NCBI RefSeq assembly: GCF_030816075.1
Contig: NZ_JAUSXO010000001.1
Location: forward strand, 1,302,001-1,366,000
Origin: Arthrobacter agilis
Lineage (GTDB): Bacteria > Actinomycetota > Actinomycetes > Actinomycetales > Micrococcaceae
Reading direction: 5' to 3'
DNA length: 64,000 bases
The position numbers and the translations under genes were made by a program. Position 1 is the stretch's first letter. Every line of letters starts with the position of its first letter. The notes beneath the pieces are model-generated. The model had not been told where the DNA came from and ran no database searches. It was given only the letters and a program-made list of their open reading frames with translations. Positions 1 through 64,000 of this stretch are shown here, one piece after another.

Positions 1-10
1 AGATCACGTC

Positions 11-277
11 ATGACGCTTCCTAGCTCATTCGACCAGGAATCAACCCGAAGCCAACAGGCGCTCGAGTCGCCTGAGCAGGGTGGGACGGCCCCTGCAGAG
101 GATCTGCTGCGCTTCCCTACTGCTGCGACCAGCGCGACTAGCGGCGACCCCAACCTGTCCTTACCCGAGGACCCCGAACTTTCGTACAGCGTGCTGGAGG
201 ACAGGCAAGTACGCTTACGTGCCGCCATCACGGGCCTTAAAGTCATGGAAGTCCACCTCCACCACGCCCGCTTCTAG
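11..277 (+). CDS. Hypothetical protein, 88 residues
   Basis: I do not recognise this protein. It has an ATG start, a GC-rich third codon position and a polar, low-complexity N-terminal half. The C-terminal half is more regular and rich in charged and hydrophobic residues, with the string LEDRQVRLRAAITGL near residue 62. The upstream region is cut off by the window edge, so ribosome binding site and operon context cannot be judged. It could equally be a chance open frame. Confidence 0.3.
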   Translation: MTLPSSFDQESTRSQQALESPEQGGTAPAEDLLRFPTAATSATSGDPNLSLPEDPELSYSVLEDRQVRLRAAITGLKVMEVHLHHARF

Positions 278-622
278 TCTTCTTGCGACTCACAGGCATT
301 CGCCGTCAGGCTTCAGCTGTCCTCAAGGAGCTCATGTGCTGGCGGGTTCCGCCGCCGAGACGTGAAACGGTGGCGGCAGCGGAAGCTTTGCTGCTGGTTG
401 GTTCCACTCCGATTGGTAGGCTCACGTCGTTCGCCAGGCCCGGGCCGATGGGGATCGCGGATTCGACGGGCCCTACACTGTCCTCGGAGCCCTCGCCTGG
501 TACATCACTTGGCATCCGCCACGTGTCCTCCGAGGGCGGGCGCAGCCATCACAGGTCGAGGGCCCCCGCCTTGCAGCCGGCCTTCTGCCGTCGACGATGT
601 CTGGGGGATCAGTACGTGCGCA
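278..622. other. Intergenic, no gene seen
   Basis: Short open frames occur on both strands here, but none shows a recognisable family, a convincing ribosome binding site or consistent codon use. Nothing further is seen in this stretch. Confidence 0.4.
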
Positions 623-1072
623 CTAGTGGGTGGTACCCACCCGCCGGCCCCGGACGTGGGTGGGTGCCAGGCTGAAGAAGAGCTCACGTTGACCGGGAGA
701 CCAGGCTTCATTGACTGCTTTACCCCAGAGAATCGTCAGGAGCGCTGAATCCTTCACACGCGTGGCCGGGCCATTGAGGAGGATGGTCCAGCCGTCAGGG
801 GTGTCCTTGTTCACGTGATCGATTTGAAACGCGGCATGGTCGAGTGAGCTCGTGGCGATGGTGCCGTCGGCGGAGGTCCGGAAGTACACGCGATCGTCCA
901 GAACAAAGTAATTGACGGGGAAGATATCCAGAAGCCCGTCACGGAAAAAACCGAGCCGACCGGTGGTCTTCGTTGTGGCAAGAGCCCAGCACTGGAAGGC
1001 CGGCAGCTGGTCAGAGGTACGGAGTGCACCGGGGGAGTCCCAGTACAGATCTTGATTGGGCGTGGTCGTCAT
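623..1072 (-). CDS. Pyridoxamine 5'-phosphate oxidase-family (split-barrel flavin) protein
   Basis: The 149-residue product fits the single-domain split-barrel fold of the pyridoxamine-phosphate-oxidase-like family. It has an alternating strand pattern, an RVYFRTSADG segment near residue 60 typical of the flavin-contacting strand, and a C-terminal SPGQRELFF-like strand. Members bind FMN or F420 and reduce or oxidise small molecules in the cytoplasm; the substrate cannot be predicted. The ATG is preceded by AAGGA at good spacing. It stands alone on the minus strand, divergent from the stress-protein gene. Family assignment is fairly safe, function is not. Confidence 0.7.
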   Translation of the reverse strand: MTTTPNQDLYWDSPGALRTSDQLPAFQCWALATTKTTGRLGFFRDGLLDIFPVNYFVLDDRVYFRTSADGTIATSSLDHAAFQIDHVNKDTPDGWTILLNGPATRVKDSALLTILWGKAVNEAWSPGQRELFFSLAPTHVRGRRVGTTH

Positions 1073-1461
1073 GATGCGTCCTTGTCCCTTGCTAACGGAG
1101 ACCCATTGCCGGTGGCTCGAAACAGCTGCGGATGCGGGAGTACATCGGCTGTCGTCGACCGGCGCTGATAGGCAGCGGTCTCCTAGTTTCCAACCGTACG
1201 GCGAAATGGTGTATCGAATCAGGGTCGAAAGGCCCTGACCTCGTGGGCTGCTTACGGCGACGCTTAAGGACGGTTAAGGTGGTGAAGGTACGTGGCTTAC
1301 TCCGGGTCGTAAGCATTGCTCCACAGGGGCCCTTGTGCTGCATCAGGAAAATCCTCTGCGGCCGCATCAACGCAGCCGACGACAAGGACTTAACGGATGA
1401 CGCCCCGACAGATTTGCACCGACCACCCACGCCCGAACAGGCGACGCCCTGACCTGGCCGC
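1073..1461. other. Divergent intergenic region
   Basis: About 390 bases separate the oxidase-type gene from the stress-protein gene, so promoters for both should lie here. No clear hexamers or operator palindromes were found. The reading frame of the stress protein extends back through part of this region without protein-like composition. Confidence 0.4.
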
Positions 1462-2634
1462 GTGCACCGTTCCTCCATCCACGACATCAACCGGGACAAC
1501 GAAACGGGAGCCGACGGCAGACTGCGGCGAAACAGCCACCGCCCAGACCCGTCCCCGATTCTCAGAGTTGTTAGCCAGCGCTGTATTCATGGGGCGGAAC
1601 AGACGCCCGAGCGGAGCCAGACCGCCTCGCGTGGCAGTGCTGGCATTCACCAGTGCAGATTCGCGGTGCCCGTGCTGACGGTCGCCCGCCCTCAGGACCC
1701 GGAAGTGCCGCCCGGCGTCGAGCGGCGGGCAATTCTGGTCGCAGTACGGGGTCGCCTGTCGATCAATACGCCCCTCGAGCAGGCGGCGCGTCGTGCACGG
1801 GCAGCCAACTCGCCGCTCACACTCGTTCACGCGGTGCCTGCTCCCGACTCGATGCCGCCCGGAACGTGTTACGCCGATGTGGTCGACGCGGGCCGCAGGA
1901 CGCTTCAGGACGAAGCCACCCGGTTGTCGATTGACTACCCGACCGTGCGGGTCAGCACCTATCTCCACTGCGGTGATATTGTTCATGCCCTCCTCGGACT
2001 ATCAGCCGGCGCGTCCCTGCTCGTCGTGGGCGCGGACCGGGTGAACACCCTCACTGGTGTCTTCCAGGGCTCTGTGGCCATCCAGGCGGTATTGGGGTCG
2101 CTCGCTTCGGTCCTGATCGTCCCCACCGGTCCACAGAGCAACAGCGCGAAAAATGGTACCGCCCACGGGTACGTCGTGGTCGGTGTCGACGGTTCTACAG
2201 AGTCCAGCGCGGCCCTGACCCGAGCAGCTGCCGAAGCACACCGACTCGGTGCTGCGCTGCGCGTGATTGCGGCAGTAAAACCTGCATCGCCCGCAGCCGA
2301 AGCCCTGAGGGTCGATACTTCAGCGATGCGTTCGGCGATCCACGCCGCCTATCCGTCCCTGCGCGTGAGTTGGATCGTGGACGCGCTGCGCACTCCGGCC
2401 CGGGCCCTGATGCGACACAGCCCGGATGCCGCCCTGTTGGTGATCGGCCGCCACGGGCGCGGCACCACGGCAGGAATGGGAATCGGCTCGGTCACCCACA
2501 CACTGCTACTGCGACCGCCCTGCCCCACGCTCGTCATCACCACGCCCGGACCTGTATCGGTAGTCAAGTCAAAGACTGAGACTGCCCTGAGGGCGCGGTG
2601 TACGCCCTCGCGGAGTCCTGACTTGATGCCCTAA
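1462..2634 (+). CDS. Tandem universal stress protein (two UspA domains)
   Basis: Two UspA-type domains occupy residues of about 85-225 and 238-365. The second keeps the ATP-binding pattern G-2X-G-9X-G-S in GRHGRGTTAGMGIGS; the first has GADR in the equivalent place and is probably weakened for nucleotide binding. Such proteins are cytoplasmic stress-linked ATP binders. The first ~68 residues do not look like protein. GTG codons at 1666 or 1672 are better starts, just before VPVLTVARPQ, which itself resembles the closing strand of a third, lost UspA domain. The end is followed closely by convergent remnants on the other strand. Confidence 0.8.
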   Translation: MHRSSIHDINRDNETGADGRLRRNSHRPDPSPILRVVSQRCIHGAEQTPERSQTASRGSAGIHQCRFAVPVLTVARPQDPEVPPGVERRAILVAVRGRLSINTPLEQAARRARAANSPLTLVHAVPAPDSMPPGTCYADVVDAGRRTLQDEATRLSIDYPTVRVSTYLHCGDIVHALLGLSAGASLLVVGADRVNTLTGVFQGSVAIQAVLGSLASVLIVPTGPQSNSAKNGTAHGYVVVGVDGSTESSAALTRAAAEAHRLGAALRVIAAVKPASPAAEALRVDTSAMRSAIHAAYPSLRVSWIVDALRTPARALMRHSPDAALLVIGRHGRGTTAGMGIGSVTHTLLLRPPCPTLVITTPGPVSVVKSKTETALRARCTPSRSPDLMP

Positions 2635-2636
2635 CG

Positions 2637-2948
2637 CTAAGGACGACACCGCCGCGTCAAACCTCTTAGTGAGGTCGAGTAGCCGAGGCCGTAGGCACCG
2701 ATCACGCCTTCTCGCTGAACCTGGGTGCCGGCGTTCACGATCCCATCGATCCTGTCGAATGCCCTCTCTTCAACGTCTTCGGCGTGGCCACTGAGTTCGA
2801 GGCCGATCTCATTCCCAGGAAGACCCGCGCGGGCATGGCGGCCGCCAAAGTCGAGGGCCGGGTGCAGTTGTACACCGGGCGCTACCGGCGGCGAGTACGC
2901 TGCAGCGAGGCCGAGGCCGTTCGTGGAGCCGGTGAGGAGGATTCCCAT
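2637..2948 (-). pseudogene. Degraded short-chain dehydrogenase N-terminal fragment
   Basis: Reading from an ATG at 2948, the frame gives MGILLTGSTNGLGLAAA, the N-terminal strand and TGxxxGxG cofactor motif of an SDR. Later segments (HARAGLPGNE, and FDRIDGIVNAG, the NAG motif) still match the family, but the first helix is disrupted and the catalytic Tyr/Lys half is absent. At ~100 residues it is far short of the usual ~250-300. It sits directly downstream of the XRE regulator and may once have been its partner in an operon. Confidence 0.65.
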
Positions 2949-2964
2949 GTTCCGAGTGTTTCTT

Positions 2965-3891
2965 TCAGCTGTGATTGGTGTCGGTGGTGGTCGCCGCGTT
3001 CGAGGCATCCCGCGCCTGATGGCGCAGGGTGTTGTCGTGGGTGGCGGCCCAGGCGGCGAGGAGTTGGAGGCCGTCGTGGGAGGGGGTGCCTGGTTGGGCG
3101 GTGTAGGCGATGAGCGACAGCCCCGGGTCGGAGGCCAGGGCGAGTCCTTCGAAGACCAGATCCAGGTCACCGACGACCGGGTGGTGCACTTTCTTGGCGC
3201 CGGAGTGGTGCAGACGGACATCGTGGGCTGCCCATAGGGTGCGGAAGTCATCACTGCGGGTGGAAAGCTCGCCAACGAGGTCGCTGAGGATCCGGTCGTA
3301 CGGTGCCCGCCCTGCCGCGCTGCGCAGCAGGGCCACGGTCTGCTGCGCCGCGTCGTCCCAGTCCCGGTAGAAGTCGCGGGAGCGGGGGTCCAGGAACAGG
3401 AACCGGCCGAAATTCGATGGCCGCTGGGGTTGCACATACATCTCGGAGTAGAACGCTGTTCCGAGCCTGTTCGAGGCGATGAGGTCGAGGCGTTCGTTCT
3501 GCACGATAGTCGGCAGGGCCGTCATCGCATCGATCATCTGCTGAACAGCTGGGCGGACCTGCCGGGCCCGAGCCGGTCCGCGCCGGCGTTGCGGGTGGGC
3601 GCCTTTGTTCGCGGTCCGGACCAGGTCGTAGAGGTGGCTCCGTTCGGCATCGTCGAGGTGCAACGCCTGACTGATGCCTTCAAGGACCGCCTCAGAGACG
3701 CCTTTGGCGTTCCCGCGTTCCAGGCGCACGTAGTACTCGGAGCTCATGCCCGCCAGGAGGGCCACTTCCTCGCGCCGTAGCCCCGGGACCCGGCGCTGGC
3801 GGTGGCCGAACACGGGCAGGCCGGCCTGCTCCGGCGTGATCCGGGCACGGCGGCTGGTGAGGAATTCCCGGAGATCGCTGGCGCTGTCCAT
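2965..3891 (-). CDS. XRE-family regulator with MmyB-like ligand-binding domain
   Basis: The protein has 308 residues. Residues of about 30-75 form a helix-turn-helix in which GLRREEVALLAGMSSEYYVR is the characteristic stretch. Residues ~115-275 match the MmyB-like C-terminal domain, which binds a small hydrophobic ligand in known structures. Such proteins usually control a divergently transcribed oxidoreductase gene, and here an SDR gene starts ~150 bases away on the opposite strand. I infer autoregulation plus control of that SDR. The C-terminal tail (ATTTDTNHS) is low complexity. Family certain, ligand unknown. Confidence 0.88.
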   Translation of the reverse strand: MDSASDLREFLTSRRARITPEQAGLPVFGHRQRRVPGLRREEVALLAGMSSEYYVRLERGNAKGVSEAVLEGISQALHLDDAERSHLYDLVRTANKGAHPQRRRGPARARQVRPAVQQMIDAMTALPTIVQNERLDLIASNRLGTAFYSEMYVQPQRPSNFGRFLFLDPRSRDFYRDWDDAAQQTVALLRSAAGRAPYDRILSDLVGELSTRSDDFRTLWAAHDVRLHHSGAKKVHHPVVGDLDLVFEGLALASDPGLSLIAYTAQPGTPSHDGLQLLAAWAATHDNTLRHQARDASNAATTTDTNHS

Positions 3892-4040
3892 TCTTCGACG
3901 CTACGCGCGATCCTCAGGCTTAGGGGGTCACTGGCATTAACCGGATAGGTCGGGACTCCCTTGCGTTCCGGGACCGGCGTTCACTGGAAGAACAACAGGC
4001 ACGAACACTCGGCAGAAGAACATATGAAAAGGACATCATC
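3892..4040. promoter_or_regulatory. Divergent promoter region between XRE regulator and SDR
   Basis: This 149-base gap holds the two 5' ends of divergent genes. An AAAAGGA ribosome binding site precedes the SDR ATG. No symmetric operator was identified by eye. The regulatory role is inferred only from arrangement. Confidence 0.4.
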
Positions 4041-4886
4041 ATGACTGATCAGGAAGTCTGGTTCATCACCGGAGCCGCCCGCGGCATGGGCATCGACATC
4101 GCCCGCGCAGCCCTCGAGGCAGGCCACAAGGTTGTCGGCACCGCCCGGGACGCATCGAGGGTGACCGACGTCCTCGGCGAGCACGAGAACCTGCTGGCCG
4201 TGTCCCTTGACATCACCGACGACGCCGCTGCCACGGCCGCCGTCGACGCAGCCGTTGCACGGTTCGGTCGGATCGACCGGCTCGTCAACAATGCAGGGAA
4301 CTTCTACGCCGGATTCTTCGAAGTCATCAGCCCCGCCCAGTTCCGCCAGCAGATGGAGACGAACTTCTTCGGCCCCTTGAACGTCACCCGGGCCGTCCTG
4401 CCGGTTCTGCGCGCCCAGCGCAGCGGCCACATCATCACCTTCAGCTCCACCGCCGGACTCACCGGCCAGGAATTCGTCGCCGCGTACTGCGCCTCGAAGT
4501 TCGCCATCGAAGGCTGGATGGAGTCCCTACGTTTCGATCTGGAGCCCTACGGCATCAACACGACGATCGTGGATCCCGGCTTCTTCCGCACCGAACTGCT
4601 CGTCGAAGGCGCATCCACGAACTGGCCGGAACTGTCCATCGAGGACTACGACCAGCGCACCCAGAGCACCATCGAGGCGTGGAAGGGCATGAACGGCAAG
4701 CAGAGCGGAGACCCGGCGAAGCTCGCCGCCGCCCTGATCACCATCGCAGCCCAGGAGCGGCCGCCGCTGCGCTGGCTCGCCGGCGCGGACGCCGTGCAGA
4801 CCGCGGAGGATAAGGCGCGCCTGCTCCTCGAGCAGGCCGACGCCTACCGGGAACTGTCCTCCTCCCTCGCCCACGACGACGAGTAG
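4041..4886 (+). CDS. Short-chain dehydrogenase/reductase
   Basis: A 281-residue classical SDR. The cofactor motif TGAARGMG is near residue 11, NNAG near 82, and the catalytic set is Ser in FSSTAG followed by YCASK. The extended C-terminus with the PGFFRTELL segment is typical of SDRs annotated as oxidoreductases of unknown substrate, some close to retinol-dehydrogenase-like enzymes. An AAAAGGA site lies at correct spacing before the ATG. Its divergent neighbour is the MmyB-type regulator, the usual partner, so expression is probably substrate-induced. NADP preference is plausible but not proven. Confidence 0.9.
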   Translation: MTDQEVWFITGAARGMGIDIARAALEAGHKVVGTARDASRVTDVLGEHENLLAVSLDITDDAAATAAVDAAVARFGRIDRLVNNAGNFYAGFFEVISPAQFRQQMETNFFGPLNVTRAVLPVLRAQRSGHIITFSSTAGLTGQEFVAAYCASKFAIEGWMESLRFDLEPYGINTTIVDPGFFRTELLVEGASTNWPELSIEDYDQRTQSTIEAWKGMNGKQSGDPAKLAAALITIAAQERPPLRWLAGADAVQTAEDKARLLLEQADAYRELSSSLAHDDE

Positions 4887-5275
4887 CCCGGTACGGCGAA
4901 TACTGGGGCGCAGACAGCTGCGGGCCTGGAGAGAGCGCTACCTCAACATGCCGGCGGTCTCGCCGGCACGTTCGAAGAGCGAGGACCGCGCTGGCCACCT
5001 CGGCACCTTGTGGTGCTTGATGATGGGCACTTCAGCAACCTCGTGGCTCTTAGTGGTGGCTACTTCCATACGCCTGACCAGGCCCAATCCGTCGTGCTGG
5101 ACGCAGTCCTGCTCGAGCACGGTGGGAACGAACCCGTCATACGCCCCCTACTGACCGGTGTCCTGAGTCTCGGTGGCGATGAGTTCGCCTGACGAGGGGT
5201 AGCGGCAGTAGGCACTGCACGCCTTGATCCCGAACTGAGGATTGAGCGCGTTATGTCGTGGTTATCAGGAGCCGT
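4887..5275. other. Intergenic between convergent genes
   Basis: No gene is supported in this 389-base gap between the SDR and amidase 3' ends. Short open frames on both strands lack family resemblance. No strong terminator hairpin was recognised. Confidence 0.4.
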
Positions 5276-6778
5276 TCAGGTGCTTCTCGGTGCGCTTTGG
5301 GGGTGAGTTCGGTGTCCGATGACCTGTTCGAAGCCGTAGCCGACGGCGAACATGGTGGGCTCGTCGTAAGGGCGTGCGAGTATCTCCATACCAATGGGCA
5401 GGCCGGAGGCGGTGAGGCCCGCCGGTACTGTCATGGATGGCATCCAGGTCTGCGAACCTATGACCGTGTTCGTGGGAAAGTTCAGGGTGTTCCACAGCCC
5501 GGAATCGGTATCTTCGTGGGTGGGCGGGGCGACCTGGCAGGTCGGATAGACCAGCGTGTCGAGGTTATTGGCTTCCATGAGATTGACGACCGTTTTCATG
5601 AACGCTTCCCGCGCGGTGTAGGCGGTGTAGTAGCCCACGTCGTTCAACGGGTCATCGGGTCCGGCCGCTAACGCCTCGAGGAGATCGAGTTTTTTGTGGT
5701 ATCGGCCTGAGTCGATGATCTCGGCGACGGTGTGCGCTGGTGGGTTGGGTTTGGATGAGAGCCAGGTGTCGATGTCGTGCTTGGACTTGATCGTGTACAG
5801 GGAAGTTCTGCCGATCCACCCGGAGAGGTCATCGATGGTGACATCGACGACAGTGGCACCACCTGCCCTCAGCTCGTCAAGAGCGCTGGCCATCACGTGA
5901 TTGACGGGGGCAGCGTTGGGGTCAGCGTCAGCACCGAATGCGCTGCGCAGGACTCCAATACGTCGTCCGTGAAGGGCGTTAGGGACCAGGCTGTCCACGT
6001 ATGACGAGGGTGCGCGTGCCACGGAGTAGGCGTAGGTCAGTGGGTCGCTCCGGTCGAAGCCGGCCATCACGGTGAACACGCGGGCGGCGTCTTCCACGGA
6101 CCTGGCCATGGGCCCGATGGTGTCCTGGGCGCTCACCAAAGGATTGCATCCGGTTCGACTGATCAAACCAGGAGTGGAGCGAACCCCGACCAGATTGCAG
6201 AACGAGGCGGGTAGACGCACTGATCCTCCGCAGTCAGTGCCAAGCCCTACGGTCGCGTACCCTGCCGCGATTGCGGCGCCTGTTCCACTGCTCGATCCTC
6301 CTGGATCGCGGCCAAGGTCGTAGGGGTTCTTCGTCACCCCGGTATGGGAGGAGTAGCTGAACCACGACGTGGCCCAGTCAGGAAGTGTCGTCTTCGCGAG
6401 GATGATCGCCCCCGCGGCGCGCAGCGTGGCGACCACTGTTGCGTCCTGCTCCGCCCGGTAGTCAGCGAAGATTTCCGATCCGAACGAGGTCGGCATGTCC
6501 GCCGTTTCCAGGCAGTCCTTGATGACCATGGGGATGCCATGCAGAGGCCCGACTGGTTGCCCTGTCTGCCGGTAGGCATCATCCAGTTCATCCGCTTGTT
6601 CCCTGGCGGCTTGATTGATGGTGACAACTGCGTTCAATTCAGGGCCGGCATGATCGAAGGCCTCGATCCGGTCAAGGTAGGCGTCGACCAGCTGCCGTGC
6701 CGTGACCCGACCGGTGAACAGTGCGGCTTGGATCCCCGCAATGTCAGCATCTTCAAGAGACGTGCCGTTGAGATCCAT
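5276..6778 (-). CDS. Amidase-signature hydrolase
   Basis: The 500-residue enzyme belongs to the amidase signature family, which cleaves C-N amide bonds with a Ser-cis-Ser-Lys triad. Visible residues are Lys87 in IPMVIKDCLE, the Ser-rich loop at about 162-164 in DPGGSSSGTG, and the nucleophile near Ser186 in GTDCGGSVRLP. The start at 6778 is chosen because GGGAGAAG precedes it and the 67 residues further upstream do not look coding. It is monocistronic. Substrates in the family range from simple amides to aryl-acyl amides and peptides, and none can be chosen here. Confidence 0.9.
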   Translation of the reverse strand: MDLNGTSLEDADIAGIQAALFTGRVTARQLVDAYLDRIEAFDHAGPELNAVVTINQAAREQADELDDAYRQTGQPVGPLHGIPMVIKDCLETADMPTSFGSEIFADYRAEQDATVVATLRAAGAIILAKTTLPDWATSWFSYSSHTGVTKNPYDLGRDPGGSSSGTGAAIAAGYATVGLGTDCGGSVRLPASFCNLVGVRSTPGLISRTGCNPLVSAQDTIGPMARSVEDAARVFTVMAGFDRSDPLTYAYSVARAPSSYVDSLVPNALHGRRIGVLRSAFGADADPNAAPVNHVMASALDELRAGGATVVDVTIDDLSGWIGRTSLYTIKSKHDIDTWLSSKPNPPAHTVAEIIDSGRYHKKLDLLEALAAGPDDPLNDVGYYTAYTAREAFMKTVVNLMEANNLDTLVYPTCQVAPPTHEDTDSGLWNTLNFPTNTVIGSQTWMPSMTVPAGLTASGLPIGMEILARPYDEPTMFAVGYGFEQVIGHRTHPQSAPRST

Positions 6779-7213
6779 GAAGCTTCTCCCATGAGAGGTC
6801 AATAAGCTTTTGCCCTGACGGTAGGACGAGCAAGAATCAAGGTCAACCCCTCCGTGAGGATTACCAGGCTCCCAGCAGCACGGCCGTCCTGTCCGAATGG
6901 GGTGCGCGAGCTTCGCGACGCTGCTCCTAGCTGAGCGCATCGGCGTCGACGTACCCAGCTGCCGAGGTCCTGAGCACACTCAGACCCTCGCCCACGGGAT
7001 GAACCGGACCGCGCCACTTCTGCACGGTGATTGCTCGAACACTGCCCCGCGACCAAGACCGCAGCTATGTCGAGTCAAAATCGGCTGTCGCGTACTGGAT
7101 TGGTTGCGGTAGACATAGGGGAGCAGTCAACGCCACAGGAACCCGCGAGGGCGGCTTCACGTGACCGGTCTGCAGCTGTCAGGTCCGTTACAACAGAAGA
7201 GGGTTCAGGCGCC
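6779..7213 (+). other. Intergenic with conserved leader (7108-7213)
   Basis: The first ~330 bases hold nothing recognisable. From 7108 (GGTAGACATAGGG) to the next start, the sequence resembles the leader of the paralogous gene at 9868, including an AGCAGTCA-like string just after it, a GGCGGCTTCA string and a CAGTCTGCAG-like segment. The spacing from GGTAGACATAGG to the start codon is nearly the same (~95 and ~91 bases). It probably contains the promoter and 5' UTR. Confidence 0.45.
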
Positions 7214-7483
7214 ATGACCGAAGATGATCTCCGTAGGATCGCGGTTGCCGCGGCCGACAAAGAAGCAGCTGCGTTTGAACTCGATCACGCAGACCTGAAA
7301 CTGAAGGAGGCTGTCGTCGTCGCACTGGATCACGGCACGCCGACGGAAGTGGTTGCTCAGGTCGCGGACCTCGACCCGGAGGAAATCATCGGCCTGGTGC
7401 ACGACATCGAGGAGCCCGCGCTCCTCACGTTGGACGAAGTCGACCCGGCTACCGCCCGGGAGTCAGTAGCGCCCACGATGTAG
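7214..7483 (+). CDS. Conserved small acidic protein, family 'AADKE' copy 1 (89 residues)
   Basis: I do not recognise a named domain. The protein is predicted helical and acidic, with VAAADKEAAAFELDHADLKL followed by KEAVVVALDHGTP and VVAQVADLDPEEI. The middle part looks like a short helix-turn-helix of the kind that checks 'A..HGTP..VVA..A' in small actinobacterial proteins, but DNA contact residues are not evident. The start at 7214 is chosen by homology to the 94-residue paralogue at 9868. A more divergent third copy lies at 25615. Both close copies flank GAF-ANTAR genes, suggesting a shared regulatory context. Confidence 0.75.
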   Translation: MTEDDLRRIAVAAADKEAAAFELDHADLKLKEAVVVALDHGTPTEVVAQVADLDPEEIIGLVHDIEEPALLTLDEVDPATARESVAPTM

Positions 7484-7570
7484 TCGCCTATCGCGCAGGA
7501 TGCCAGGTAGCACTCCCGCTAGATCCTGCAGCGACGCGTGAGCGTGGCGACTGGCACGATGGGGCACCCA

Positions 7571-7616
7571 CAGGTGGACGACTTCGAGCTCTACCCTTCG
7601 GGCTCCACCCGCCCAC
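7571..7616. repeat. 46-bp interspersed repeat, copy 1
   Basis: This is the first of three copies (others 12775-12820 and ~19464-19509). Each contains two GCTCCACCC-type units separated by TTCGG, here with one change in the first unit. It lies ~45 bases beyond the 3' end of the GAF-ANTAR gene on the minus strand, as does copy 3 beyond its own GAF-ANTAR gene. Confidence 0.75.
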
Positions 7617-7660
7617 GGTAGTGGCCGGATGGACTGTTGGTGAGGCGGGTGCGGAGGCCC

Positions 7661-8482
7661 TTACTGGTCGAAGTGGGTGGTCGCAGCGTCGGGACTGATG
7701 GAGTGGATGACTTTAGCGGCGACATCATGCAGTTTGGTGTTCCTGGCATTGGAGGCGGTTTTCAGGATGGTCATGGCGCGGTCCTGGCTACACCTGTTCT
7801 GGGCCATGATGATGCCGGCGGCGAGGTTGATGGTGGTGCGGGAGCGCATCGCGGTGGTGAGGTTCTGACCTGTGTCGGTGAGGTGAGCGATCCGTACTGC
7901 CAGCCGCAGGCACTGGGATACTTCGCGGGCGAAGTGCTCTGCTACATGCATTTTCTCATCATCGAACGAGTCGGGGGCCAGGGCGTAGAGGTTCAGCCCG
8001 CAAGCGGCTTCCCCTTCCAGGGGTACGGGCACCGCCAAGATGGAATGTACCCCGTAGCCGGAGATGGCCTTGAAGTATGCCGACCACCGCCGGTCGGTGC
8101 GGCTATCGCGCACATGGACGAGGGTTCGGGTGCGGGCGGCGGTCAGGCACGGCCCCTCCCCGAAGGAGTACTGGATTTCGTCCATGCGGCGGGCGGTTTC
8201 GCTGCTGCTGGCCACGGTGCCGTTGGTCCTGGGGCGCAGTAGTGTCACACCGCAGAGCACTTCACGTCCGGGCTCCGAGAGGCGTTCTGCGGCGAGCGTG
8301 GCCAGTGCGGTCAGGAACTCCTCCACATCGGCGCTGTCGAGGACCAGGTTCTGCAAGATGGCGGCCATTGCGACGGGGCCGTCCTCGCGCTCAGGGTGAG
8401 GCTGCTGGCTACCGGGCCCCATCGGAGAATCCGCGGCCCGCGCATTGAGGCTACTGCTGCTGGGGGTGATGCTCGGAGTCAC
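7661..8482 (-). CDS. GAF-ANTAR regulator, type A
   Basis: After a disordered N-terminus, the conserved NLVLDSADVEEFL helix leads into a GAF sensor domain (about residues 40-175; FGEGPCLTAA and VPVPLEGEAACGLNLYA are hallmark strings). An ANTAR domain follows (about 195-255; INLAAGIIMAQNRCSQDRAM). ANTAR domains bind paired RNA stem-loops and prevent transcription termination; GAF domains sense small ligands. The GTG at 8482 is preferred because GAAGG precedes it, as in the paralogue at 20391; an ATG at 8527 is possible. Closest relatives in the window are the genes at 19558 and 59646. Confidence 0.88.
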   Translation of the reverse strand: MTPSITPSSSSLNARAADSPMGPGSQQPHPEREDGPVAMAAILQNLVLDSADVEEFLTALATLAAERLSEPGREVLCGVTLLRPRTNGTVASSSETARRMDEIQYSFGEGPCLTAARTRTLVHVRDSRTDRRWSAYFKAISGYGVHSILAVPVPLEGEAACGLNLYALAPDSFDDEKMHVAEHFAREVSQCLRLAVRIAHLTDTGQNLTTAMRSRTTINLAAGIIMAQNRCSQDRAMTILKTASNARNTKLHDVAAKVIHSISPDAATTHFDQ

Positions 8483-8760
8483 GATGCCGCCTTCATCAGT
8501 CGTTACTGAAACGCACCACCGCTGCATGGCTGCGCCTTTTCAGGCGCCGGACGGTGATGCGTCGCTGCTGCCTAACGACACGCGTCACGATACGCGACTT
8601 CGCCCGCACCTCTCCCGAGCGCCCGGTGGCAGCGGCTCCCTCCGACACCGTCGGCTCCGCGTTCTGCGGGAGGCCCTGAACGGCAGTATGGAACGCCGCC
8701 GCGCCAATGAGCCCGCAGTATTAAGGTATCCGGAGCGGTGAGGTGGGGGTGGGTGCGGGG

Positions 8761-9585
8761 TCAGCTACGACGGCGGTGGGAGGGTAACGCTCCGGTGGTG
8801 GCGAGGTGTTCGGCGACGTCGAGCAGTTTGATGTTCGTGTGGGAGCTGGCCTGGGTGAGCATGATGAACGCGTTCTGGGCGGTGAGGCCGTACCTTTCCA
8901 TGAGGATGCCCTTGGCCTGGCCGATGACATCGCGGGAGCGTAGGGCATCGCGCATGTGCCCGAGTTTCGTGGCGTCGGCGAAGGCGATCGCGGCGTGGGA
9001 GGCGATGAGCAGCCCGACCTGTTCCGAGTCCTCGGTGAAGGCGTGGGGTGTTCGTCCGTACAGGTTCAGGGCGCCCAGGTTGTCGCCTTCAACGTAGAGC
9101 TGGAAGGAGAGCATGCTCGCCGCGCCCAGCTCGGCGGCCTTGCGGCTGAACTTCGGCCACCGCTGCTCGGAGGCCAGGTCAGGGACGGTGACCGTCTGAT
9201 GCTCATACACGGCGTCCAGACAGGGTCCCTGCTTGGTTTCTGACTGAAGGGCGTCCACCTTCTGGGGCAGGTCGCTCGAGGGTGCGTGGGACTGGACATC
9301 GCGTCGGCCCGTCACCACGCTGATGGAGCCTTCGTCGGTACCGGGGACGAGCTCGATCGCGGCGCGCACCAGGTGGGCGAGCACTTCCTGCGGATCATCT
9401 TCTACCTGCAGGGACCGGGCCAGCTCACTCATCTGCTCAGCCAGTCCCTCCATCTCCCCGTTCTGGTCCTTCTCTCCGGTGACCTCGTCTGTTCTCTGTG
9501 AGTCCTCACTTGCGTCGCGGGCGTCGTCGTTCCCGTCTGGTCCTGCGCCGTTGGCTACCATCCACCCAGTATGGTTCCCGCCCAC
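8761..9585 (-). CDS. GAF-ANTAR regulator, type B
   Basis: The product has an acidic, probably disordered N-terminus (~45 residues), a GAF domain at about 65-195 (QGPCLDAVYEH and LGALNLYGRTPHAFTED) and an ANTAR domain at ~205-262 (VIGQAKGILMERYGLTAQNA). The GAF subtype with MSELARSLQ and LVPGTDEGSI differs from the other copies here. The start is unsettled: GTG at 9585, ATG at 9561, or a later ATG before EGLAEQ, which has a GGGGAG-type site. It lies on the same strand as the type A gene with ~280 bases between them, so it is probably a separate transcript. Confidence 0.88.
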   Translation of the reverse strand: MGGNHTGWMVANGAGPDGNDDARDASEDSQRTDEVTGEKDQNGEMEGLAEQMSELARSLQVEDDPQEVLAHLVRAAIELVPGTDEGSISVVTGRRDVQSHAPSSDLPQKVDALQSETKQGPCLDAVYEHQTVTVPDLASEQRWPKFSRKAAELGAASMLSFQLYVEGDNLGALNLYGRTPHAFTEDSEQVGLLIASHAAIAFADATKLGHMRDALRSRDVIGQAKGILMERYGLTAQNAFIMLTQASSHTNIKLLDVAEHLATTGALPSHRRRS

Positions 9586-9765
9586 AACCCACCAGCACTG
9601 TCGTGGCGGGGCAAGGGGCAGAGCTTGGTTCTGCTCGCCCCCGCACTCAGGCGCCGTCGACGATCATGGCTGAGGTGTGCGTGACCCCTGTGACCGTGCA
9701 GCGACTAACGAATCGAGGCAAACCACCCTCATTGTGGAATCGCTGGATGGGGGTGCTCATTTGAG

Positions 9766-9867
9766 GTAGACATAGGTGCACAGTCAGTGACGAGGAATAC
9801 CCGTGGGGGCGGCTTCATCGACCAGTCTGCAGAACAAGGGTCACGCAGGAGAAGGGGATCGGCCGTC
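9766..9867 (+). promoter_or_regulatory. Conserved leader upstream of the second 'AADKE' gene
   Basis: This segment resembles 7108-7213. It opens with GGTAGACATAGG and carries a CACAGTCA string, GGCGGCTTCA and a CAGTCTGCAG-type segment before the start codon. It probably contains the promoter and 5' UTR. Which promoter class it represents is not clear by eye. Confidence 0.45.
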
Positions 9868-10152
9868 ATGTCTGAAGAAGATGTTCATAGGCTCGCCGTC
9901 GCCGCAGCGGATAAGGAACTGGCGGCGTTCGAACTGGATCACGCGGAGTTCAATCTGAAGGAAGCCGTCGTCGTGGCTCTCGAGCACGGCACGCCACCGG
10001 AGGTTATCGCGCAGATCGCCGATCTGGAACCAGAGGAAGTCCTGGATCTCATCGGCAGGGCAGAGGAGCCGGCACTCCTGACCTTGGATGAGGTCATCCC
10101 CGGCGCGGTAGCAGCGGAACCTGCGGCACCGATCGCGCGAGACCTCAGATAG
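9868..10152 (+). CDS. Conserved small acidic protein, family 'AADKE' copy 2 (94 residues)
   Basis: A paralogue of the gene at 7214, sharing VAAADKELAAFELDHAEFNL, the KEAVVVALEHGTPPEVIAQI block and EEPALLTLDEV near the C-terminus. No catalytic motif, signal peptide or membrane segment is visible, and the function is unknown. The ATG at 9868 follows GGAGAAGGGG within ~16 bases. It is divergent from the type B GAF-ANTAR gene. The two close copies bracket a pair of GAF-ANTAR genes, so a link to that signalling pathway is a reasonable inference only. Confidence 0.75.
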   Translation: MSEEDVHRLAVAAADKELAAFELDHAEFNLKEAVVVALEHGTPPEVIAQIADLEPEEVLDLIGRAEEPALLTLDEVIPGAVAAEPAAPIARDLR

Positions 10153-10655
10153 GTCCAGTGGGCTGACCCCCATCCTTCGCCGGGCGATCACCCATGAAGG
10201 ACCGGCGGTAGCTGTCGCTGACCTTCCGCGGACCGCTCAGTTAAGGTGCGTAACCAGGGGGAGGACTCCGCAATCACCAGGTCAAGAGTAGGAACCGGCT
10301 GATGCACATGCGGGTCTGTTCGCGGTGAGGCCGTAGACACGGGCAGAGTTGCCGATTAGACACACTGCATGAGTACCAGCGACTCATCGTCGGCCGTCGT
10401 TGTCTTCACCGGGCTTCCAAGCACCGGCAAATCGACCCTGCGAGCCCGTGAAGAATCACGATCGCAGGCCCTACACCGTCAAAGACACAGTAGGAGACAG
10501 TTACGCCATCATCGGTTCCGACCTCGCGGATCATGTTCCCCCTTCGATGATCCTAAAACCACACAGCGCACTATCACGTAAGCGGATCGGCTTACGGGCG
10601 GCGTTGTCGGTGCTGTCCAAGGCAGTGGTACGCGTGAGGTATAAGATCGTGGGCC
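10153..10655. other. Intergenic with gene remnants
   Basis: Apart from the P-loop fragment listed separately, no intact gene is seen. A frame around 10440-10560 has somewhat protein-like composition (KNHDRRPYTVKDTVGDSYAI) but no start, family or continuation. It may be a fragment joined to the P-loop remnant by deletion. Confidence 0.35.
10369..10450 (+). pseudogene. P-loop kinase N-terminal remnant
   Basis: An ATG at 10369 begins a frame with VVVFTGLPSTGKSTL, a strand followed by a Walker A motif as in small P-loop kinases such as adenylyl-sulfate kinase-like or AAA_33 proteins. Immediately after this, similarity ceases and the frame becomes arginine-rich noise before a stop at 10581. A full-length member would have ~170 residues or more, so this is a truncated relic. 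Confidence 0.55.
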
Positions 10656-11090
10656 ATGAGTATTCGTCTGCGCTTCATCCCGGGAATGACGGCACTGATT
10701 CTGTCTCTTCTCAGCGGATACCTTTGGACGCAAGAAGACCGGTTACTGTCCTTCACGACGGCACACATGAGTTCCGCCCTGTTGTGCCTGGGGACGCCCA
10801 TAGCCTTCGTATTGGTCGGACGAGCACTGGGATGCCGGCCCGACCTCATCAAACTCGGAGCCGTCCTACTCGCAATAGCGAGCGTGCCGATGCTCATCGC
10901 CAATGGCATCTACCTGGTGTCGTTCAGGTCAGCGGACGGAGCCGCCGCAGACATCGGCGGCTTCGGCATTGGACTCCTGGGATGGGCGGCCCTGCTGGTC
11001 ACCTCACTGGCCTGCACCATCAGTCTTCCACTGGCCATGCCTACCAACCCTGAAGATTCCACAAAGACACACCTACCCACGCAACGTTAG
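10656..11090 (+). CDS. Four-helix membrane protein, hypothetical
   Basis: The 144-residue product has four hydrophobic segments at roughly residues 8-25, 38-56, 66-88 and 100-125, and a polar C-terminal tail. No family is recognised. It starts at an ATG preceded by GTGGGCC, a poor ribosome binding site. It appears monocistronic. It is most likely an inner-membrane protein; no function is proposed. Confidence 0.6.
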   Translation: MSIRLRFIPGMTALILSLLSGYLWTQEDRLLSFTTAHMSSALLCLGTPIAFVLVGRALGCRPDLIKLGAVLLAIASVPMLIANGIYLVSFRSADGAAADIGGFGIGLLGWAALLVTSLACTISLPLAMPTNPEDSTKTHLPTQR

Positions 11091-11355
11091 GGTCCCGTCC
11101 CATGTGCACCTGAAGAGCTATGTGCGCCGCTCCTCGAATGGGAGGGTGATGGCACGGAATGTGTCCCTCATCAGCCGCTCGGAGGCGCATAAGCTTTGTG
11201 CCACTCAAGGATCCCTGACCGGACGTTCATGGGTGGGCACGATTGCATCGCGCTTCCTAGACGGTGGGCTCTACATCCAGTGGCGCTCGATACCCTCAGG
11301 AAGGGAGATCACTAACGGCGCTGGCGGACATCATGTTCTGCAGAAGAGGCAACTA

Positions 11356-11550
11356 ATGACGCGCAATAGAATCGTCGCGGTTGTCTTGGGGTGCGCACTG
11401 TTCGTCGCTTCGTGTGGAATCTACCAGGCGGGTGAAGAGACCGGCCTGGCGCAGTCTCTTCACGCCGCTCGAGGTAGCCGATTCTTATGCCGGCTTACCC
11501 TCGTCAAAGGACGCTGTTGAAACGCATCTGACCGACGGTACCTCGCTTTA
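11356..11550 (+). pseudogene. Small lipoprotein gene, apparently frameshifted
   Basis: The ATG at 11356, after AGAGGC, begins a clear lipoprotein signal: basic MTRNR, a hydrophobic core and the lipobox VASC, with the likely lipidated Cys near residue 17. In this frame a stop comes at 11520, after ~54 residues, and the last ~20 residues look random. Shifting frame near 11450 gives TPLEVADSYAGLPSSKDAVE and a stop at 11550, which reads as ordinary protein. A one-base indel in a short lipoprotein gene is the simplest explanation. Confidence 0.45.
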
Positions 11551-11816
11551 GCGGTTCGATCATCCAGGCCCATTAGGGATCACCACCACCGGTAGCTCGA
11601 GTTGCAGTCTCCGTCCAACCGAATTCGCTGCCGATACCAGCGGCGTGCTGGTCCGCATGGACACGTCCTCTGAGAGTGAGGGTTGTTCGGCGGATATGGC
11701 GCCCACCACAACAATCATTGTTCTGCCCGTGCACGTGCGGGATGAACGTCTAGGTCTGCTTTTCGACGACGAGGCAATGTTGGGCCCGGCAAGATCCACG
11801 TCGGGGTGACGAGACG

Positions 11817-12392
11817 ATGAAGCTGACCGCGCTCTCGCTACTGGTCGTTGGCATAGCTACGTTCGTCATGGCCGCCTCGGGTCAATTGAGCGCCCTTTTC
11901 ACACAATTCAATCCAACGGGTACGACCTTGAGCGGGATGGGGGCCGGGCTGCCGGTTCTGACAGTGGGACTCGGGATCTGGTTTCGACGGAACCCCACCA
12001 TGGCAACCTACGTGGACACGGCGGGTGGGTTGCCGGCACAGTACGACAGCGTGGAAGCGAAGGCCCTGCACCGGTGGTTGGAGAACCAGCGCCGCAGTCA
12101 CGACACCGGCCGGCTCGCCCGCGACAAGGTGGAGGCACTCGACAAGCTGGGGGAGTGGGGCGGGAAGCGCCGCGGTAACACCGCGGAGTTGTGGACGACC
12201 CGCCTGCGGGAGATGCACCGGCTCCGGACGGACACGGGCCGGTTCCCTACCTACGACCCCGAACGCCGGCCCGACGAGAAAGTCCTCGCAGTGTGGTTGG
12301 GTCGCCAGCGAACCTGGCAGCGGAAAGGTCATTTCCGGTCCGACCGCAGGCAACGCCTGGACGCGCTGCTACCGGGTTGGTTGACGCCGTGA
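11817..12392 (+). CDS. Helicase-associated-domain protein with N-terminal membrane segments
   Basis: Residues ~75-190 contain two copies of the helicase-associated (HA) pattern: W-x2-QRR...G-x-L...K-x2-LDKLGEWG and, later, WLGRQRTWQRKG...R-x2-RLDALLPGW. HA repeats are nucleic-acid-binding modules normally found in multiple copies on plasmid- or phage-borne actinobacterial proteins, often after a helicase. Here residues 1-60 instead form two hydrophobic helices. The architecture could be a membrane-tethered HA protein or the product of a fusion. An internal ATG at 12000 would give a soluble two-repeat protein. Confidence 0.65.
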   Translation: MKLTALSLLVVGIATFVMAASGQLSALFTQFNPTGTTLSGMGAGLPVLTVGLGIWFRRNPTMATYVDTAGGLPAQYDSVEAKALHRWLENQRRSHDTGRLARDKVEALDKLGEWGGKRRGNTAELWTTRLREMHRLRTDTGRFPTYDPERRPDEKVLAVWLGRQRTWQRKGHFRSDRRQRLDALLPGWLTP

Positions 12393-12978
12393 TTCCGCCC
12401 CTTCGACATTACGGTTCAGATGCGCCCAGCAGATTATCCGGAACCGCTGCCGGGTGGGGCGATCGATGTAGAAGTGATCCATCCGTACGCCGGTGACGAA
12501 GGTTTCGAGGATGGCTCCCGGTGACACCAGGGCACAGAGAAGCGGATACACAGAAAGGCAGAAAGGCGGAGGGCGTAGTCGACGTTGAGCTGGTGTCGGG
12601 GTCCTTTGATCGAACCGACGCGATCATTACACCGGATCAAGCGTCGCTCTCAACCTCGACGACAACGGCGCCGGCACAACCTCTCTTACCGTGTAAGTCC
12701 GACGGTGATCAGGTCGAGGGCGTGTACCCATGGTGCTTTGATTTCACCTCAGGAGGGGTTACCGCGTTCAACCACAGGTGGACGGCTTTGAGCTCCACCC
12801 TTCGGGCTCCACCCGCCCACAGGTGGATGACCTACACGAAGGTGCCCTACCGGGAGTAGTTCGCCCTCATCGCTTTCACCGTGGCGATCATCATGCTGCT
12901 ACTGCAGGGTGGCGTTCTCCCTGCGCTCGTCCGGGTAATGGGCGTCCGCGGCGTCGATGCGTGGCGACGTGCGGGCTT
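12393..12978. other. Intergenic with repeat copy 2
   Basis: No gene is supported. The only recognisable structure is the second copy of the 46-bp interspersed repeat at 12775, flanked on both sides by CCACAGGTGGA-type strings. Confidence 0.45.
12775..12820. repeat. 46-bp interspersed repeat, copy 2
   Basis: This copy matches copy 1 (7571) at about 43 of 46 positions and contains two perfect GCTCCACCC units separated by TTCGG. Unlike copies 1 and 3 it is not beside a GAF-ANTAR gene. It lies ~160 bases beyond the 3' end of a membrane-protein gene. Confidence 0.75.
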
Positions 12979-13881
12979 TCAGGTGTAGGACTCGACCCGC
13001 TCGACGGGCATGCCCGACCGCCACGCATTCAGCGCGAGGACGAGGCCGGTGATGAGCAGTGCGGTGCCGACTGCGGCGAAGGACAGAGCGTAGGTGGCAC
13101 TATTCAGGTGAAGTCCGAGCGGAGCAAGGCCGAGGGCGGCCCCGCCGAGTCCGCCGATTCCAAGTTCGGCGCGCCAAGTGTGCGAGAACGAACGCCACCA
13201 CGTTTGGGACGGAGAACCTGCACGGATCTCCGATATCCGGCGCCGCAAGGACGCGTTGTAGGTCAGTTTCTTGACGAGGGATGTACCGACCATCGCCGTG
13301 ACTGCGCCCGTGATAGCACCGTACACGGTCACGACGAACCAGTACTGATCCAGGGCGGACGAGCCATCATCGGCGGCTAGTGCGCCCCGGGAATCCAGGA
13401 CGAGGGGGATCACCATGACCGCCGCCCAGGCCAGCAGGGCGAAACCGAGCAGGAGCGCGTGCGACCGGACGGTTAGGGGGCGCAGGTCCACGGTGAAGTG
13501 TTCCTTGGCCGACGGTGTGCCCCCGCCCCACTGTCCGCGCAGGCCGAACTGGCCGAAGAAGAAACCGACTGTGGACAGCAGTGCCATCAGGGTTGGAAAC
13601 GCGATCGTCGTTGTTCCCGCGACGTCATCTTCGAAGACACTGCTGATCGAATTGCCGCTGCCGGTGAGTGTCAATAGGTAGGCCACGGCGCCAGCGGAGA
13701 CGAGCAGTGCGAGGCCTCCGACGAGGTTGCCGACGATAGCGACGATACCGACAGGGTGCGGCATCGGCGCGCCTGGCGTGGCGGTGCGCAGCCGCTCCTG
13801 AGCCCGTAACCGCAAAGCGTCCCGAACATCCGTAGGGACCCTGCGGGGGCTCTTGCCCGCTTCTCCCTTGCCTTTGCCCAT
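12979..13881 (-). CDS. Multi-pass membrane protein, paralogue of the one at 30413
   Basis: The product (300 residues) has a basic N-terminus followed by about six hydrophobic segments near residues 43-70, 92-112, 140-161, 180-200, 240-258 and 264-285. The last cytoplasmic stretch ends WRSGMPVERVESYT, closely matching YWRSHMPLGLAESFA in the protein at 30413. The segments before the two final helices align as well (VYGAITGAVTAMVG against IYGGITAAVAGTLL). The ATG at 13881 has AGGGGGA upstream; the 80 residues before it are not protein-like. No known family is recognised. Confidence 0.75.
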   Translation of the reverse strand: MGKGKGEAGKSPRRVPTDVRDALRLRAQERLRTATPGAPMPHPVGIVAIVGNLVGGLALLVSAGAVAYLLTLTGSGNSISSVFEDDVAGTTTIAFPTLMALLSTVGFFFGQFGLRGQWGGGTPSAKEHFTVDLRPLTVRSHALLLGFALLAWAAVMVIPLVLDSRGALAADDGSSALDQYWFVVTVYGAITGAVTAMVGTSLVKKLTYNASLRRRISEIRAGSPSQTWWRSFSHTWRAELGIGGLGGAALGLAPLGLHLNSATYALSFAAVGTALLITGLVLALNAWRSGMPVERVESYT

Positions 13882-14144
13882 GTACGTCCCCCTGGTTGTC
13901 TGCTCACGACTGCTCGATGCTACAGCCTCTGCGCAGAGGTCGAGCCGCAGCCTACGGTGCGAGGAGACCGCACGGGAGGACGAATGCACAGCACACCGGC
14001 CGACTACCGGGCCCAGAGTTGGCGCCGATAGGTTCCCTGACATCGCTGAAGGGACGCTCGCATGCCGCCGAGACGGATAGCTAGAGTGCAGGCGAGGCTC
14101 ACGCCAGCGGAGGCCCCACAAATTTCCGTGTCACGAGGAGACCC

Positions 14145-14172
14145 GGAGACGGAACCATGTGGTTCCGTCTCC
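14145..14172. promoter_or_regulatory. Perfect 13-bp-arm palindrome
   Basis: GGAGACGGAACCA and TGGTTCCGTCTCC are perfect reverse complements separated by two bases. It lies ~80 bases upstream of the HTH gene at 14255 and could be an operator or a strong hairpin. The 16-bp tandem duplication starts four bases before its end. Confidence 0.6.
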
Positions 14173-14199
14173 ACCCCTTTAAGTCTCCACCCCTTTAAG
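14167..14199. repeat. 16-bp tandem duplication
   Basis: GTCTCCACCCCTTTAA is repeated exactly twice in tandem, overlapping the right arm of the palindrome. A replication-slippage origin is likely. Confidence 0.8.
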
Positions 14200-14254
14200 G
14201 CGTCCATGGGCGTCAATCAGCGGTGCAGTGTTCGTTGGCTGGAATGCTGGGTCC

Positions 14255-14524
14255 ATGACAGACCAATCCCCGAACGGGCAGTCCACGCCGCTGCGGTTCC
14301 TCACCCTGCAGCAGGTCGCCGATGAGCTGAATACCAAGCTCAGCACCATCTGAGGACTCATCGCCTCCGGGGAGCTACCGGCCATTCAGATCGGCGGCCG
14401 CGGCCAGTGGCGTATTGAACGCGCCAAGCTTGAGGACTACATCACGGGCGCCTACGCCAGGACCAGCACCGACATCGCCAGCGGCGAGATCGACGTGACG
14501 GCTGCGCCTCTCACATCGGAGTGA
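14255..14524 (+). pseudogene. Excisionase-type HTH DNA-binding protein with in-frame TGA
   Basis: From ATG 14255 the frame reads FLTLQQVADELNTKLSTI, then a TGA at 14351, then GLIASGELPAIQIGGRGQWR and IERAKLEDYI without any frame change, ending at 14522-14524. Together these make an ordinary ~89-residue MerR-like excisionase or BldC-type DNA-binding protein. The stop falls at a position that relatives usually fill with Arg or Trp, so one C-to-T change (CGA to TGA) explains it. The gene is probably recently inactivated, or the stop is a sequence error. The next gene starts inside its final codons. Confidence 0.8.
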
Positions 14525-14712
14525 GCGGCCTCGGTGTCTATTACGGGCTGTGCCTGGTCGGGGGACTAGGCCCGTTCATTTACGGGGCTGTTTCCCTGCG
14601 CTGGCCTCGGCGAAAACCTGAGACGCCGAACAGCGATCGGCAAGAAATGATGCCCATGATGCTCGGCAGTACCCTGTTCTTCCTCGCAGTCTGGAACGCA
14701 GTAGGACTCTAG
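14521..14712 (+). CDS. Small membrane protein downstream of the HTH gene
   Basis: The 63-residue protein starts at a GTG overlapping the stop of the HTH gene (GAGTGA), so the two were translationally coupled. It has hydrophobic segments at about residues 3-25 and 44-62, with a short basic loop between. No family is recognised. Its tight overlap suggests a joint role with the HTH protein, now uncertain because that gene carries a stop. Confidence 0.6.
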   Translation: MSGLGVYYGLCLVGGLGPFIYGAVSLRWPRRKPETPNSDRQEMMPMMLGSTLFFLAVWNAVGL

Positions 14713-15046
14713 GGTGCCGGGGTAACAGCATTGAGCCAGACCCAGCCCTCGCGTTGAGTCTTGATCATGTGTTCCAGGAAGCGGATTTTCACCGCGGTGC
14801 GGGTGTATGCGGTTGGGTGCGCCTGGACACGGATGGCTTTGGAGAGGTAGCGGATCCACGCGTACACCGGCCGTGGTTCGGGGAAGTCGGTAGGCCGGCA
14901 GTTCTCCACGTCGAGCTCGGCCTTTGGTGGGCATGATCAGCTCCTCCCGCATCACGAACTCCTCTTGTTCGCTCGTCCATCCGCTTCCCGTAGAACTGCT
15001 GGTAGCGCTTGTTCTGGCCCACCTTGGGGACAGTACGAGGTTGCAC
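14709..15046 (-). pseudogene. Conserved hypothetical gene with two frameshifts
   Basis: Three frames on the minus strand join into one protein. A GTG at 15046 gives VPKVGQNKRYQQFYGKRMDE. A shift near 14966 gives EEFVMREELIMPTK. A shift near 14924 gives AELDVENCRPTDFPEPRPVY and TRTAVKIRFLEHMIKTQREG to the stop. Each join needs a small indel, one of them in an A-run (ACCAAAGGCC). The reconstructed ~110-residue protein is basic; I do not recognise its family but it resembles plasmid-type accessory proteins. Its stop overlaps the stop of the convergent gene. Confidence 0.55.
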
Positions 15047-15144
15047 CGACAACCAGGGTTCCTGCTGTCCCCTGTGTGCGGGAAAAGCAGCGGAGCGTAG
15101 GGAGCTTGCGCCGTGCCCCTGGGGCAGGAGGCGCACCCGCCAAC

Positions 15145-15276
15145 TCAGTTGAACTTGAAGTCCTCGTAGGTCTGGTGGGGAATCAGTCGTTTGCCAGCTT
15201 GTGCTCGTCTGACGAAGTCTGTGAGCGTCCGCGTGTCCTTGGGACTCATTCCGAGTGAGAGTAGTCGCTGCGACAC
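15145..15276 (-). pseudogene. C-terminal fragment of an unknown protein
   Basis: The frame ending at 15145 gives LLSLGMSPKDTRTLTDFVRR and AGKRLIPHQTYEDFKFN, with codon use typical of real coding DNA. No sensible start or upstream domain is found. It may be the tail of a truncated gene. Confidence 0.3.
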
Positions 15277-15525
15277 TCCTTGCGCCGAGACATTCCTCCA
15301 GCGAATCGGGTTGTTCGTGAGGTCGATCGCCGGCACCCATCTCGACCAGGGTGTGGATGTACGGGCACCCGGTGAAATTGGGGGCCCGAAATTAATCGTC
15401 GAAGATCCCGAAGATCGCCAGCAGCTGCTCGTGCGGAGTCTCCCCCGCTTCTGCGCTTCGACGCTCAGGTATCCGACGGTAAAGCACTGCGAGAAACACG
15501 CCATGGACCGCTATAGCTCGCAGCG

Positions 15526-15996
15526 CTAGGTACCCGACACGAGGTAGTTGCCGAGAGCCTCGAGCAGGCCGCGGTAACCTTTTTCGCGGTTCGGCCCGTC
15601 GGCCCAGAACTGGTCGAAGAAGACGCCGTGCTCGACGTGCGTAATCCGGGTGCCCCCCTCGATCGGTTCGAACTCGTACGACGCCACCGAGGTCGACATG
15701 TGGACCCCGTCGAGCCACATGTCGTACGTCATGACGATCCTGTCGTACTCCACGATGTCGGTGTATGTGGCCTCGTACCGCGAGACCGGACCGCCATGAA
15801 ACGCCCCTTGGTCGACGTCGCGTCCGCCGACGCGGAAGTCGAACACCCACTCGCCGGTCTTGACGGTATCGCCGCCGCCAAACCAGTGCATCTTCTGGTC
15901 CTCTGTGGCGAAGGCGTCCCAAGCGCGCTCGAGGGGAACGGGGTAATTGCGGGTAAGGGTGAAATCGGAGCGGGCGAGTCGGCGTTCAATCGTCAT
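15526..15996 (-). CDS. SRPBCC / AHSA1-type ligand-binding protein
   Basis: A 156-residue START-like fold protein. Residues 10-40 hold the characteristic LTRNYPVPLERAWDAFATED strand-helix start, followed by WFGGGD and, later, YEFEPIEGGTRITHVEHGVF. The C-terminal helix starts NREKGYRGLLEAL. Members bind hydrophobic ligands in a cavity, and those in ArsR operons are common but poorly defined. It is the last gene of an ArsR / reductase / SRPBCC operon, eight bases after the reductase. The start at 15996 is chosen because homologues begin near here. Confidence 0.85.
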   Translation of the reverse strand: MTIERRLARSDFTLTRNYPVPLERAWDAFATEDQKMHWFGGGDTVKTGEWVFDFRVGGRDVDQGAFHGGPVSRYEATYTDIVEYDRIVMTYDMWLDGVHMSTSVASYEFEPIEGGTRITHVEHGVFFDQFWADGPNREKGYRGLLEALGNYLVSGT

Positions 15997-16004
15997 GTGT
16001 AGGC

Positions 16005-16649
16005 CTATCGCGCGAAGGTGATGTGAATTGTGCCGCTCTCGGCCACTTCCGTCGTCACTTTGTGGGTGAGGTCGAGGCTGGGTAGGTCGTCCCATAGTCG
16101 AGTTCCCCGACCGAGAACAACCGGGGCCATCAATAGATGCAACTCGTCGACCAGGCCTGCGCGCAGGAAATCGCGCGCGGTGCCGACTCCACCGCCCACG
16201 CGCACATCCAGGCCGCCCGCGGCGTCGGTCGCCTCGGCAAGCACGTCCTCGATGGCACCACGGCGGAAGTGAAAGGTTGTACCGCCGTCCATCGGGATCG
16301 GAGGACGCGGTGCGGTGTGGGTAAGAACGTAGACGGGGGTCCCGTACGGTGGCCGCTCACCCCACCACCCCTTCCAGTCCGGATCGTCGGGATACGAGGT
16401 CAGGCCGAACATCGTTGCGCCCATGATCTCGGCGCCGACGCCCTCGAAGAACGCGGCGGCGTAGGAATCATCAACGCCGGTCGTGCCGGTGCCATTGGTC
16501 TCGCCGAAGCGCTCCTGCATGGTGCGGGTTGCGATATATGCCTCCGTGAGGCGCCCCCAGTCCTCACCCATCGGATTCTCGGGGGAACGGCCGGTTGTCG
16601 AGGTGTAACCGTCCAGCGAAGTGAACAGGCTCATGCGGATGCGCGTCAT
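16005..16649 (-). CDS. Dihydrofolate-reductase-like (RibD C-terminal) protein
   Basis: The 214-residue protein belongs to the DHFR / RibD C-terminal superfamily: MSLFTSLDGYTSTTG at the start, a VYVLTHTAPRPPI strand in the middle and a VGGGVGTARDFLRAGLVDEL block with LMAPVVLGRGTRLW near the end. Such stand-alone proteins are putative NADPH-dependent reductases, and most are not true folate enzymes. Its ATG begins one base after the ArsR stop codon, so the genes are co-transcribed and probably translationally coupled. Confidence 0.85.
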   Translation of the reverse strand: MTRIRMSLFTSLDGYTSTTGRSPENPMGEDWGRLTEAYIATRTMQERFGETNGTGTTGVDDSYAAAFFEGVGAEIMGATMFGLTSYPDDPDWKGWWGERPPYGTPVYVLTHTAPRPPIPMDGGTTFHFRRGAIEDVLAEATDAAGGLDVRVGGGVGTARDFLRAGLVDELHLLMAPVVLGRGTRLWDDLPSLDLTHKVTTEVAESGTIHITFAR

Positions 16650-16650
16650 G

Positions 16651-16989
16651 TCAGGCTTCCTTTGGGGGGGTGCGGATCAAGTGCATGCCGAGCCGGTCGG
16701 CTTGGCGTTCGGCGGAGGTTCGCTGCTCACCGAGCCACAGGTGCAGGACGTCGAGGGCGCCCGGTCGCAGGCTGACAGTGCGGACGCGTCCTTGCTTCTG
16801 CGACGTGATCAGACCCGCGTTTTCGAGCAGACGCAGGTGCTGCATGAGCGACGGCAACGCCATCTCGAAAGGTGCCGCGAGCTCGGACACGACCGCGGGG
16901 GACTTCGCCAGCCGTTCGACAATGGCCCGGCGGGTGGGATCCGCGAGAGCGCGGAGCACGGAGTCGAGCTCTTCGAAATACTTAGGCAC
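16651..16989 (-). CDS. ArsR-family transcriptional regulator
   Basis: A 112-residue winged-helix repressor of the ArsR type. RALADPTRRAIVERLAKSP forms the first helices and ALPSLMQHLRLLENAGLITS the recognition helix, followed by the wing KQGRVRTVSL. No metal-binding Cys pair is visible, so this is the metal-independent subtype usually paired with an AHSA1 protein, as here. The GTG start at 16989 lies inside a perfect palindrome and close behind a promoter, suggesting a leaderless transcript and direct autorepression. Confidence 0.88.
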   Translation of the reverse strand: MPKYFEELDSVLRALADPTRRAIVERLAKSPAVVSELAAPFEMALPSLMQHLRLLENAGLITSQKQGRVRTVSLRPGALDVLHLWLGEQRTSAERQADRLGMHLIRTPPKEA

Positions 16990-17026
16990 ACACCTAAGTG
17001 TTTGGGTCGGAGGACGGGATTGTCAA
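16980..17026 (-). promoter_or_regulatory. ArsR operon promoter with operator over the start codon
   Basis: On the minus strand TTGACA (17026-17021) is followed by an 18-base spacer and AACACT (17002-16997). A palindrome ACTTAGG-6-CCTAAGT spans 16980-16999 and overlaps both the -10 and the GTG start at 16989. The expected transcription start would fall at or next to the GTG. Binding of the ArsR product here would block its own promoter. Confidence 0.6.
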
Positions 17027-17452
17027 TCAATTCATCAAAGGATCTTGCGGATCGTGACACCAAACATGACTCATGCGAAAGAGTCGGCGAAGTCGCAGGC
17101 CGGACGCCAGGCCAAGGTAGGAAGAGACCCCGGCGCCCGCCCGTAGCGTCCGGTGGAGGATCCTCTTGTGGGACGAGCACAGCACTGTAGCAAGTACTGA
17201 TCCCGCCAAGCACCAAGCAGGAACCCCGCCATGTTGACGAAAACTCAGAACCTCGGATGGGTTTCGAGTGTGGCGTAAGGCATGTGCGGAAGTCTCGTTG
17301 CTGTTGCGGTGAGCTGAAATGGGTTCTGCCACTCGTTACGAGGTGTTGCATTGGGTACACACCGGACAACCAGGCTGATTCTGATGGGACGACCTGCCGC
17401 TGGTGCTCGGTCGGTGTGCTGTCATCGAAGGCGGTCGCGGTGGTCATGATGG
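17027..17452. other. Intergenic, no gene seen
   Basis: This stretch between the ArsR promoter and the 3' end of the SDR gene holds only short open frames without family resemblance. No repeat or hairpin stands out. Confidence 0.4.
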
Positions 17453-18244
17453 CTACAGCATCGTGGTCAGTACGCCCCCGTCGGCCCGCACTGCGGCTCC
17501 GTTTGTCGCGGACGACAATGGGCTTGCAAGGAAGGTGGCCAGGTTGGCGATTTCGTCGGGCTCTATGAACCGCTGAAGGAGCGTGGTCTGGTTTCCTCCG
17601 ATGATGGCTGCCTTCAGCTCATCCGGTGCAGGCTGCTGGATCTCCGCGATCCGTTCGACCGTCTCGGCGACGCCGTCTGAGTAGGTGGGTCCGCCAAGGA
17701 TCGTGTTGACCGTCACCCCTGTACCGCGGGTGAGCTTGGCGAGTCCGTTCCCCATGGCGAGCATTCCGGCTTTGCACACGCCGTAATGGATCATGTCCGC
17801 GGGGATGTTCACACCTGATTCGCTGCTGATGAAGATGATCCGGCCCCATCCGGTGTCCAGCATCCCGGGAAGCAGGGCGCGTGAGAGCCGCACGCCACTC
17901 ATGAGGTTCACGTCGAAGTAGTCTGACCAGTCATCGTCAGAGAGGTCTGCGAAGGGTTTCACTTCGAAGAGTCCGACGTTGTTCACGAGGATGTCGACCG
18001 GGCCGAGCGAGGTCACCAGGCGCTGTACCTCGGCGGGGTCGCGGAAGTCGGCAGCGATGCCCGAAACGTTTCCGCCGGGCACCTCGGACTCGAGCGTCCG
18101 TATTGCGTTCTCGACCCGATCCTGGGTGCGGCCGTTGATGACGACGGACACTCCCTCGCGGAGAAGGCCCTTCGCAATCGCGTAGCCGATGCCCTGAGTG
18201 GAGCCACTGATGAACGCTCGCCTTGTCGCCAACTGCATATCCAT
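17453..18244 (-). CDS. Short-chain dehydrogenase/reductase (3-oxoacyl-ACP-reductase-like)
   Basis: A 263-residue classical SDR. SGSTQGIGYAIAKGL carries the TGxxxGxG-type motif with Ser replacing Thr, VNNVG the NNAG-type motif, and ISSESG with YGVCKAG the Ser-Tyr-Lys catalytic residues. A standard SDR ending (ANLATFLASPLSSATNGAAV) is present. It is divergent from the MarR gene with inverted repeats between them, so it is probably the MarR target. The substrate is unknown. Confidence 0.9.
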   Translation of the reverse strand: MDMQLATRRAFISGSTQGIGYAIAKGLLREGVSVVINGRTQDRVENAIRTLESEVPGGNVSGIAADFRDPAEVQRLVTSLGPVDILVNNVGLFEVKPFADLSDDDWSDYFDVNLMSGVRLSRALLPGMLDTGWGRIIFISSESGVNIPADMIHYGVCKAGMLAMGNGLAKLTRGTGVTVNTILGGPTYSDGVAETVERIAEIQQPAPDELKAAIIGGNQTTLLQRFIEPDEIANLATFLASPLSSATNGAAVRADGGVLTTML

Positions 18245-18261
18245 GCTTCGCCATACCTCAT

Positions 18262-18319
18262 CTTTACTTGCTTAGGAAACTAAAACCCTACGGGCGGGTA
18301 GTTGCCCGGTCAAGTAAAG
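18262..18319. promoter_or_regulatory. Inverted-repeat pair between SDR and MarR genes
   Basis: CTTTACTTG at 18262-18270 and CAAGTAAAG at 18311-18319 are perfect reverse complements, 40 bases apart, in the 113-base gap between the divergent genes. Such paired sites are typical MarR operators that control both promoters. The assignment is inferred from position. Confidence 0.5.
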
Positions 18320-18357
18320 AGGCGGCGTGCGCGGCTTTGTTCTCGTAGTGTGGTCGT

Positions 18358-18921
18358 ATGACTGACACCCACCCTTCGGCAGTTCTCACTGGCGAGGATC
18401 TTGAGACGTGGGCGGGCCTGGCGACGGTTTTGGAGTGGTTGCCGCCTGCGCTCGATGCCCCGTTGGGACACAATTTTGGCCTCACGCATTTCGAGTACGG
18501 CATTCTGTACGCCCTGGAGGGCGCACCTGATCGGACACTTCGCATGAGTGATCTGGCCGGGTTCGCCAATAGCTCGCTCTCACGACTCTCCCGAGCAGTG
18601 TCTCGACTGCAAAGCCGGGGCTTCGTCGATCGCTCGCCGGACCCCAAGGATGGGAGGTCCACCCGGGCAACCCTGACTGATGCCGGCCAGGAGATGATCC
18701 ATGAGGCAACTCCAAGGCACGTCGCCTCAGTGAGAAGGTTGGTCCTTGACCCGCTGACAGTGGCTCAGAAACGCCAGTTGCGCGAGATTACCGTGCGCAT
18801 TCAGCAGGCCATCAGGGCGCAGGACGGCTGGCGGCCACCACAGGCCACTCACCCTCCTGCTGGTTCCGTCATTGATTCGGATTCAAGCTCGACCGTGGAC
18901 CGACGGCCGACCGTTGACTGA
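18358..18921 (+). CDS. MarR-family transcriptional regulator
   Basis: The 187-residue protein has the MarR winged helix at about residues 35-145: RMSDLAGFANSSLSRLSRAV is the recognition region and SPDPKDGRSTRATLTDAGQE the wing and following helix. The last ~35 residues are a Ser/Asp-rich tail without structure. It is divergent from the SDR gene, which it probably represses until a phenolic or other aromatic-type ligand binds. Ligand identity is a guess. The next gene starts inside its 3' end in another frame. Confidence 0.88.
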   Translation: MTDTHPSAVLTGEDLETWAGLATVLEWLPPALDAPLGHNFGLTHFEYGILYALEGAPDRTLRMSDLAGFANSSLSRLSRAVSRLQSRGFVDRSPDPKDGRSTRATLTDAGQEMIHEATPRHVASVRRLVLDPLTVAQKRQLREITVRIQQAIRAQDGWRPPQATHPPAGSVIDSDSSSTVDRRPTVD

Positions 18922-19291
18922 AAGGGTTCTCGCAGCCGATGGCAAGGCGACGATCACACTGCTTGGTCCCGCCTTGATTCGCCTGACCTGGCTGCCGGGC
19001 ACCGAGGTTCAGGAGGCTGACGCACGAGACGTTCTCAAGCGGAGTCTGATCCTGGTCGAACACGCTCCGTACGCGATCTTGGTCGATATGCGCCAGATAG
19101 CGAGCGTCAGCACTGGTGCCCGGGAAGCATTCGGTTCCGAGGAGATGGTCCTGGCCGCCGCGATGCTGGGACAGACCCCAGTTGACAGGGTCATTGCCGC
19201 ATCCGTGCAGCAGTCCGTTCACAAGGTCTGGCTCTTCAGCGATGAACAGGAAGCTTTGGCGTGGCTGCGCAGTCACCTTCTCGACTCGTGA
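18872..19291 (+). CDS. STAS/SpoIIAA-like small protein (DUF7793-type), copy 1
   Basis: The frame encodes up to 139 residues with an alpha/beta pattern: ATITLLGPALIRLTWLPG at the start, ILVDMRQIASVSTGAREAF in the middle and KVWLFSDEQEALAWLRSHL at the end. This closing helix and the LVDM strand are typical of the SpoIIAA/STAS-like proteins found in actinobacteria. The start is uncertain: TTG at 18872 or TTG at 18914, the latter seven bases before the MarR stop. A diverged relative lies at 27523. Role unknown; members are thought to act as signalling partners. Confidence 0.65.
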   Translation: MIRIQARPWTDGRPLTERVLAADGKATITLLGPALIRLTWLPGTEVQEADARDVLKRSLILVEHAPYAILVDMRQIASVSTGAREAFGSEEMVLAAAMLGQTPVDRVIAASVQQSVHKVWLFSDEQEALAWLRSHLLDS

Positions 19292-19463
19292 GCACTCGCT
19301 TTCACGCCTCCGATCACCTATCCGTCCACCACTCTGTATCTCAGCAAAGGATCCCTTGACCGGATGGGCACAACGTCAGGGACGCGGTGGGTTTGGTCCT
19401 TCCCGGCTCGGATGTAGCGCCGCGGGTGGGTTGGATGCCGTTGGTGTGCGGTTGCTCATCCAC

Positions 19464-19509
19464 CTATGAACGGCTTTGAGCTGAAATCTTTCGGGCTCCA
19501 CCCGCCCAC
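19464..19509. repeat. 46-bp interspersed repeat, copy 3 (diverged)
   Basis: The right half (TCGGGCTCCACCCGCCCAC) and the ACGGCTTTGAGCT string match copies 1 and 2; the first GCTCCACCC unit is changed to GCTGAAATC. It lies ~49 bases beyond the 3' end of a type A GAF-ANTAR gene, the same placement as copy 1. Confidence 0.65.
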
Positions 19510-19557
19510 AGCTCGGAGGGGAATGCCGGGAAGGGTCACGGGTGGTGTGCGGTCGTG

Positions 19558-20391
19558 TCAGTCGAAGTGGGTGGCGGGGGTATCGTCGCTGATGCTGGAT
19601 ACGATCTCGGTGGCAAGGCGGCGGAGTTTGATCTGCCGGTGGTTGGCAGCTGTTTTCATGATCTCGATAGCTGCTGACTGGCTGCACCGGTTCTGCCCCA
19701 TTACGATCCCTGCCGCGAGGTCGATGATGGTTCGGGACTCCAGCGCGGCGTTGAGATTCTCGGCCTTGTCCGACAACTGGGCGATACGCACAGCCAGACG
19801 CAGCGACTTGGAAGTATCACGGGCGAAGACCTTCGCGGCCTCAACGGCTTCCGGTGTGAACCCGTTAACGGTGGTGGAGTAGAAGTTCAACGCGCAATCG
19901 GCCTCGCCCTCCAGGGGGATCGGGACTCCCAGGGTGGACCGTATCCTGTGATCAGCGATCGCCTTGACGTACTGGGGCCACCGTTCATCGGTTCGGGTGT
20001 CGCGGACAAGGACGATTTCGCCGGTCCGTGCAGCTCTCAGGCAGGGACCGTCACCGAACAAGTACTGGATTCTGTCCAATTCCAGGGCATACGGGCTGCT
20101 GCTGGCCAGGGTTTTCGCGTGCCGGGGGCGCAGGAGCGTCACCCCGCACAGCACCTCATGATCCAGTCGGGACAGGTGAGTGGCAGCTACCCTGGCCAGC
20201 TTGTCGAGGAAATGGTCGACATCCGTGCTGTCCAGAACCAGGTCCTGCAGGAAAGCCGCAGTCTGCACCGACAAAGCAAGATCAGGGGCAGGATCAGAGG
20301 CAGGACTAGGGGCAGGGTTGTGGCGTTCGGTCGCGGGCGGTCCTTGGGAAAGGTCTCGTGGTACATCAACCCAGGCGAAATGCTTCATCAT
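19558..20391 (-). CDS. GAF-ANTAR regulator, type A
   Basis: This protein has a low-complexity N-terminal ~40 residues, the LQDLVLDSTDVDHFLDKLA helix, a GAF domain at about 55-190 (FGDGPCLRAARTG and LGVPIPLEGEADCALNFY) and an ANTAR domain at ~210-270 (IDLAAGIVMGQNRCSQSAAI). The ATG at 20391 is preferred because AAGGAG precedes it at seven bases. It is third in a same-strand series after a type C GAF-ANTAR gene and a small protein, an order repeated at 58453-60398. The 295 bases before it probably hold its own promoter. Confidence 0.9.
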   Translation of the reverse strand: MMKHFAWVDVPRDLSQGPPATERHNPAPSPASDPAPDLALSVQTAAFLQDLVLDSTDVDHFLDKLARVAATHLSRLDHEVLCGVTLLRPRHAKTLASSSPYALELDRIQYLFGDGPCLRAARTGEIVLVRDTRTDERWPQYVKAIADHRIRSTLGVPIPLEGEADCALNFYSTTVNGFTPEAVEAAKVFARDTSKSLRLAVRIAQLSDKAENLNAALESRTIIDLAAGIVMGQNRCSQSAAIEIMKTAANHRQIKLRRLATEIVSSISDDTPATHFD

Positions 20392-20686
20392 GACGATGCT
20401 CCTTGTCAGGAAATCGACGTGCATAAAACAGCAACGCTCGGAAAACCCGGGACATCACACCCAGAGAAAGCACACCACTGTTACCTCGAGACACTTCCCA
20501 CACTACGCCCCGACACCTAACAGATTCCGGACCCGCCGGACACAACCCTGGGGCCTTCCGGCGCGTGTGGGGTGTTTCCTGATCCCATGTCCCTTCCTCT
20601 GGCGTTTCAGCAGCCCGCAGGTTCTTCCCGAAGGTCCTCGGTTAACAGGTTCGGCCGATAGGTCCTCAGCTCACGGGTTCCCTAAT

Positions 20687-20944
20687 TCAGGGGTCTTCGT
20701 TGCTGTAGGGGGCGGTGGGCGGCGCTGTTTCAGCGATGAGTTCGTTGACGGCGTGGGAGACGAGGTCCCGGTCCAGTGGTGTCAGGCTGATCATCCCGTT
20801 GAGGTAGGCATCGACCTCGAACTCGTCGACATTTCCGGCGAGGGAGAAGTAGCGTATCCACACATTTTGGACGGTGAGTCCCGAGAGTTGCATGGCGTGC
20901 AGTGTGAGTCGGCGTTGTTCCTCGGCGGTGTCTTTGATGGTCAT
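20687..20944 (-). CDS. Small 'WIRYFSL' domain protein, copy 1 (85 residues)
   Basis: I do not recognise a named domain. The protein is helical and soluble. Its signature is VWIRYFSLAGNVDEFEVDAY, followed by LNGMISLTPLDRDLVSHAVN. Its ATG overlaps the stop codon of the GAF-ANTAR gene by four bases (ATGA), indicating translational coupling. The same domain occurs at 59211 (after another type C GAF-ANTAR gene), at 28979, and as the N-terminal part of a GAF protein at 61037. I infer a partner in the GAF-ANTAR pathway. Confidence 0.85.
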   Translation of the reverse strand: MTIKDTAEEQRRLTLHAMQLSGLTVQNVWIRYFSLAGNVDEFEVDAYLNGMISLTPLDRDLVSHAVNELIAETAPPTAPYSNEDP

Positions 20945-21696
20945 GAGTCACCGCTGGGTGTGGAACCGTCCTGACGCTCACTGATCATGGCGGCCATGGT
21001 GCCGATGGTGGTGTTCGCGTCGGTGGCAAGTTCGATCAGGTGACTCATCGCTGCCTGCCGGTCCAGATTGAAGCGTTCCATCAAGATGCCGCGGGCGACG
21101 CCGATGGTATCCCGTTCGGCCAGAGAGGCTCTGACATCATCGCTGATGCGCTGCGGTGTGTCGCTGGCCTGGATGTGGCCCAGGAGGGCCGCGGCCGACC
21201 GGGCGAGGTTGATCAGCAGCCGCCGGTCCTCGTTGGTGAACGCGTCGACGGTGTTCGAGTAGACCTTCATCGCCCCGAGTCCTGCCGGCTTGTTCAACAG
21301 GGGCACGCTGAGGCAGGAGCGGATACCGAGCTTCGTCACTGCGGACGTCCACTCTTGGAACCGGTCATCGGTGTGGGTGTCGGGGATGTAGGTCGGTTCA
21401 CCGGTGGACCAGGCGCGCATGCAGGGTCCCTGACCAAATTCGTATTGGAGGTTGTCGGCTTCGAGGACGTCCGGGTTGGTGGCTCCGACGCTGATCCGGG
21501 TACCGTCCTGATCGATGATGCTCACGCCGGCGCCCGTCGCTGCACCGATGATGTCCCGGGCGATCTCGGCGAGCCCATTGACCGCGTCGTGGGCTGTCTG
21601 CTCGGTCAGGAGGTATCCGTTGCTGCGGCCGAAGATCGCCAGGAGCTCGCGGGGAGGTGCGGAATCGGGGGATGAGGAAGAGGGTGTGGTGTTCAC
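20941..21696 (-). CDS. GAF-ANTAR regulator, type C, copy 1
   Basis: A 251-residue protein that begins at a GTG. A short Ser/Pro-rich N-terminus leads to ELLAIFGRSNGYLL, then a GAF domain at ~28-165 (EFGQGPCMRAWSTGEP and GIRSCLSVPLLNKPAGLGAM) and an ANTAR domain at ~185-240 (TIGVARGILMERFNLDRQAA). It is strongly similar to the protein at 58453. A two-hairpin leader precedes both. ANTAR proteins act by binding structured RNA, so this leader may be its own target or that of a paralogue; this is inference. Confidence 0.92.
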   Translation of the reverse strand: MNTTPSSSSPDSAPPRELLAIFGRSNGYLLTEQTAHDAVNGLAEIARDIIGAATGAGVSIIDQDGTRISVGATNPDVLEADNLQYEFGQGPCMRAWSTGEPTYIPDTHTDDRFQEWTSAVTKLGIRSCLSVPLLNKPAGLGAMKVYSNTVDAFTNEDRRLLINLARSAAALLGHIQASDTPQRISDDVRASLAERDTIGVARGILMERFNLDRQAAMSHLIELATDANTTIGTMAAMISERQDGSTPSGDS

Positions 21697-21803
21697 GGTA
21701 GGCCTTCAGCTGTCCAACACAGGGGTGTCACCCCTGCCGGTTGTGGGCTGTGGGCTCAACCCCGGTAGACCTCGCTCACGCAACATCTACTCCAGAACTG
21801 TAC
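21697..21803 (-). promoter_or_regulatory. Conserved two-hairpin leader RNA, copy 1
   Basis: Read as RNA from the minus strand, a 26-nt hairpin (21790-21765) has a six-pair stem GUAGAU/GUCUAC, a G-G mismatch, the four-pair stem UUGC/GCGA and a GUGA tetraloop. After 28 nt a second 17-nt hairpin (21736-21720) has stem CAGGGG/CCCCUG and loop UGACA. Then 23 nt, including GAAGG, lead to the GTG. The leader at 58345 has the same elements with almost the same spacing and compensating base changes. Confidence 0.7.
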
Positions 21804-22166
21804 TGCTGGCGCCGCAGCGGCAGGAGATTATTCGCCAGCGAAGCCACCAGGGGGGGGTGTGCTGTCGGCTTCTGTCCGTTCACTGAGTGACCGCGCGGCC
21901 CGAGCCCGCACGCCGATCGCTCGCTCAGGCCTAGGGCGGCAAAAAAGCCGCCCACGAGCTAAACCCTTAGCCAACGCCGTACGACGTGCGTGTCTTCTCA
22001 GCGAAGGACGCCTTGCTAGGACTATCGGGAAGCCTTGGCGGAGGGTTGAGGGAGTCCAGCGACGGCGGGGTTTCCTGTTTCCGCGTTGGGTCTCAACAAC
22101 GCGTCTCATCTCGACTGTTCTCAGAAGCAGGAAGTAAGGCTTTTGATGAGCAGGCAGTGCAGTGAA
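21804..22166. other. Intergenic with A-loop hairpin
   Basis: No gene is supported. A perfect hairpin GGGCGGC-AAAAAA-GCCGCCC lies at 21934-21953. It lacks a T-tract and is not clearly placed as a terminator for either neighbour. Open frames here are arginine-rich and not protein-like. Confidence 0.4.
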
Positions 22167-22640
22167 TTAGGCGCTTTCTTCGCCCTTGTCGTCGACTTCC
22201 TCGACCCATGACGGTGGCTCGTCGCGGCCCTGCTCCTCGTCCCTTTCGGCGTCCTGAGCTGTTTCCTGCACGATGCCCTGTGCGTGGTGAGTGGGCGCGT
22301 AGATCGCATAGAGGCGCAAGGGTTCGTCCCCGGTGTTCTCGACGTCGTGCCATGTGCCGGCGGGCACTTGAATGCTCCAGCCGTCCTCGACGTCCTGCTG
22401 GAACGAGAGGTCGTCCTTCGAGGGCCCCATCTTCACGCGACCCTTTCCAGCGTCAATGCGCAGGAACTGGTCGGTGCCGTGATGCACTTCGAGGCCGATT
22501 GCAGCGCCGGGCTCGATCGACATGAGTGTCACCTGCAGGTGCTTGCCTGTCCAGGCGACGCGGCGGTAGTTGGCGTTCTCCGTCGTAGCACTCTCGATGT
22601 CGAATGCGTTCGGGTTCGGTCCGTTGTCGCTGATGTCCAT
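22167..22640 (-). CDS. Cupin-domain protein
   Basis: The 157-residue protein carries one cupin barrel. The first motif is GLEVHHGTDQFLRIDAGKGR and the second is VPAGTWHDVENTGDEPLRLY. His, His and Glu/Asp ligands suitable for metal binding are present (HHGTDQF and TWHDV). A long acidic C-terminal tail (ETAQDAERDEEQGRDEPPSW) is unusual for an enzyme. Conserved N-terminus FDIESATTENANYR supports the start at 22640. Such proteins resemble mannose-6-phosphate-isomerase-type cupins, but catalytic function is unproven. Confidence 0.85.
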   Translation of the reverse strand: MDISDNGPNPNAFDIESATTENANYRRVAWTGKHLQVTLMSIEPGAAIGLEVHHGTDQFLRIDAGKGRVKMGPSKDDLSFQQDVEDGWSIQVPAGTWHDVENTGDEPLRLYAIYAPTHHAQGIVQETAQDAERDEEQGRDEPPSWVEEVDDKGEESA

Positions 22641-22731
22641 AACCGCATTCTGTCCCACTCACCTCCATGCTCGCCAGAGCACTGTCACCGCGCTGTGGTG
22701 CCGGCGAAGGGTTACGGTGTCGGACACACAA

Positions 22732-22756
22732 GGAAAGCCCTCGTGAGGGGCTTTCC
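22732..22756 (-). terminator. Hairpin with GC-rich stem, candidate terminator
   Basis: GGAAAGCCC and GGGCTTTCC pair around a seven-base loop. On the minus strand it is followed by a T-rich TTGTGTG. It could end the transcript of the gene at 23002-23346. The T-tract is weak. Confidence 0.45.
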
Positions 22757-22870
22757 CGGGATTGGGACAGTTTGTTCTCGGTATTGGTCGGTGGTGATTC
22801 GCTCCTCCTCCCAGGGCCCGGTCGCCCCTCGACAGTTCGATGGGAAAGACGCTAATTGCTGCTCCCACTC

Positions 22871-22901
22871 GGGTGCAACCACCAGTAAGAGGTTGCATCC
22901 C
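22871..22901. terminator. Imperfect inverted repeat near the 3' side of the 23002 gene
   Basis: GGGTGCAACC and GGTTGCATCCC are inverted with a ten-base spacer and one bulged base. It lies ~100 bases beyond the stop of the minus-strand gene. The GGTTGCA core also occurs in the long palindrome at 33176, so an operator is an alternative. Confidence 0.35.
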
Positions 22902-23001
22902 GGCAGATAATCCGCCGCCCTTGCCTTCCTTCTCCACGATCTGCAGGTGCACGGTAGGACGGGACTGGCATTGCATGCCTACGCTCATGCTTGCAATGCT
23001 G

Positions 23002-23346
23002 TCATGTGTCCTGGGCCCGGGTGTGGTGTGCTGATTTGGTTTCGAGGAACTCACACAACGCCGCCGCCCGGGTGAGTTCCTTCGCGAAGTTCCGGAGTTT
23101 GGCTGCGCTCATGGTGAGGTCCCGCTCACGCGGCCCGAAGTTCACTTCCCAGTTCGGGTCACCCGGCCCGGCCGGGTAAAGGTAGACGTCCGAGGGCAGA
23201 TCGGTCATCCTCATCACCACCAGCCCGGTGTCAGCTCCGGCACCGCCGTCATGACGGAGGACCTCGATACCGCTGGCTGAGTCGTCGCTGGTCGCGCTGA
23301 ACTCGCGGACCCACTGCTGGAGGAGCTTCTTGCTGCGGTAAGGCAC
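23002..23346 (-). CDS. Conserved hypothetical protein, 114 residues
   Basis: No domain is recognised. The protein is soluble, starts VPYRSKKLLQQWVREF and has a central YLYPAGPGDPNWEVNFGPRE stretch, then a helical C-terminal half rich in Ala and Leu (AAKLRNFAKELTRAAALCEF). AAGGAG precedes the GTG at good spacing, and codon use is typical, so this is very probably a real gene. It stands alone. Confidence 0.65.
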   Translation of the reverse strand: MPYRSKKLLQQWVREFSATSDDSASGIEVLRHDGGAGADTGLVVMRMTDLPSDVYLYPAGPGDPNWEVNFGPRERDLTMSAAKLRNFAKELTRAAALCEFLETKSAHHTRAQDT

Positions 23347-23524
23347 GACCTACACTCCTTCACATGTTTTTTGAGTGCTGATTCTATGGTGCAGGCAGGT
23401 AAGCGAGGTCAGCCAAGGGTTTAGATGGTGATCCGTGGGATGTCCTGATCATCAGCATCACCACGATCGGCGACGTTCTCCCATGCTCCTGAGTCGTGCC
23501 GCAGTTTGGGTGACGAGCGGTGGT

Positions 23525-23755
23525 TCAGTGCCCTGAGTTGACGGAGTCCAGGTATTGCTCCACCGCGGTTTCTGGCACCCGGTAGGAGCGGCCGAACCGG
23601 ACACCATGCAACGTCCCGGAGTGGACCAGGCGGTACACCGTCATTTTCGAGACCCGCATCCGCGCGGCGATCTCCGCAACCGTCAGCAGTTGCTCCGTCA
23701 TGGGATTGTTCTGTGTCATTGTCAGATCTGCTCCTTCAATCTGGCTGTTCGCCAT
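23525..23755 (-). CDS. Small excisionase/BldC-type HTH protein
   Basis: The 76-residue protein has a single MerR-like helix-turn-helix: LLTVAEIAARMRVSKMTVYR, then LVHSGTLHGVRFGRSYRVPE and a short C-terminal helix. It is very similar to HTH proteins found in many actinobacterial chromosomes and mobile elements. GGAGAAAC precedes ATG 23755; an ATG at 23719 with AAGGAG is an alternative and would give 64 residues. It probably acts as a DNA-architectural or developmental regulator; its target is unknown. Confidence 0.8.
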   Translation of the reverse strand: MANSQIEGADLTMTQNNPMTEQLLTVAEIAARMRVSKMTVYRLVHSGTLHGVRFGRSYRVPETAVEQYLDSVNSGH

Positions 23756-24158
23756 GTTTCTCCGATAACACTGGTCACTACCGGTATGCCCCGCACGAAG
23801 AGCCACGACCTGAGTCCATGGCTTCCGTACTACGTAGTCGGCGGGGCGGTGACGCGTACTGTCAGCCACCCGATACACCTGACGGGATAGAACAGTGCAC
23901 CCAACGGCTCCGAGCCTTTCGTTAGTAGACACTCGGCCGTGGGAACTGAAGCTTGCCTCGCGAGGACAAGGGGCTGGCTTTCGCAGCAACCCCTACCTGC
24001 AAGGAGATCCGCACTTCGAAGCGATTGTCGTCATGCAGCTCCGGCATATCTTTGACCGGGCGCTGGAAACGATTCGAAGACCGGATGACCCGACACCTAC
24101 TGTGATGTCACACCTGGCGGGCAGTCGTCCGCCGATTCAAAGAGACCGGCGGACGACC
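23756..24158. other. Intergenic, no gene seen
   Basis: About 400 bases without a supported gene. Some open frames run through, but none has a start with a ribosome binding site or a recognised family. Confidence 0.4.
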
Positions 24159-24413
24159 CTAGACCGATGGACTCGTCATACCGCCGTAGCGGCGGGTAGG
24201 GGGCTGCTCCCTGCCTGCGCCAGAGAACACCGGTGGGCAAAGGTCCGTGATCAGCCCGGTTCCAGCGCACTCACGGACCGCATGAATACCCTCGACCGCT
24301 GACGCTTTGTCCGAGTACTGCCTGGACACGGCCACGACCGTCCCGTTGGGTGCTTTCAACCTGAACCTGAAGGAAACTCCCCCATCGCGGAAGAGCTCGA
24401 ATTTTCCAGCCAT
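24159..24413 (-). CDS. YegP-like DUF1508 protein
   Basis: The 84-residue product matches one DUF1508 repeat: GKFELFRDGGVSFRFRLKAP, then NGTVVAVSRQYSDKASAVEG. This is a small beta-rich domain found singly or in tandem in bacteria; its function is unknown. GGGAG precedes the ATG at 24413. The last ~25 residues (GAGREQPPTRRYGGMTS) are outside the domain. It is monocistronic and the last gene before a long AT-rich gap. Confidence 0.8.
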   Translation of the reverse strand: MAGKFELFRDGGVSFRFRLKAPNGTVVAVSRQYSDKASAVEGIHAVRECAGTGLITDLCPPVFSGAGREQPPTRRYGGMTSPSV

Positions 24414-24623
24414 AACTACTCCCTGATTACCCAGGCAGAGGAACTGCTCGGGATCGTCAATGAATCCGGAACTCAACACTGCGTTCCGGCTGGCCCGAAA
24501 TGGGATAGGGCTTGCCCTATGTGACCCCAGCCACACCCAATGCACTCATAGTAGGGGTTAAGTTTCGTACTGGCGAGTAATCACCGGTGGGGTTGGCTGG
24601 CACAAGTTCTTTCAGCAAGCTGT

Positions 24624-24750
24624 TTGCTAAGTATCCTAGAAATCATTCTCCACTATTTGCTAAAGAGTCTAGACTTTCTGTTCCCTTAGCTTTGCTAAGT
24701 AGCCTAGTATTTTTGTCCCTTAGCTCTGGTGCCACCGCTAAGTACCTTGT
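24624..24750. repeat. Iteron-like array (TTGCTAAGTANCCTAG)
   Basis: Four related 14-16-bp units start at 24624, 24657, 24692 and 24736: TTGCTAAGTATCCTAG, TTGCTAAAGAGTCTAG, TTGCTAAGTAGCCTAG and the shorter CGCTAAGTACCTTG. Spacing is 33-44 bases, roughly three to four helical turns. Inverted half-sites CTTAGC occur at 24685 and 24719. The AT-rich setting and spacing suit binding of a replication, partition or recombination protein. Confidence 0.55.
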
Positions 24751-25386
24751 ATTCAATGGGTAGTGCCATGAAGACGCAGATACTTACTGCTGCTGTTTGA
24801 GTTGCCTCCCGCCCATGCACTGACATTGGAGCGGCACGTGGCACCTGGGGAGACATTTTGATGACTTCGCAGATCCACCGGATGCAGCGTATGTAAGGGG
24901 CTTCCGTTGCGTAGCGACCAATCGTGATGCCGGTTCTTGCCTCGGCGCGCAGCGTCTCTCAAGACTGCCGCGCGGTGTTGAGATGGCTGATCTCCCCAGC
25001 GTGCAAATATCAGGTGGTGTGTTGACTGCTTGATCCGGCCACCGTTCAGAAGCCAGTTCTCTTGATGTCGTTTATCGCGGTCTCCTCTGCGACAAGCTGC
25101 GCAGTTCCGGCATTCGTGCAGGCGAGTGTGGGCATCCCGTTTCTCCCAACCGCCTCCACCAGCCTGTGCATCGCAGGGATAGATGATTGACGGAGCAGAC
25201 AAGGGGGTAGTCACTTATTTCCGAGGACGCGTTCACCTTGCGGGCGGATCCCATTGGGGGAGAGGCGTGCAGGTTGCGCCTGTGCGGGTGGCCTTGACTA
25301 TTTGTGCAGACGAACGCGAGAAACGATATATCCTAGACACCTCACCCCGCCATTTTGACTCATAGACCTCAAAGGCGAGCATTTCT

Positions 25387-25503
25387 GAGACGAAACACGG
25401 GGAGACAAGTTTTCGAGACTAAAAGAGGCCTGGAATTCCGGGGGAGTGAACGCTCAACACTCAACCTGCTCGGGCGTCTTGAAAAGCTTTAGGATTTCGA
25501 GCC
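25387..25503. other. res-like recombination site, copy A (solo)
   Basis: The first part, GAGACGAAACACGG...GAGACAAGTTTTCGAGAC, matches copy B at 35000 closely. The second, GTCTTGAAAAGCTTTAGG...TTTCGAG, lies ~89 bases later and matches copies B, C and D. The layout of an inverted-repeat crossover half with accessory half-sites resembles serine-resolvase res sites. No resolvase gene is adjacent. Confidence 0.5.
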
Positions 25504-25614
25504 GGGGTAGAACCCGGACCATGGTCCAAATTCATGTACATATGTCGCGCCCTCATCGTGCAGGTCACTGTTCGGGCCATACGCATCCCCGATTCTGACT
25601 CTTTGGTGTCTGGG

Positions 25615-25842
25615 CTATGGCCTGCCTGACTTGAGCGCGTCCATTGCGTCCAGGACAGCCAGTGATGGCAGGTCAGCTACTGCGGCGACCACGGCCAGTG
25701 GTTCGCCGTTGCTGACAGCCGATGCGACAGCGACTCGAAGCTCCGTCGGAGGGACGGGATCCGCCGCGAGGCCTGCGCCCATGACCAGGGTGCTGTGCTG
25801 CGCGGCGGCGACAACACGTTCAAGATCATCGGAACTCATCAT
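25615..25842 (-). CDS. Conserved small protein, diverged 'AADKE' family member (75 residues)
   Basis: The protein (DDLERVVAAAQHS, then AVASAVSNGEPLAVVAAVAD) aligns along most of its length with the small proteins at 7214 and 9868: an N-terminal helix of the DDLxRxxxAA type and a C-terminal AVxxAxxxGxPxxVVAxVADL block. The middle is diverged. GGGAGGAA precedes the ATG. It has no membrane segment. Family membership is my inference from pattern; the function is unknown. Confidence 0.65.
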   Translation of the reverse strand: MMSSDDLERVVAAAQHSTLVMGAGLAADPVPPTELRVAVASAVSNGEPLAVVAAVADLPSLAVLDAMDALKSGRP

Positions 25843-25973
25843 TTCCTCCCAGCTCCGTCATTGCTTCTTAGTCTCCACGCCCATCGACGCAGCTGGGAAG
25901 TGCTGGAGCAGACGCCGAGAACGCTTGCTAGTCGGCCAACGGTGGAGCGGGCGGAGTGAATTGATCCGGGCTT

Positions 25974-26069
25974 CTAGCGCTGGGGCTGGCTGATGAGGAG
26001 CTGGTATTGGTTATCGGCGAGGAAGGCGACGGCGGTCGGGCACTGCGGGGTGAGGCTCAGTCGTCTGTG
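25974..26069 (-). pseudogene. C-terminal relic of a YjdJ-type GNAT protein
   Basis: The last ~31 residues of this frame, RRLSLTPQCPTAVAFLADNQ then YQLLISQPQR, match the C-termini of the GNAT-like proteins at 28154 and 62093 (RRLGLIPGCPMAITFLADHP). Upstream similarity stops abruptly and gives way to Pro/Gly-rich sequence. It is a truncated third copy of that family. Confidence 0.6.
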
Positions 26070-26152
26070 TCGGACACATGGCTGTAGAGCGGTGAGCGGG
26101 ACTGCAAGGGGTTTCTTTGCACCGGTGCCGCCCGGAGCGCTCCCGCCTGTCG

Positions 26153-26617
26153 TCACAATGCGAGATGATGTGCGGTCAAAACTTTGATGAGGTCATCTCG
26201 TAGTTCGGCCAAGACGGTTTCATCGAGTACATCCCTTAGCGGATCGACATTACTTGCCTGCAGCAGGGCGTGTCGTCCTGCTGCACTGAGTGACACGGTG
26301 ATGCCTCGCCGCCCGGGAGGGAGTTTTCGCCTTTCGATGAAACCGAGACGTTCCAAACGTACGGCCGTCCTACCCACTGATTGCGGGGTGATGTGAATGA
26401 TGTGGGCAACATTTGTAAGCGATGAAGCACCAATCTGTTCCAGAGTCTGCAAGAAGGTGAAGTCCGATGAGGTAAGTCCTGGCTTGCGCAGACGGTGGGC
26501 GAGATCCCTCTCGCATAGGCGGGCCGCAGTGCTCAGAAGCCTGCCCGTCGTCCAGTCGCTCATGGCCTTGTGATGTTCGAAACCACCAGCCACCTTGTCC
26601 CCAGCGCCGCCGGTCAC
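26153..26617 (-). CDS. MarR-family transcriptional regulator
   Basis: The 154-residue protein has the MarR fold: LTSSDFTFLQTLEQIG, the recognition region NVAHIIHITPQSVGRTAVRL, and wing-like ERRKLPPGRRGITVSLSAAG. GGGAG precedes the GTG at 26617; an ATG at 26563 would remove 18 residues. There is no divergent neighbour within reach, so its target is not suggested by context. Confidence 0.85.
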   Translation of the reverse strand: MTGGAGDKVAGGFEHHKAMSDWTTGRLLSTAARLCERDLAHRLRKPGLTSSDFTFLQTLEQIGASSLTNVAHIIHITPQSVGRTAVRLERLGFIERRKLPPGRRGITVSLSAAGRHALLQASNVDPLRDVLDETVLAELRDDLIKVLTAHHLAL

Positions 26618-27522
26618 TATTGATCTCCCTTGTGCGGTTTCCCGGTGCTTCCATCATCGTTGCAGGACCAGTGAAGGCCAAGGCATGCAATCAATGCCTC
26701 CTGCGGTACAGCATGGCCCGGTCTGGGTGTAGCCGGACCATCAGTGTTCTGGCACTTCAGGCAATGAGGCCATGCCCCGTCGAGGCGCTGAATAATGCAG
26801 CGTCCGGGCCAGAAGGCAGGGCTTTTTGATGGTGCCTGCTGCAGGTAGGGACGTGGAGGTACACGCCCGGTCGGCGTGCACCGGGGCGTCGAGCCGTCCG
26901 GGTCTGCTGCGTGACGTCGCACTTCGGGATTTGGGATGTGCTGTCCTTCCTGTTCGCCCGACACCGTGCACCAGAACCAGTGGATGACCACCGTCAGAGA
27001 GCTTTAGGAAGCGACGAGGGAGGTCAGGGAGGTCAGGGAAGTCTGCTACCAGTACCCCAACTTCTCCGACGGCAAGACCTCATCAGAGTGAGACCAAGCC
27101 GCCAGGCCGGCGGCTGATGGCAAGGGTGAGATCACCTACCACGAGGGCCCCATGATGAGCGCCGATGCCGTTGGGCGCGCACCCTGATTCGCCGTTTATA
27201 CGGCGCCACGGAGATCCCGACACCGTCGAGAAGATGGCCGGCATCGCAGCCCTCATTCTCGGATGCTTCGACGATGATCCCCAAGCCTCGATACTTCCAG
27301 GCACGTTTGTGTGCGGGTGAGAACCGGCCTATATACATCCTTTAGCCATCTCGCAGCGGTTCAGCCGGCACCCCAGGGTATCTGTCCGTGGCAATGAGTG
27401 AGATGAGGGTGACGTGCGTTGAGTGTGTAACAGATGCGGCAGCTGCGGGGGATGACTTACTCTAAGCGCACTGGTCTCAGCCTTGTTCGGCCCGGCATCG
27501 GTCGGGGTATTTCTTCGGTGGA
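26618..27522. other. 0.9-kb intergenic, decayed sequence
   Basis: No intact gene is supported. A few short protein-like strings occur (TYHEGPMMSADAVG on the plus strand near 27136), suggesting decayed coding DNA, but I cannot join them to a family. Confidence 0.4.
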
Positions 27523-27897
27523 GTGTATTTAGTGGATCAGTTTACGGCCGCTCGGAGCAATGACGTGTTGTTTCTACGCTGGAAGGCTGGCGTACACATC
27601 GCCCATGCTTTGGCCGTTGAAGCAGCAACATCCTTGAGAGTGCTTAGCGACGAGCAGATCCTGCCGTTGGTCGTGGTGATGGGTGGTATCAACGGCCTGA
27701 CCACGAAGGCTCGCATGGGTATGAATGCTTATCGTGGGTTCAGCATGGTCGGGTTGGTGGATGATGGCCCTGTCGATGAGGTCCTTGCAGGATTTGCTCA
27801 TAATTCGCGTACCCCAACCCGTTACTTCACCTCCGAGTCCAACGCACTGGCCTGGATCGATTACTGCGCATCTTCTGAAGAAGAAACAGCTGCCTAG
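27523..27897 (+). CDS. STAS/SpoIIAA-like small protein, copy 2
   Basis: The 124-residue alpha/beta protein contains VLFLRWKAGVHIAHALAVEA, the strand LPLVVVMGGINGLTTKARMG, and the closing TRYFTSESNALAWIDYCAS, which parallels the WLFSDEQEALAWLRSHL ending of the protein at 18872. Two GTG starts are possible: 27523, or 27532 with GGTGGAG upstream. It is monocistronic. I assign it to the same STAS-like group with moderate confidence; a signalling role is inferred. Confidence 0.65.
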   Translation: MYLVDQFTAARSNDVLFLRWKAGVHIAHALAVEAATSLRVLSDEQILPLVVVMGGINGLTTKARMGMNAYRGFSMVGLVDDGPVDEVLAGFAHNSRTPTRYFTSESNALAWIDYCASSEEETAA

Positions 27898-28153
27898 GGG
27901 GAAGTGAAGGTGCCCACAGCCCGCGCCGCAAACTTCTCTGCACCAGCTACACCGGAACGACAGGGTTGGACGGGCGTGCTGGGCTGTGCTGCGGCGGGAT
28001 CCCGTTCAAGGCCATCGGAACTCCTCGAGCCTTCCCGGCGCGTCGCTGCTTCACGGTTTCTGTCTCAACGCGCGCAGCTGGATAAAGCGGGCGCTGATGA
28101 CCTTTGCTCGTCAATCGAGAAGGGTTCCGCGGAACGGTGCTGTTCTCGAAGGT

Positions 28154-28786
28154 TTAGTTCCGGGGTTGTGCAGCGAGGTGCTGGTAGTGAGGGTGGTTGG
28201 CGAGGAAAGCCGAGGCCAGGGGGCACCGGGGGATGAGTTCGAGGCGGCGCTTGTGAGCGTTGAGCACGATGTGGCGCATGAGGGTGTTGTCGATGCCCAA
28301 GCTACAGAATCTGGGGTGTTGAGTGTCGCCAAGGAGCAGGATCTGTCCGCCTTTCATCGTGTATCTCACGCATGCGGCGAGGGTGCCATCGATGAACAGC
28401 TCGAACCGGTTGTACAGGCGATTGTCGCTGAACGTTTCCTTGAGCGGGTGGACGGCGTCGCGTTTGGCGGCCTGCTCTGCGCGGTGCTCGAGTTCCTCGA
28501 CGATCATCTCGTAATGCTCGATTGCGCCAGCAGGAGGGCAGTCGGTGTCCATCAGCTTGTAGGCCTGGTTCACCATGACGCGCAGTTCCTTCGTCGAGGT
28601 TGCTGCGAGGTCCTGCGCGGACAGTGCATCGTCGAGCAGGGCGCTGTCGTGTACGTGACCAGTGGCCTGCACCTTGGATGGGTGACGCCTGGTAGAAAAG
28701 CTGGCCAGCGATGTGACGGATCCGGGCGCAAGAACAGTCGTGGTGGTAGACGGTTCGGTGTGGGTTGGATGCAGGAGTTCTGTCAT
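28154..28786 (-). CDS. YjdJ-type GNAT-like protein with N-terminal helical domain, copy 1
   Basis: Residues 1-50 are low complexity. Residues ~55-105 form a helical segment (TSTKELRVMVNQAYKLMDTD, then EMIVEELEHRAEQAAKR). Residues ~118-205 match the YjdJ-like GNAT fold (NRFELFIDGTLAACVRYTM and LIPRCPLASAFLANHP). The usual GxGxA/G acetyl-CoA loop is poorly preserved (IDNTLMRHI), so activity is doubtful. It is 66% or so alike, by eye, to the protein at 62093 and follows a WIRYF-type small gene on the same strand, as the copy at 62093 follows the 61037 gene. Confidence 0.75.
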   Translation of the reverse strand: MTELLHPTHTEPSTTTTVLAPGSVTSLASFSTRRHPSKVQATGHVHDSALLDDALSAQDLAATSTKELRVMVNQAYKLMDTDCPPAGAIEHYEMIVEELEHRAEQAAKRDAVHPLKETFSDNRLYNRFELFIDGTLAACVRYTMKGGQILLLGDTQHPRFCSLGIDNTLMRHIVLNAHKRRLELIPRCPLASAFLANHPHYQHLAAQPRN

Positions 28787-28866
28787 GGCCGTTCCTATGT
28801 CTGTTGAACCAGCGCCGTTATCCCGGTCCTGATGTCTTCACGAGACTATCGGGAAGGCACCCGGGA
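28787..28866 (-). promoter_or_regulatory. Conserved leader upstream of the GNAT-like gene, copy 1
   Basis: Read on the minus strand, CGGGTGCCTTCCCGATAGT, TCGTGAAGA and ACATAGGAACGGC recur upstream of the paralogue at 62093. CGGG and CCCG can pair around a short loop. The terminal AGGAA is the likely ribosome binding site. Confidence 0.5.
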
Positions 28867-28978
28867 ACGAAGTGAGTCAGCCGATAAATCTGCTACGGGA
28901 TTGACACTGGAGCCTCATAGCGTGGACCCATACCTCGACCGTACGCGGACGGCGACACCCCTGGGGACTTGTACGTCC

Positions 28979-29341
28979 TCAGGCATCACGTTGTCGGTGT
29001 GTCCTGTCAGTGGAACCGAAAAGCCACTGCCGAAGTAGTTCATCGAGCACGTCGTCGCGCCCGCCGGTGTTAACGGGCTCAAAGCGGCTGGTGCGGTAGG
29101 GGGCTTTGGGGTGTGGGGGTTGTTCTTCAATGAGTTCGTTGACGGCGTGGGCGAGGAGGTTGCACTCAGTGAGGGGTAGGGAGATGAGGCCTGCGAGGAA
29201 GCCGTCGATGTCGAAGTCGTCCAGGGTGCCGCCGAGCCCGAAGTACCGCAGCCAAGCATCTTCGCATGCGATGTCGGAGGCGATCATCGCCGCGTCGATC
29301 AGGACACGCTGGGTTTCTTCTTCCGTATCCTGCGGTCCCAT
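28979..29341 (-). CDS. Small 'WIRYFSL' domain protein, copy 2 (120 residues)
   Basis: The core DAWLRYFGLGGTLDDFDIDG, then FLAGLISLPLTECNLLAHAV and NELIEEQPP, aligns with the small proteins at 20687 and 59211. A C-terminal extension of ~40 residues (DDVLDELLRQWLFGSTDRTH) is particular to this copy. It lies ~190 bases upstream of the GNAT-like gene on the same strand and may be cotranscribed. No GAF-ANTAR gene is adjacent here. Confidence 0.8.
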   Translation of the reverse strand: MGPQDTEEETQRVLIDAAMIASDIACEDAWLRYFGLGGTLDDFDIDGFLAGLISLPLTECNLLAHAVNELIEEQPPHPKAPYRTSRFEPVNTGGRDDVLDELLRQWLFGSTDRTHRQRDA

Positions 29342-29756
29342 AGCCGCCGCCTTCCGTCAGGTTCCGTGCCCTTCAATGTTTCCTCCCCGGGAGACACCAT
29401 GTGGATGTGTTTTCATCGCCAACAGGCCTTCCCAGGGCCAACTGGAGGGGCTATAGCCGGCCCGGCACCGAAGGGACATAATCGGTGGTGGTCGCGACAG
29501 CCAACACGCTGCGGAAAGCTTCAAGCCCGCATCGTTGTGCTTCCGCTGACAGTCCGGGGTCTGCAAACGCACCGAAGGGCGAACGCTGTACTCGTGCGTT
29601 CACCTGTCTAGACATCATGCAAGGCCGGTCCGGCAGGTAGTTCGTAAGGAGGCGTTCACTCTGCAGAACCAGCGTCCCTCTTATGGCCGACCTGTGAAGC
29701 TTCTAGCCGGGGCTCTTCCCCGGCACTCGTCATAGGCCCGGATAGGCTGGGTTCGT
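29342..29756. other. Intergenic, no gene seen
   Basis: A divergent gap of ~415 bases. Nothing recognisable was found in it beyond presumed promoters for both neighbours. Confidence 0.4.
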
Positions 29757-30416
29757 GTGACATCAGCGTCTTTACGAGTGGGGGACTGGATGCTGGGGCT
29801 GGGTACGAAACGAAACAATAGGGTGGTCGCTGACTACGACATAGGGTTGCCGGATGATTGGTATCCCGTTGATCTGAGCCCGGAGTCCTCCGCTGCCTGG
29901 GTCCAGCAACTCGCATGGGACGTCGCTCCGAGTGAGGATGCGAAGGCCGCACTGGCCGGTCGGCTGACCGCAGTCGTGGACGCCGTGGAGGGATTGGGGA
30001 CCCCGCAGCTGACAACGGCGGTTTGGATTCCGACACCTGCGACCGGTGAGCTTGCGAGCCTTCTGACTTTCGGGCTGGTGCAGCTTGCGGCAGGTCAGGG
30101 TCCTGAAGCCTACCTGGCAACTTTGGTGGCCGATGAGGGCAAGAGCGGCCCGGGAACGACGTTCCTTGAGGTCCACACCTGGACGGCTCAGGTCGATGCT
30201 GGGATCGCCGTCGGCGCGTACAACCGAATCGCCCATACAGAGCCGGACGGGCAGACCCGGGTTGAAGAGCGCACCGTGATTGGTGTCTTGCCGCCTCGCT
30301 CGAAGGAGATGGTCGAATGCATTTTCACGGCGCAAGCGAGCGACGCCTTCGATGACATCGTCGAGCAGACCATGGGCTTGGCGGCGACGATCAGCGTCGT
30401 TTTGGAGAAGGGATGA
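29757..30416 (+). CDS. Hypothetical soluble protein in operon with a membrane protein
   Basis: The 219-residue protein has no recognised domain, signal peptide or membrane segment. It contains WYPVDLSPESSAAWVQQLAW near residue 35 and alternating beta-strand-like blocks (TTAVWIPTPATGELASLLTF and RVEERTVIGVLPPRSKEMVE), which suggests a mixed alpha/beta fold. The GTG at 29757 lacks a clear ribosome binding site; GTG 29778 or ATG 29790 are alternatives. Its stop overlaps the next start (ATGA), so it is coupled to a membrane protein, perhaps as a soluble subunit. Confidence 0.65.
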   Translation: MTSASLRVGDWMLGLGTKRNNRVVADYDIGLPDDWYPVDLSPESSAAWVQQLAWDVAPSEDAKAALAGRLTAVVDAVEGLGTPQLTTAVWIPTPATGELASLLTFGLVQLAAGQGPEAYLATLVADEGKSGPGTTFLEVHTWTAQVDAGIAVGAYNRIAHTEPDGQTRVEERTVIGVLPPRSKEMVECIFTAQASDAFDDIVEQTMGLAATISVVLEKG

Positions 30417-31327
30417 GGCAGTCAGAGGTGAGGTCTGACCGACCACGGAGCGCGGATAGGACCAAGGCAAGGAAGCGCACGGATCAGCGAGGCAGACGTC
30501 CGGGTGGGACGCGGAAGCGCCGGACGCTGAGGATGGTTATGGGTATTGGCCTCGTTCTCGCAGCGCTCGGCGTGGTGGCCTTGGTCATCAACCTGATTTT
30601 CTTCTCGCTTGTCTATGACTTGGCGCCGTGGGAGAAGGACGTCACGGTACCTGGTGGTCTCTTCGCTCTCTCTCCCTCCCAGATCGACCAGCTCTCGTTT
30701 TTCACGGCCATCCCGGGAGCTCTCTTCCTGATTGCGTTCTGCTTCATTTGCTCTGCTCGTGTCCTCCGCGACCGGCTGGGCACCAGGGAAACCGTGGGGC
30801 TGGAAGGCGGAACAGTCGTCTCCGAGAACACTTACCTTTCACCTCGCGCGCATCTGGGGTGGCTCGGTGTTGCGCTGGTGTTCTGGATCGTGCTTATTCC
30901 CGTTCCGGTTCTCCTGGCCGTCCGGGGAGGGTGGCCGGCGACAGTACGCGAGTTGCCGCAGGGACACGTCTGGGCCAACCTTGGTATCTACGGTGGGATC
31001 ACCGCGGCCGTCGCGGGAACACTGCTCGTTTCTCACTTCAAGAAGCAGCACTACCTGGCGCTGGTCGCAGCCCATGACCCTCGGCTGGACGAGCCGCAGC
31101 GGGGGATCTGGCGCTGGGCTACGTTCCGCTGGCGCTTCGACCTGTGGCTGGGCGCCCTAGGAGGTGCCCTCTCCGGCGCATCCCTGATCGCACTGCCGTA
31201 CGACGGCGTCGTGGCACTGGCTATTCCTCTGGCGCTCGGCACGAGCCTCATGGTTCTCGGGGTGCTGCTGGGCCGGCAATACTGGCGCTCCCATATGCCC
31301 CTGGGACTAGCAGAATCCTTCGCTTAG
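30413..31327 (+). CDS. Multi-pass membrane protein, paralogue of the one at 12979
   Basis: The 304-residue protein starts with ~40 very basic residues, then has about six hydrophobic segments at 41-65, 94-115, 148-170, 190-208, 243-263 and 266-287. It ends in YWRSHMPLGLAESFA, paralleling the end of the protein at 12979. It overlaps the upstream gene by four bases. No transporter or enzyme family is recognised. The paralogue at 12979 lacks the soluble partner gene. Confidence 0.75.
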   Translation: MRQSEVRSDRPRSADRTKARKRTDQRGRRPGGTRKRRTLRMVMGIGLVLAALGVVALVINLIFFSLVYDLAPWEKDVTVPGGLFALSPSQIDQLSFFTAIPGALFLIAFCFICSARVLRDRLGTRETVGLEGGTVVSENTYLSPRAHLGWLGVALVFWIVLIPVPVLLAVRGGWPATVRELPQGHVWANLGIYGGITAAVAGTLLVSHFKKQHYLALVAAHDPRLDEPQRGIWRWATFRWRFDLWLGALGGALSGASLIALPYDGVVALAIPLALGTSLMVLGVLLGRQYWRSHMPLGLAESFA

Positions 31328-31416
31328 GCAGCCTCGGCCCCCTCGCGCAGGGAATCTTCGCGGAAGCGCCCAGGATACGCATCCGGTACTGCTGCTTGAC
31401 CGCGCCAGGCATCTGT

Positions 31417-31650
31417 TCAGGCCAAGCTCGCCCGCCCCAGCCGATCCAAGGTGGTGACAATCAAGGTGTCGCTCTCCTGCAATGCGTCAATGGCTTTGTC
31501 GAACTGCGGCCGCCGAGCATGCGCGCCACTGACGCCATGATCAACGTACAGGTCCTCCCGACGAACGCCGGCGGCAAGCAGGTCACCGACCTGCCGGTCC
31601 GTGTCCTTGGCGCGCGTCGACACCCTCGCGTATCCGATCAGCTCGCCCAC
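31417..31650 (-). pseudogene. Truncated serine resolvase, N-terminal fragment
   Basis: From a GTG at 31650 with GGAGG upstream, 77 residues match the catalytic domain of serine resolvases: LIGYARVSTRAKDTDRQ with the nucleophilic Ser, VDHGVSGAHARRPQFDKAI, and TLIVTTLDRLGR. After LGR the sequence is unrelated and stops, so about 110 residues including the HTH are missing. It is non-functional. Its upstream region is split by the IS256-family element. Confidence 0.85.
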
Positions 31651-31699
31651 ACCGCTCCTCCATGTCGACAGTCTAAATTTGTCTCGCAACCAAGCTCGC

Positions 31700-33079
31700 G
31701 GGACTGTCCGATAAACGGTGTGTGGGGTCCGGCGTTTCATCAGTGAATGGTTTTCTCGAACCGTCCGGCGAAGGTGATCGCGAACGCGTTGAGGGCGGGT
31801 TTCCACCTGATCATCCAGCGTGCTCTGCCCCCGCCGGTCGGGTCAAGAGACCGGGTCACGAGGTAAAGGCATTTCAGGGCCGCGGCCTCGTTCGGGAAGT
31901 GGCCCCTGGCCCGTACCGCTCGGCGGTAGCGGGCGTTGATCGACTCGATCGCATTCGTCGTGCAGATCACCCGTCGGATCTCCACGTCGTATTCGAGGAA
32001 GGGGACGAATTCTGCCCAGGCGGACTCCCAGAGCTTCACGATCGCCGGGTACCGTTCACCCCACTCCGCGGCGAACTCCGTGAAGCGGTCCTTCGCCGCT
32101 GCCTCACTGGGAGCCGTGTAGACGGGCTTGAGTGCTTTCACGATGCCGTCGCGGTGCTGGCGGCCGGCGTAACGGAAGCTGTTGCGGATCAGGTGCACGA
32201 TGCACTGCTGAACGACCGTCCGCTCCCAGGTCGTGTTGATCGCCTCGGGCAAACCCTTCAGGCCGTCACAGACGGCGATGAGCACGTCCTGGACACCTCG
32301 GTTCTTCAACTCACTAGAGACCTGCAGCCAGAACCGAGCACCCTCGCCTCCGTCGCCGGCCCAGATGCCCAGGATCTCCCGCTCTCCGTTCGCGGTGACG
32401 CCCATGACGACGTAGAACGGGATGTTGCGTACCTGCCCATCGCGGACCTTCACGACGATCGCATCGACGAAGATCACCGGGTAGAGCGGGTCCAGGGGAC
32501 GGGAGGACCACTCGGCAAGCTCACCGGCGACCTTTTCCGTGATCCGACTGATGGTGTCTTTGGAGACCTTGGCCCCGTAGACCTCCTCGAAATGTGCTGC
32601 GATCTCGCCGGTGGTCAGTCCGCGGGCGGACAGGGATAGCACGATCTCGTCAATCCCGTCCAGGCGCCGTTTCCGCTTGGGCACGATGACCGGTTCGAAT
32701 GACCCGTCCCGGTCCCGGGGCACCTCGATCTCGACCGGACCGATCTCCGTCAGCACCGTCTTCGCCCTTGTGCCGTTACGCATGTTCTCAGCGATCGGCG
32801 TCTGCCCGTGCTCATGCCCGAGGTGCTCGGTCAGCTCCGCCTCAAGCGCGGACTCTAGGACGTTTTTCGTGAGCTGGTTCAGCAGCCCGCCGGGCCCGAC
32901 AAGGCTCACGCCCTGCTCCTTGGCCTGGGCGAGCAGCCGTTCAGCGAGGTCCTTCTGATCGATGATCTCTCCCGTCACAGGATCGATCATCGCCTCTGTT
33001 GCATCGGTCGTGAAGTCGTTCACGGCCATCTCCTTTCGGATCAGGCCGGACCCTCACACACCGTTTTTCTTACAGTCCC
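31700..33079 (-). mobile_element. Complete IS256-family insertion sequence with 8-bp target duplication
   Basis: Terminal inverted repeats of about 33 bp are visible: the left end begins GGGACTGTCCGATAAACGGT and the right end, read inward, GGGACTGTAAGAAAAACGGT, both continuing to GGGTCCGG. The directly repeated flank AAGCTCGC lies at 31692-31699 and 33080-33087. The intact transposase, near-perfect ends and exact duplication indicate a recent insertion. It landed in the region upstream of the truncated resolvase. Confidence 0.92.
31740..33029 (-). CDS. IS256-family (Mutator-like) transposase
   Basis: The 429-residue protein has the full IS256 layout: an N-terminal region with LESALEAELTEHLGHEHGQ, then RDRDGSFEPVIVPKRKRRL, and a DDE catalytic core. 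The acidic residues are visible in VIFVDAIVVKVRDG (first Asp), VLIAVCDGLKGLPEA (second Asp) and the TTNAIESINARYRR block (Glu). It ends with the usual FAITFAGRFEKTIH-type tail. No frameshift is present, so the element may still be active. Confidence 0.95.
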   Translation of the reverse strand: MAVNDFTTDATEAMIDPVTGEIIDQKDLAERLLAQAKEQGVSLVGPGGLLNQLTKNVLESALEAELTEHLGHEHGQTPIAENMRNGTRAKTVLTEIGPVEIEVPRDRDGSFEPVIVPKRKRRLDGIDEIVLSLSARGLTTGEIAAHFEEVYGAKVSKDTISRITEKVAGELAEWSSRPLDPLYPVIFVDAIVVKVRDGQVRNIPFYVVMGVTANGEREILGIWAGDGGEGARFWLQVSSELKNRGVQDVLIAVCDGLKGLPEAINTTWERTVVQQCIVHLIRNSFRYAGRQHRDGIVKALKPVYTAPSEAAAKDRFTEFAAEWGERYPAIVKLWESAWAEFVPFLEYDVEIRRVICTTNAIESINARYRRAVRARGHFPNEAAALKCLYLVTRSLDPTGGGRARWMIRWKPALNAFAITFAGRFEKTIH

Positions 33080-33175
33080 AAGCTCGCAGTCACGGATTGC
33101 TAGCGCTACTTGAAAGACAGGGTGGCAAGACAATCGAGGACCGGTAGTGGCGGGGGAGTGGTGGTGTCTCGTTCG

Positions 33176-33207
33176 AGTGTGTTGCAACCAATCGGTTGCA
33201 ACACACT
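33176..33207. promoter_or_regulatory. Perfect 14-bp-arm palindrome
   Basis: AGTGTGTTGCAACC and GGTTGCAACACACT are perfect reverse complements around AATC. It lies just outside the IS element, ~50 bases beyond the 3' end of the DUF4041 gene. It could be a strong hairpin or a dyad operator; a protein-binding site is favoured by its length and perfect symmetry. Confidence 0.6.
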
Positions 33208-33212
33208 AGACG

Positions 33213-33244
33213 TGGCAGGGTGGAACTCAAGTCCCACCCTGCCA
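33213..33244 (-). terminator. Hairpin downstream of the DUF4041 gene
   Basis: TGGCAGGGTGG and CCACCCTGCCA pair over 11 bases around a ten-base loop. It begins ten bases beyond the gene's stop codon on the minus strand. No T-tract follows, so termination efficiency is uncertain. Confidence 0.5.
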
Positions 33245-33253
33245 ACTGCTGCT

Positions 33254-34771
33254 TCAAGCGTTGGTGAGTTGAGCTGCTTTCCGTAGCTCGTTGGAAGTGT
33301 TGAACTCTTCGGCCGGTGCGGCTTCCTGGTATTCAACGAGCTCGACTTGATGCTCGACGAGGGCGTCTCGGACGGCTGATGGTGTTGCGTAGAAGTATTC
33401 ACGGCGCAGGTTCACGAGATTGACGCGTCGGTCCGCGAAGTATTGGTGCAGCATCGTTTCGATTCCGACGGCGTCTTTCGAGAAGAAGAGGGCGTGGACG
33501 TCGAAGAGGAAGGGAACCGAGGCGTCGCCGAGTTCGCGTACTCGTTCCATTGGGTTCAGGCGCCGTGTCATTCCGATTTTTACGACGCCGTCGCCGAAGG
33601 CTCCGAGATTGGAGATGACGTAGACGTAGCCGGCTCGCGTGTTGAGGGCGTTGTCCTCGGCGTCGGCGAGTTTCGCTTCTGCCTCTTCAAGCTGTTCCTG
33701 GACACGTTGGACGCCTTCCAGGTCACCGGTGGCCTGCAGTTGCGCGAGGACGTTTGAGTAGTGATCCACCTCCTTCTTCTGCTTCGCTTTGAGAGCCTCC
33801 CACTCGCGCTGGGCTTTGGCGGTTTCTCGAGCTTCGGCGCGCGCCTCGGCTTCAAGCTGCTTTTGAATTGCTAGAGCTTCGAGATGCCGGGCTGCGAGCT
33901 CTACTTCTTGTTCCCGAAGTCGGTGGAAGGCGCTGGTGATCTGGAGCCCGATCATGGTTCCACGCTTTGCTATCTGCTCCCGTGACTTCTCGAGTCGGGC
34001 ACGAGCGGCGCCAAGGTTCCCTGCCTTCACGGTCTTTACGCAGTTTTCGGCCTCAGCGTTGTAGGCCCGTAGCAGCAGCGCTGAAAGATCTCGGACGAAC
34101 TTGTCGCCCTCTCGGGTGGAGCCGTTGAACGTGAACCCGGACACCGTGGTAACGGCGGTCTTCGTACGCAGCTTGTCCTTGATGTGGGCGCGCACAGTAG
34201 CTAGTTCGTTGGCCAGCTTCACGGACGTCTCGCCCGGGTGTTCGTAATCGTAGAAGCCGACGTTGTGCTGGTCTGCTACCTGTCGCACGTCCAGCACATC
34301 CTGCTGCACGGCGGCGAGCTCTGCTTCCGCGCTGGCTAGTTCCTGCTTCGCTCTGGCGATACTCGCGGTCAGTTCCGCATCAAGGCATTCCTTGGCCAAG
34401 CTGTCCATGTCACCGTACCGATTCAGGTCCGCAAGCATCTGCGCGTTGGCGCGGTACACCTCATCGGCGTACTGCTTCAGCCCCTTGGCCGGTACAGGAG
34501 GGGCCCCAATGTTTGTCCGGTAGATGTCTTCGGCGCTCACGCTGGTTGACTCGGCGGTGACGCCAAAGGCCGTTCGGTACTGCTTCAGGATGTCCAGGAG
34601 AATCCAAATCACGCCTGCGGCAAGCAACAGGCTGAAGAAAAACCCTTCGGTGGGCAGTAGGGCGATGAGGAAGAGCAATGCGCAGGCAAACCAAATATGA
34701 AGCGCGAATCCCGTTGCCCGCTTTTTCGGCTGGGCAGGTTCGGGCGACGGACCGGATGAGAAGTTGGACAT
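33254..34771 (-). CDS. DUF4041 / T5orf172 (GIY-YIG-like) coiled-coil protein
   Basis: The 505-residue protein has two hydrophobic segments at about residues 22-60. A DUF4041-like region follows (near 95-270; ARAKQELASAEAELAAVQQD, and later LLLRAYNAEAENCVKTVKAG). Then comes a long charged coiled coil (~275-390). A C-terminal T5orf172 domain (~390-480) carries GYVYVISNLGAFGDGVVKIG and MTRRLNPMERVRELGDASVP. This architecture is common in phage- and plasmid-associated proteins; T5orf172 is related to GIY-YIG nucleases, though an intact active site is not obvious. A role in mobile-element conflict is speculative. Confidence 0.8.
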   Translation of the reverse strand: MSNFSSGPSPEPAQPKKRATGFALHIWFACALLFLIALLPTEGFFFSLLLAAGVIWILLDILKQYRTAFGVTAESTSVSAEDIYRTNIGAPPVPAKGLKQYADEVYRANAQMLADLNRYGDMDSLAKECLDAELTASIARAKQELASAEAELAAVQQDVLDVRQVADQHNVGFYDYEHPGETSVKLANELATVRAHIKDKLRTKTAVTTVSGFTFNGSTREGDKFVRDLSALLLRAYNAEAENCVKTVKAGNLGAARARLEKSREQIAKRGTMIGLQITSAFHRLREQEVELAARHLEALAIQKQLEAEARAEARETAKAQREWEALKAKQKKEVDHYSNVLAQLQATGDLEGVQRVQEQLEEAEAKLADAEDNALNTRAGYVYVISNLGAFGDGVVKIGMTRRLNPMERVRELGDASVPFLFDVHALFFSKDAVGIETMLHQYFADRRVNLVNLRREYFYATPSAVRDALVEHQVELVEYQEAAPAEEFNTSNELRKAAQLTNA

Positions 34772-34784
34772 AGTTCCCCCAGAT

Positions 34785-34958
34785 TTAAGTGATGATGCCC
34801 GAACCGTAACAGGCCCTACCGTCAGTCATCGCCCAAGTTCTGCCGACACGGAACTCATGCCGGGGAACACGCTTGACACCCGCGGCGACCAGGGCCTTGA
34901 GCTGCAACTGTGCATCCTGGCCTGACTTGTTGACTCTGGTGTATCCGAGGTGCCGCAT
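34785..34958 (-). pseudogene. Serine resolvase relic adjacent to res-like site
   Basis: From ATG 34958 the first ~30 residues, MRHLGYTRVNKSGQDAQLQL and KALVAAGVKR, match serine resolvases, though the catalytic Ser position reads Asn-Lys-Ser. After this, similarity is lost and a stop comes at residue 58. Its 5' side faces the res-like element copy B, the normal arrangement of a resolvase gene and its own site. Confidence 0.75.
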
Positions 34959-34999
34959 TCCGTCCGTCCGACTCGCAAACCCCGACCACGAGGAGTTTG

Positions 35000-35115
35000 G
35001 AGACGAAACACGACGAGACAAGTTCTCGAGACACAAGAAGACCCGTGATTGCGGGGGTGGTGGCACGGTGTTTGACTCGCTTGGATGTCTCAGAAGGCTT
35101 TAAGTTTCTAAGACG
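35000..35115. other. res-like recombination site, copy B (beside resolvase relic)
   Basis: The first part, GAGACGAAACACGACGAGAC followed by AAGTTCTCGAGACAC, and the second, TGTCTCAGAAGGCTTTAAG...TCTAAGACG, form imperfect inverted repeats with TGTCT/AGACR ends. The element lies immediately upstream of the resolvase relic. It is the best evidence that the four related copies are res-type sites. Confidence 0.6.
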
Positions 35116-35306
35116 CCCTGGGCGGAGGGTGAGGGACATGAGGTGACCGCGATTCAGTGACCGGTGTTGTCTCGCGCGTGAGCTCACCCCATGAGTTCGG
35201 CTGCACTTGTCGGGCGATCCTTCGCGGCTGTCATGGATTGTTGTAGGAACGAGGTTCGTGTGTGGCTACTGATCAGCAAATAAGGTGATTGATCCGAGGC
35301 CGATCC

Positions 35307-36308
35307 TTATAAGACGTGAGGGCGTAGGGACTCGATGATCCTCGACCGGAATCCGGAAGTGATAACCGTTACTTTCGCTACGTCAGCTCCGTGGTACATG
35401 CCGCCTTCCACGTACACCTCGCAGGGGACGCCCGCGCTGTTCAGCCTGTGCGCGTACTCAAGATCCTCGTCGTGGAAGAGGTCGAGGCTACCAACGCCGA
35501 TCCAGGCCGGTGGGAGACCGGAGAGATCCTGTCGGCGGGCCGGCACAGCATATTGCCGGGAATCGGGCAGGCCTGGCTCATGACCGAGGTAGTACTTCCA
35601 GGCCATGCGGTCGAGGGTGGGCGTCCAGGCGAAGCGGCCACGGCCTGCGGAGTCTGGTTCAAGCCCGGTCCGGTCATCGAGCATCGGGTATTCGAGCATT
35701 TGGAAGGCGACGGGAATGTCGTGGTCAACCGCCCGCTGCGCAAGCGCCGCGGCGAGGCCGCCCCCCGCGCTGGCGCCGCCGACTGCGATACGCGAAGCAT
35801 CGATGTTCAACGATGTCGCGGAGTCGTGCAGCCACTGCAGGCCGGTGAAGCAGTCGTCCAAATCTATGGGGTACGGGCCGATGCGATAGTCGACGCTGAT
35901 CACTGGCACTCCTAGCTGTTCGGAGAGTTGGGCGCACCACGAATGGTCTCCAGCGGCTGTTCCCAGGATGTGTCCGCCTCCGTGAATCCACAGCAGCGCA
36001 CCAGTCTTTTCTGCGCGGTGCAGTGGCTCGTAGATGAAAGCATCAACTGAGCCGTCCTCGCTCCGCAGCGAGACCGTTCGAACTTTCACCCCTTCGGGTA
36101 CGGCGGTCGCGCGGTCCAGAAGACGCCGACCGAGCGGGAGCATCCATGGTCGCGCGAAGGAGTAGTCGACATAGAGATTGGCCCCCCGCAATTCCGGGGC
36201 GACACTCGAGAACGACTGCCTCGTGATGAGCATGCGAACGAAGGTCCCTGCAGCTGCACCTACAACTGCAACTGCGGCAGCGCCAGCGAGTAGACTTCTG
36301 GACTTCAT
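35307..36308 (-). CDS. GDXG-type alpha/beta hydrolase (esterase), N-terminally anchored
   Basis: The 333-residue protein begins with a signal/anchor segment (SLLAGAAAVAVVGAAAG), so it is probably membrane-attached or exported. The oxyanion motif HGGGH, nucleophile in GGASAGGGLA, Asp in GSLDLFHDED and His in GMYHGADV give a complete hormone-sensitive-lipase-like triad. It starts within the stop of the rhamnosidase gene (ATGA overlap) and is the last gene of the glycoside locus. Removal of acetyl or other acyl groups from the glycoside is a reasonable inference. Confidence 0.88.
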   Translation of the reverse strand: MKSRSLLAGAAAVAVVGAAAGTFVRMLITRQSFSSVAPELRGANLYVDYSFARPWMLPLGRRLLDRATAVPEGVKVRTVSLRSEDGSVDAFIYEPLHRAEKTGALLWIHGGGHILGTAAGDHSWCAQLSEQLGVPVISVDYRIGPYPIDLDDCFTGLQWLHDSATSLNIDASRIAVGGASAGGGLAAALAQRAVDHDIPVAFQMLEYPMLDDRTGLEPDSAGRGRFAWTPTLDRMAWKYYLGHEPGLPDSRQYAVPARRQDLSGLPPAWIGVGSLDLFHDEDLEYAHRLNSAGVPCEVYVEGGMYHGADVAKVTVITSGFRSRIIESLRPHVL

Positions 36309-39004
36309 GTCGACAACCTCTCGTTCGGTGCAGAAGTTGGTGCTGGAAGGGGCCATGAGAAGGTCCAATCGCCTGAACCGACTTCGTGGATGGTTTCATC
36401 TGGCAGGGTCACCGTGGCTCTTGAACCAGCTGGAACTGTTACTTCGACCCGGCCGTCGGCCTCGGAGACGTCCCACCGGATCGATGCCAATCCGTAGGGC
36501 GTTTCCACGGACGACTCGACGAATGTCAGACCCCCGCCGACAACGGGTCGGAAGCCGATATGTTTGTACCCCGGAGCGATCGGTGTGATTCCTGCGAGCT
36601 GTTCGCGCATCCACCCGGCGACGGACCCCAGAGCGTAGTGGTTGTGACTTTCCCTGGCCCTGCCGTGCTCGTCGTACCCCTGCCAGGTCTCCCAGATGGT
36701 GGTTGCGCCCTGCTCCACTTCGAACAGCCACGAGGGAGCGGTGTCCTGGAGAAGGAGACGGAATGCCACATCCTCGCGACCGGTATCTACCAGTGCGGAC
36801 AGCAGCATGGGTGTGCTCAAGAACCCGGTGCCTAGGTGAAAACCTGCGCCTTCGATGAGTTCGACCAGTCGGGCGGACGCGTTCTGCCGTTCATCCACGG
36901 TGAGCAGATCGAAGGCGATCGCTCGCACGTAGTCGTCTTGCAGGTCCCGGCCGATGCGTCGACCGTTGTCGCGGATGAATGCCGTGCGCCACGCCTGCCG
37001 GACCGAGTCAGCAAGTGTGCGGTAATGAGCGGCGTCCGCACTGCGGCCGAGTATCTCTGCGGCCTTCGAGAGGAGTCGGGAGGAATGTTCGAAGTACGCC
37101 GTCGCGAGCCCCGCGCCATGCAACAAACCATCGAAGAAGCTCCATGGAACATGCTCTCCCGGTCGTAGCCACTCGCCCCAGTGGAAGCCACTGTCGAGGA
37201 TGTATTGTTCGTCGTTACCGATGCGCGCTGAGAACCACCGCTGGAATCCCCGCCGACGCGCGGACCGCTCCAACCGGTCCACCCACTTACTCATGCTGTC
37301 GTATTGGGTTTGGAGCACGTCTTCGTCACCGTAGTAGCGGTAGATGTCCCAGGGCGTGATGACGGCGGCGTCGCCCCAGCCGACGGAGTTTCCCAGGAAG
37401 TCGCCGAGGAACCGCGGACCGAAGCTCACGTTTCCTGATCGTTCGCTCGGGATCCACGGGGAGATGTTGCCGTTGTCCTTCTGCTCTATGGCGAGGTTGC
37501 GCAGATACCGTTTGAGGAAAGCACGACTGTCCACCATCCCTGTTGCTGTCGGGGTGAAGACCTGGATGTCTCCGGTCCAGCCGGAGCGCTCACGTGTCGG
37601 GCAGTCGGTGGGGGTGTCGGTGAAGTTGGACCGGGTGCTCCAGTAGACGTTGCTCCACAGTTGCGTCAGGCGGCTGTCGGACGCGGAGAAGGATCCCGCC
37701 CGATCAAGATCCGACGACAGAGCGATACCTTCGACGTCCTCGGGGACGAGGTCCTCGGCAAGCCCTTCGATTTCCACGTACCGGAAGCCGTGAATGGTGA
37801 ACCAGGGCTGCCACCAGTGTTCCGACCCGTCCAGGATCACCTGGTCACGCTGGAACCACGGCTTCTTTGGATTCTGAATGATCCAGTCAGGATCGAATTC
37901 GCCCTCCGCTGTCAACACTTCACCGAAGGTCAATCTCACCGTCGTTCCGGCCTCTCCGGTGAGTCGTATCCGGAGCACACCTGCCAGGTTCTGACCGAGG
38001 TCGACGAGTTGCTTACCGGCCGGTGAGCGCCACGTCCTGGGTGCAAAGGAGTCAAAGTGGGTGACCCGGGGAACTTCCTCCGCAATGAGTAGGCGAGGAT
38101 GAGGCGGCAGCACATCGACCGGCGCGAACCGGCTGGGGGGCGCGTCGTGCACGAGCCAGTCGCTGTCCGGGACTCGAAGATCCACCTTCTCACCGTGCTT
38201 GGGATCGCTTTCGGTGATCCGACCTGGGCCCGCTGCCCATGACTCGTCGGTGGCCCAGCGCACCGTCGTTCCGTCCGCGAGCTCGAGTTCCAGCTGGAGA
38301 AATCCGGCAAGACGGGTTCCGTACACTTCACGGCGTTCAAAGAAGCTCACCTGACCGCGAAAGCGACCGTCGCCCACAGCCATGGCCATGATGTTCTTCC
38401 CCGTGTGAAGGTGATCAGTGACGTCGTAGACCTGATACTCGACGACCTCGTTGTAAGGGGTGTATCGAGGTACGAGAGCCGGTCCGGTCAGGTCGTCGCC
38501 GTTGACGAACAGGCGGTACCAGCCGAGCGCACTTGCGTACGCGCGGCCGCGGACAACGGGAGCGGGAAGCACGAGTTCGCCTCGCAGGTAGACGGGCGCC
38601 GTGGCCGATACCGTGTCGCTGCGTGCCGTGATCCAGCTGGCGTGCCACCGTTCGGCGTTAAGGATTCCGGTTTCGAAGCTGGCCGTCTCGCTCCACGCAC
38701 CCCTGCGACCGTCCTGATCCCACACGCGTACCCGCCACCAATACTGGGTGGCCGACCGCAGCGGGGCGCCCGAATACCGGAGGCCGAAAGGTCGGGTGCC
38801 GGCTACCGAACCGGTGTCCCACTGGAGTGTGTCATCGAAGTTTTCGTCGAGGGCCACGTGTACCTGAAAGGCAGTCTGCGCCAGATTCCGGCCGTCACCC
38901 ACGAGATGCCAGGTGAACTCGGGGTGGTCATCTCCGAGTCCCAGTGGTGCTTCGAAATTATTGGTGCGCAGGTGTGTCGCGCCCAGGGTAGCTGCAGGAT
39001 TCAC
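36305..39004 (-). CDS. GH78 alpha-L-rhamnosidase
   Basis: The 899-residue enzyme has the full GH78 order: an N-terminal beta domain (~1-130; NFEAPLGL and YWWRVRVWDQDGRRGAWS), the rhamnosidase N-type domain (~140-300), a concanavalin-like part (~320-420), the six-hairpin catalytic domain (~425-770) and a C-terminal domain. The catalytic-site string TDTPTDCPTRERSGWTGD is intact. It lacks a signal peptide, so it probably acts in the cytoplasm on imported glycosides, removing terminal L-rhamnose. It lies between an MFS transporter and an esterase in one strand-wise run. Confidence 0.93.
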   Translation of the reverse strand: MNPAATLGATHLRTNNFEAPLGLGDDHPEFTWHLVGDGRNLAQTAFQVHVALDENFDDTLQWDTGSVAGTRPFGLRYSGAPLRSATQYWWRVRVWDQDGRRGAWSETASFETGILNAERWHASWITARSDTVSATAPVYLRGELVLPAPVVRGRAYASALGWYRLFVNGDDLTGPALVPRYTPYNEVVEYQVYDVTDHLHTGKNIMAMAVGDGRFRGQVSFFERREVYGTRLAGFLQLELELADGTTVRWATDESWAAGPGRITESDPKHGEKVDLRVPDSDWLVHDAPPSRFAPVDVLPPHPRLLIAEEVPRVTHFDSFAPRTWRSPAGKQLVDLGQNLAGVLRIRLTGEAGTTVRLTFGEVLTAEGEFDPDWIIQNPKKPWFQRDQVILDGSEHWWQPWFTIHGFRYVEIEGLAEDLVPEDVEGIALSSDLDRAGSFSASDSRLTQLWSNVYWSTRSNFTDTPTDCPTRERSGWTGDIQVFTPTATGMVDSRAFLKRYLRNLAIEQKDNGNISPWIPSERSGNVSFGPRFLGDFLGNSVGWGDAAVITPWDIYRYYGDEDVLQTQYDSMSKWVDRLERSARRRGFQRWFSARIGNDEQYILDSGFHWGEWLRPGEHVPWSFFDGLLHGAGLATAYFEHSSRLLSKAAEILGRSADAAHYRTLADSVRQAWRTAFIRDNGRRIGRDLQDDYVRAIAFDLLTVDERQNASARLVELIEGAGFHLGTGFLSTPMLLSALVDTGREDVAFRLLLQDTAPSWLFEVEQGATTIWETWQGYDEHGRARESHNHYALGSVAGWMREQLAGITPIAPGYKHIGFRPVVGGGLTFVESSVETPYGLASIRWDVSEADGRVEVTVPAGSRATVTLPDETIHEVGSGDWTFSWPLPAPTSAPNERLST

Positions 39005-39172
39005 GTGGTCATTCCCTTTCCAGAGTTTCGTGCGACGAGCTCTACGTGCGTCGAGCCCGCGTGGGCGACGCCACCGGTGGCAGGCCCGATTGGTGCTGCG
39101 CGCGCAATAAACAGGGTCGGCGTCCCGGGGACGGCTCCCACTGTGTCGGCGTTCATTTCCCGCATTGTGGTG

Positions 39173-40618
39173 TTATCTGACCGATTTGATGGGAATGATG
39201 GCTACGGCGGCGATGAGTACGATGACGGTGGATGCAATCCAGACCAGTGAGTAGGAGCCGGTGATCGCGACGATCTGGCCGGCAACGAGGGGCGCGATCG
39301 CTTGACCGAGGTTCGTCGCGACCGCGGCCATGCCGAGATCGCGACCGACGGTGAGCTTGTTCGGTAGGACGTCGAGGAACAGGGCCGCATCAACGGCGAT
39401 GAAGACTCCGAAAGCGAGACCCCCGATCAACACTTGTGCGATCATCGCCGTCACTGTGGGCCACGCGAACGGAATGAGGAACGACACTGCCATCAGTACC
39501 GACGCCGAGATGACGAACACCTTGCGACGCTGCAGCCGGTCCGAAAGCGGCCCGGAAACGACGATGCCGATCACAGCTGCCGGCACTAGTGCGATAGCCA
39601 GCAGCGGAGCCGTCGCCGTTGCTTCCTCAGCACTGAGCGCCGGTTGTACGTAGCTCTGCAGCATGTAGAGCGAGAAGGCGGTGGAGATGCTGTAGCCGAA
39701 CAGGATGATGGCTCGAGCGATCCACGCCCAGCGAAAGTCGTGTGCACGCAGCGGCTCGATGAAGCCACGCAAGAGCACTCCCCATTGCAAGGGTTCGATC
39801 TCGAGCAGTTTCGAGGAACGGTCGCGTGCGGCGAGGACGAACTGAATGCCGAACAACGCCAGGACGATCGCAAGCGGGAGGTACGCGTCCAGACCGATCG
39901 TCGCGAACAGTACCGAGGCGAGTATCGCGCCGATGGCGGCCCCGAGCAGGAGCCCGAGGCCCTGAAGCGCTGAGGCGATGCCCCGGCGACTGGGCGGCAC
40001 TCGATCGGCGACCGTCGTGTTCAGCGGGCCCAGCGCCACGTTGATCATCAACGACGCCAGGGCGGTGAACGCGATGACCAACGGGATGGTGCTGGCGTAA
40101 CGGAGGCCGACGATGGACAGTGCACCCACGATGGAGCCACACAGGATCCAGGGTGCACGACGGCCGAACCGGGAGCGGGTGCGGTCCGACAGCGTGCCGA
40201 CGATCGGTTGGATGACCAGCGTCGCGAGGATCCCCAGAGCGGACGCGATCGACAGACTCTCAGCCCGGGCCGCTTCGTAGGCACCGAGTAGGCCAAGTTC
40301 ACGGGCCTGCTCGGCCGTCGGCGTGATCGCCCCACTGGCGACCTCTGCCTTCAGGTCGGTGAGTGCCGTGAGGTCGAGGCCCGCGTCAGCGCCCTTGAAG
40401 TAGTGGCCCACCTCGAGGAGCTGGATCTGGTTCGGCAGCAGGATGCTGCTCATAGCGGACAGGGCTACGAAACTGCCGAGTACCGCGAGGCCGTACACCA
40501 GCAGGTACTGACGGAATCGGCCGCCCGGCACGTGCAGATCGGATGTACCCACGCGGTGCTCGTCCGCGACACTATCCGCGCTCTGAGTGGGATCGCCGCT
40601 AGCGGCATGGAGAGTCAT
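39173..40618 (-). CDS. MFS transporter
   Basis: A 481-residue major-facilitator protein with about 12 hydrophobic helices. Family marks include GTLSDRTRSRFGRRAPWI between helices 2 and 3 and SGPLSDRLQRRKVFVIS in the second half. A long periplasmic loop after helix 1 (YFKGADAGLDLTALTDLKAE) is a feature of SLC45/GPH-like sugar carriers. AAGGAG precedes the ATG. Placed between hydrolases in the glycoside locus, it probably imports the glycoside or a partially processed form. Confidence 0.9.
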   Translation of the reverse strand: MTLHAASGDPTQSADSVADEHRVGTSDLHVPGGRFRQYLLVYGLAVLGSFVALSAMSSILLPNQIQLLEVGHYFKGADAGLDLTALTDLKAEVASGAITPTAEQARELGLLGAYEAARAESLSIASALGILATLVIQPIVGTLSDRTRSRFGRRAPWILCGSIVGALSIVGLRYASTIPLVIAFTALASLMINVALGPLNTTVADRVPPSRRGIASALQGLGLLLGAAIGAILASVLFATIGLDAYLPLAIVLALFGIQFVLAARDRSSKLLEIEPLQWGVLLRGFIEPLRAHDFRWAWIARAIILFGYSISTAFSLYMLQSYVQPALSAEEATATAPLLAIALVPAAVIGIVVSGPLSDRLQRRKVFVISASVLMAVSFLIPFAWPTVTAMIAQVLIGGLAFGVFIAVDAALFLDVLPNKLTVGRDLGMAAVATNLGQAIAPLVAGQIVAITGSYSLVWIASTVIVLIAAVAIIPIKSVR

Positions 40619-40760
40619 TTCAGCAAGCTCCTTCGGCGTGCGGCGAGGATCGGAGCGCCGACGGGTGCGGTCGATCCGAACTGGGTGATGAGGTGGGGTT
40701 CAGCGGTGACATGGGTTGTCCTGGTTCAGGGGGATCAGCCAAGGGTGTGGGAGCCGTCGA

Positions 40761-41669
40761 CTACCGGGGAAGGGATTTGAGCTGTCGATTGATGAGTTTT
40801 GCGGCTTCCGCTCCTTCTGGGAGGAAGTCGAGCATCGCCCACACATGAATAAGTCCGTCTCTGAGGTCGAGGTCGACTCTGGTGTGCTCGTTGGCGGCTT
40901 TTTCGGCCAGTCGGACGCTGTCGGGGTAGATCAGATCGAGAGTTCCGGAGAAAACGGTGATGGGCGGCAATCCGCTCAGGGACCCGTAGAGGGGGCTGGC
41001 CATCGGGTGGTTCGTGGGGAGGTCGCCAGCCCACATGCGCCCGCACTCGATGATTCCTGCGTAGTCGAGCATCGGGTCCTTGATCGTTTGGCTTCTGGGA
41101 TCGGAGACGGTGACATCGAGCCATGGCGAGAGGAGGATCAGCCGGGCGGGCACCGATGCGTCTCGTTTGACGAGTTCCTGCACGGCGGCGAGGGCAAGCC
41201 CCCCTCCGGCCGATTCCCCTTGCACGACGACCGCATCTGCTCCGGATGCGGCGATGACCTCACTGATCAGGTCTGCCATCTCCGGAACGACCGTGCCGGC
41301 CGTGCCACGGGGCGCCACAGGGTAGAGCGGGATGACGACGGTGACGTCACTGTCCCGCGCAAGATCGGCATAGAACGCTAGATGCCGCAGCGTGACGTCG
41401 TAGACATAGGCGCCACCGTGGATGCAGATCATCGTGGCTTTGGAGGCCGCCGATGTCGGCGTGTATGTCAGGATCTTCCAGCCGTTGCGTTCCGTGGAGG
41501 TCGCAGTCAACCCCCGAAGGGCCTTCTTGCCCAGGATGGGGACGGATTTCTTGGCGGCCACGTCGATGGTGTGTTGCAGACGTTCGGGTGCGTTGCTGCG
41601 GCGCATCCCCATGGCGGGGATGAAAGCCTTAGCGACGATCTGGTGCTGCCAGCTGGGACGGGAATTCAT
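40761..41669 (-). CDS. Alpha/beta hydrolase (acetyl-hydrolase type)
   Basis: The 302-residue hydrolase of the HSL/GDXG type has IHGGAYVYDVT (oxyanion), QGESAGGGLAL (nucleophile Ser), SGTLDLIYPD (Asp) and GLIHVWAML (His). No signal peptide is seen. The start at 41669 has GGAG upstream; a TTG at 41741 overlapping the GMC stop is possible. It lies downstream of the GMC oxidoreductase in the same run. It probably de-esterifies an alcohol or acid intermediate. Confidence 0.88.
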   Translation of the reverse strand: MNSRPSWQHQIVAKAFIPAMGMRRSNAPERLQHTIDVAAKKSVPILGKKALRGLTATSTERNGWKILTYTPTSAASKATMICIHGGAYVYDVTLRHLAFYADLARDSDVTVVIPLYPVAPRGTAGTVVPEMADLISEVIAASGADAVVVQGESAGGGLALAAVQELVKRDASVPARLILLSPWLDVTVSDPRSQTIKDPMLDYAGIIECGRMWAGDLPTNHPMASPLYGSLSGLPPITVFSGTLDLIYPDSVRLAEKAANEHTRVDLDLRDGLIHVWAMLDFLPEGAEAAKLINRQLKSLPR

Positions 41670-41737
41670 TGGAGCTCCATTACTTGCCAGAACTGCGCGA
41701 TAGTGTGCGAACGATTGAGAGAATGTCGCTTGAGGCG

Positions 41738-43363
41738 TCAAGCGTGGAGGGAGCTGCGTGCTTGGCGGATGAGGTCCGCGGCGCGTTCCCCGATGGCGAT
41801 GCTCGGGGCGTTCGTGTGACCGCGGATGATCTGGGGCATGACCGATGCGTCGGCGACTCGAAGGTTGTGGACGCCACGGACGCGAAGGCTCGGATCGACG
41901 ACGGCGTCGTCGTCTCGTCCCATGCGCGCGGTGCCGGTGGGGTGGTAGAGGGTGTGGCCGTAGCGGTGGAGGGCTTCGGTGCTGCGTTCCTCCGGTGTCA
42001 TGGTGTCGCCGCCTTCGGGGGCGAGGAACCGTCCGGTGAGATGCTGCTTGAGTGCCGGTGTTGCCAGCAGACGCTCCACGACGCGGAATCCTGCCATGAT
42101 CGCTGCGCGGTCAGCACCTTCGGGATCGGAAAGATAGCGGGGGTCGATCGCCGGCTTGTCGAACGGGTCGGCGGAGCGGATGTGCACTGACCCGCGGCTC
42201 TGGGGTGTGAGCAGGATGGGGCCAAGGGTGATGCCGTGCGCGGGGACCGGCAGCAGCCCTTCACCGACGTACGCGACGGGCGCGAACAGCATCTCGATGT
42301 CGGGGAGAGGCAACTCGGGTCGGGAGCGGACGAATCCATAGGCTTCGGCGACGTTGGAGGTGAGCATTCCTCGGCGCCGTGTCAGGTAGTTGACGAGCTG
42401 CGCCGGCTTCGTGGCATCGAGCAGCGTCCCGCCGCGCACCTCGGGGATGAGCGCCGAGACCAGGTGGTCCTGCAGGTTCTCGCCGACCTCGGGGCGGTCG
42501 ACCAAGACGTCGATGCCGAGAGCCCGCAGACGCGCTGCTTGCCCGATGCCGGAGAGTTCGAGCAACTGTGGAGTGTTGACCGAGCCGCCGCACAGCACAA
42601 CCTCCGCCCTGGCATGCACCTGCCGGAGTTCCCCGTCCTGCAGGTACTCGACACCGGTCGCACGGATCCCGTCGAACAGGACCCGGGTGGCGTGGGCGCC
42701 GGTTCTGATGTCGAGGTTCGGCCGCCGTCGTGCGGGCTCGAGGTAGGCGGCCGCTGTACTGGACCGGGAACCTCGATGCTGGGTCACCATCGTCTGGGTG
42801 AAGCCCTCCGGCTGTTCCGCGTTGGCGGCCTCCACGGACAGACCTGCCTGTTCGACCGCCCGGAGAAAGGCGTCGGTGAGGGCAGACGGGCTGCGCTGCG
42901 CCTCGACGCTCACCGCCCCCTCCGGGGCGCCGGCGGGGCGCTCAATGCGGGCCAGGAGTGTGCGCATTGCCGGCCAGGACCATTCCGGGCCGAGCAGCTC
43001 ACCCCACGTGTCGTAGTCGGCCGCGAAGCCGCGCACCCACATCATGGCGTTGAGCGAGGAGGACCCGCCGAGCACCTTGCCGCGTGGCCAGTAGACCGTC
43101 CTGCCGTGCAGGTTCGCCTGCGGCACGGTCTCGTAGTTCCAGTCGGCGCTGGTCTTGAACAGCTTCGAGAACGCAGCGGGAACGCGGATGGAGATGTCCT
43201 TGTCCGGCCCGCCTGCCTCGAGCAGGACCACTCGCCGGGTCGGGTCCTCGGTGAGCCGCGCAGCGAGGGCGGCACCGGCAGAACCTGCGCCGACAACAAC
43301 AACATCGACAACATCGACGGAATCCCGGGCGGAGTCCTGGGCGGACGCGCTTGCGTGGGTCAT
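41738..43363 (-). CDS. GMC-family FAD-dependent alcohol oxidoreductase
   Basis: The 541-residue enzyme has an N-terminal FAD-binding motif VVVGAGSAGAALAARLTED, the first GMC signature YWPRGKVLGGSSSLNAMMW, and the C-terminal active-site His segments YHPTGTARMG and IRGHTNAPSIAIGERAADL. It resembles choline and alkanol dehydrogenases that oxidise primary alcohols to aldehydes. GAGGAG precedes ATG 43363; an upstream in-frame ATG at 43378 overlaps the aldehyde dehydrogenase stop. Coupling to that gene suggests a two-step alcohol-to-acid oxidation. Confidence 0.92.
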   Translation of the reverse strand: MTHASASAQDSARDSVDVVDVVVVGAGSAGAALAARLTEDPTRRVVLLEAGGPDKDISIRVPAAFSKLFKTSADWNYETVPQANLHGRTVYWPRGKVLGGSSSLNAMMWVRGFAADYDTWGELLGPEWSWPAMRTLLARIERPAGAPEGAVSVEAQRSPSALTDAFLRAVEQAGLSVEAANAEQPEGFTQTMVTQHRGSRSSTAAAYLEPARRRPNLDIRTGAHATRVLFDGIRATGVEYLQDGELRQVHARAEVVLCGGSVNTPQLLELSGIGQAARLRALGIDVLVDRPEVGENLQDHLVSALIPEVRGGTLLDATKPAQLVNYLTRRRGMLTSNVAEAYGFVRSRPELPLPDIEMLFAPVAYVGEGLLPVPAHGITLGPILLTPQSRGSVHIRSADPFDKPAIDPRYLSDPEGADRAAIMAGFRVVERLLATPALKQHLTGRFLAPEGGDTMTPEERSTEALHRYGHTLYHPTGTARMGRDDDAVVDPSLRVRGVHNLRVADASVMPQIIRGHTNAPSIAIGERAADLIRQARSSLHA

Positions 43364-43374
43364 CGGTGTGCTCC

Positions 43375-45105
43375 TCATGCGCGGAAGGCTGAGATTAGGA
43401 CGCCGGGCAGGCGGCGAAGGGTCGGCTTGGCCGCGAAATCGGCGAGGAGCCGCCCGGTCACGGCGGCGCTCCGTGCGCCGATGAACCACGGCGGCTTGGG
43501 GGAGAGTGCGATCTCTCCGGCGAGGACTGAGCGCGGGAAGGGCCGGAACGGTCCGATGACCACGGTCCGCTCGGTACTGTTCAGGAGCAAGGCGTTGTGG
43601 ACCACCCCGCGACCGGATCCGACGTCGTTGAGCGGGTTCCCGGGGAACGCGCCCCAGGGAGCGGCGGCGGTGAGGAAGCCCAGCGCCGTCCAGGCGTTGA
43701 TGGCGATCGTCCCGTAGCGCAGGGCTGCTATCGCCTCGCCGAATCCGGTACCGAGCTGCTGTCGATCGGCGGGTCGGACGATGATGTTGGCGCCCAGCGT
43801 CCCGTCGAGCTCGTCGTTGGCAAGTGCCACGGCGGCGTCGAGGAACTCCTGCCTGGTCCCTGGTATTTCGAGAACTCCGAGGACGGGTGCGAAGGACTCC
43901 GTGGTGCGAAAGGTCGCGTCGTCATCGCGGTTTAGTTCAATGAGTAGCCGGTCTCCGAGGCTCCCGAGCCGTTCCGAGCGGGGATAGCGTTCGGCGGCGG
44001 CCGTGACGCGGTCGGCGCTGCCGGGGTACCAGCCCGGGCGTGACGGGGCAGAGTGCATTGCGTGGCGAAGTGCGGCGAGGAACTGGTCTTTTTGCGGCCA
44101 TTCGCTGCTGATGATGACCATCTGGCTCGCGATGCAGTTGAACCCGCCGTTGTGCAGTCGCTGGGTGGCGACGTGCTCAGCCTGGAACTCGATGTCCTGC
44201 CGGGACCATTTCCCGGGGATGACGATCACCGGGGAGACGCCGCCGAGTTCGCTGGTGATCTCCTTGTCGAGGATGGGCTCATTCGCCGCCTTCCGGCGTG
44301 CACCCTCCTCGTCCGTGCCGAACACGACCGCGTCGTGGGTGACGCCGCTACCGGTGATGTGGACGTGGGCGATGCGGGGGTCGTGGACGAGGTGCGAGCC
44401 GGTCTCAGCGCCGCCCTGAATGATGCGCAGCATCCCGAAACGGATCAGCGGATCGAGGGCGTCGAGGTAGCTGGTCATCATCGCGCCAAGCACCGGGTTC
44501 AACTTGAGCAGGACCGCGCGGTTGTTGGCGACGATCTCTGTGAGGGCGTCCAGGGGTGCGATGGCGGTGATGTTGCCCGCGCCAAGAACCAGGGACACCC
44601 CGCCCTGTGTGCCGGGGAGCCGGGCGCCGAGTCCGGCGTCGTCCCTGACCTGCTCGTACGGGATTCCCGGCGGGAACCAGACCTCGATCGAGAACCCGTT
44701 CAGCAGCAGCCGTTCGGTACGGTCCAGAGGGAGCACTGAGACGGCGGTCCTGCCGCCCGGCGCGCCGTGGAATCGCAGTCCGTCGACGGGACTGCGTCCG
44801 GCTGCCAGCGCTTCGAGGCTGTGGGTGAGCCGGGAGGTCGCGCCGAGGACGGCGTACGGTCCCGACATCCACTCCTCGCCCACAAGGGCGGAGTCAGCAT
44901 CGATCCGTTTGATGCCTGCGGCGGTCGTGGCCCACCGGCGGGAAGCGCGGCCCACGCTCTCGTGGACGCGTCGCAGCAGTGCGGCGCGCTCGGTCAGGGA
45001 TGCTGCTGCCCACCGGGCAGCGCCCGCGGCAAGTGCTTCCAGGTCCTTGTCGAACGCCCCCGCGGCCACGGGTGCCGGGGAAGCTGTGGTGTCGATGCCA
45101 GCCAT
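43375..45105 (-). CDS. Aldehyde dehydrogenase family protein
   Basis: The 576-residue protein has the ALDH hallmarks: NPVLGAMM in the cofactor region, ITGSGVTHDAVVFG, the Glu motif SELGGVSPVIV and the catalytic Cys in NGGFNCIASQMV. It is longer than the usual ~480-500 residues owing to an extended N-terminus and a C-terminal ~60-residue extension (PFPRSVLAGEIALSPKPPWF). It is transcribed with the GMC gene, so its likely substrate is the aldehyde made there. The cofactor, NAD or NADP, is not predictable by eye. Confidence 0.9.
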   Translation of the reverse strand: MAGIDTTASPAPVAAGAFDKDLEALAAGAARWAAASLTERAALLRRVHESVGRASRRWATTAAGIKRIDADSALVGEEWMSGPYAVLGATSRLTHSLEALAAGRSPVDGLRFHGAPGGRTAVSVLPLDRTERLLLNGFSIEVWFPPGIPYEQVRDDAGLGARLPGTQGGVSLVLGAGNITAIAPLDALTEIVANNRAVLLKLNPVLGAMMTSYLDALDPLIRFGMLRIIQGGAETGSHLVHDPRIAHVHITGSGVTHDAVVFGTDEEGARRKAANEPILDKEITSELGGVSPVIVIPGKWSRQDIEFQAEHVATQRLHNGGFNCIASQMVIISSEWPQKDQFLAALRHAMHSAPSRPGWYPGSADRVTAAAERYPRSERLGSLGDRLLIELNRDDDATFRTTESFAPVLGVLEIPGTRQEFLDAAVALANDELDGTLGANIIVRPADRQQLGTGFGEAIAALRYGTIAINAWTALGFLTAAAPWGAFPGNPLNDVGSGRGVVHNALLLNSTERTVVIGPFRPFPRSVLAGEIALSPKPPWFIGARSAAVTGRLLADFAAKPTLRRLPGVLISAFRA

Positions 45106-45176
45106 GATGATCTCCTTCGATCAATGAATATGGTGGATCACAGCGGTACCCCCGCCGTGATCCGATGCAGCGCTGC

Positions 45177-47348
45177 TTACTCGGGGTCGTCGTTTAGGGT
45201 CGCGGTCGCCGCGTCAGGATCGCCCCAGAACGCGGCAGCTTCGAGTGGGAACGGCCCCGCCGGGAGCACGAGCTGGCTGCCATTCCACCGCTGCAGCGGC
45301 AGCACACTGCCGGTCACCTGCACCGTTGCGGTCCCGCCGGGATCCAGCGTGATGGTCGCGAAACCAAGCAGGGCACGCGGGCGATCGCCGTCGGTGGACG
45401 GCGCCGCATATAGCTGAACCACGTGTCGCCCGGACCGTGTGCTGGTGTTCGTTACGGCGGCGTGGGCCATGAACGTGTCACCCTCGATCGCGTCGACGTG
45501 GAGCGAATCGGTCGAGAAGGTGGCGTAGCCCAGGCCGAATCCGAACGAGTAGGCCGCGTCAGTCGAGGTGGCATCCAGGGCGCGCTGGCCCCAGATCCGC
45601 GGGTAGTGCACGACGCTGGCGTCCCAGTCGGCTGCCGGCAGGTCGGCCTGGCGGCGGGGGATCGTGATCGGGAGCCGGCCTCCCGGTTCCTCGTCGCCGA
45701 GCAGCACGTCCGCGATGGCCCGGCCGCCCTCCATCCCCGGATACCAAGCGAGCAGCACCGCGGCGACCTGCGAGTCCCACGGGGCGGTGACGATCGTCCC
45801 GCCCCCGATCAGGACGACGACGGTGCGCGGGTTGACGCGTGACACCGCCTCGATGAGCTCGATGTCCTCCGCGTGCAGGCGCAGGTCGCGGCGGTCCCCG
45901 CCGACCTTCTTCTTCGCCGCGGCACCACGCAACAACGGGATGAGCAACCGTGCGATCGGTCGGAACCGTGCCAGACCGCCGAAGAGTCGAACCGACTCGA
46001 CGTCGACGGCGACGAGCGACTCGCCCTCGTCCACCGAGCTCAGTCCGACAACCACCACGGCGGTCTCGGCGGAGGATGTAGCCTTCACCGCGGCAGTCAA
46101 CGACGCGTCGTCCGGGCGGACAACACGGTCGCCGAGTCGCTCGACGAGCCCGGCGGCGACGGACACCGAGTCCGGTGGGAACACCTGGGATGAGCCGACG
46201 TCACCGAGGTTGCCGGAATCAGCCAGAGGACCCAGGACGGCGACGCGTGCGCTATTCCCTGCATCCATGGGGAGCGTGGGGACACCGTCGACCTTCTCGT
46301 TACGCAGCAGCACGGCGCTGCGGTGCGCAACTTCCCGCGCGAGGGCGCGGTGCTGGGCGGATGCGACCACGGACGCAGGCGGTGTCGGTTCGGCGCGCAG
46401 TGCAAGGTGCAGCTGAGCCGACAGCAAGCGGGTGGCCGCTCGTCGCACGTCAGCCCGGGCGAGCTTTCCTGTTTTGGCGGCCTTGGACAGGGTGGCGGCT
46501 CGCTGTTGACGGAACGGCATCTCGAGGTCCTGGCCCGCGGCTACGGACTCGACGGGGTGACGCAGACCCCAGATGAAGTCGGTCATCACGAAGCCGCCGA
46601 ATCCCCACTGGTCCCGGAGGATGGTGTTGAGAAGCTTCGGGCTTTCACCCGCCCATTCGCCGTTGACGGAGTTGTAGGCGCTCATCACCGAGTCGGCACC
46701 CGCGTCAATCGCTGCCTTGAAGTGGGGCAGGTAGATCCCATGCAAGGTCGCGGCGTCGACCTGCACGTCGACCCGGAAGCGTCCTTCCTCCATGGAGTTC
46801 AGGGCGAAGTGCTTGATCGTCGACAGCACCCAGGGGCGGACCCCCTCGACCATTGCAGCGCCCATCGCCCCCAGAAGGTATGGCTCCTCGCCATAAGCCT
46901 CCTGTGATCGGCCCCACCCGGGGAACGGCGCCATGTTGAGGCAGATTCCCGCGTAGAGGTTGGCACCGAGCGCGCGCGCCTCCTGACCGATCACAGCACC
47001 CACGCGACGCTCGAGATCCGTGTCCCACGAGGCCGCCCGCGCGATAGCCACGGGAAAAGCCGTAGCCGAACCCATGACAACCCCCCGCGGACCATCAGTA
47101 AAGCGGATGCCGGGGATGCCGAGGCGGTCGATACGGCCGGCCTCATAGGGGACGACGTTGTAACGGACCGCGGTCGCAAGGAATCCGGGCAAAAAGCGGC
47201 GATCGCCATCGAGCAGGAACAGCAGCTCACGATCGGAGAGCTCATCGAGCAGGCCGGACACGGCCGATTCCACAGTCATACGTTCGGCTCGGACGTTCTC
47301 GACGGCGTCCGTGAACGCCTTGCCCTGGGTACCGAGTTCGTCGTGCAT
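45177..47348 (-). CDS. GH3 beta-glucosidase
   Basis: The 723-residue enzyme has the GH3 (beta/alpha)8 domain (about residues 65-330) with the substrate-pocket string STIKHFALNSMEEGR and the nucleophile Asp in GGFVMTDFIWG. A GH3 C-terminal domain (~375-590; LLRNEKVDGVPTLPMD and WYPGMEGGRAIADVLLG) and a fibronectin-III-like end follow. No signal peptide is visible, so it is probably cytoplasmic. It is the first gene of the run, 56 bases from the TetR-type operators, and would release glucose from a glycoside. Confidence 0.93.
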   Translation of the reverse strand: MHDELGTQGKAFTDAVENVRAERMTVESAVSGLLDELSDRELLFLLDGDRRFLPGFLATAVRYNVVPYEAGRIDRLGIPGIRFTDGPRGVVMGSATAFPVAIARAASWDTDLERRVGAVIGQEARALGANLYAGICLNMAPFPGWGRSQEAYGEEPYLLGAMGAAMVEGVRPWVLSTIKHFALNSMEEGRFRVDVQVDAATLHGIYLPHFKAAIDAGADSVMSAYNSVNGEWAGESPKLLNTILRDQWGFGGFVMTDFIWGLRHPVESVAAGQDLEMPFRQQRAATLSKAAKTGKLARADVRRAATRLLSAQLHLALRAEPTPPASVVASAQHRALAREVAHRSAVLLRNEKVDGVPTLPMDAGNSARVAVLGPLADSGNLGDVGSSQVFPPDSVSVAAGLVERLGDRVVRPDDASLTAAVKATSSAETAVVVVGLSSVDEGESLVAVDVESVRLFGGLARFRPIARLLIPLLRGAAAKKKVGGDRRDLRLHAEDIELIEAVSRVNPRTVVVLIGGGTIVTAPWDSQVAAVLLAWYPGMEGGRAIADVLLGDEEPGGRLPITIPRRQADLPAADWDASVVHYPRIWGQRALDATSTDAAYSFGFGLGYATFSTDSLHVDAIEGDTFMAHAAVTNTSTRSGRHVVQLYAAPSTDGDRPRALLGFATITLDPGGTATVQVTGSVLPLQRWNGSQLVLPAGPFPLEAAAFWGDPDAATATLNDDPE

Positions 47349-47403
47349 GGCTGCCTCCTCGCAGTCCGACGCGAAAGAGTCAGCGCCGCCACAAAAGCTG
47401 TAC

Positions 47404-47446
47404 CGACCATGTGGTCGTTAGGGAAACTATAACGACCACACGGTCG
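47404..47446. promoter_or_regulatory. Paired TetR operators in the divergent promoter
   Basis: Two palindromes, CGACCATGTGGTCG (47404-47417) and CGACCACACGGTCG (47433-47446), sit within a larger inverted repeat of ~20-base arms between the GH3 and TetR genes. The TATAAC between them could be a -10 element. The layout suggests cooperative repression of both promoters by the TetR protein. Confidence 0.7.
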
Positions 47447-47471
47447 GTAGGGAATAGGGTAATTTTCAAGA

Positions 47472-48062
47472 GTGCATACGATCCCCTCGGCCCCCGAGCG
47501 ATCAAAGCGTCGCCGACTCGCCCCAGAAGTCCGCCGCGCGGAGGTCCTCGACGTAGCAGCAAGACTGCTGAGCGAGCGAGGATACTGGGCAGTTTCCGTC
47601 CAGGACGTCGCCCAGGCGGCCGGCATGACCAAGACCGGGCTCCTTCATCACTTCCCGACCAAAGAGTCGCTTCTCGTCGCGCTGCTCGAGGAGCGCGACC
47701 GGTCGCAGATCGACGAAGCAGAGGCACACATCGCAGAACTCGACAAGGAAGGGGGGAGGGCGTTCCTTGATGCCGTCGTCGAATCGAACTGGGCTCATCG
47801 GGAGCTGATCCGCCTGTACGCCGTCCTCAACGTCGAGGCCCTCGATCCGCGGCATCCGGCCCACGACTACTTTCGTCGCAGGTTCGAACGAGCCCGAGAC
47901 GTCATCCGGCGTGCCGCGGCATCATGGCACCCCAACCCGGACAGCTTCGCCCTCGAAGTTCATGTCTTCCTCGACGGACTCCAGATCGCTTGGCTGCGTG
48001 ATGAGAGCCTCCCCGTGCGCGAGCTATGGCACGACTTTGCCGCCCGTGCCTGTGACGTGTAA
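47472..48062 (+). CDS. TetR-family transcriptional regulator
   Basis: The 196-residue protein has a TetR N-terminal HTH at about 20-65 (VAARLLSERGYWAVSVQDVA, then AGMTKTGLLHHFPTKESLL) and an all-helical ligand-binding C-terminal domain of the TetR_C type (RELIRLYAVLNVEALDPRHP, near 110). It is divergent from the seven-gene glycoside run, with two operator-like palindromes in the gap, so it very probably represses that run and itself. The inducer is likely the glycoside aglycone or a derivative. Confidence 0.9.
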   Translation: MHTIPSAPERSKRRRLAPEVRRAEVLDVAARLLSERGYWAVSVQDVAQAAGMTKTGLLHHFPTKESLLVALLEERDRSQIDEAEAHIAELDKEGGRAFLDAVVESNWAHRELIRLYAVLNVEALDPRHPAHDYFRRRFERARDVIRRAAASWHPNPDSFALEVHVFLDGLQIAWLRDESLPVRELWHDFAARACDV

Positions 48063-48276
48063 GCACCACTCCAGCTGGCTCCCGACGGTACGACTCATCG
48101 GAAAAGCGCCTTCGTCGAGCCTCACCCGCCGTGAACCAAGATCAAAACATCGGCCAGGGAAGAGGAGCGCTGCTGAGCCCCGCTGGAGATACCAAGGACG
48201 GGGTCGCCACATGGTGCTGCGAAAATGACGCCACTTTTCGGTGCGATCCACAGACGCCGTGACAGAGTCGTTCGGA

Positions 48277-48305
48277 TGTCTCACAGAGCTTTAGGTTTTC
48301 AGACA
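48277..48305. other. res-like half-site, copy D (solo)
   Basis: TGTCTCACAGAGCTTTAGG...TTTTCAGACA matches the crossover-type half of copies A, B and C and has TGTCT/AGACA ends in inverted orientation. The accessory half (GAGACGAAAC-type) is not recognisable upstream. Confidence 0.5.
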
Positions 48306-48943
48306 CATTGAACGGCCTGGTTATCGGGAGCGTTCGAGAGTCTGAACATCGCACAACGCCGTCCGAGTGGCGCACACTGGGATTCCACGCTGCAGAGACC
48401 CGGGCAGACCACAGCGCGATCCATCTCGTACAGGTGATCTCCTTGTCAGAAGTTTCGGCCGGTGACGTTCGGACGAGGGGATACCGCTAGAAGTTGGCGA
48501 AGGCGGTCGGCTGTAACGGGGCTCCTGGGTCGTTGTGATGCATCACGGCGGAAGTTCGCAGGGAGCCGCCGAAGCCGCTGAAGCTATCGCAGGGACAACA
48601 CCGCAAGCCTCGAGGAAGCACAGCACGCGAAAGGCATGGGGGACACTCGTCGCGAGCGTGAAGACAATCGGCGAAAGGAGATAGGCCATAGGTTTAGGCC
48701 CGGGGCCGGCTTGAGTAGGAGATCGACCGATGGGCGTCTTGAGCAGAAACCTCACTTAGGATCTGACCAACGAGGTGGGCCAGTCCTGTCTTGAGTTCCG
48801 AGCGGTCAGTGTTACTGATCAGGAGGCGGCGGTCCGAGACCCGGACGCCAGCGCCACGGTAGCCAGCCTCGGCGAGGCGGCGGCTGGTGGGGGAGTGGTG
48901 GCCGCGTTCGATAGCTTCATAGGCGAGGGCTGACGAGAGAAGG

Positions 48944-49193
48944 CGGCCGGAACGATGTCATTTGAGTGACCCTGATATGTGCCCAGGTCATACGGCAAGG
49001 CGGAGGCTAGGTCGCCGCTGAATGTCAGTGCTGCATCGGAGGGCACCGGAGTTCGTGGATGGTGGTCATTGCATTCTGCCAACGTTCTTTGGCGATGCCC
49101 TGGCGGACCCCCGGGAACGTGGAACGCCTGTGACTGGTTCAGGGATCCGGGTCCGGGTCGACCGGATGAAAGGCGCTGGACGATGGCCGTTCC
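48944..49193. repeat. 250-bp duplicated segment, copy 1
   Basis: This segment matches 54532-54782 over its whole length with scattered differences (roughly four in five bases alike by eye). On the minus strand both copies encode KERWQNAMTTIHE in the same frame, so it is probably the end of a former coding gene, perhaps an IS transposase. I cannot name the family. Confidence 0.7.
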
Positions 49194-49710
49194 GTCTGAG
49201 CAGTTCGGTCATGGCCGCCCTCGTTGTCCCAGTTCTCAGCGGCTTCAGCATCGGGTTGACCCAATGGAATCCTGGGACGTTGAGGAGTTGCCGAAGAGAT
49301 GGGCTCATTCTTCGGGGACTCGATTGTCCAGTCGCGACGTCCCGACATGCTCCGAGTCTACGCTCCTTAGCGCCATCCAGAAGGCATGGTCTCTGTGTGG
49401 TCAAAGCAGAGCCCAACACCGGTCACTAGTCACTAGTCATTGGATAGCTGGGCGCTTTACCGACGGTTCTGTGGGTCCTTTTCGCAGCTTTCGCGGGGCG
49501 CTTCCGGTGGCCGAAGTTCTCCCAGCGAGCATTAGACCTTGGCACCTGGAGCATGCCCTCCTTGCAGCGGTTCGTCGAGCGCGGCGACCTCGGCGACCTG
49601 AACGTCGACGGGGGTGACGTGGACGTTTTCGACGAGGGGTCCGAGCACGCTGGGCTCCTTATCTCCGCCAATGCCGCCGTCGTGTTCGATGACTCGCAGC
49701 GGCGTCGACC

Positions 49711-49983
49711 TCAGCTGAGCTTCCCGAAGTGCCGTGCCGCGTTGGATGACAGATGTTCTGGGTCCAGCGACTTCAGCAGAAGAACTACTCCCACGAGGAG
49801 GAAGAAGAGTGCCAACGCCAGCAGGGCTTGGCCATCTGAAGCGGCGGGGCACCCTGCGGAGCTGTCATCAACTTCGGGGCAGCTGCGCCAAAGCTGCAGG
49901 AACACGACGAAACTACCTACCGCTCCCGTGGTGATCAGTAGGAGCCCGAGAGCCACGTGCACAGTCTTCCTCGAAACATTCAT
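49711..49983 (-). CDS. Small two-helix membrane protein
   Basis: The 90-residue protein has hydrophobic helices at about residues 9-32 and 50-70, with a Cys-containing polar loop between them (RSCPEVDDSSAGCPAASDG). The two Cys could form a disulfide outside the membrane. No family is recognised. It is monocistronic. Confidence 0.6.
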   Translation of the reverse strand: MNVSRKTVHVALGLLLITTGAVGSFVVFLQLWRSCPEVDDSSAGCPAASDGQALLALALFFLLVGVVLLLKSLDPEHLSSNAARHFGKLS

Positions 49984-50151
49984 GGTTCATCGGAACACGA
50001 GCGGGGACAGACGATCACTACTCACTCATCCCAAAGTCTTCCGTCACCTGCTCCGGAGGGGTCAAGGACGGGACGAAAGCCCCTATCTGCCCATTCCTGA
50101 TTGGGCGAGTATCGGGTCGAAAGCTATCGCTCTCCTAGCAAAGGACCGATC

Positions 50152-50652
50152 ATGGAAGCCCCTTCCACACCTTCCACACCACGCCAAAGAGTCATCGTTG
50201 TGGGTGTTGACGGTTCACCCTCATCGGTCACGGCCCTGCAATTAGCTGCCCGCATGGTCCCGCTAATGGGTGACGTCGTCCACGCTGTATCCGTCTGGCA
50301 GTATCCCCTGGTGTTCGGCATATACACGCCGATCGAATGGAATTATGAGGAACTCGCAGGGAAAGCTCTCGAGCAGGCGATGACAGATGCTTTCCCCGGC
50401 GATGCTCCTTGCGACGTACAACCGCGGGTGATTCATGGTTCGCCGGCCGAGGTTCTGATCGAGGAGAGCAGGGACGCCTCGATGGTCGTCGTAGGCTCTC
50501 GTGGCCATGGTGGGTTCAGCGGGCTACTCCTGGGGTCGGTGAGTTCCGCGGTGGCGGAACGGGCAGGCTGCCCCGTCCTGGTCGCACGTGGTGCCCTGCA
50601 GCCTCCTGAGGATCAAAGAAACGCCCTGTCGGCGGTCGGCGTGTCAGCATAA
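50152..50652 (+). CDS. Universal stress protein, single UspA domain
   Basis: The 166-residue UspA protein has VIVVGVDGSPSSVTALQLA at the start, and the ATP-binding loop VVGSRGHGGFSGLLLGSVSS (G-2X-G-9X-G-S). It ends with a short tail after CPVLVARG. The ATG at 50152 has AAAGGA upstream. It is likely cytoplasmic, binding ATP and induced under stress or stationary phase. Confidence 0.9.
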   Translation: MEAPSTPSTPRQRVIVVGVDGSPSSVTALQLAARMVPLMGDVVHAVSVWQYPLVFGIYTPIEWNYEELAGKALEQAMTDAFPGDAPCDVQPRVIHGSPAEVLIEESRDASMVVVGSRGHGGFSGLLLGSVSSAVAERAGCPVLVARGALQPPEDQRNALSAVGVSA

Positions 50653-51104
50653 ACGCTGTCGGTCATGCCTCCACGGCACCTGCGCCAACCTTGGCTAATC
50701 GCTCATCGCAGGTCTCGGCGCGTCGTCTTCCTTGAAGCAGCACCTAACGCGGCAAAAGTCTTGTGAGGATGCACGTGCCAGGTCAGAAAACAGCGCAGAA
50801 TCCACGTGTTCGCCTAACTCTTCAACACCACACCTTGACCGCCTGCAAACCACTGCGCCAGGTCATGCAAGGGGCGAAAGCCTTGGCTACTAAAAGGCGT
50901 AGCTGAGTTTGCGGGTTCAGTGTGGTCTAGCCCGCTGTTAGGCCTTCTGCTCGTGGTGCTCCTGATCCGGGCTGTTCCCGCGCATATTGCCGTGGCGGCC
51001 CAGCATTCGCATGACGATTGGAGCGCAGTTACGACAGCGTCGAGATCATTTCTAGTACGTGCATGAGCACAAAATGTTATATTCACTCGAGGTAAGGAAG
51101 AATC
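50653..51104. other. Intergenic, promoter for the next gene
   Basis: No gene is supported. AATGTTATATTC at 51071-51082 lies shortly before the butanediol-dehydrogenase-like start and may include a -10 element. GGAAG serves as its ribosome binding site. Confidence 0.4.
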
Positions 51105-52181
51105 ATGAGAGCTGCACGCTATTACGGACGCGGTGACATTCGAATTGACGAGCTTCCGGATCCAGACGTTGGGCCCGGCATGGTGGGCATCGATGTGGCT
51201 TGGTGCGGGATATGCGGCACTGATTTGCATGAGTACCTTGAAGGCCCGATTTTTTGTCCCACTCATGACACTCCTCACCCAATTTCGGGCGCCACCCTTC
51301 CGATCACTCTGGGCCACGAGTTTTCCGGCGTTGTCTACGACGTGGGGGCGGGCGTTGATGACATTGCAGTAGGCCAGCACGTCGTTGTCGAGCCCTACAT
51401 CATTGACGACAATGTCGACACCGGACCTGAAAGCACGGACTACCACCTGTCCAAGAACATGAACTTCATCGGATTGGGTGGGCGCGGCGGCGGCTTAGGC
51501 GAGAAGATCGCTGTGCAACGGCGGTGGGTGCACCCCATCGCAGTGTCGGTGCCCCTGGATCAGGCAGCGCTCATCGAACCGTTGTCAGTGGGATACCACG
51601 CTGTCGATCGATCCGGCGTGAAAACGGGTGATGTGGCCCTCGTAGGCGGGGCGGGACCCATCGGTCTACTGACTGCCGCCGTGCTCAGAGCCTTGGGCGT
51701 GACAGTCGTGATGTCCGAGCTCAGCCCGCTGCGACGCCAGAAAGCTCTTGAGTCTGGGGTCGCTGACCATGCATTTGATCCTCGTACGACCGATGTTGCT
51801 GCTGAGGTTCGCAGGCTCACGGGTGGGAAGGGTGCGGATGTCGCTTTCGAATGCACGAGCGTACAGATAGTCCTGGACACCCTGATGGATGCAATCCGCC
51901 CCCGGGGAGTGCTGGTTGTGGTTTCCATTTGGGGAAAGCGGTCGGACTTCGACATGCACAAACTCGTGATGAGGGAAATTGACTTGCGCGGGACCATCGC
52001 CTACGTGAACTCTCATCCTGCGACCATCGAACTCGTCGAGTCAGGGAAGATTGACCTGGCCCCTTTCATCACCGGGAAAATCGGGCTGGAAGGGCTCGTA
52101 GAGGAAGGCTTCGACACTCTAATCCACCGGAACGAGACGGCTGTGAAGATTCTCGTCTCACCTTCAGGTAAGGATCTATAG
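51105..52181 (+). CDS. Zinc-type alcohol dehydrogenase, 2,3-butanediol-dehydrogenase-like
   Basis: The 358-residue MDR-family enzyme has the catalytic zinc ligands WCGICGTDLHEY (Cys) and GHEFSG (His and Glu), and a Rossmann motif VALVGGAGPIGLLTAAVL. Overall it resembles (R,R)-butanediol dehydrogenases. Unlike these it lacks the four structural-zinc cysteines: the stretch after VVVEPYI reads IDDNVDTGPESTDYHLSKNM. The second half contains SIWGKRSDFDMHKLVMREID. The activity is probably NAD-linked vicinal-diol or acetoin oxidation, but the missing structural zinc makes substrate prediction less safe. Confidence 0.85.
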   Translation: MRAARYYGRGDIRIDELPDPDVGPGMVGIDVAWCGICGTDLHEYLEGPIFCPTHDTPHPISGATLPITLGHEFSGVVYDVGAGVDDIAVGQHVVVEPYIIDDNVDTGPESTDYHLSKNMNFIGLGGRGGGLGEKIAVQRRWVHPIAVSVPLDQAALIEPLSVGYHAVDRSGVKTGDVALVGGAGPIGLLTAAVLRALGVTVVMSELSPLRRQKALESGVADHAFDPRTTDVAAEVRRLTGGKGADVAFECTSVQIVLDTLMDAIRPRGVLVVVSIWGKRSDFDMHKLVMREIDLRGTIAYVNSHPATIELVESGKIDLAPFITGKIGLEGLVEEGFDTLIHRNETAVKILVSPSGKDL

Positions 52182-52511
52182 CCAGACCGGAGGCCCGCCT
52201 CGTATATATCGCTGGCCCTTGAACTGCTCCAGGTCCATCGGCAGCGGAAGCAGGAGGCGAGCGGCAGATTGAGGGAGCCCCAGGTGTCGCGGCGGAGCCC
52301 AACCGCAATGACGCAATTTTCTCGAAGTTGACCCGTCTTCAACGCCCAGAGAATTGAGGTACGCGCCTACCGACGAGGTGACGAAATGGAAGCGGCAGAT
52401 GCGATGGAGCGTTCCGAACCCTTAGAATCCCGGGCAGGTACCTAACAGGTCATCGCGGAGCGATGACAGAAGCAGCGCGTCCGGATTAGACCTAGATTAG
52501 GCGGGCGGAGT

Positions 52512-52612
52512 GCGAATCTCGTTCCCGAGGCCAGGTCGGCGGAGACGTCACGCTTATGCACGCCTTCGGCGACCAAAGCGTCGAGCTGCAGATGCGCGTC
52601 CTAGCTCGGTGT
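52512..52612 (-). pseudogene. Serine resolvase relic with stop codon
   Basis: On the minus strand the frame reads TPS, stop, DAHLQLDALVAEGVHKRDVS then ADLASGT, matching the resolvase segment SxSGQDAxLQLDALVAAGV. The stop replaces the Gln codon (CAG to TAG). The remainder of the catalytic domain is absent. Confidence 0.65.
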
Positions 52613-52739
52613 GCTGGCACTGGCGCCCGATGTGCCTCATCTCGCCACATCAATCGAGCCTATCCGCATTTCGATTCTTACTTCGCAGGAGGGCCGAGTG
52701 ACCCACTTGAACGCGGGTCATGGGCCCACAGTCGCGGCG

Positions 52740-53085
52740 TCGTGGGCGGGCGTAGCGGAAGCTGTTGCGGATCGTGTGCACGATGCACTGCTGAACCACC
52801 GTCTTTTCCTAGGTCGTGTTGATCGACTCGGGCAGCCTTTTCAAGTCATCGCATTCGGCGATGAACACGTCCTCGGCGCCCCGGTTTTTCAGCTCGGAGA
52901 AGACCTGCAACCAGAACTTAGCCACCTCACCTCCGTCGCCGCCCAGATCGTGAGAATGTCCCGTTCCCCTGCCGCCGTGACGGCCATGACGACGTAGTAC
53001 GGGGTGTTGTGGACTCGCCGGTTACGGACTTTGACCACGATCCCATCGATGAAGAGCACCGGGTAGAGCGGGTCCAGCTCCCGAA
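52740..53085 (-). pseudogene. IS256-family transposase relic
   Basis: The minus strand encodes DPLYPVLFIDGIVVKVRNRR, then after a frameshift KFWLQVFSELKNRGAEDVFI and AECDDLKRLPESINTT, a stop, and TVVQQCIVHTIRNSFRYA. These align with about residues 180-300 of the intact transposase at 31740, but the relic is clearly diverged from that copy, so it comes from a different, older element. Its upstream edge is ~35 bases from the start of the hydrolase gene on the other strand. Confidence 0.85.
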
Positions 53086-53119
53086 TCAGACTTCTAGGCG
53101 TTCCGTAAGAGAATGGGAT

Positions 53120-54124
53120 GTGACGAGAAGTGAAAAGTCGAATCATCGCCCAGACATCGTCGTGCGAAGGATTCTGAGCGATGGTGTCTGGGCACGCGTG
53201 AGTTCAGTGGGGGAGGTGGGCGACAGGCCGTTCATCCTCGTCTCGGGGATCGGGGTGTCCTCGCATTACTTCGAGCAGCTCGCCCCGCACCTGATGCAGT
53301 TTGGGCCTGTGCATGCCCTTGATCTGCCAGGATTCGGCGGGGTGCCACACGCACGCCACGCCTTATCGATCAGTCAGTTCGCGGAGCTTGTCGGCAAGGC
53401 CATCGACGACCTCGGGCTGGAGGATCCCGTGATCGTTGGCCATTCGATGGGCACGCAGATCTGCATCGATCTCGCCGCGGCACGGCCCGAGCTCACCACT
53501 CTCGTTTTGATCAGTCCTGTCATTGACGCCTCGGCCCGCACTATGCCTGTGCAGGCCGTTCGTTTCCTGCAAGCCAGCCTCCATGAGCCTTTCCGGGTGA
53601 TGCTTCTCGCTGTGGTCGCCTATCTAACGTGCGGGTTCGGCTGGTTCTTCAAGATCCTGCCGCGCATGATGTCCTACCCAATCGAGCGGACGGCCGTTAG
53701 CGTGGGCGCGTCGACGCTTGTCATCCGCGGTGAGTACGACGCGGTGTGTCCCCGCCCTTGGGTCAGGCAGTTGAGCAGCGCATTTCCCCACGCTGTCGAC
53801 GTCGCCGAGATCGAGGGCGCGGCCCACTCGGTGATGCACGCGCATGCCCGCGAGGTCGCCGGGCTCTGCGTCCGGCATGTGAGCGGTGCGCGTGTAAGGC
53901 GCGATGAGGTCGGCGCGGAGGGTCTCGACGATGCGAGCATCGCCGTCGTTCCGGAAGCGCCGAAGCAAGAAATTTCGCTTAGTCCGGTCGACGCGGCGAA
54001 GAGCTTTGTCGACGAAGTGGAGGGCGCCATCATCGAGTCTAAGGGCAATAAGACCGACGACGATCGCCTGGTGGAGCTCGGACGCGAGCAGCAGGCCGAG
54101 GCACGGGCTAGCGGTCGCGGATAG
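53120..54124 (+). CDS. Alpha/beta hydrolase
   Basis: The 334-residue protein has the alpha/beta-hydrolase fold: ILVSGIGVSSHYFEQLAPHL (strand 3 and oxyanion region), nucleophile elbow VGHSMGTQICIDLA, Asp in IRGEYDAVCPRPW and His in EGAAHSVMHAHA. A polar C-terminal extension of ~75 residues (KSFVDEVEGAIIESKGNKTD) is not part of the domain. The frame runs upstream into the IS256 relic, but that part is not native; the GTG at 53120 is the best start. The IS relic may have replaced its original promoter. Confidence 0.82.
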   Translation: MTRSEKSNHRPDIVVRRILSDGVWARVSSVGEVGDRPFILVSGIGVSSHYFEQLAPHLMQFGPVHALDLPGFGGVPHARHALSISQFAELVGKAIDDLGLEDPVIVGHSMGTQICIDLAAARPELTTLVLISPVIDASARTMPVQAVRFLQASLHEPFRVMLLAVVAYLTCGFGWFFKILPRMMSYPIERTAVSVGASTLVIRGEYDAVCPRPWVRQLSSAFPHAVDVAEIEGAAHSVMHAHAREVAGLCVRHVSGARVRRDEVGAEGLDDASIAVVPEAPKQEISLSPVDAAKSFVDEVEGAIIESKGNKTDDDRLVELGREQQAEARASGRG

Positions 54125-54186
54125 TCCAACGGATATCCGCGATGGGTGAGGGGCCGAACAAGGGTGTTCCGCGCTGACTGGGACCG

Positions 54187-54408
54187 GTGGTGCAGCAGGC
54201 CGGAGACGTGTTCCGGCCCAAGAGCAGCCTCGGCCGAGGACACGGGATGCATCTGGCCTCTATCCGACTCGCTCTAAACGGATTCCTGCCGCAGCTCGAG
54301 GAAGATCACTGGAATCAGAAGACAGTCCGCTATGAGCGGGAAGGCCTTGATCGTGACTTCGCGCAGATAACGACGTATCTCGTGGAGGACTTAAAATTCA
54401 AGCCTTAA
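54187..54408 (+). CDS. Hypothetical protein, 73 residues
   Basis: I do not recognise this protein. The C-terminal half (YEREGLDRDFAQITTYLVED) has helix-like composition. The start is ambiguous and there is no clear ribosome binding site. It could be a fragment of a larger gene. It lies ~60 bases downstream of the hydrolase gene on the same strand. Confidence 0.3.
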   Translation: MVQQAGDVFRPKSSLGRGHGMHLASIRLALNGFLPQLEEDHWNQKTVRYEREGLDRDFAQITTYLVEDLKFKP

Positions 54409-54531
54409 ACCGTCATGGCGCGGTCTGCTGAGGGACTCCTCAGCGGGATTGGGAGGAGTATCTTCTACAGGATGAGGAAAGACGGTGAGTCAGTGTTTCG
54501 AGCATGAGGCGCGGGGAATGACCGGAGAATA

Positions 54532-54782
54532 CGGCCGGGAGGGTGTAATTTGAGGGACCCTGGGATGTGCCCCGGTCACGCTGTAAGGCGGAGGCGAGGA
54601 CGGCACTGAGTGTCAGTGCTGCATCGGAGTGTAACCGGGGGTTCGTGGATGGTAGTCATGGCATTCTGCCAACGTTCTTTGGGGATGCCCTGGCGAACCT
54701 CCGGAATGTGGAATGGCTGTGACTGGCTCAGGAATCCGGGTCCGAGTCGACCGGTTGAAAGGCGCTGGCTGATGGCCGTTCC
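54532..54782. repeat. 250-bp duplicated segment, copy 2
   Basis: Matches 48944-49193, in the same orientation. On the minus strand it encodes FHIPEVRQGIPKERWQNAMT and TIHEPPVTLRCSTDTQ to a stop; the first copy has VRQGIAKERWQNAMTTIHE. TTTGAGGGACCCTGGGATG at one end resembles an IS terminus, though the partner end is not seen. Confidence 0.7.
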
Positions 54783-55139
54783 CGCTCCATAATCGTGTGA
54801 AGTCCAACGTGCACTGAGTGTGAGTAGAAATCTGCTTGTGATGAGTACGATCGCTATTGCTCCGGTCATGCGTTTCCCTAACGGTCACGATGAGGCTTTG
54901 GACTCTGAGGCGGGCGGAGCGACACAGCATGGCGGCACGAGGCTTCCTCAAGTCGACGCCACTATCAGTTGCTGGCTGGGTGCCTGACCGGGGCAGAGGG
55001 TCTTGCCTCCCCGGTTGCGGGCCCACTGCAGAATCGCCGAACACCTGCGTGGTGAGCGGTGGTACGCTCCGGGGTCAACGGCGGACCTCTGTATATGCAG
55101 AACCCCTGTCCATTGTGCGATCTGTGCGGGGAGAACCGG

Positions 55140-57113
55140 ATGAGTATTTCGGATGGCTACCGGGTGCCAGCGAAAGTTTCCCGAGTACCGCCGAAACGCT
55201 CCGAGCGCTCGGTCTCTCGATGGTTACTGGCCGATCGCGTCCAACCCGTAGGTCCGGCAACCGAGGGGAACGACACCACACCGCATGCGTGGTGGAAGGT
55301 AATGTGCCTGACGGGAGTCGATTACTTCTCCACCCTCTCCTACCTCCCCGGGATAGCGGCCCTGACCGCCGGCGCCCTGTCACCCGTTGCAACACTGCTC
55401 ATCGTGGTCCTGACCCTGCTGGGGATGCTGCCAATGTACCGGCGGGTAGCGAAGGAGAGCCCGCACGGGCAAGGATCCGTGGCGATGCTGGAAAACCTGC
55501 TGCCATTCTGGAGGGGCAAGATCTTCGTCCTCGTGTTGCTCGGATTCGTCGCAACGTCCTGGATTATTACGATTACCCTCTCCTCGGCGGACGCGACTGT
55601 TCACATGTTGGAGAATCCGTTGGCGCCCACCTTCCTGGACGACCAGGCCGTCCTGATCACGGTGCTCCTCCTCTTGATTCTCGGTGGCGTGTTCCTGCTC
55701 GGCTTCACTGAAGCCGTTATCGTTGCGATTCCCGTTGTCGGCGTCTTCCTCGCCATGAATGCCGTCGTCATCGCCGTCGGAATGCGTGCCGTCTTCACCG
55801 AGCCCGGCGCCCTGACATCATGGCTGAATGCCCTGACCGCGTCCGATCGGCTCACAGACGGCCGGGGCCCTGTCATCATCGCTTTCCCCTTGCTTGTTCT
55901 TGGATTGTCCGGCTTCGAAACCGGGGTCAGCATGATGCCCCTGATCGCTTCCAGCGGACGGACACCTGCGGATCGTCTCGCATCGAGGATCCGGAACACC
56001 CGCAAACTGCTCACCGCGGCCGCTCTGATCATGAGCGTGTACCTTCTGACCAGCAGCTTCATCACCACCGTGCTGATTCCGCCCGAAGCCTTTGCGGAAG
56101 GAGGGCGAGCCAACGGCCGGGCATTGGCCTATCTCGCGCATGAACGCCTTGGCGCCGGATTCGGTACGGCCTATGACATCAGTAGCGTTCTGATTCTCGG
56201 GTTCGCCGGAGCGTCGGCCATGGCCGGGCTGATCAATATCGTCCCCCGATACCTTCCGGCGTACGGCATGGCACCGGAGTGGGCGCGTGCCGTCCGTCCG
56301 GTGGTCCTCGTGTACACCGGCGTCAGCATCCTCATCACCATCGGCTTCAAAGCCGACGTCAACGCCCAAGCAGGCGCCTACGCGACCGGAATCCTCGCGA
56401 TGATGCTTTCCGGTGCTGTCGCCGTCACCATTTCCACCCTGCGGCAACACCTTCCCAAGACTGCCGCGGCCTTCACCGTTCTCACCCTCGTGCTGCTTTA
56501 CGCCCTGGTCGACAACGTGATGGAAAAGCCGGATGGAGTCACTATCTCGGCATTCTTCGTCGCAGGGATCATCATCATCTCCCTCGTCTCCCGAGTCAGT
56601 CGCACCACAGAACTTCGCGCTGACCGCATCGAATTCGACGACTCGGCGCGGCGGTTCCTGACCGACTCCATCACTAGCGACGGAACACTGAACCTCATCG
56701 CTCACCGACGTCAGATTGGTGACCACGATGAATACGCGCAGAAAGAGGCGGAGCAACGGGACATGAACCCGGTCCCAAAGACCGCGCATATCCTCTTCCT
56801 CGAGATCGACATCGTCAATCCCTCCGCCTTCAACGAAGTACTTCAGGTCCGCGGCCTGGACATTGGAGGGTACCGAATCCTGCGCGCCGAAAGCCCTGCC
56901 GCCCCCAACGCCATCGCCGCAGTCCTCCTCGCCCTACGCGATGTGACGGGTCTGAGACCTCACGCCTACTTCGAATGGTCCGAGGGCAATCCGCTAACAC
57001 ACCTGATGAGGTACCTCCTGCTTGGCAGGGGCGACACTGCCCCAGTCGTTCGCGAGATCATTCGCGAGAACGAACCAGACCCCACCCGTCGACCGCGCGT
57101 CCACGTCGGCTAA
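55140..57113 (+). CDS. APC-superfamily permease with C-terminal cytoplasmic domain
   Basis: The 657-residue protein has a basic ~60-residue N-terminus and then about 12 transmembrane helices (roughly 65-530), starting [20 protein letters not shown]. The helix signature [19 protein letters not shown] and intervening loops fit an amino-acid permease of the APC superfamily. The last ~130 residues are soluble ([20 protein letters not shown], and [20 protein letters not shown]), a feature of a less studied APC subgroup. GGGGAGAA precedes the ATG. It is monocistronic; the substrate is unknown. Confidence 0.88.
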
Positions 57114-57222
57114 CACGCGAGTGGCACACGACATCTCCGCGTCCGGACCGGAAACGACGGGTGCACTCCTTCACCATCCGGGAGCGGGTGCACCGGGTAC
57201 ACATTCAAGTGCTTCCCGGGAA

Positions 57223-57255
57223 AAGCCCCTCCACGGTCGGGGCTTGAAGCTTTTC
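57223..57255 (+). terminator. Candidate terminator after the permease gene
   Basis: AAGCCCC (57223-57229) pairs with GGGGCTT (57239-57245) around a nine-base loop, followed by GAAGCTTTTCC. It lies ~110 bases beyond the permease stop. The T-run is short. Confidence 0.5.
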
Positions 57256-57455
57256 CGGCGAGGTGCCGACGACTGGTGAGGTGACCGCGGGAGTCAGCTG
57301 GTGCGCCGTGCCAACGCAGGTCCCGCTCTTGAACGAGCTTCTGCACGTCAGCCCAAGCAACCTGGCGAATCGTGCAAAGCTATTTTCCGCTCTGCGCCGC
57401 ACATTGGGTGCGCGCAATAGCCCCGATCGCGATTCGGCAGGACTAGTATCTCGCC

Positions 57456-57950
57456 ATGGACCACAAGGAGACACGGAAGGGTGAAGTCCGAAAACCGGCC
57501 ACATCTGCTCCGGCACAGGGCAATACCGGCTGGACCTTGCCCAAAGCCATGACCGGTCGGGTAAGCCCTGCGAAAGCGGCGGACGGCGACAAGCCCGTTT
57601 TCGCCTACATCGCCAGCCTGCCGCAGCCGCAACGCGGTATCGCCGAAGCAGTTGATTCCCTGGCAGCCAAGACGCTGCCCGACCTTCAGCGCTCCGTGAA
57701 GTGGGGTATGGCGTACTACGGCGTCGGCGACGGGTGGTGCTTCAGCTGCGGCGGCTTCGCCAGCCACGTCAAGCTCATGTTCATCAATGGCGCGGCGCTC
57801 GAACCGGTACCACCAGCTACACCGGTGGGAATGGGCAAACTAACTCGGGGCGTGGAGCTCGAGTCCGAGGAGGAACTCGATGAACAGCAGGTCGCGGCTT
57901 GGATGTCACAGGTTTCGTCCGTGCCGGGTGTCGGGGGAAAAAAGCTTTAG
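57456..57950 (+). CDS. DUF1801 protein (YdhG-type)
   Basis: The 164-residue protein carries a DUF1801 domain at about residues 45-155: VFAYIASLPQPQRGIAEAVD, then SVKWGMAYYGVGDGWCFSCG and FASHVKLMFINGAALEP. The N-terminal ~40 residues are basic and low complexity. DUF1801 proteins are small, cytoplasmic and of unknown function; some resemble iron-binding frataxin-like folds. It has no clear ribosome binding site at the ATG. It stands alone. Confidence 0.85.
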   Translation: MDHKETRKGEVRKPATSAPAQGNTGWTLPKAMTGRVSPAKAADGDKPVFAYIASLPQPQRGIAEAVDSLAAKTLPDLQRSVKWGMAYYGVGDGWCFSCGGFASHVKLMFINGAALEPVPPATPVGMGKLTRGVELESEEELDEQQVAAWMSQVSSVPGVGGKKL

Positions 57951-58344
57951 ACCCTAGGTCTGAGAGGCCCTGCAAGTCTGCCACCATCCTGACTCACAAA
58001 GCCCGACAACGAGCACTAGAGGTGAAACGCGGCGACACAAGTCTGCATGACACAAGCCGCCCACGAATCTGGGGAGCGGGTCCGGAGAGCAACACCTCAT
58101 GAAATGTCTTGAGAGCCTATAGGTTTACGAGACGCCTCAAGACCGGAGCATAGTCCGAATCGATGAACCTCTGTGGCACCAGTGCGTGCATCATCATCGT
58201 GCGGGCTCAGCGCACCTCTCGCCCGAGGCACACACCAGCAACATCCTGATCCTGCTTGCAGCGTCCTCATGGTAGGCGGCACAAGAAGCGGTGCGGGCTA
58301 CAAGCGGCACGGGAATTCTTTTTCCGGTGGTGTGGGAGTAGCAG
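57951..58344. other. Intergenic with solo res-like site
   Basis: Apart from res-like copy C no feature is seen. No resolvase gene or relic flanks it. Confidence 0.45.
58019..58134. other. res-like recombination site, copy C (solo)
   Basis: The first part, GAGGTGAAACGCGGCGACAC then AAGTCTGCATGACACAAG, and the second, TGTCTTGAGAGCCTATAGG...TTTACGAGACG, keep the spacing of copies A and B (86-89 bases). The second half has TGTCT/AGACG inverted ends. Confidence 0.55.
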
Positions 58345-58452
58345 TAGAGTTCATAGCGTAGATGTTGCGCAAGCGGGATCTACCGGGGTCGAGCACACGG
58401 CCTCCTACCGGCCCGGGGTAATGCCCCGGTGCAGGACAGTTGAAGGCCCACC
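58345..58452 (+). promoter_or_regulatory. Conserved two-hairpin leader RNA, copy 2
   Basis: The first hairpin (58358-58383, 26 nt) has stem GUAGAU/AUCUAC, a G-G mismatch, the four-pair stem UUGC/GCGG and a GCAA tetraloop. The second (58413-58429, 17 nt) has stem CCGGGG/CCCCGG and loop UAAUG. It ends 23 nt before the GTG, with GAAGG as ribosome binding site. Relative to copy 1 the pairs U-A/U-G, A-U/C-G and U-G/U-A differ while pairing is kept. Confidence 0.7.
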
Positions 58453-59211
58453 GTGAATACCACCCCCCAACCCTCCTCTTCCTCGGCTTCCCCGTTTCCG
58501 CCTGAGCTGCTGGCAATATTCGGGCGGACCAACGGGTACCTCCTCACCGAACAGACCGCCCACGCGGCCGTCGACGGTCTGGCCGGAATCGCCCGCGACA
58601 TCATCGGCCCCGCCCAAGGCGCCGGAGTGAGCCTCATCGACACCGACGGCACCCGTGTGAGCGTCGGCGCGACCGACTCACGCGTGCTCGAAGCCGATGA
58701 CCTGCAGTACGAACTGGGTCAGGGCCCGTGCATGAGCGCCTGGTCAGCAGGTAAGCCCGTCTATATTGCCGACACCCACACTGATCAGAGGTTCACAGAG
58801 TGGACGTCCGCGGTGATACCGCTCGGTGTCCGGTCCTGCCTCAGCGTGCCACTGCTGGACAAGCCCGCAGGACTGGGGGCGATGAAGATCTACTCGAACA
58901 CCACCGACGCATTTTCGGACGAGGACCGGCGGCTGTTGACCAACCTCGCCCGCTCCGCCGCAGCCCTCCTTGGGCACATCCAGGGCTCTGACATCCCGCA
59001 GCGGATCAGCAATGACGTCAAGGCGTCCCTGGCCGAACGGGACACCATCGGAGTGGCTCGCGGCATGCTGATGGAACGCTTCAATCTGGACCGGCAGGCG
59101 GCCATGAACCACCTGATCAACCTCGCCACTGGCGCGAACACCACCATCGGCTCCATGGCCACCATGATCAGTGAGCGTCAGGACGGCACCACCCCCACCG
59201 CTGGTGCGTAA
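58453..59211 (+). CDS. GAF-ANTAR regulator, type C, copy 2
   Basis: A 252-residue close paralogue of the protein at 20941, with a GTG start. GAF domain at ~28-165 (LGQGPCMSAWSAGKPVYIAD and GVRSCLSVPLLDKPAGLGAM), ANTAR domain at ~185-240 (TIGVARGMLMERFNLDRQAA). It is followed with TAATG overlap by a WIRYF-type gene and then by a type A GAF-ANTAR gene. A shared leader suggests that copies 1 and 2 are regulated by the same mechanism. Confidence 0.92.
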   Translation: MNTTPQPSSSSASPFPPELLAIFGRTNGYLLTEQTAHAAVDGLAGIARDIIGPAQGAGVSLIDTDGTRVSVGATDSRVLEADDLQYELGQGPCMSAWSAGKPVYIADTHTDQRFTEWTSAVIPLGVRSCLSVPLLDKPAGLGAMKIYSNTTDAFSDEDRRLLTNLARSAAALLGHIQGSDIPQRISNDVKASLAERDTIGVARGMLMERFNLDRQAAMNHLINLATGANTTIGSMATMISERQDGTTPTAGA

Positions 59212-59552
59212 TGCCTAAGCACAGGCCGGAGAAGCAACGGGAGGGCACCCTGCAGGCCATGCATGCCAGTGGACTCGACGTGCAGAGCGTCTGGATCCGC
59301 TACTTCTCCCTCTCCGGGAACGCCGATGAGTTCGAGGTCGACGCCTACCTCAGTGGGCTGATCACCCTCAGCCCACTGGACAGGGACCTTGTCTCCCACG
59401 CGGTCAACGAACTCATCACCGAAGCAGCCCCACCCACCGCCCCTTACAGCAACGACCCGCAGGTTTCGATTGCCCAAAAGGTTCTGGACATTCTGGACCC
59501 TTCGGATGGGCGGAACGAGCGGAACGAGGACGGCCGGGGACAGGGCCAATAG
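59211..59552 (+). CDS. Small 'WIRYFSL' domain protein, copy 3 (113 residues)
   Basis: The core SVWIRYFSLSGNADEFEVDA, then YLSGLITLSPLDRDLVSHAV and NELITEAAPPTAPYSND, is nearly the same as in the 85-residue protein at 20687. A polar C-terminal tail of ~30 residues is extra. The start overlaps the upstream stop (TAATG). Translational coupling in both blocks argues that this protein works with the GAF-ANTAR regulator in fixed stoichiometry. Confidence 0.87.
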   Translation: MPKHRPEKQREGTLQAMHASGLDVQSVWIRYFSLSGNADEFEVDAYLSGLITLSPLDRDLVSHAVNELITEAAPPTAPYSNDPQVSIAQKVLDILDPSDGRNERNEDGRGQGQ

Positions 59553-59645
59553 GAATGTTCCGGCGGACGGATCACTGCTGATGCTGCGATCGTGGGCTGC
59601 CCGCTGGGACGCGGACGACGAGCACGCCGAGAAAGGACACCGCAA

Positions 59646-60398
59646 ATGACCGAAGAACGCGTTGAGGACGGTATTGAGCACACCATGAGCGAGCCGGCAC
59701 AGCTTCAGGACCTCGTCCTGGACAGCGCGGACCTCGAGCGATTCCTGAACAGACTCGCCGTGTTCGCAGCAGCCACGTTCTCCAACGAAACCCGGGAAGT
59801 GTTCTGCAGCGTCACGCTGCTACGCCCCAAAAGCAAGAGCATCATCGCCAGCAGCAGCGACCAGGCCAAGAACCTCGACGAAGTGCAACTCGCCTACGAC
59901 GACGGCCCGTGCCTGCGTGCGGCACGCGAGGGCCAGATCTACGTCGTGAAAGACTTCACGACCGACGATCGCTTCGGCGCATATTCCGCGGCCATGCTCA
60001 GCCACGGAATCCGGTCCGCTCTGGGTGTGCCCATCGCCCTGGACGGCCATGCAGCTGCGGGTCTGAACCTGTACGCGACCGCCCCTGACAGCTTTGATCC
60101 TGACGTCATGACAGCCGCGGACACGCTCGGCAGGGAAGCATCACAACTGCTGCGGATGGCCGTCCATATCGCTCACCTCACGGCCACCAACCACCACCTC
60201 ACCCAGGCTCTGAGCTCCCGAACCACGATCGATGTCGCCGCGGGCATCATCATGGCTCAGAACCGGTGTAGTCACGATGACGCGATGACCATCCTCAAAG
60301 CTGCCTCGAGCGGACGGAACATGAAACTCCATGATGTCGCCGGTGCTGTTGTCGCCTCGCTCGGACAGCAGACGCCCACGACCCACTTCAACCCCTGA
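59646..60398 (+). CDS. GAF-ANTAR regulator, type A
   Basis: The 250-residue protein has a short N-terminus, the LQDLVLDSADLERFLNRLA helix, a GAF domain at ~25-160 (YDDGPCLRAAREGQIYVVKD and LGVPIALDGHAAAGLNLYAT) and an ANTAR domain at ~185-245 (IDVAAGIIMAQNRCSHDDAM). It ends TPTTHFNP, matching the DTPATHFD ending of the 19558 protein. AAAGGA precedes the ATG at 59646. It is third in the block, like the gene at 19558. Confidence 0.9.
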   Translation: MTEERVEDGIEHTMSEPAQLQDLVLDSADLERFLNRLAVFAAATFSNETREVFCSVTLLRPKSKSIIASSSDQAKNLDEVQLAYDDGPCLRAAREGQIYVVKDFTTDDRFGAYSAAMLSHGIRSALGVPIALDGHAAAGLNLYATAPDSFDPDVMTAADTLGREASQLLRMAVHIAHLTATNHHLTQALSSRTTIDVAAGIIMAQNRCSHDDAMTILKAASSGRNMKLHDVAGAVVASLGQQTPTTHFNP

Positions 60399-61036
60399 GC
60401 TCCCCGGTCGCGTGAAGACTTCCCGTGGTATGCCCGTCCAAGACCAGCAGCCTACGGGGAGGCAGTAATTCAGCGTGTGCTGAAGCCTTGCATGCCCTCC
60501 TTCGCTTCGGCGCCGGTGAGCCCCCCCCGGCACCTAGGACCAGCACCCCGACCGCGCCACCAGCTAAGTACCTGATTTCTTGATGGCCCACTAGCGGTGA
60601 TAGCCAAGGGGCGGGATGACAGGTCGACTGCGGGAGGGCGTGTCCCTGCCACCCCTGCTCGGACCACGCACTGCTCAGCAGCGAAACCGCTCCTTTCCCG
60701 TAGTCGTCGTGCTCGCCGGCCAGAGTTATAAGGCACCTCACGCTGGTAGCCTCCCGCGTGTGCCGGCTTCATGCCACGACGCGCGTCGAGGGAGATCCTG
60801 TCGGTCCAGGTGGCGCCGATTCTGGCCAGGGACTGTCGTCGTTGGGCTCTCACCGGTCAGTCCCGGCTGGCTGCCTGCAACAGCCGCAGGAGCTTGCTTG
60901 TTGCTGTTGTGCAAGCAGATGGTGCGGCAAAGGCGTCGAAGACGCGGCACGCGTGGAAGCCTAGAATTGCTCGGTAGCAGTGACCGCTTGAGGCGTTGAA
61001 CAGGGGCACACTAGGAAGGTGGCGGAGGAGTCAGAC
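60399..61036. other. Intergenic, no gene seen
   Basis: A 640-base gap. Short open frames on both strands lack ribosome binding sites and family resemblance. A GGAGGAG ribosome binding site for the next gene lies at its right edge. The 46-bp repeat seen after the other type A genes is absent here. Confidence 0.4.
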
Positions 61037-61960
61037 GTGCTGGATGAGTATGTGCAGCAGTGGAGCGCGATCCAGACCGTGCGCGCAGCCGAACTGAGTC
61101 TCGCGGAGGTTGTGACCTCGTACTTCGATCTCGCGGGGAATGCCGATGAGCTCGACGTTCAGGGGTATCTGACCGGCCTGGTGATGCTTCCCGTCGTGGA
61201 GCGGGACCTGCTCGCCCACGCCATCAATGAACTGCTCGACAGCACCGGTTCCATGGTCGATGGCGCGCACTACAGCAACCCGGACGCTCGGACTTTCTCC
61301 GGGTACAGCGACTACCTGCGCGCATTGACTCTGTCCCCCGACGGATACGACTTCAGCGCCCCGCAGGCGGGAGATGACAGCACCAGCGCCCCCACCACCG
61401 AAGCTCCCACCGCCGGCTTTCAGGGCCTCATGGATGCGCGGGACCCGTGGGATCGGGCTGACAGTACGGGTGGGTACGAGGACAACTTCGACGTCGACGA
61501 AACCGAGTTCCAGCGCATTCAGGCATTGCACGAGTCAGGATTGCTCGAAACCGGTGCGGAGGAACGCTTCGATCGGATCACTCGGCAGGCCCGGGATCAC
61601 TTCGGCGTCAGCTCGGCCTCCATCGCCCTTATCACGGAGGACTCGCAGGTCATCAAATCCGTCGTTGGACCCATCGGTCAGGACCTCCCACGTGGCCTGG
61701 CACTATGTGCGAGGACGATCGAACTGGACCGCACCCTGGTCATTCCTGATGCCACCGGTGACCCGGAATGGCGGAATCACCCGCTCGTCGCCGGCGAGCC
61801 ACGGATCCGCTTCTATGCCGGTCACCCCATCAGCACCGCCGACGGCTGGCGTATCGGCGCCCTCTGTATCATCGACGATCAGCCCCGACACTTTACTGAG
61901 GAAGATCTCGACGCCCTCAGGCGTCTGGCCGCACAGGCGCAGATGGAAATATGGGTCTGA
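61037..61960 (+). CDS. Fusion of the small 'WIRYFSL'-type domain with a GAF domain
   Basis: Residues ~10-75 match the small-domain family (VVTSYFDLAGNADELDVQGY, then LTGLVMLPVVERDLLAHAIN and ELLDS). After a linker rich in Asp, Ser and Thr, residues ~160-305 form a GAF domain (LQALHESGLLET-like entry as IQALHESGLLETGAEERFD, and GHPISTADGWRIGALCIIDD). No ANTAR or kinase part is present. GTG 61037 has GGAGGAG at six bases; GTG 61019 is less likely. The fusion ties the small domain to GAF signalling. Confidence 0.87.
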   Translation: MLDEYVQQWSAIQTVRAAELSLAEVVTSYFDLAGNADELDVQGYLTGLVMLPVVERDLLAHAINELLDSTGSMVDGAHYSNPDARTFSGYSDYLRALTLSPDGYDFSAPQAGDDSTSAPTTEAPTAGFQGLMDARDPWDRADSTGGYEDNFDVDETEFQRIQALHESGLLETGAEERFDRITRQARDHFGVSSASIALITEDSQVIKSVVGPIGQDLPRGLALCARTIELDRTLVIPDATGDPEWRNHPLVAGEPRIRFYAGHPISTADGWRIGALCIIDDQPRHFTEEDLDALRRLAAQAQMEIWV

Positions 61961-62012
61961 GCACGAGGAGCCAGGACCGGCCCGGCAGGAAGGTACTAAG
62001 GCTGCTTTGTTT

Positions 62013-62092
62013 TCGGGTGCCTTCCCCGATAGTGTCGTGAAGATACCGGGTCCAGCCAAAGGCCATGGTTGTGAGCGAACATAGGAACGGCT
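62013..62092 (+). promoter_or_regulatory. Conserved leader upstream of the GNAT-like gene, copy 2
   Basis: CGGGTGCCTTCCCCGATAGT, TCGTGAAGATA and ACATAGGAACGGC match the leader at 28787-28866. TCGGG and CCCGA can pair around UGCCUUC. AGGAA is the likely ribosome binding site. Confidence 0.5.
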
Positions 62093-62731
62093 ATGACAGA
62101 ACTCTTGCACCCAGCCCAGACCGACTCCACTTTCACGACTGGATCCGCCGATCCAGATCCTGTTGCGTCGCTGACCGAATCGACCACCAGCCCTCGGACA
62201 TCCGCGGTACGGGGTGCTCGTCCTAACTGTGAGAGCGGTTTGCTTGACGGACATCTTTCGTCCGAGGACCTCGCGGCACTGTCGACCAGACAATTGCGCG
62301 TCATGGTGAACCAGGCCTACAAGCTGATGGACACCGCCTACCCTCCCACCGGGGCCATCGAAGGTTACGAGATGATCGTCGAGGAACTCGAGTACCGGGC
62401 GGAGCAGGCCGCGGAACGCGGCACCAGTTCCGCGCACCAGCCCAAGGAAACATTCCGCGATAACCCCCTGTACCGCCGGTTTGAGCTATTCATCGATGGC
62501 ACCCTCGCCGCGTACGTGAAGTACACGATGGACGCAGGGACGGTGAGCCTCATCGATGGTGTTGAGCAGGCCGTCTTCCACGGTCATGGCCTTGACGCGG
62601 TCCTCATGCGCCATGTCGTCCTCAACGTCCACAAACGACGCCTCGGCCTCATCCCCGGGTGTCCAATGGCAATCACTTTCCTCGCCGACCATCCCCAGTA
62701 CCAGGTCCTGATCGGGCAGCGGGTTGACTAG
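62093..62731 (+). CDS. YjdJ-type GNAT-like protein with N-terminal helical domain, copy 2
   Basis: The 212-residue protein has a low-complexity N-terminus, a helical segment at ~58-108 (LSTRQLRVMVNQAYKLMDTA, then YEMIVEELEYRAEQAAERG) and a YjdJ-like GNAT fold at ~122-205 (RRFELFIDGTLAAYVKYTMD, and RRLGLIPGCPMAITFLADHP). The acetyl-CoA-binding loop is not well preserved, so it may be a non-catalytic binder. It follows the fusion gene by ~130 bases. Copy 1 lies at 28154 and a relic at 25974. Confidence 0.78.
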   Translation: MTELLHPAQTDSTFTTGSADPDPVASLTESTTSPRTSAVRGARPNCESGLLDGHLSSEDLAALSTRQLRVMVNQAYKLMDTAYPPTGAIEGYEMIVEELEYRAEQAAERGTSSAHQPKETFRDNPLYRRFELFIDGTLAAYVKYTMDAGTVSLIDGVEQAVFHGHGLDAVLMRHVVLNVHKRRLGLIPGCPMAITFLADHPQYQVLIGQRVD

Positions 62732-63083
62732 GAGTCGCATGCCCTGCAGCTGACCCGTCAGTCGGGAGGGTCGCGGACACGGCAGACCTCACAGTGGCTG
62801 GTCGTCACCAGCCGGCCACACCCTGAGGCTCAAAAGGAGCGGCCCGCAGCGTCGAGAGGACGCCCCGGAAGCCGATTTGTGAGGTGCAGGTCCGATACAT
62901 AGGGAAACGTTGAGGGTCAGCGCCGGGTGATGTTGAAAGTGTGCTGCGCATACTGGATGTACGCCTGACAGACGCCCTGTGATTCGATTCGCGGGGCTCA
63001 GCCGGCCACACCGACGAGCCTCGTGCACGAACGTGGACTCTTCTTCACAGCTCAAGCAGGCGGGCTGTGAAGGAGAAGTAACC
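62732..63083. other. Intergenic, no gene seen
   Basis: A gap of ~350 bases before the PAS-ANTAR gene. AAGGAG for the next start lies at its right end. Nothing else recognised. Confidence 0.4.
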
Positions 63084-63815
63084 GTGCCCGGGCACCAGAG
63101 CCGGTGGACACTCGCTATCGGACTGGCCCAAAAACGGGCCGGTTCTTCCGCCGCGTCGAAAGCTCCTCCCGTGACCCGCGTCTTCCCCTCGTCCGCGTCG
63201 TCTGCCGCACCGTTACCTCCCCCCGACGGCGTCACCGATCAGGCCGATCCGGGACCCAAGCTTCCGGACTGTCCTACCGGGACCTACGAGTTCTACTTCG
63301 ACTCCGGCACCTTCCTCTGGTCGGATGAGATGTACGAGATCCACGGCTATGAACGAGGAGACGTCGTTCCATCCCTCGAGCTCGGCTTCGCGCACATCGA
63401 CCCGGCCGACCTGCACAACAGTCGTGCACTGATGGACCGCCTCACCAATGAAGGCGGACCAATCGCCGGGTACCACACCCTCATCGATGCGAAGCAGCGA
63501 CGTCATCAGGTCCTCAGCGTCGCGGACCTGATCACCGACGCCGGTGGGACGACCGTCGGCATCAGGGGTGTGCTCGCCGACCTCACCCAACGGATCCACA
63601 ACGACACGCACCGCCTCGCGAACCAGGCCGTCGCCGACTCCGCCGCGCACCGCGCCATCATCGAGCAGGCCAAAGGCATTCTGATGGCCACACACCACAT
63701 CAGCGCCGACGATGCATTCGCAATGATCAGCAACCGCAGCCAGAACACGAACCGCAAAGTCAACGACATTGCCCGAGACATCGTGAATACCACCAGCACT
63801 CCGCCCCTGCGGTGA
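63084..63815 (+). CDS. PAS-ANTAR regulator
   Basis: The 243-residue protein has a disordered N-terminus (~45 residues), a PAS-fold domain at ~60-160 (TYEFYFDSGTFLWSDEMYEI, then HGYERGDVVPSLELGFAHID) and an ANTAR domain at ~180-240 (IIEQAKGILMATHHISADDA, then RSQNTNRKVNDIARDIV). The GTG at 63084 follows AAGGAG. PAS folds sense small ligands or redox signals; ANTAR binds RNA. It is the seventh ANTAR protein in the window, and the only one with PAS in place of GAF. Confidence 0.9.
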   Translation: MPGHQSRWTLAIGLAQKRAGSSAASKAPPVTRVFPSSASSAAPLPPPDGVTDQADPGPKLPDCPTGTYEFYFDSGTFLWSDEMYEIHGYERGDVVPSLELGFAHIDPADLHNSRALMDRLTNEGGPIAGYHTLIDAKQRRHQVLSVADLITDAGGTTVGIRGVLADLTQRIHNDTHRLANQAVADSAAHRAIIEQAKGILMATHHISADDAFAMISNRSQNTNRKVNDIARDIVNTTSTPPLR

Positions 63816-64000
63816 GCCTCGTGGTAGCCTCGCAGTCGATCAGGCAACGACGACACCCTAGCTGGCAAGGGTCTTCCACTGGGTTTCGCTTGAACGGCCA
63901 CAGTAAGCGCTGGTCTCACGCACGGATCATCCTGCGGGGCAACCCGTCAGTATCTGAACGAGCGCGGGCGATAGTTCACTACCGCGTCCAAGGGACTCGT

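Follow-up and report, generated by a model that had tools for sequence, protein, structure and literature searches.

Two genes for GAF-ANTAR proteins in the stretch analysed here (the window, 64,000 nucleotides of the Arthrobacter agilis genome) are each preceded by a leader that appears able to fold. This raises the question of whether the leaders form a cis-acting RNA element and what might read it. An earlier note had described each of them as two hairpins, here called P1 and P2, that are 28-29 nt apart. Both hairpins are present in both copies. P1 is 26 nt long with one G-G mismatch in each copy, P2 is 17 nt long, the gap between them is 29 nt in the 58 kb copy and 28 nt in the 21 kb copy, and P2 ends 23 nt before the GTG. 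The linker between them contains a further hairpin that had been overlooked, in which 5 bp close a six-base loop. The parts of the two leaders are as follows.

58345-58452, plus strand: leader 1, upstream of the 252-residue GAF-ANTAR gene
58345-58350, plus strand: -10-like box TAGAGT of a putative promoter; TANNNT boxes are similarly placed in other leaders of the window type (class A)
58358-58383, plus strand: P1, variable 5' hairpin with the GNRA loop GCAA (folding, alignment)
58387-58402, plus strand: core hexaloop hairpin GGUCG-AGCACA-CGGCC (RNAalifold, relatives)
58413-58429, plus strand: P2, hairpin CCGGGG-UAAUG-CCCCGG (folding, z -2.9)
58442-58446, plus strand: Shine-Dalgarno-like GAAGG, 6 nt before the GTG
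58453-59211, plus strand: GAF-ANTAR gene, 252 residues (GAF_2 1.9e-17, ANTAR 5.5e-9)
21697-21803, minus strand: leader 2, upstream of the 251-residue GAF-ANTAR gene
21797-21802, minus strand: -10-like box TACAGT of a putative promoter (sequence)
21765-21790, minus strand: P1, hairpin with the GNRA loop GUGA (folding, z -3.8)
21746-21761, minus strand: core hexaloop hairpin GGUUG-AGCCCA-CAGCC (RNAalifold, relatives)
21720-21736, minus strand: P2 hairpin (folding, z -2.6)
21703-21707, minus strand: Shine-Dalgarno-like GAAGG (sequence)
20941-21696, minus strand: GAF-ANTAR gene, 251 residues (GAF_2 6.9e-18, ANTAR 9e-11)

P1 is preceded by the TANNNT box at a distance of 7 nt in the 58 kb copy and of 6 nt in the 21 kb copy, and transcription therefore probably starts upstream of or at P1, with predicted starts near 58356 (plus) and 21791 (minus). 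A scan of the 58 kb leader with the sigma-70 consensus gave no promoter-like site, and in the comparison of boxes among class A leaders the script took another box, TAGCGT, for this copy. Named relatives of the leader-bearing gene were two, in Arthrobacter sp. SX1312 and A. cheniae. Seven ANTAR matches lie inside the window, at 7706-7864, 8803-8958, 19600-19761 and 20983-21138 on the minus strand and at 59014-59169, 60195-60353 and 63639-63785 on the plus strand. Directly 3' of the leader-bearing genes are small proteins of 113 residues (59211-59552, plus) and 85 residues (20687-20944, minus), which share the core VWIRYFSL.GN.DEFEVDAYL.G and are each followed by a second GAF-ANTAR gene; the 113-residue protein matched no Pfam family at the cut-off.

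Folding of the whole leaders gave z = -1.35 (58 kb) and -1.31 (21 kb), and 24 and 20 of 200 shuffles, respectively, folded equally well. Two leaders alone are weak evidence, and the observation stands because relatives keep the structure. Rfam 15 gave no match to the window at the gathering threshold; scans below that threshold gave three matches in the window (E up to 5), none of them at a leader, and no leader match in 12 relatives (E up to 1). RNAalifold was applied to A2, an alignment of eight window-type leaders from other genomes of the genus, and returned P1, the third hairpin in the linker, and P2. The consensus of the linker hairpin is GGUUG-AGCANN-CAGCC, with a six-base loop and five pairs, or six with an outer G-C or G-U. 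In A2, 94.6% of paired cells can pair, compared with a shuffled mean of 92.3% (2 of 500 shuffles as high) and 40-50% in slid controls. Cells changed on both sides of a pair number 4 against 1.5 in shuffles (12/500 as high), and pairs with such a double change number 3 against 1.4, a value reached by 61/500 shuffles.

P1 and P2 taken alone show thin covariation, with one pair each changed on both sides. In shuffles that keep the composition of each leader's own segment, P1 is stable at p < 0.05 in 7/11 class A and 1/10 class B leaders and P2 in 3/11 class A leaders; the P1 of the 58 kb copy was cut in this test and its P1 value there is neutral. Four of the eight A2 leaders (L010, L012, L013 and L024) carry insertions in P1. 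In L032, L050 and L056 the sequence of P1 is very different, and a hairpin still stands just before the core (p 0.000, 0.087 and 0.007). The model in which P1 and P2 form the core was rejected, as both are variable and the middle hairpin is the conserved one.

The core hairpin has the form XGUYN-AGNNNN-NRGCX, 16 nt in all, and its commonest loop is AGNAGN. We scanned the 200 nt upstream of 50 GAF-ANTAR genes of the genus that had been chosen by protein homology, blind to their leaders. A 5-bp stem with the loop AGNNNN was found on the sense strand of 32/50, compared with 5 on the antisense strand and a mean of 4.2 (maximum 9) in 200 dinucleotide shuffles. With GUY..RGC fixed the count was 31/50, against 2 antisense and a shuffled mean of 0.09; with the loop AGNAGN it was 26/50, against 2 antisense and a shuffled mean of 0.005. 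This bears out the suggestion that a conserved cis RNA element is tied to GAF-ANTAR genes. Under a stricter hairpin rule 19/50 genes fail, some of them with a form of four pairs. One GAF-ANTAR leader, L041 (G016:C46), has the loop GGCAGA, which lacks the first A.

The homology-chosen leaders split into classes with different accessory hairpins. Class B has the -10 box TAGGAT in 7/10 leaders and has P1, and in 7/10 folded leaders the P2 loop is six bases long, with A as its first base. Class C leaders lack P1, and their hairpin comes 5-6 nt after TATCTT or a similar box. Class D comprises other GAF-ANTAR genes, taken from the ANTAR set of the strain's own genome and from a search of the order, with the hairpin 6-9 nt after the box. 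In short leaders a TANNNT box stands 5-11 nt before the hairpin in 26/26 hand-picked cases, a rule that 1.0% of random positions at the same loci satisfy. In classes A and B the hairpin is 31-50 nt from the box, behind another hairpin, and in the 58 kb copy it is 36 nt from TAGAGT.

The 3.86 Mb genome of the strain has 33 ANTAR matches above the Pfam cut-off; a control search of 14 named genomes returned none. Eight of the 33 genes have the five-pair hairpin (the two window genes, L090, L092, L096, L098, L101 and L102) and two the four-pair form (L086 and L094), and it is absent at the other 23. Among GAF-ANTAR relatives from the search of the order, 5/30 have the hairpin by the AG rule and a sixth, L167, has it through a U-A third pair. 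In another genus of the family the hairpin follows a TANNNT box at GAF-ANTAR genes L169 and L192 (both measured) and L264 (seen), and L179, a gene of another family, has a similar hairpin.

Further homologues with kept pairing, on which the earlier note had made its proposal depend, were found with two search models as well as among aligned relatives. The first model, R1, runs from the core hairpin to the start codon and was built on A3, a set of 23 leaders. In 38 genomes of the genus it gave 45 matches at E < 1e-4, of which 39 lie at GAF-ANTAR starts (22 of these 39 are training rows; one gene, in G007:C5, has an inner stop), four are leaders before short or broken frames (L136-L139) and two are in coding sequence. 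L136 (G019:C20:51275-51345) is a leader of the window type; its GTG start is proper, yet no long frame follows, and it is perhaps a gene remnant. The 25 weaker matches inspected were mostly coding sequence, with L041, L142, L152 and L149 being leaders by context. Under stricter filters, R1 matched 11/245 genomes of the family at E <= 3e-4. Eight are of the strain's own genus, with the match of G001 in coding sequence, and three are single matches elsewhere, which were rejected as leaders by eye.

The second model, R2, combines the -10 box with the hairpin and was built on A6, 23 short leaders that remain when three near copies are omitted from the 26. In the same 38 genomes it gave 42 matches at E <= 0.014, and weaker ones were inspected in part. 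Thirteen are training rows. The 29 other places comprise 19 GAF-ANTAR genes (three already known, and many of the others orthologues of class D training genes), five GNAT genes, one ORF of an 88-residue family (L307), two places without an assigned gene (L305 and L326) and two within coding sequence (L332 and L334). The GNAT places belong to family PF14542, one member of which, L142, was in the training set. In this acetyltransferase gene of the genus the hairpin is 11-12 nt after a -10-like box (L328, L330, L331, L336, L339, L340, L299, L142 and L152), and PF14542 is assigned in L336 and L142. The same leader stands before a family of ORFs of about 80-90 residues (MNTRLTPSE...; L220, L149, L307 and L321); L220, an 88-residue ORF of the strain's own genome (1380936, minus), lies between two ANTAR genes, and the ORF of L149 had no Pfam match. 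The hairpin UGUCU-AGAAGA-AGGCG also follows -10-like boxes in three genomes with no evident target gene (L337 in the own genome at 2348201, plus; L338; and L305). Plain patterns were unspecific: GTYNAGNAGNNRGC is not enriched in the genome, with 67 matches against 100 when read backwards, and GGTYYAGCAGNRGGCC, searched over 396 genomes, fell mostly in coding sequence at the 45 places inspected among the matches listed. Context, namely a -10 box and a start codon, is required.

In f11, a genus in another family of the order, 21 of 38 genomes were hand-picked, 11 with the leader and 10 without it. The hairpin is 7-8 nt after a -10-like box (7 measured). A TetR-like gene follows it in 10 of the 11 genomes (assigned by Pfam for three, by translation or tblastn for the others), at a distance of 32-34 nt (8 measured); in the eleventh, G521, an ORF of 106 residues follows. 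At least two ANTAR matches are found in 11/11 genomes with the leader, compared with 2/10 without it (Fisher 2e-4), and eight of the latter ten have one. The stop codon of a GAF-ANTAR gene lies 36-38 nt before the hairpin in 7/11 genomes. In G603 there is only a sub-cut-off ANTAR match at that place, two genomes have an ANTAR gene no further off than about 0.8 kb, and in one the nearest is 6.7 kb away.

Covariation and pair types bear on whether the element acts as RNA or DNA. In A3, whose leaders were chosen by a regular expression that demands pairing, 24 cells are doubly changed compared with 9.1 in shuffles (0/500 as high). A6 is 97.4% paired, with 21 such cells against 8.6 (0/500 as high). 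The numbers of doubly changed pairs and of pair types did not exceed those of shuffles, which reached them in 147 and 388 of 500 cases for A3 and in 45 and 60 of 500 for A6. We also made a tally of 47 distinct hairpins, misfits among them, that come from 59 leaders. Of these, 42 form every one of the five pairs. At the third pair U.G occurs 42 times, C-G 3 times and U-A twice; at the fifth pair, 19 hairpins have C-G, 11 have G-C, 11 have U-A, 4 have U-G and 2 are unpaired. Loop position 4 is A in 41, C in 5 and G in 1 (A in the 58 kb copy, C in the 21 kb copy). Both window copies and 46/47 hairpins begin the loop with A, most of them having been picked with this base required, and the exception, L041, has G. 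These counts are not independent because the rows are related by descent. The near-constant wobble at the third pair together with the pair swaps indicates an RNA element and not a DNA palindrome, and the RNA element itself is well supported.

The near-fixed position of the hairpin just after the -10 box in short leaders would suit an operator in the DNA, overlapping the start of transcription, that forms an inverted repeat by chance. This is improbable, since a T.G third pair in 42/47 distinct hairpins is not DNA symmetry and since the class A and B hairpins lie far behind the box, after another hairpin. The GAF-ANTAR rows are also related genes, many of them from one genus, and what is seen might be the residual similarity of young paralogues, without function. 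We consider this very unlikely, because the hairpin persists, with double changes, in genes whose proteins are about 45-55% identical and whose leaders have otherwise turned over, and because it also precedes unrelated genes. Antitermination of the classical ANTAR kind, with hairpins that would compete against an intrinsic leader terminator, is the established action of EutV and NasR (PMC3369931, PMC7496416). A scan of 58200-58500, which covers the 58 kb leader only, found no terminator-like site. This makes antitermination unlikely, and P2 lacks a U run after it, ends 23 nt before the start codon and is not a second hexaloop in the window leaders; we assign this explanation a very small probability. 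The remaining alternative is a structured 5' leader read by an agent other than an ANTAR protein, be it a different RNA-binding protein, a nuclease, a ligand or a small RNA; one such case would be a 5'-terminal hairpin that governs mRNA stability. The window ANTAR domains lack the RNA contacts of EutV and the loop lacks G4, the hairpin also precedes GNAT, TetR and 88-residue genes, and it lies near a probable 5' end, all of which would fit such a reader. Against it, most targets found are GAF-ANTAR genes, the TetR target in f11 is directly behind a GAF-ANTAR gene in 7/11 genomes, and conservation of the loop and stem sequence exceeds what stability would require. A reader of this kind is possible, though we regard it as rather less than likely.

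The evidence for action at the start of translation is mixed. In the free fold of both window copies the hexaloop is open and the Shine-Dalgarno sequence is partly paired. GAAGG of the 58 kb copy (58442-58446) shows partial complementarity to the hexaloop hairpin's 3' arm. When the hexaloop was forced, openness of the Shine-Dalgarno sequence rose from 0.27 to 0.62 (58 kb) and from 0.40 to 0.62 (21 kb). Over 24 leaders it rose by at least 0.05 in 8, fell as much in 9 and was unchanged in 7, and in class B it fell in 5/7 leaders. The hairpin's 5' strand is antisense to the Shine-Dalgarno/start region in 12/12 near-identical class B leaders (p 0.000-0.09 against shuffled windows). A hairpin strand is likewise antisense to this region in the 21 kb copy (p 0.010), L011 (0.007) and L055 (0.003) and in 6/8 of the f11 TetR leaders (p <= 0.008); for the 58 kb copy p = 0.17. 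Outside class B the pairing had p > 0.05 in 17/20 leaders, and 5/6 GNAT leaders were above 0.05. Cognate pairs of strand and Shine-Dalgarno were not stronger than swaps within a class in classes A, B and E, and were stronger among the 5 leaders of class C and the 3 of class D. A general switch between the hairpin strand and the Shine-Dalgarno sequence was rejected, as the pairing occurs in some groups only and the folding test is evenly split.

The likeness to known ANTAR targets is partial. As in the target RNAs of EutV, NasR and AmiR, a small hairpin with a six-base loop starting with A stands in the leader of the gene that would be regulated. Unlike in those RNAs, loop position 4 in the window is A or C and not G. 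The earlier note had stated that the leaders do not match the published hexanucleotide-loop motif; this is right in that there is no G4 and no second hexaloop, but the conserved linker, which it passed over, is a hexaloop hairpin with A1. G4 is described as obligatory for efficient antitermination by EutV (PMC8934654; PMC3369931). The minimal binding motif has been redefined as a single hexaloop (PMC8934654), and both hairpins are reported to be needed for full binding (PMC3369931). The RNA contacts of EutV are K143, K147, Y164, R168, M172, N173, R175 and R177 (PMC8934654); the corresponding residues of the window proteins are D, V, M, I, T, G or D, N and T, so that 0/8 are kept. In this, and in that no terminator was found at the 58 kb leader, the window differs from EutV. 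At the position of Tyr164, which in EutV stacks on G4, 8/10 leader-bearing ANTAR proteins of the strain's own genome have M, L or I and two (L086 and L090) have F, and F is found in 10/22 aligned proteins from genes without the leader; since the genes are related, this pattern may reflect descent.

According to PMC8164766, actinobacterial ANTAR RNAs are dual hexaloops by definition, with A1/G4 conserved in more than half, and some Arthrobacter species belong to the group for which nearly 10 up to 36 RNAs are predicted in each genome. Linked genes are given there by class (transport, metabolism, transcription, others), and a word search of its main text found neither 'GAF' nor 'autoregul'. Some of the present leaders may overlap with the Arthrobacter RNAs in its tables. 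Dual-hexaloop RNAs carry another six-base-loop hairpin beyond a linker of 2-25 nt; the window leaders place P2 10 nt (58 kb) or 9 nt (21 kb) after the core, with a P2 loop of 3-5 nt and no second hexaloop. The mycobacterial ANTAR-RNAs cited in PMC8164766 repress translation, possibly by occlusion. The action proposed here would similarly be at the ribosome-binding site, but in the window copies the hexaloop and sequestration of the Shine-Dalgarno sequence seem to exclude each other, which differs from the repression described. By the features tested the window leaders are thus outside the dual-hexaloop family, and they may act in a similar way. Among papers that our literature searches returned, we noticed none on RNA elements within GAF-ANTAR leaders. 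Either this branch of ANTAR proteins reads loops in its own way, or a paralogue binds, or something other than an ANTAR protein is the reader.

We favour the explanation that the leader is a variant ANTAR-type cis element of the mRNA, read by GAF-ANTAR proteins for auto- or cross-regulation and, less surely, at the start of translation, with a confidence just short of an even balance. Our confidence in ANTAR binding is near one half because none of the eight EutV contacts is kept and loop position 4 is A or C instead of G4. In the window class, the core hexaloop hairpin would be flanked by a variable P1 on the 5' side and P2 on the 3' side, with the leader ending at the ribosome-binding site. 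A GAF-ANTAR protein, either the encoded one or a paralogue, would recognise the hairpin, which could produce both auto- and cross-regulation. Holding the hairpin might in turn alter access to the ribosome-binding site; we infer this because, in the window copies and in some groups, a hairpin strand has the Shine-Dalgarno/start region as an alternative partner. In the simplest model for the window genes, which is not a general one, binding of the hexaloop would free the Shine-Dalgarno sequence, and the opposite sign, repression by occlusion as reported for mycobacteria, could also apply. A broader proposal, which we put forward tentatively as a possible account, is an undescribed RNA regulon in which XGUYN-AGNAGN-NRGCX at or near mRNA 5' ends would be read by GAF-ANTAR proteins without the G4-reading contacts of EutV, with some groups serving as translation switches in which the hexaloop and Shine-Dalgarno sequestration exclude each other.

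The 16-nt hairpin is a concrete and short candidate target for GAF-ANTAR proteins, linked to their own genes. It also suggests that the GAF-ANTAR branch may lie outside the A1/G4 rule that is accepted for ANTAR targets. If the regulon is real, this strain and its relatives in the order would have their large GAF-ANTAR sets joined, together with a few other genes (GNAT, TetR), in a network of auto- and cross-regulation, and the finding would reveal the wiring of dozens of paralogous RNA-binding regulators within one cell.
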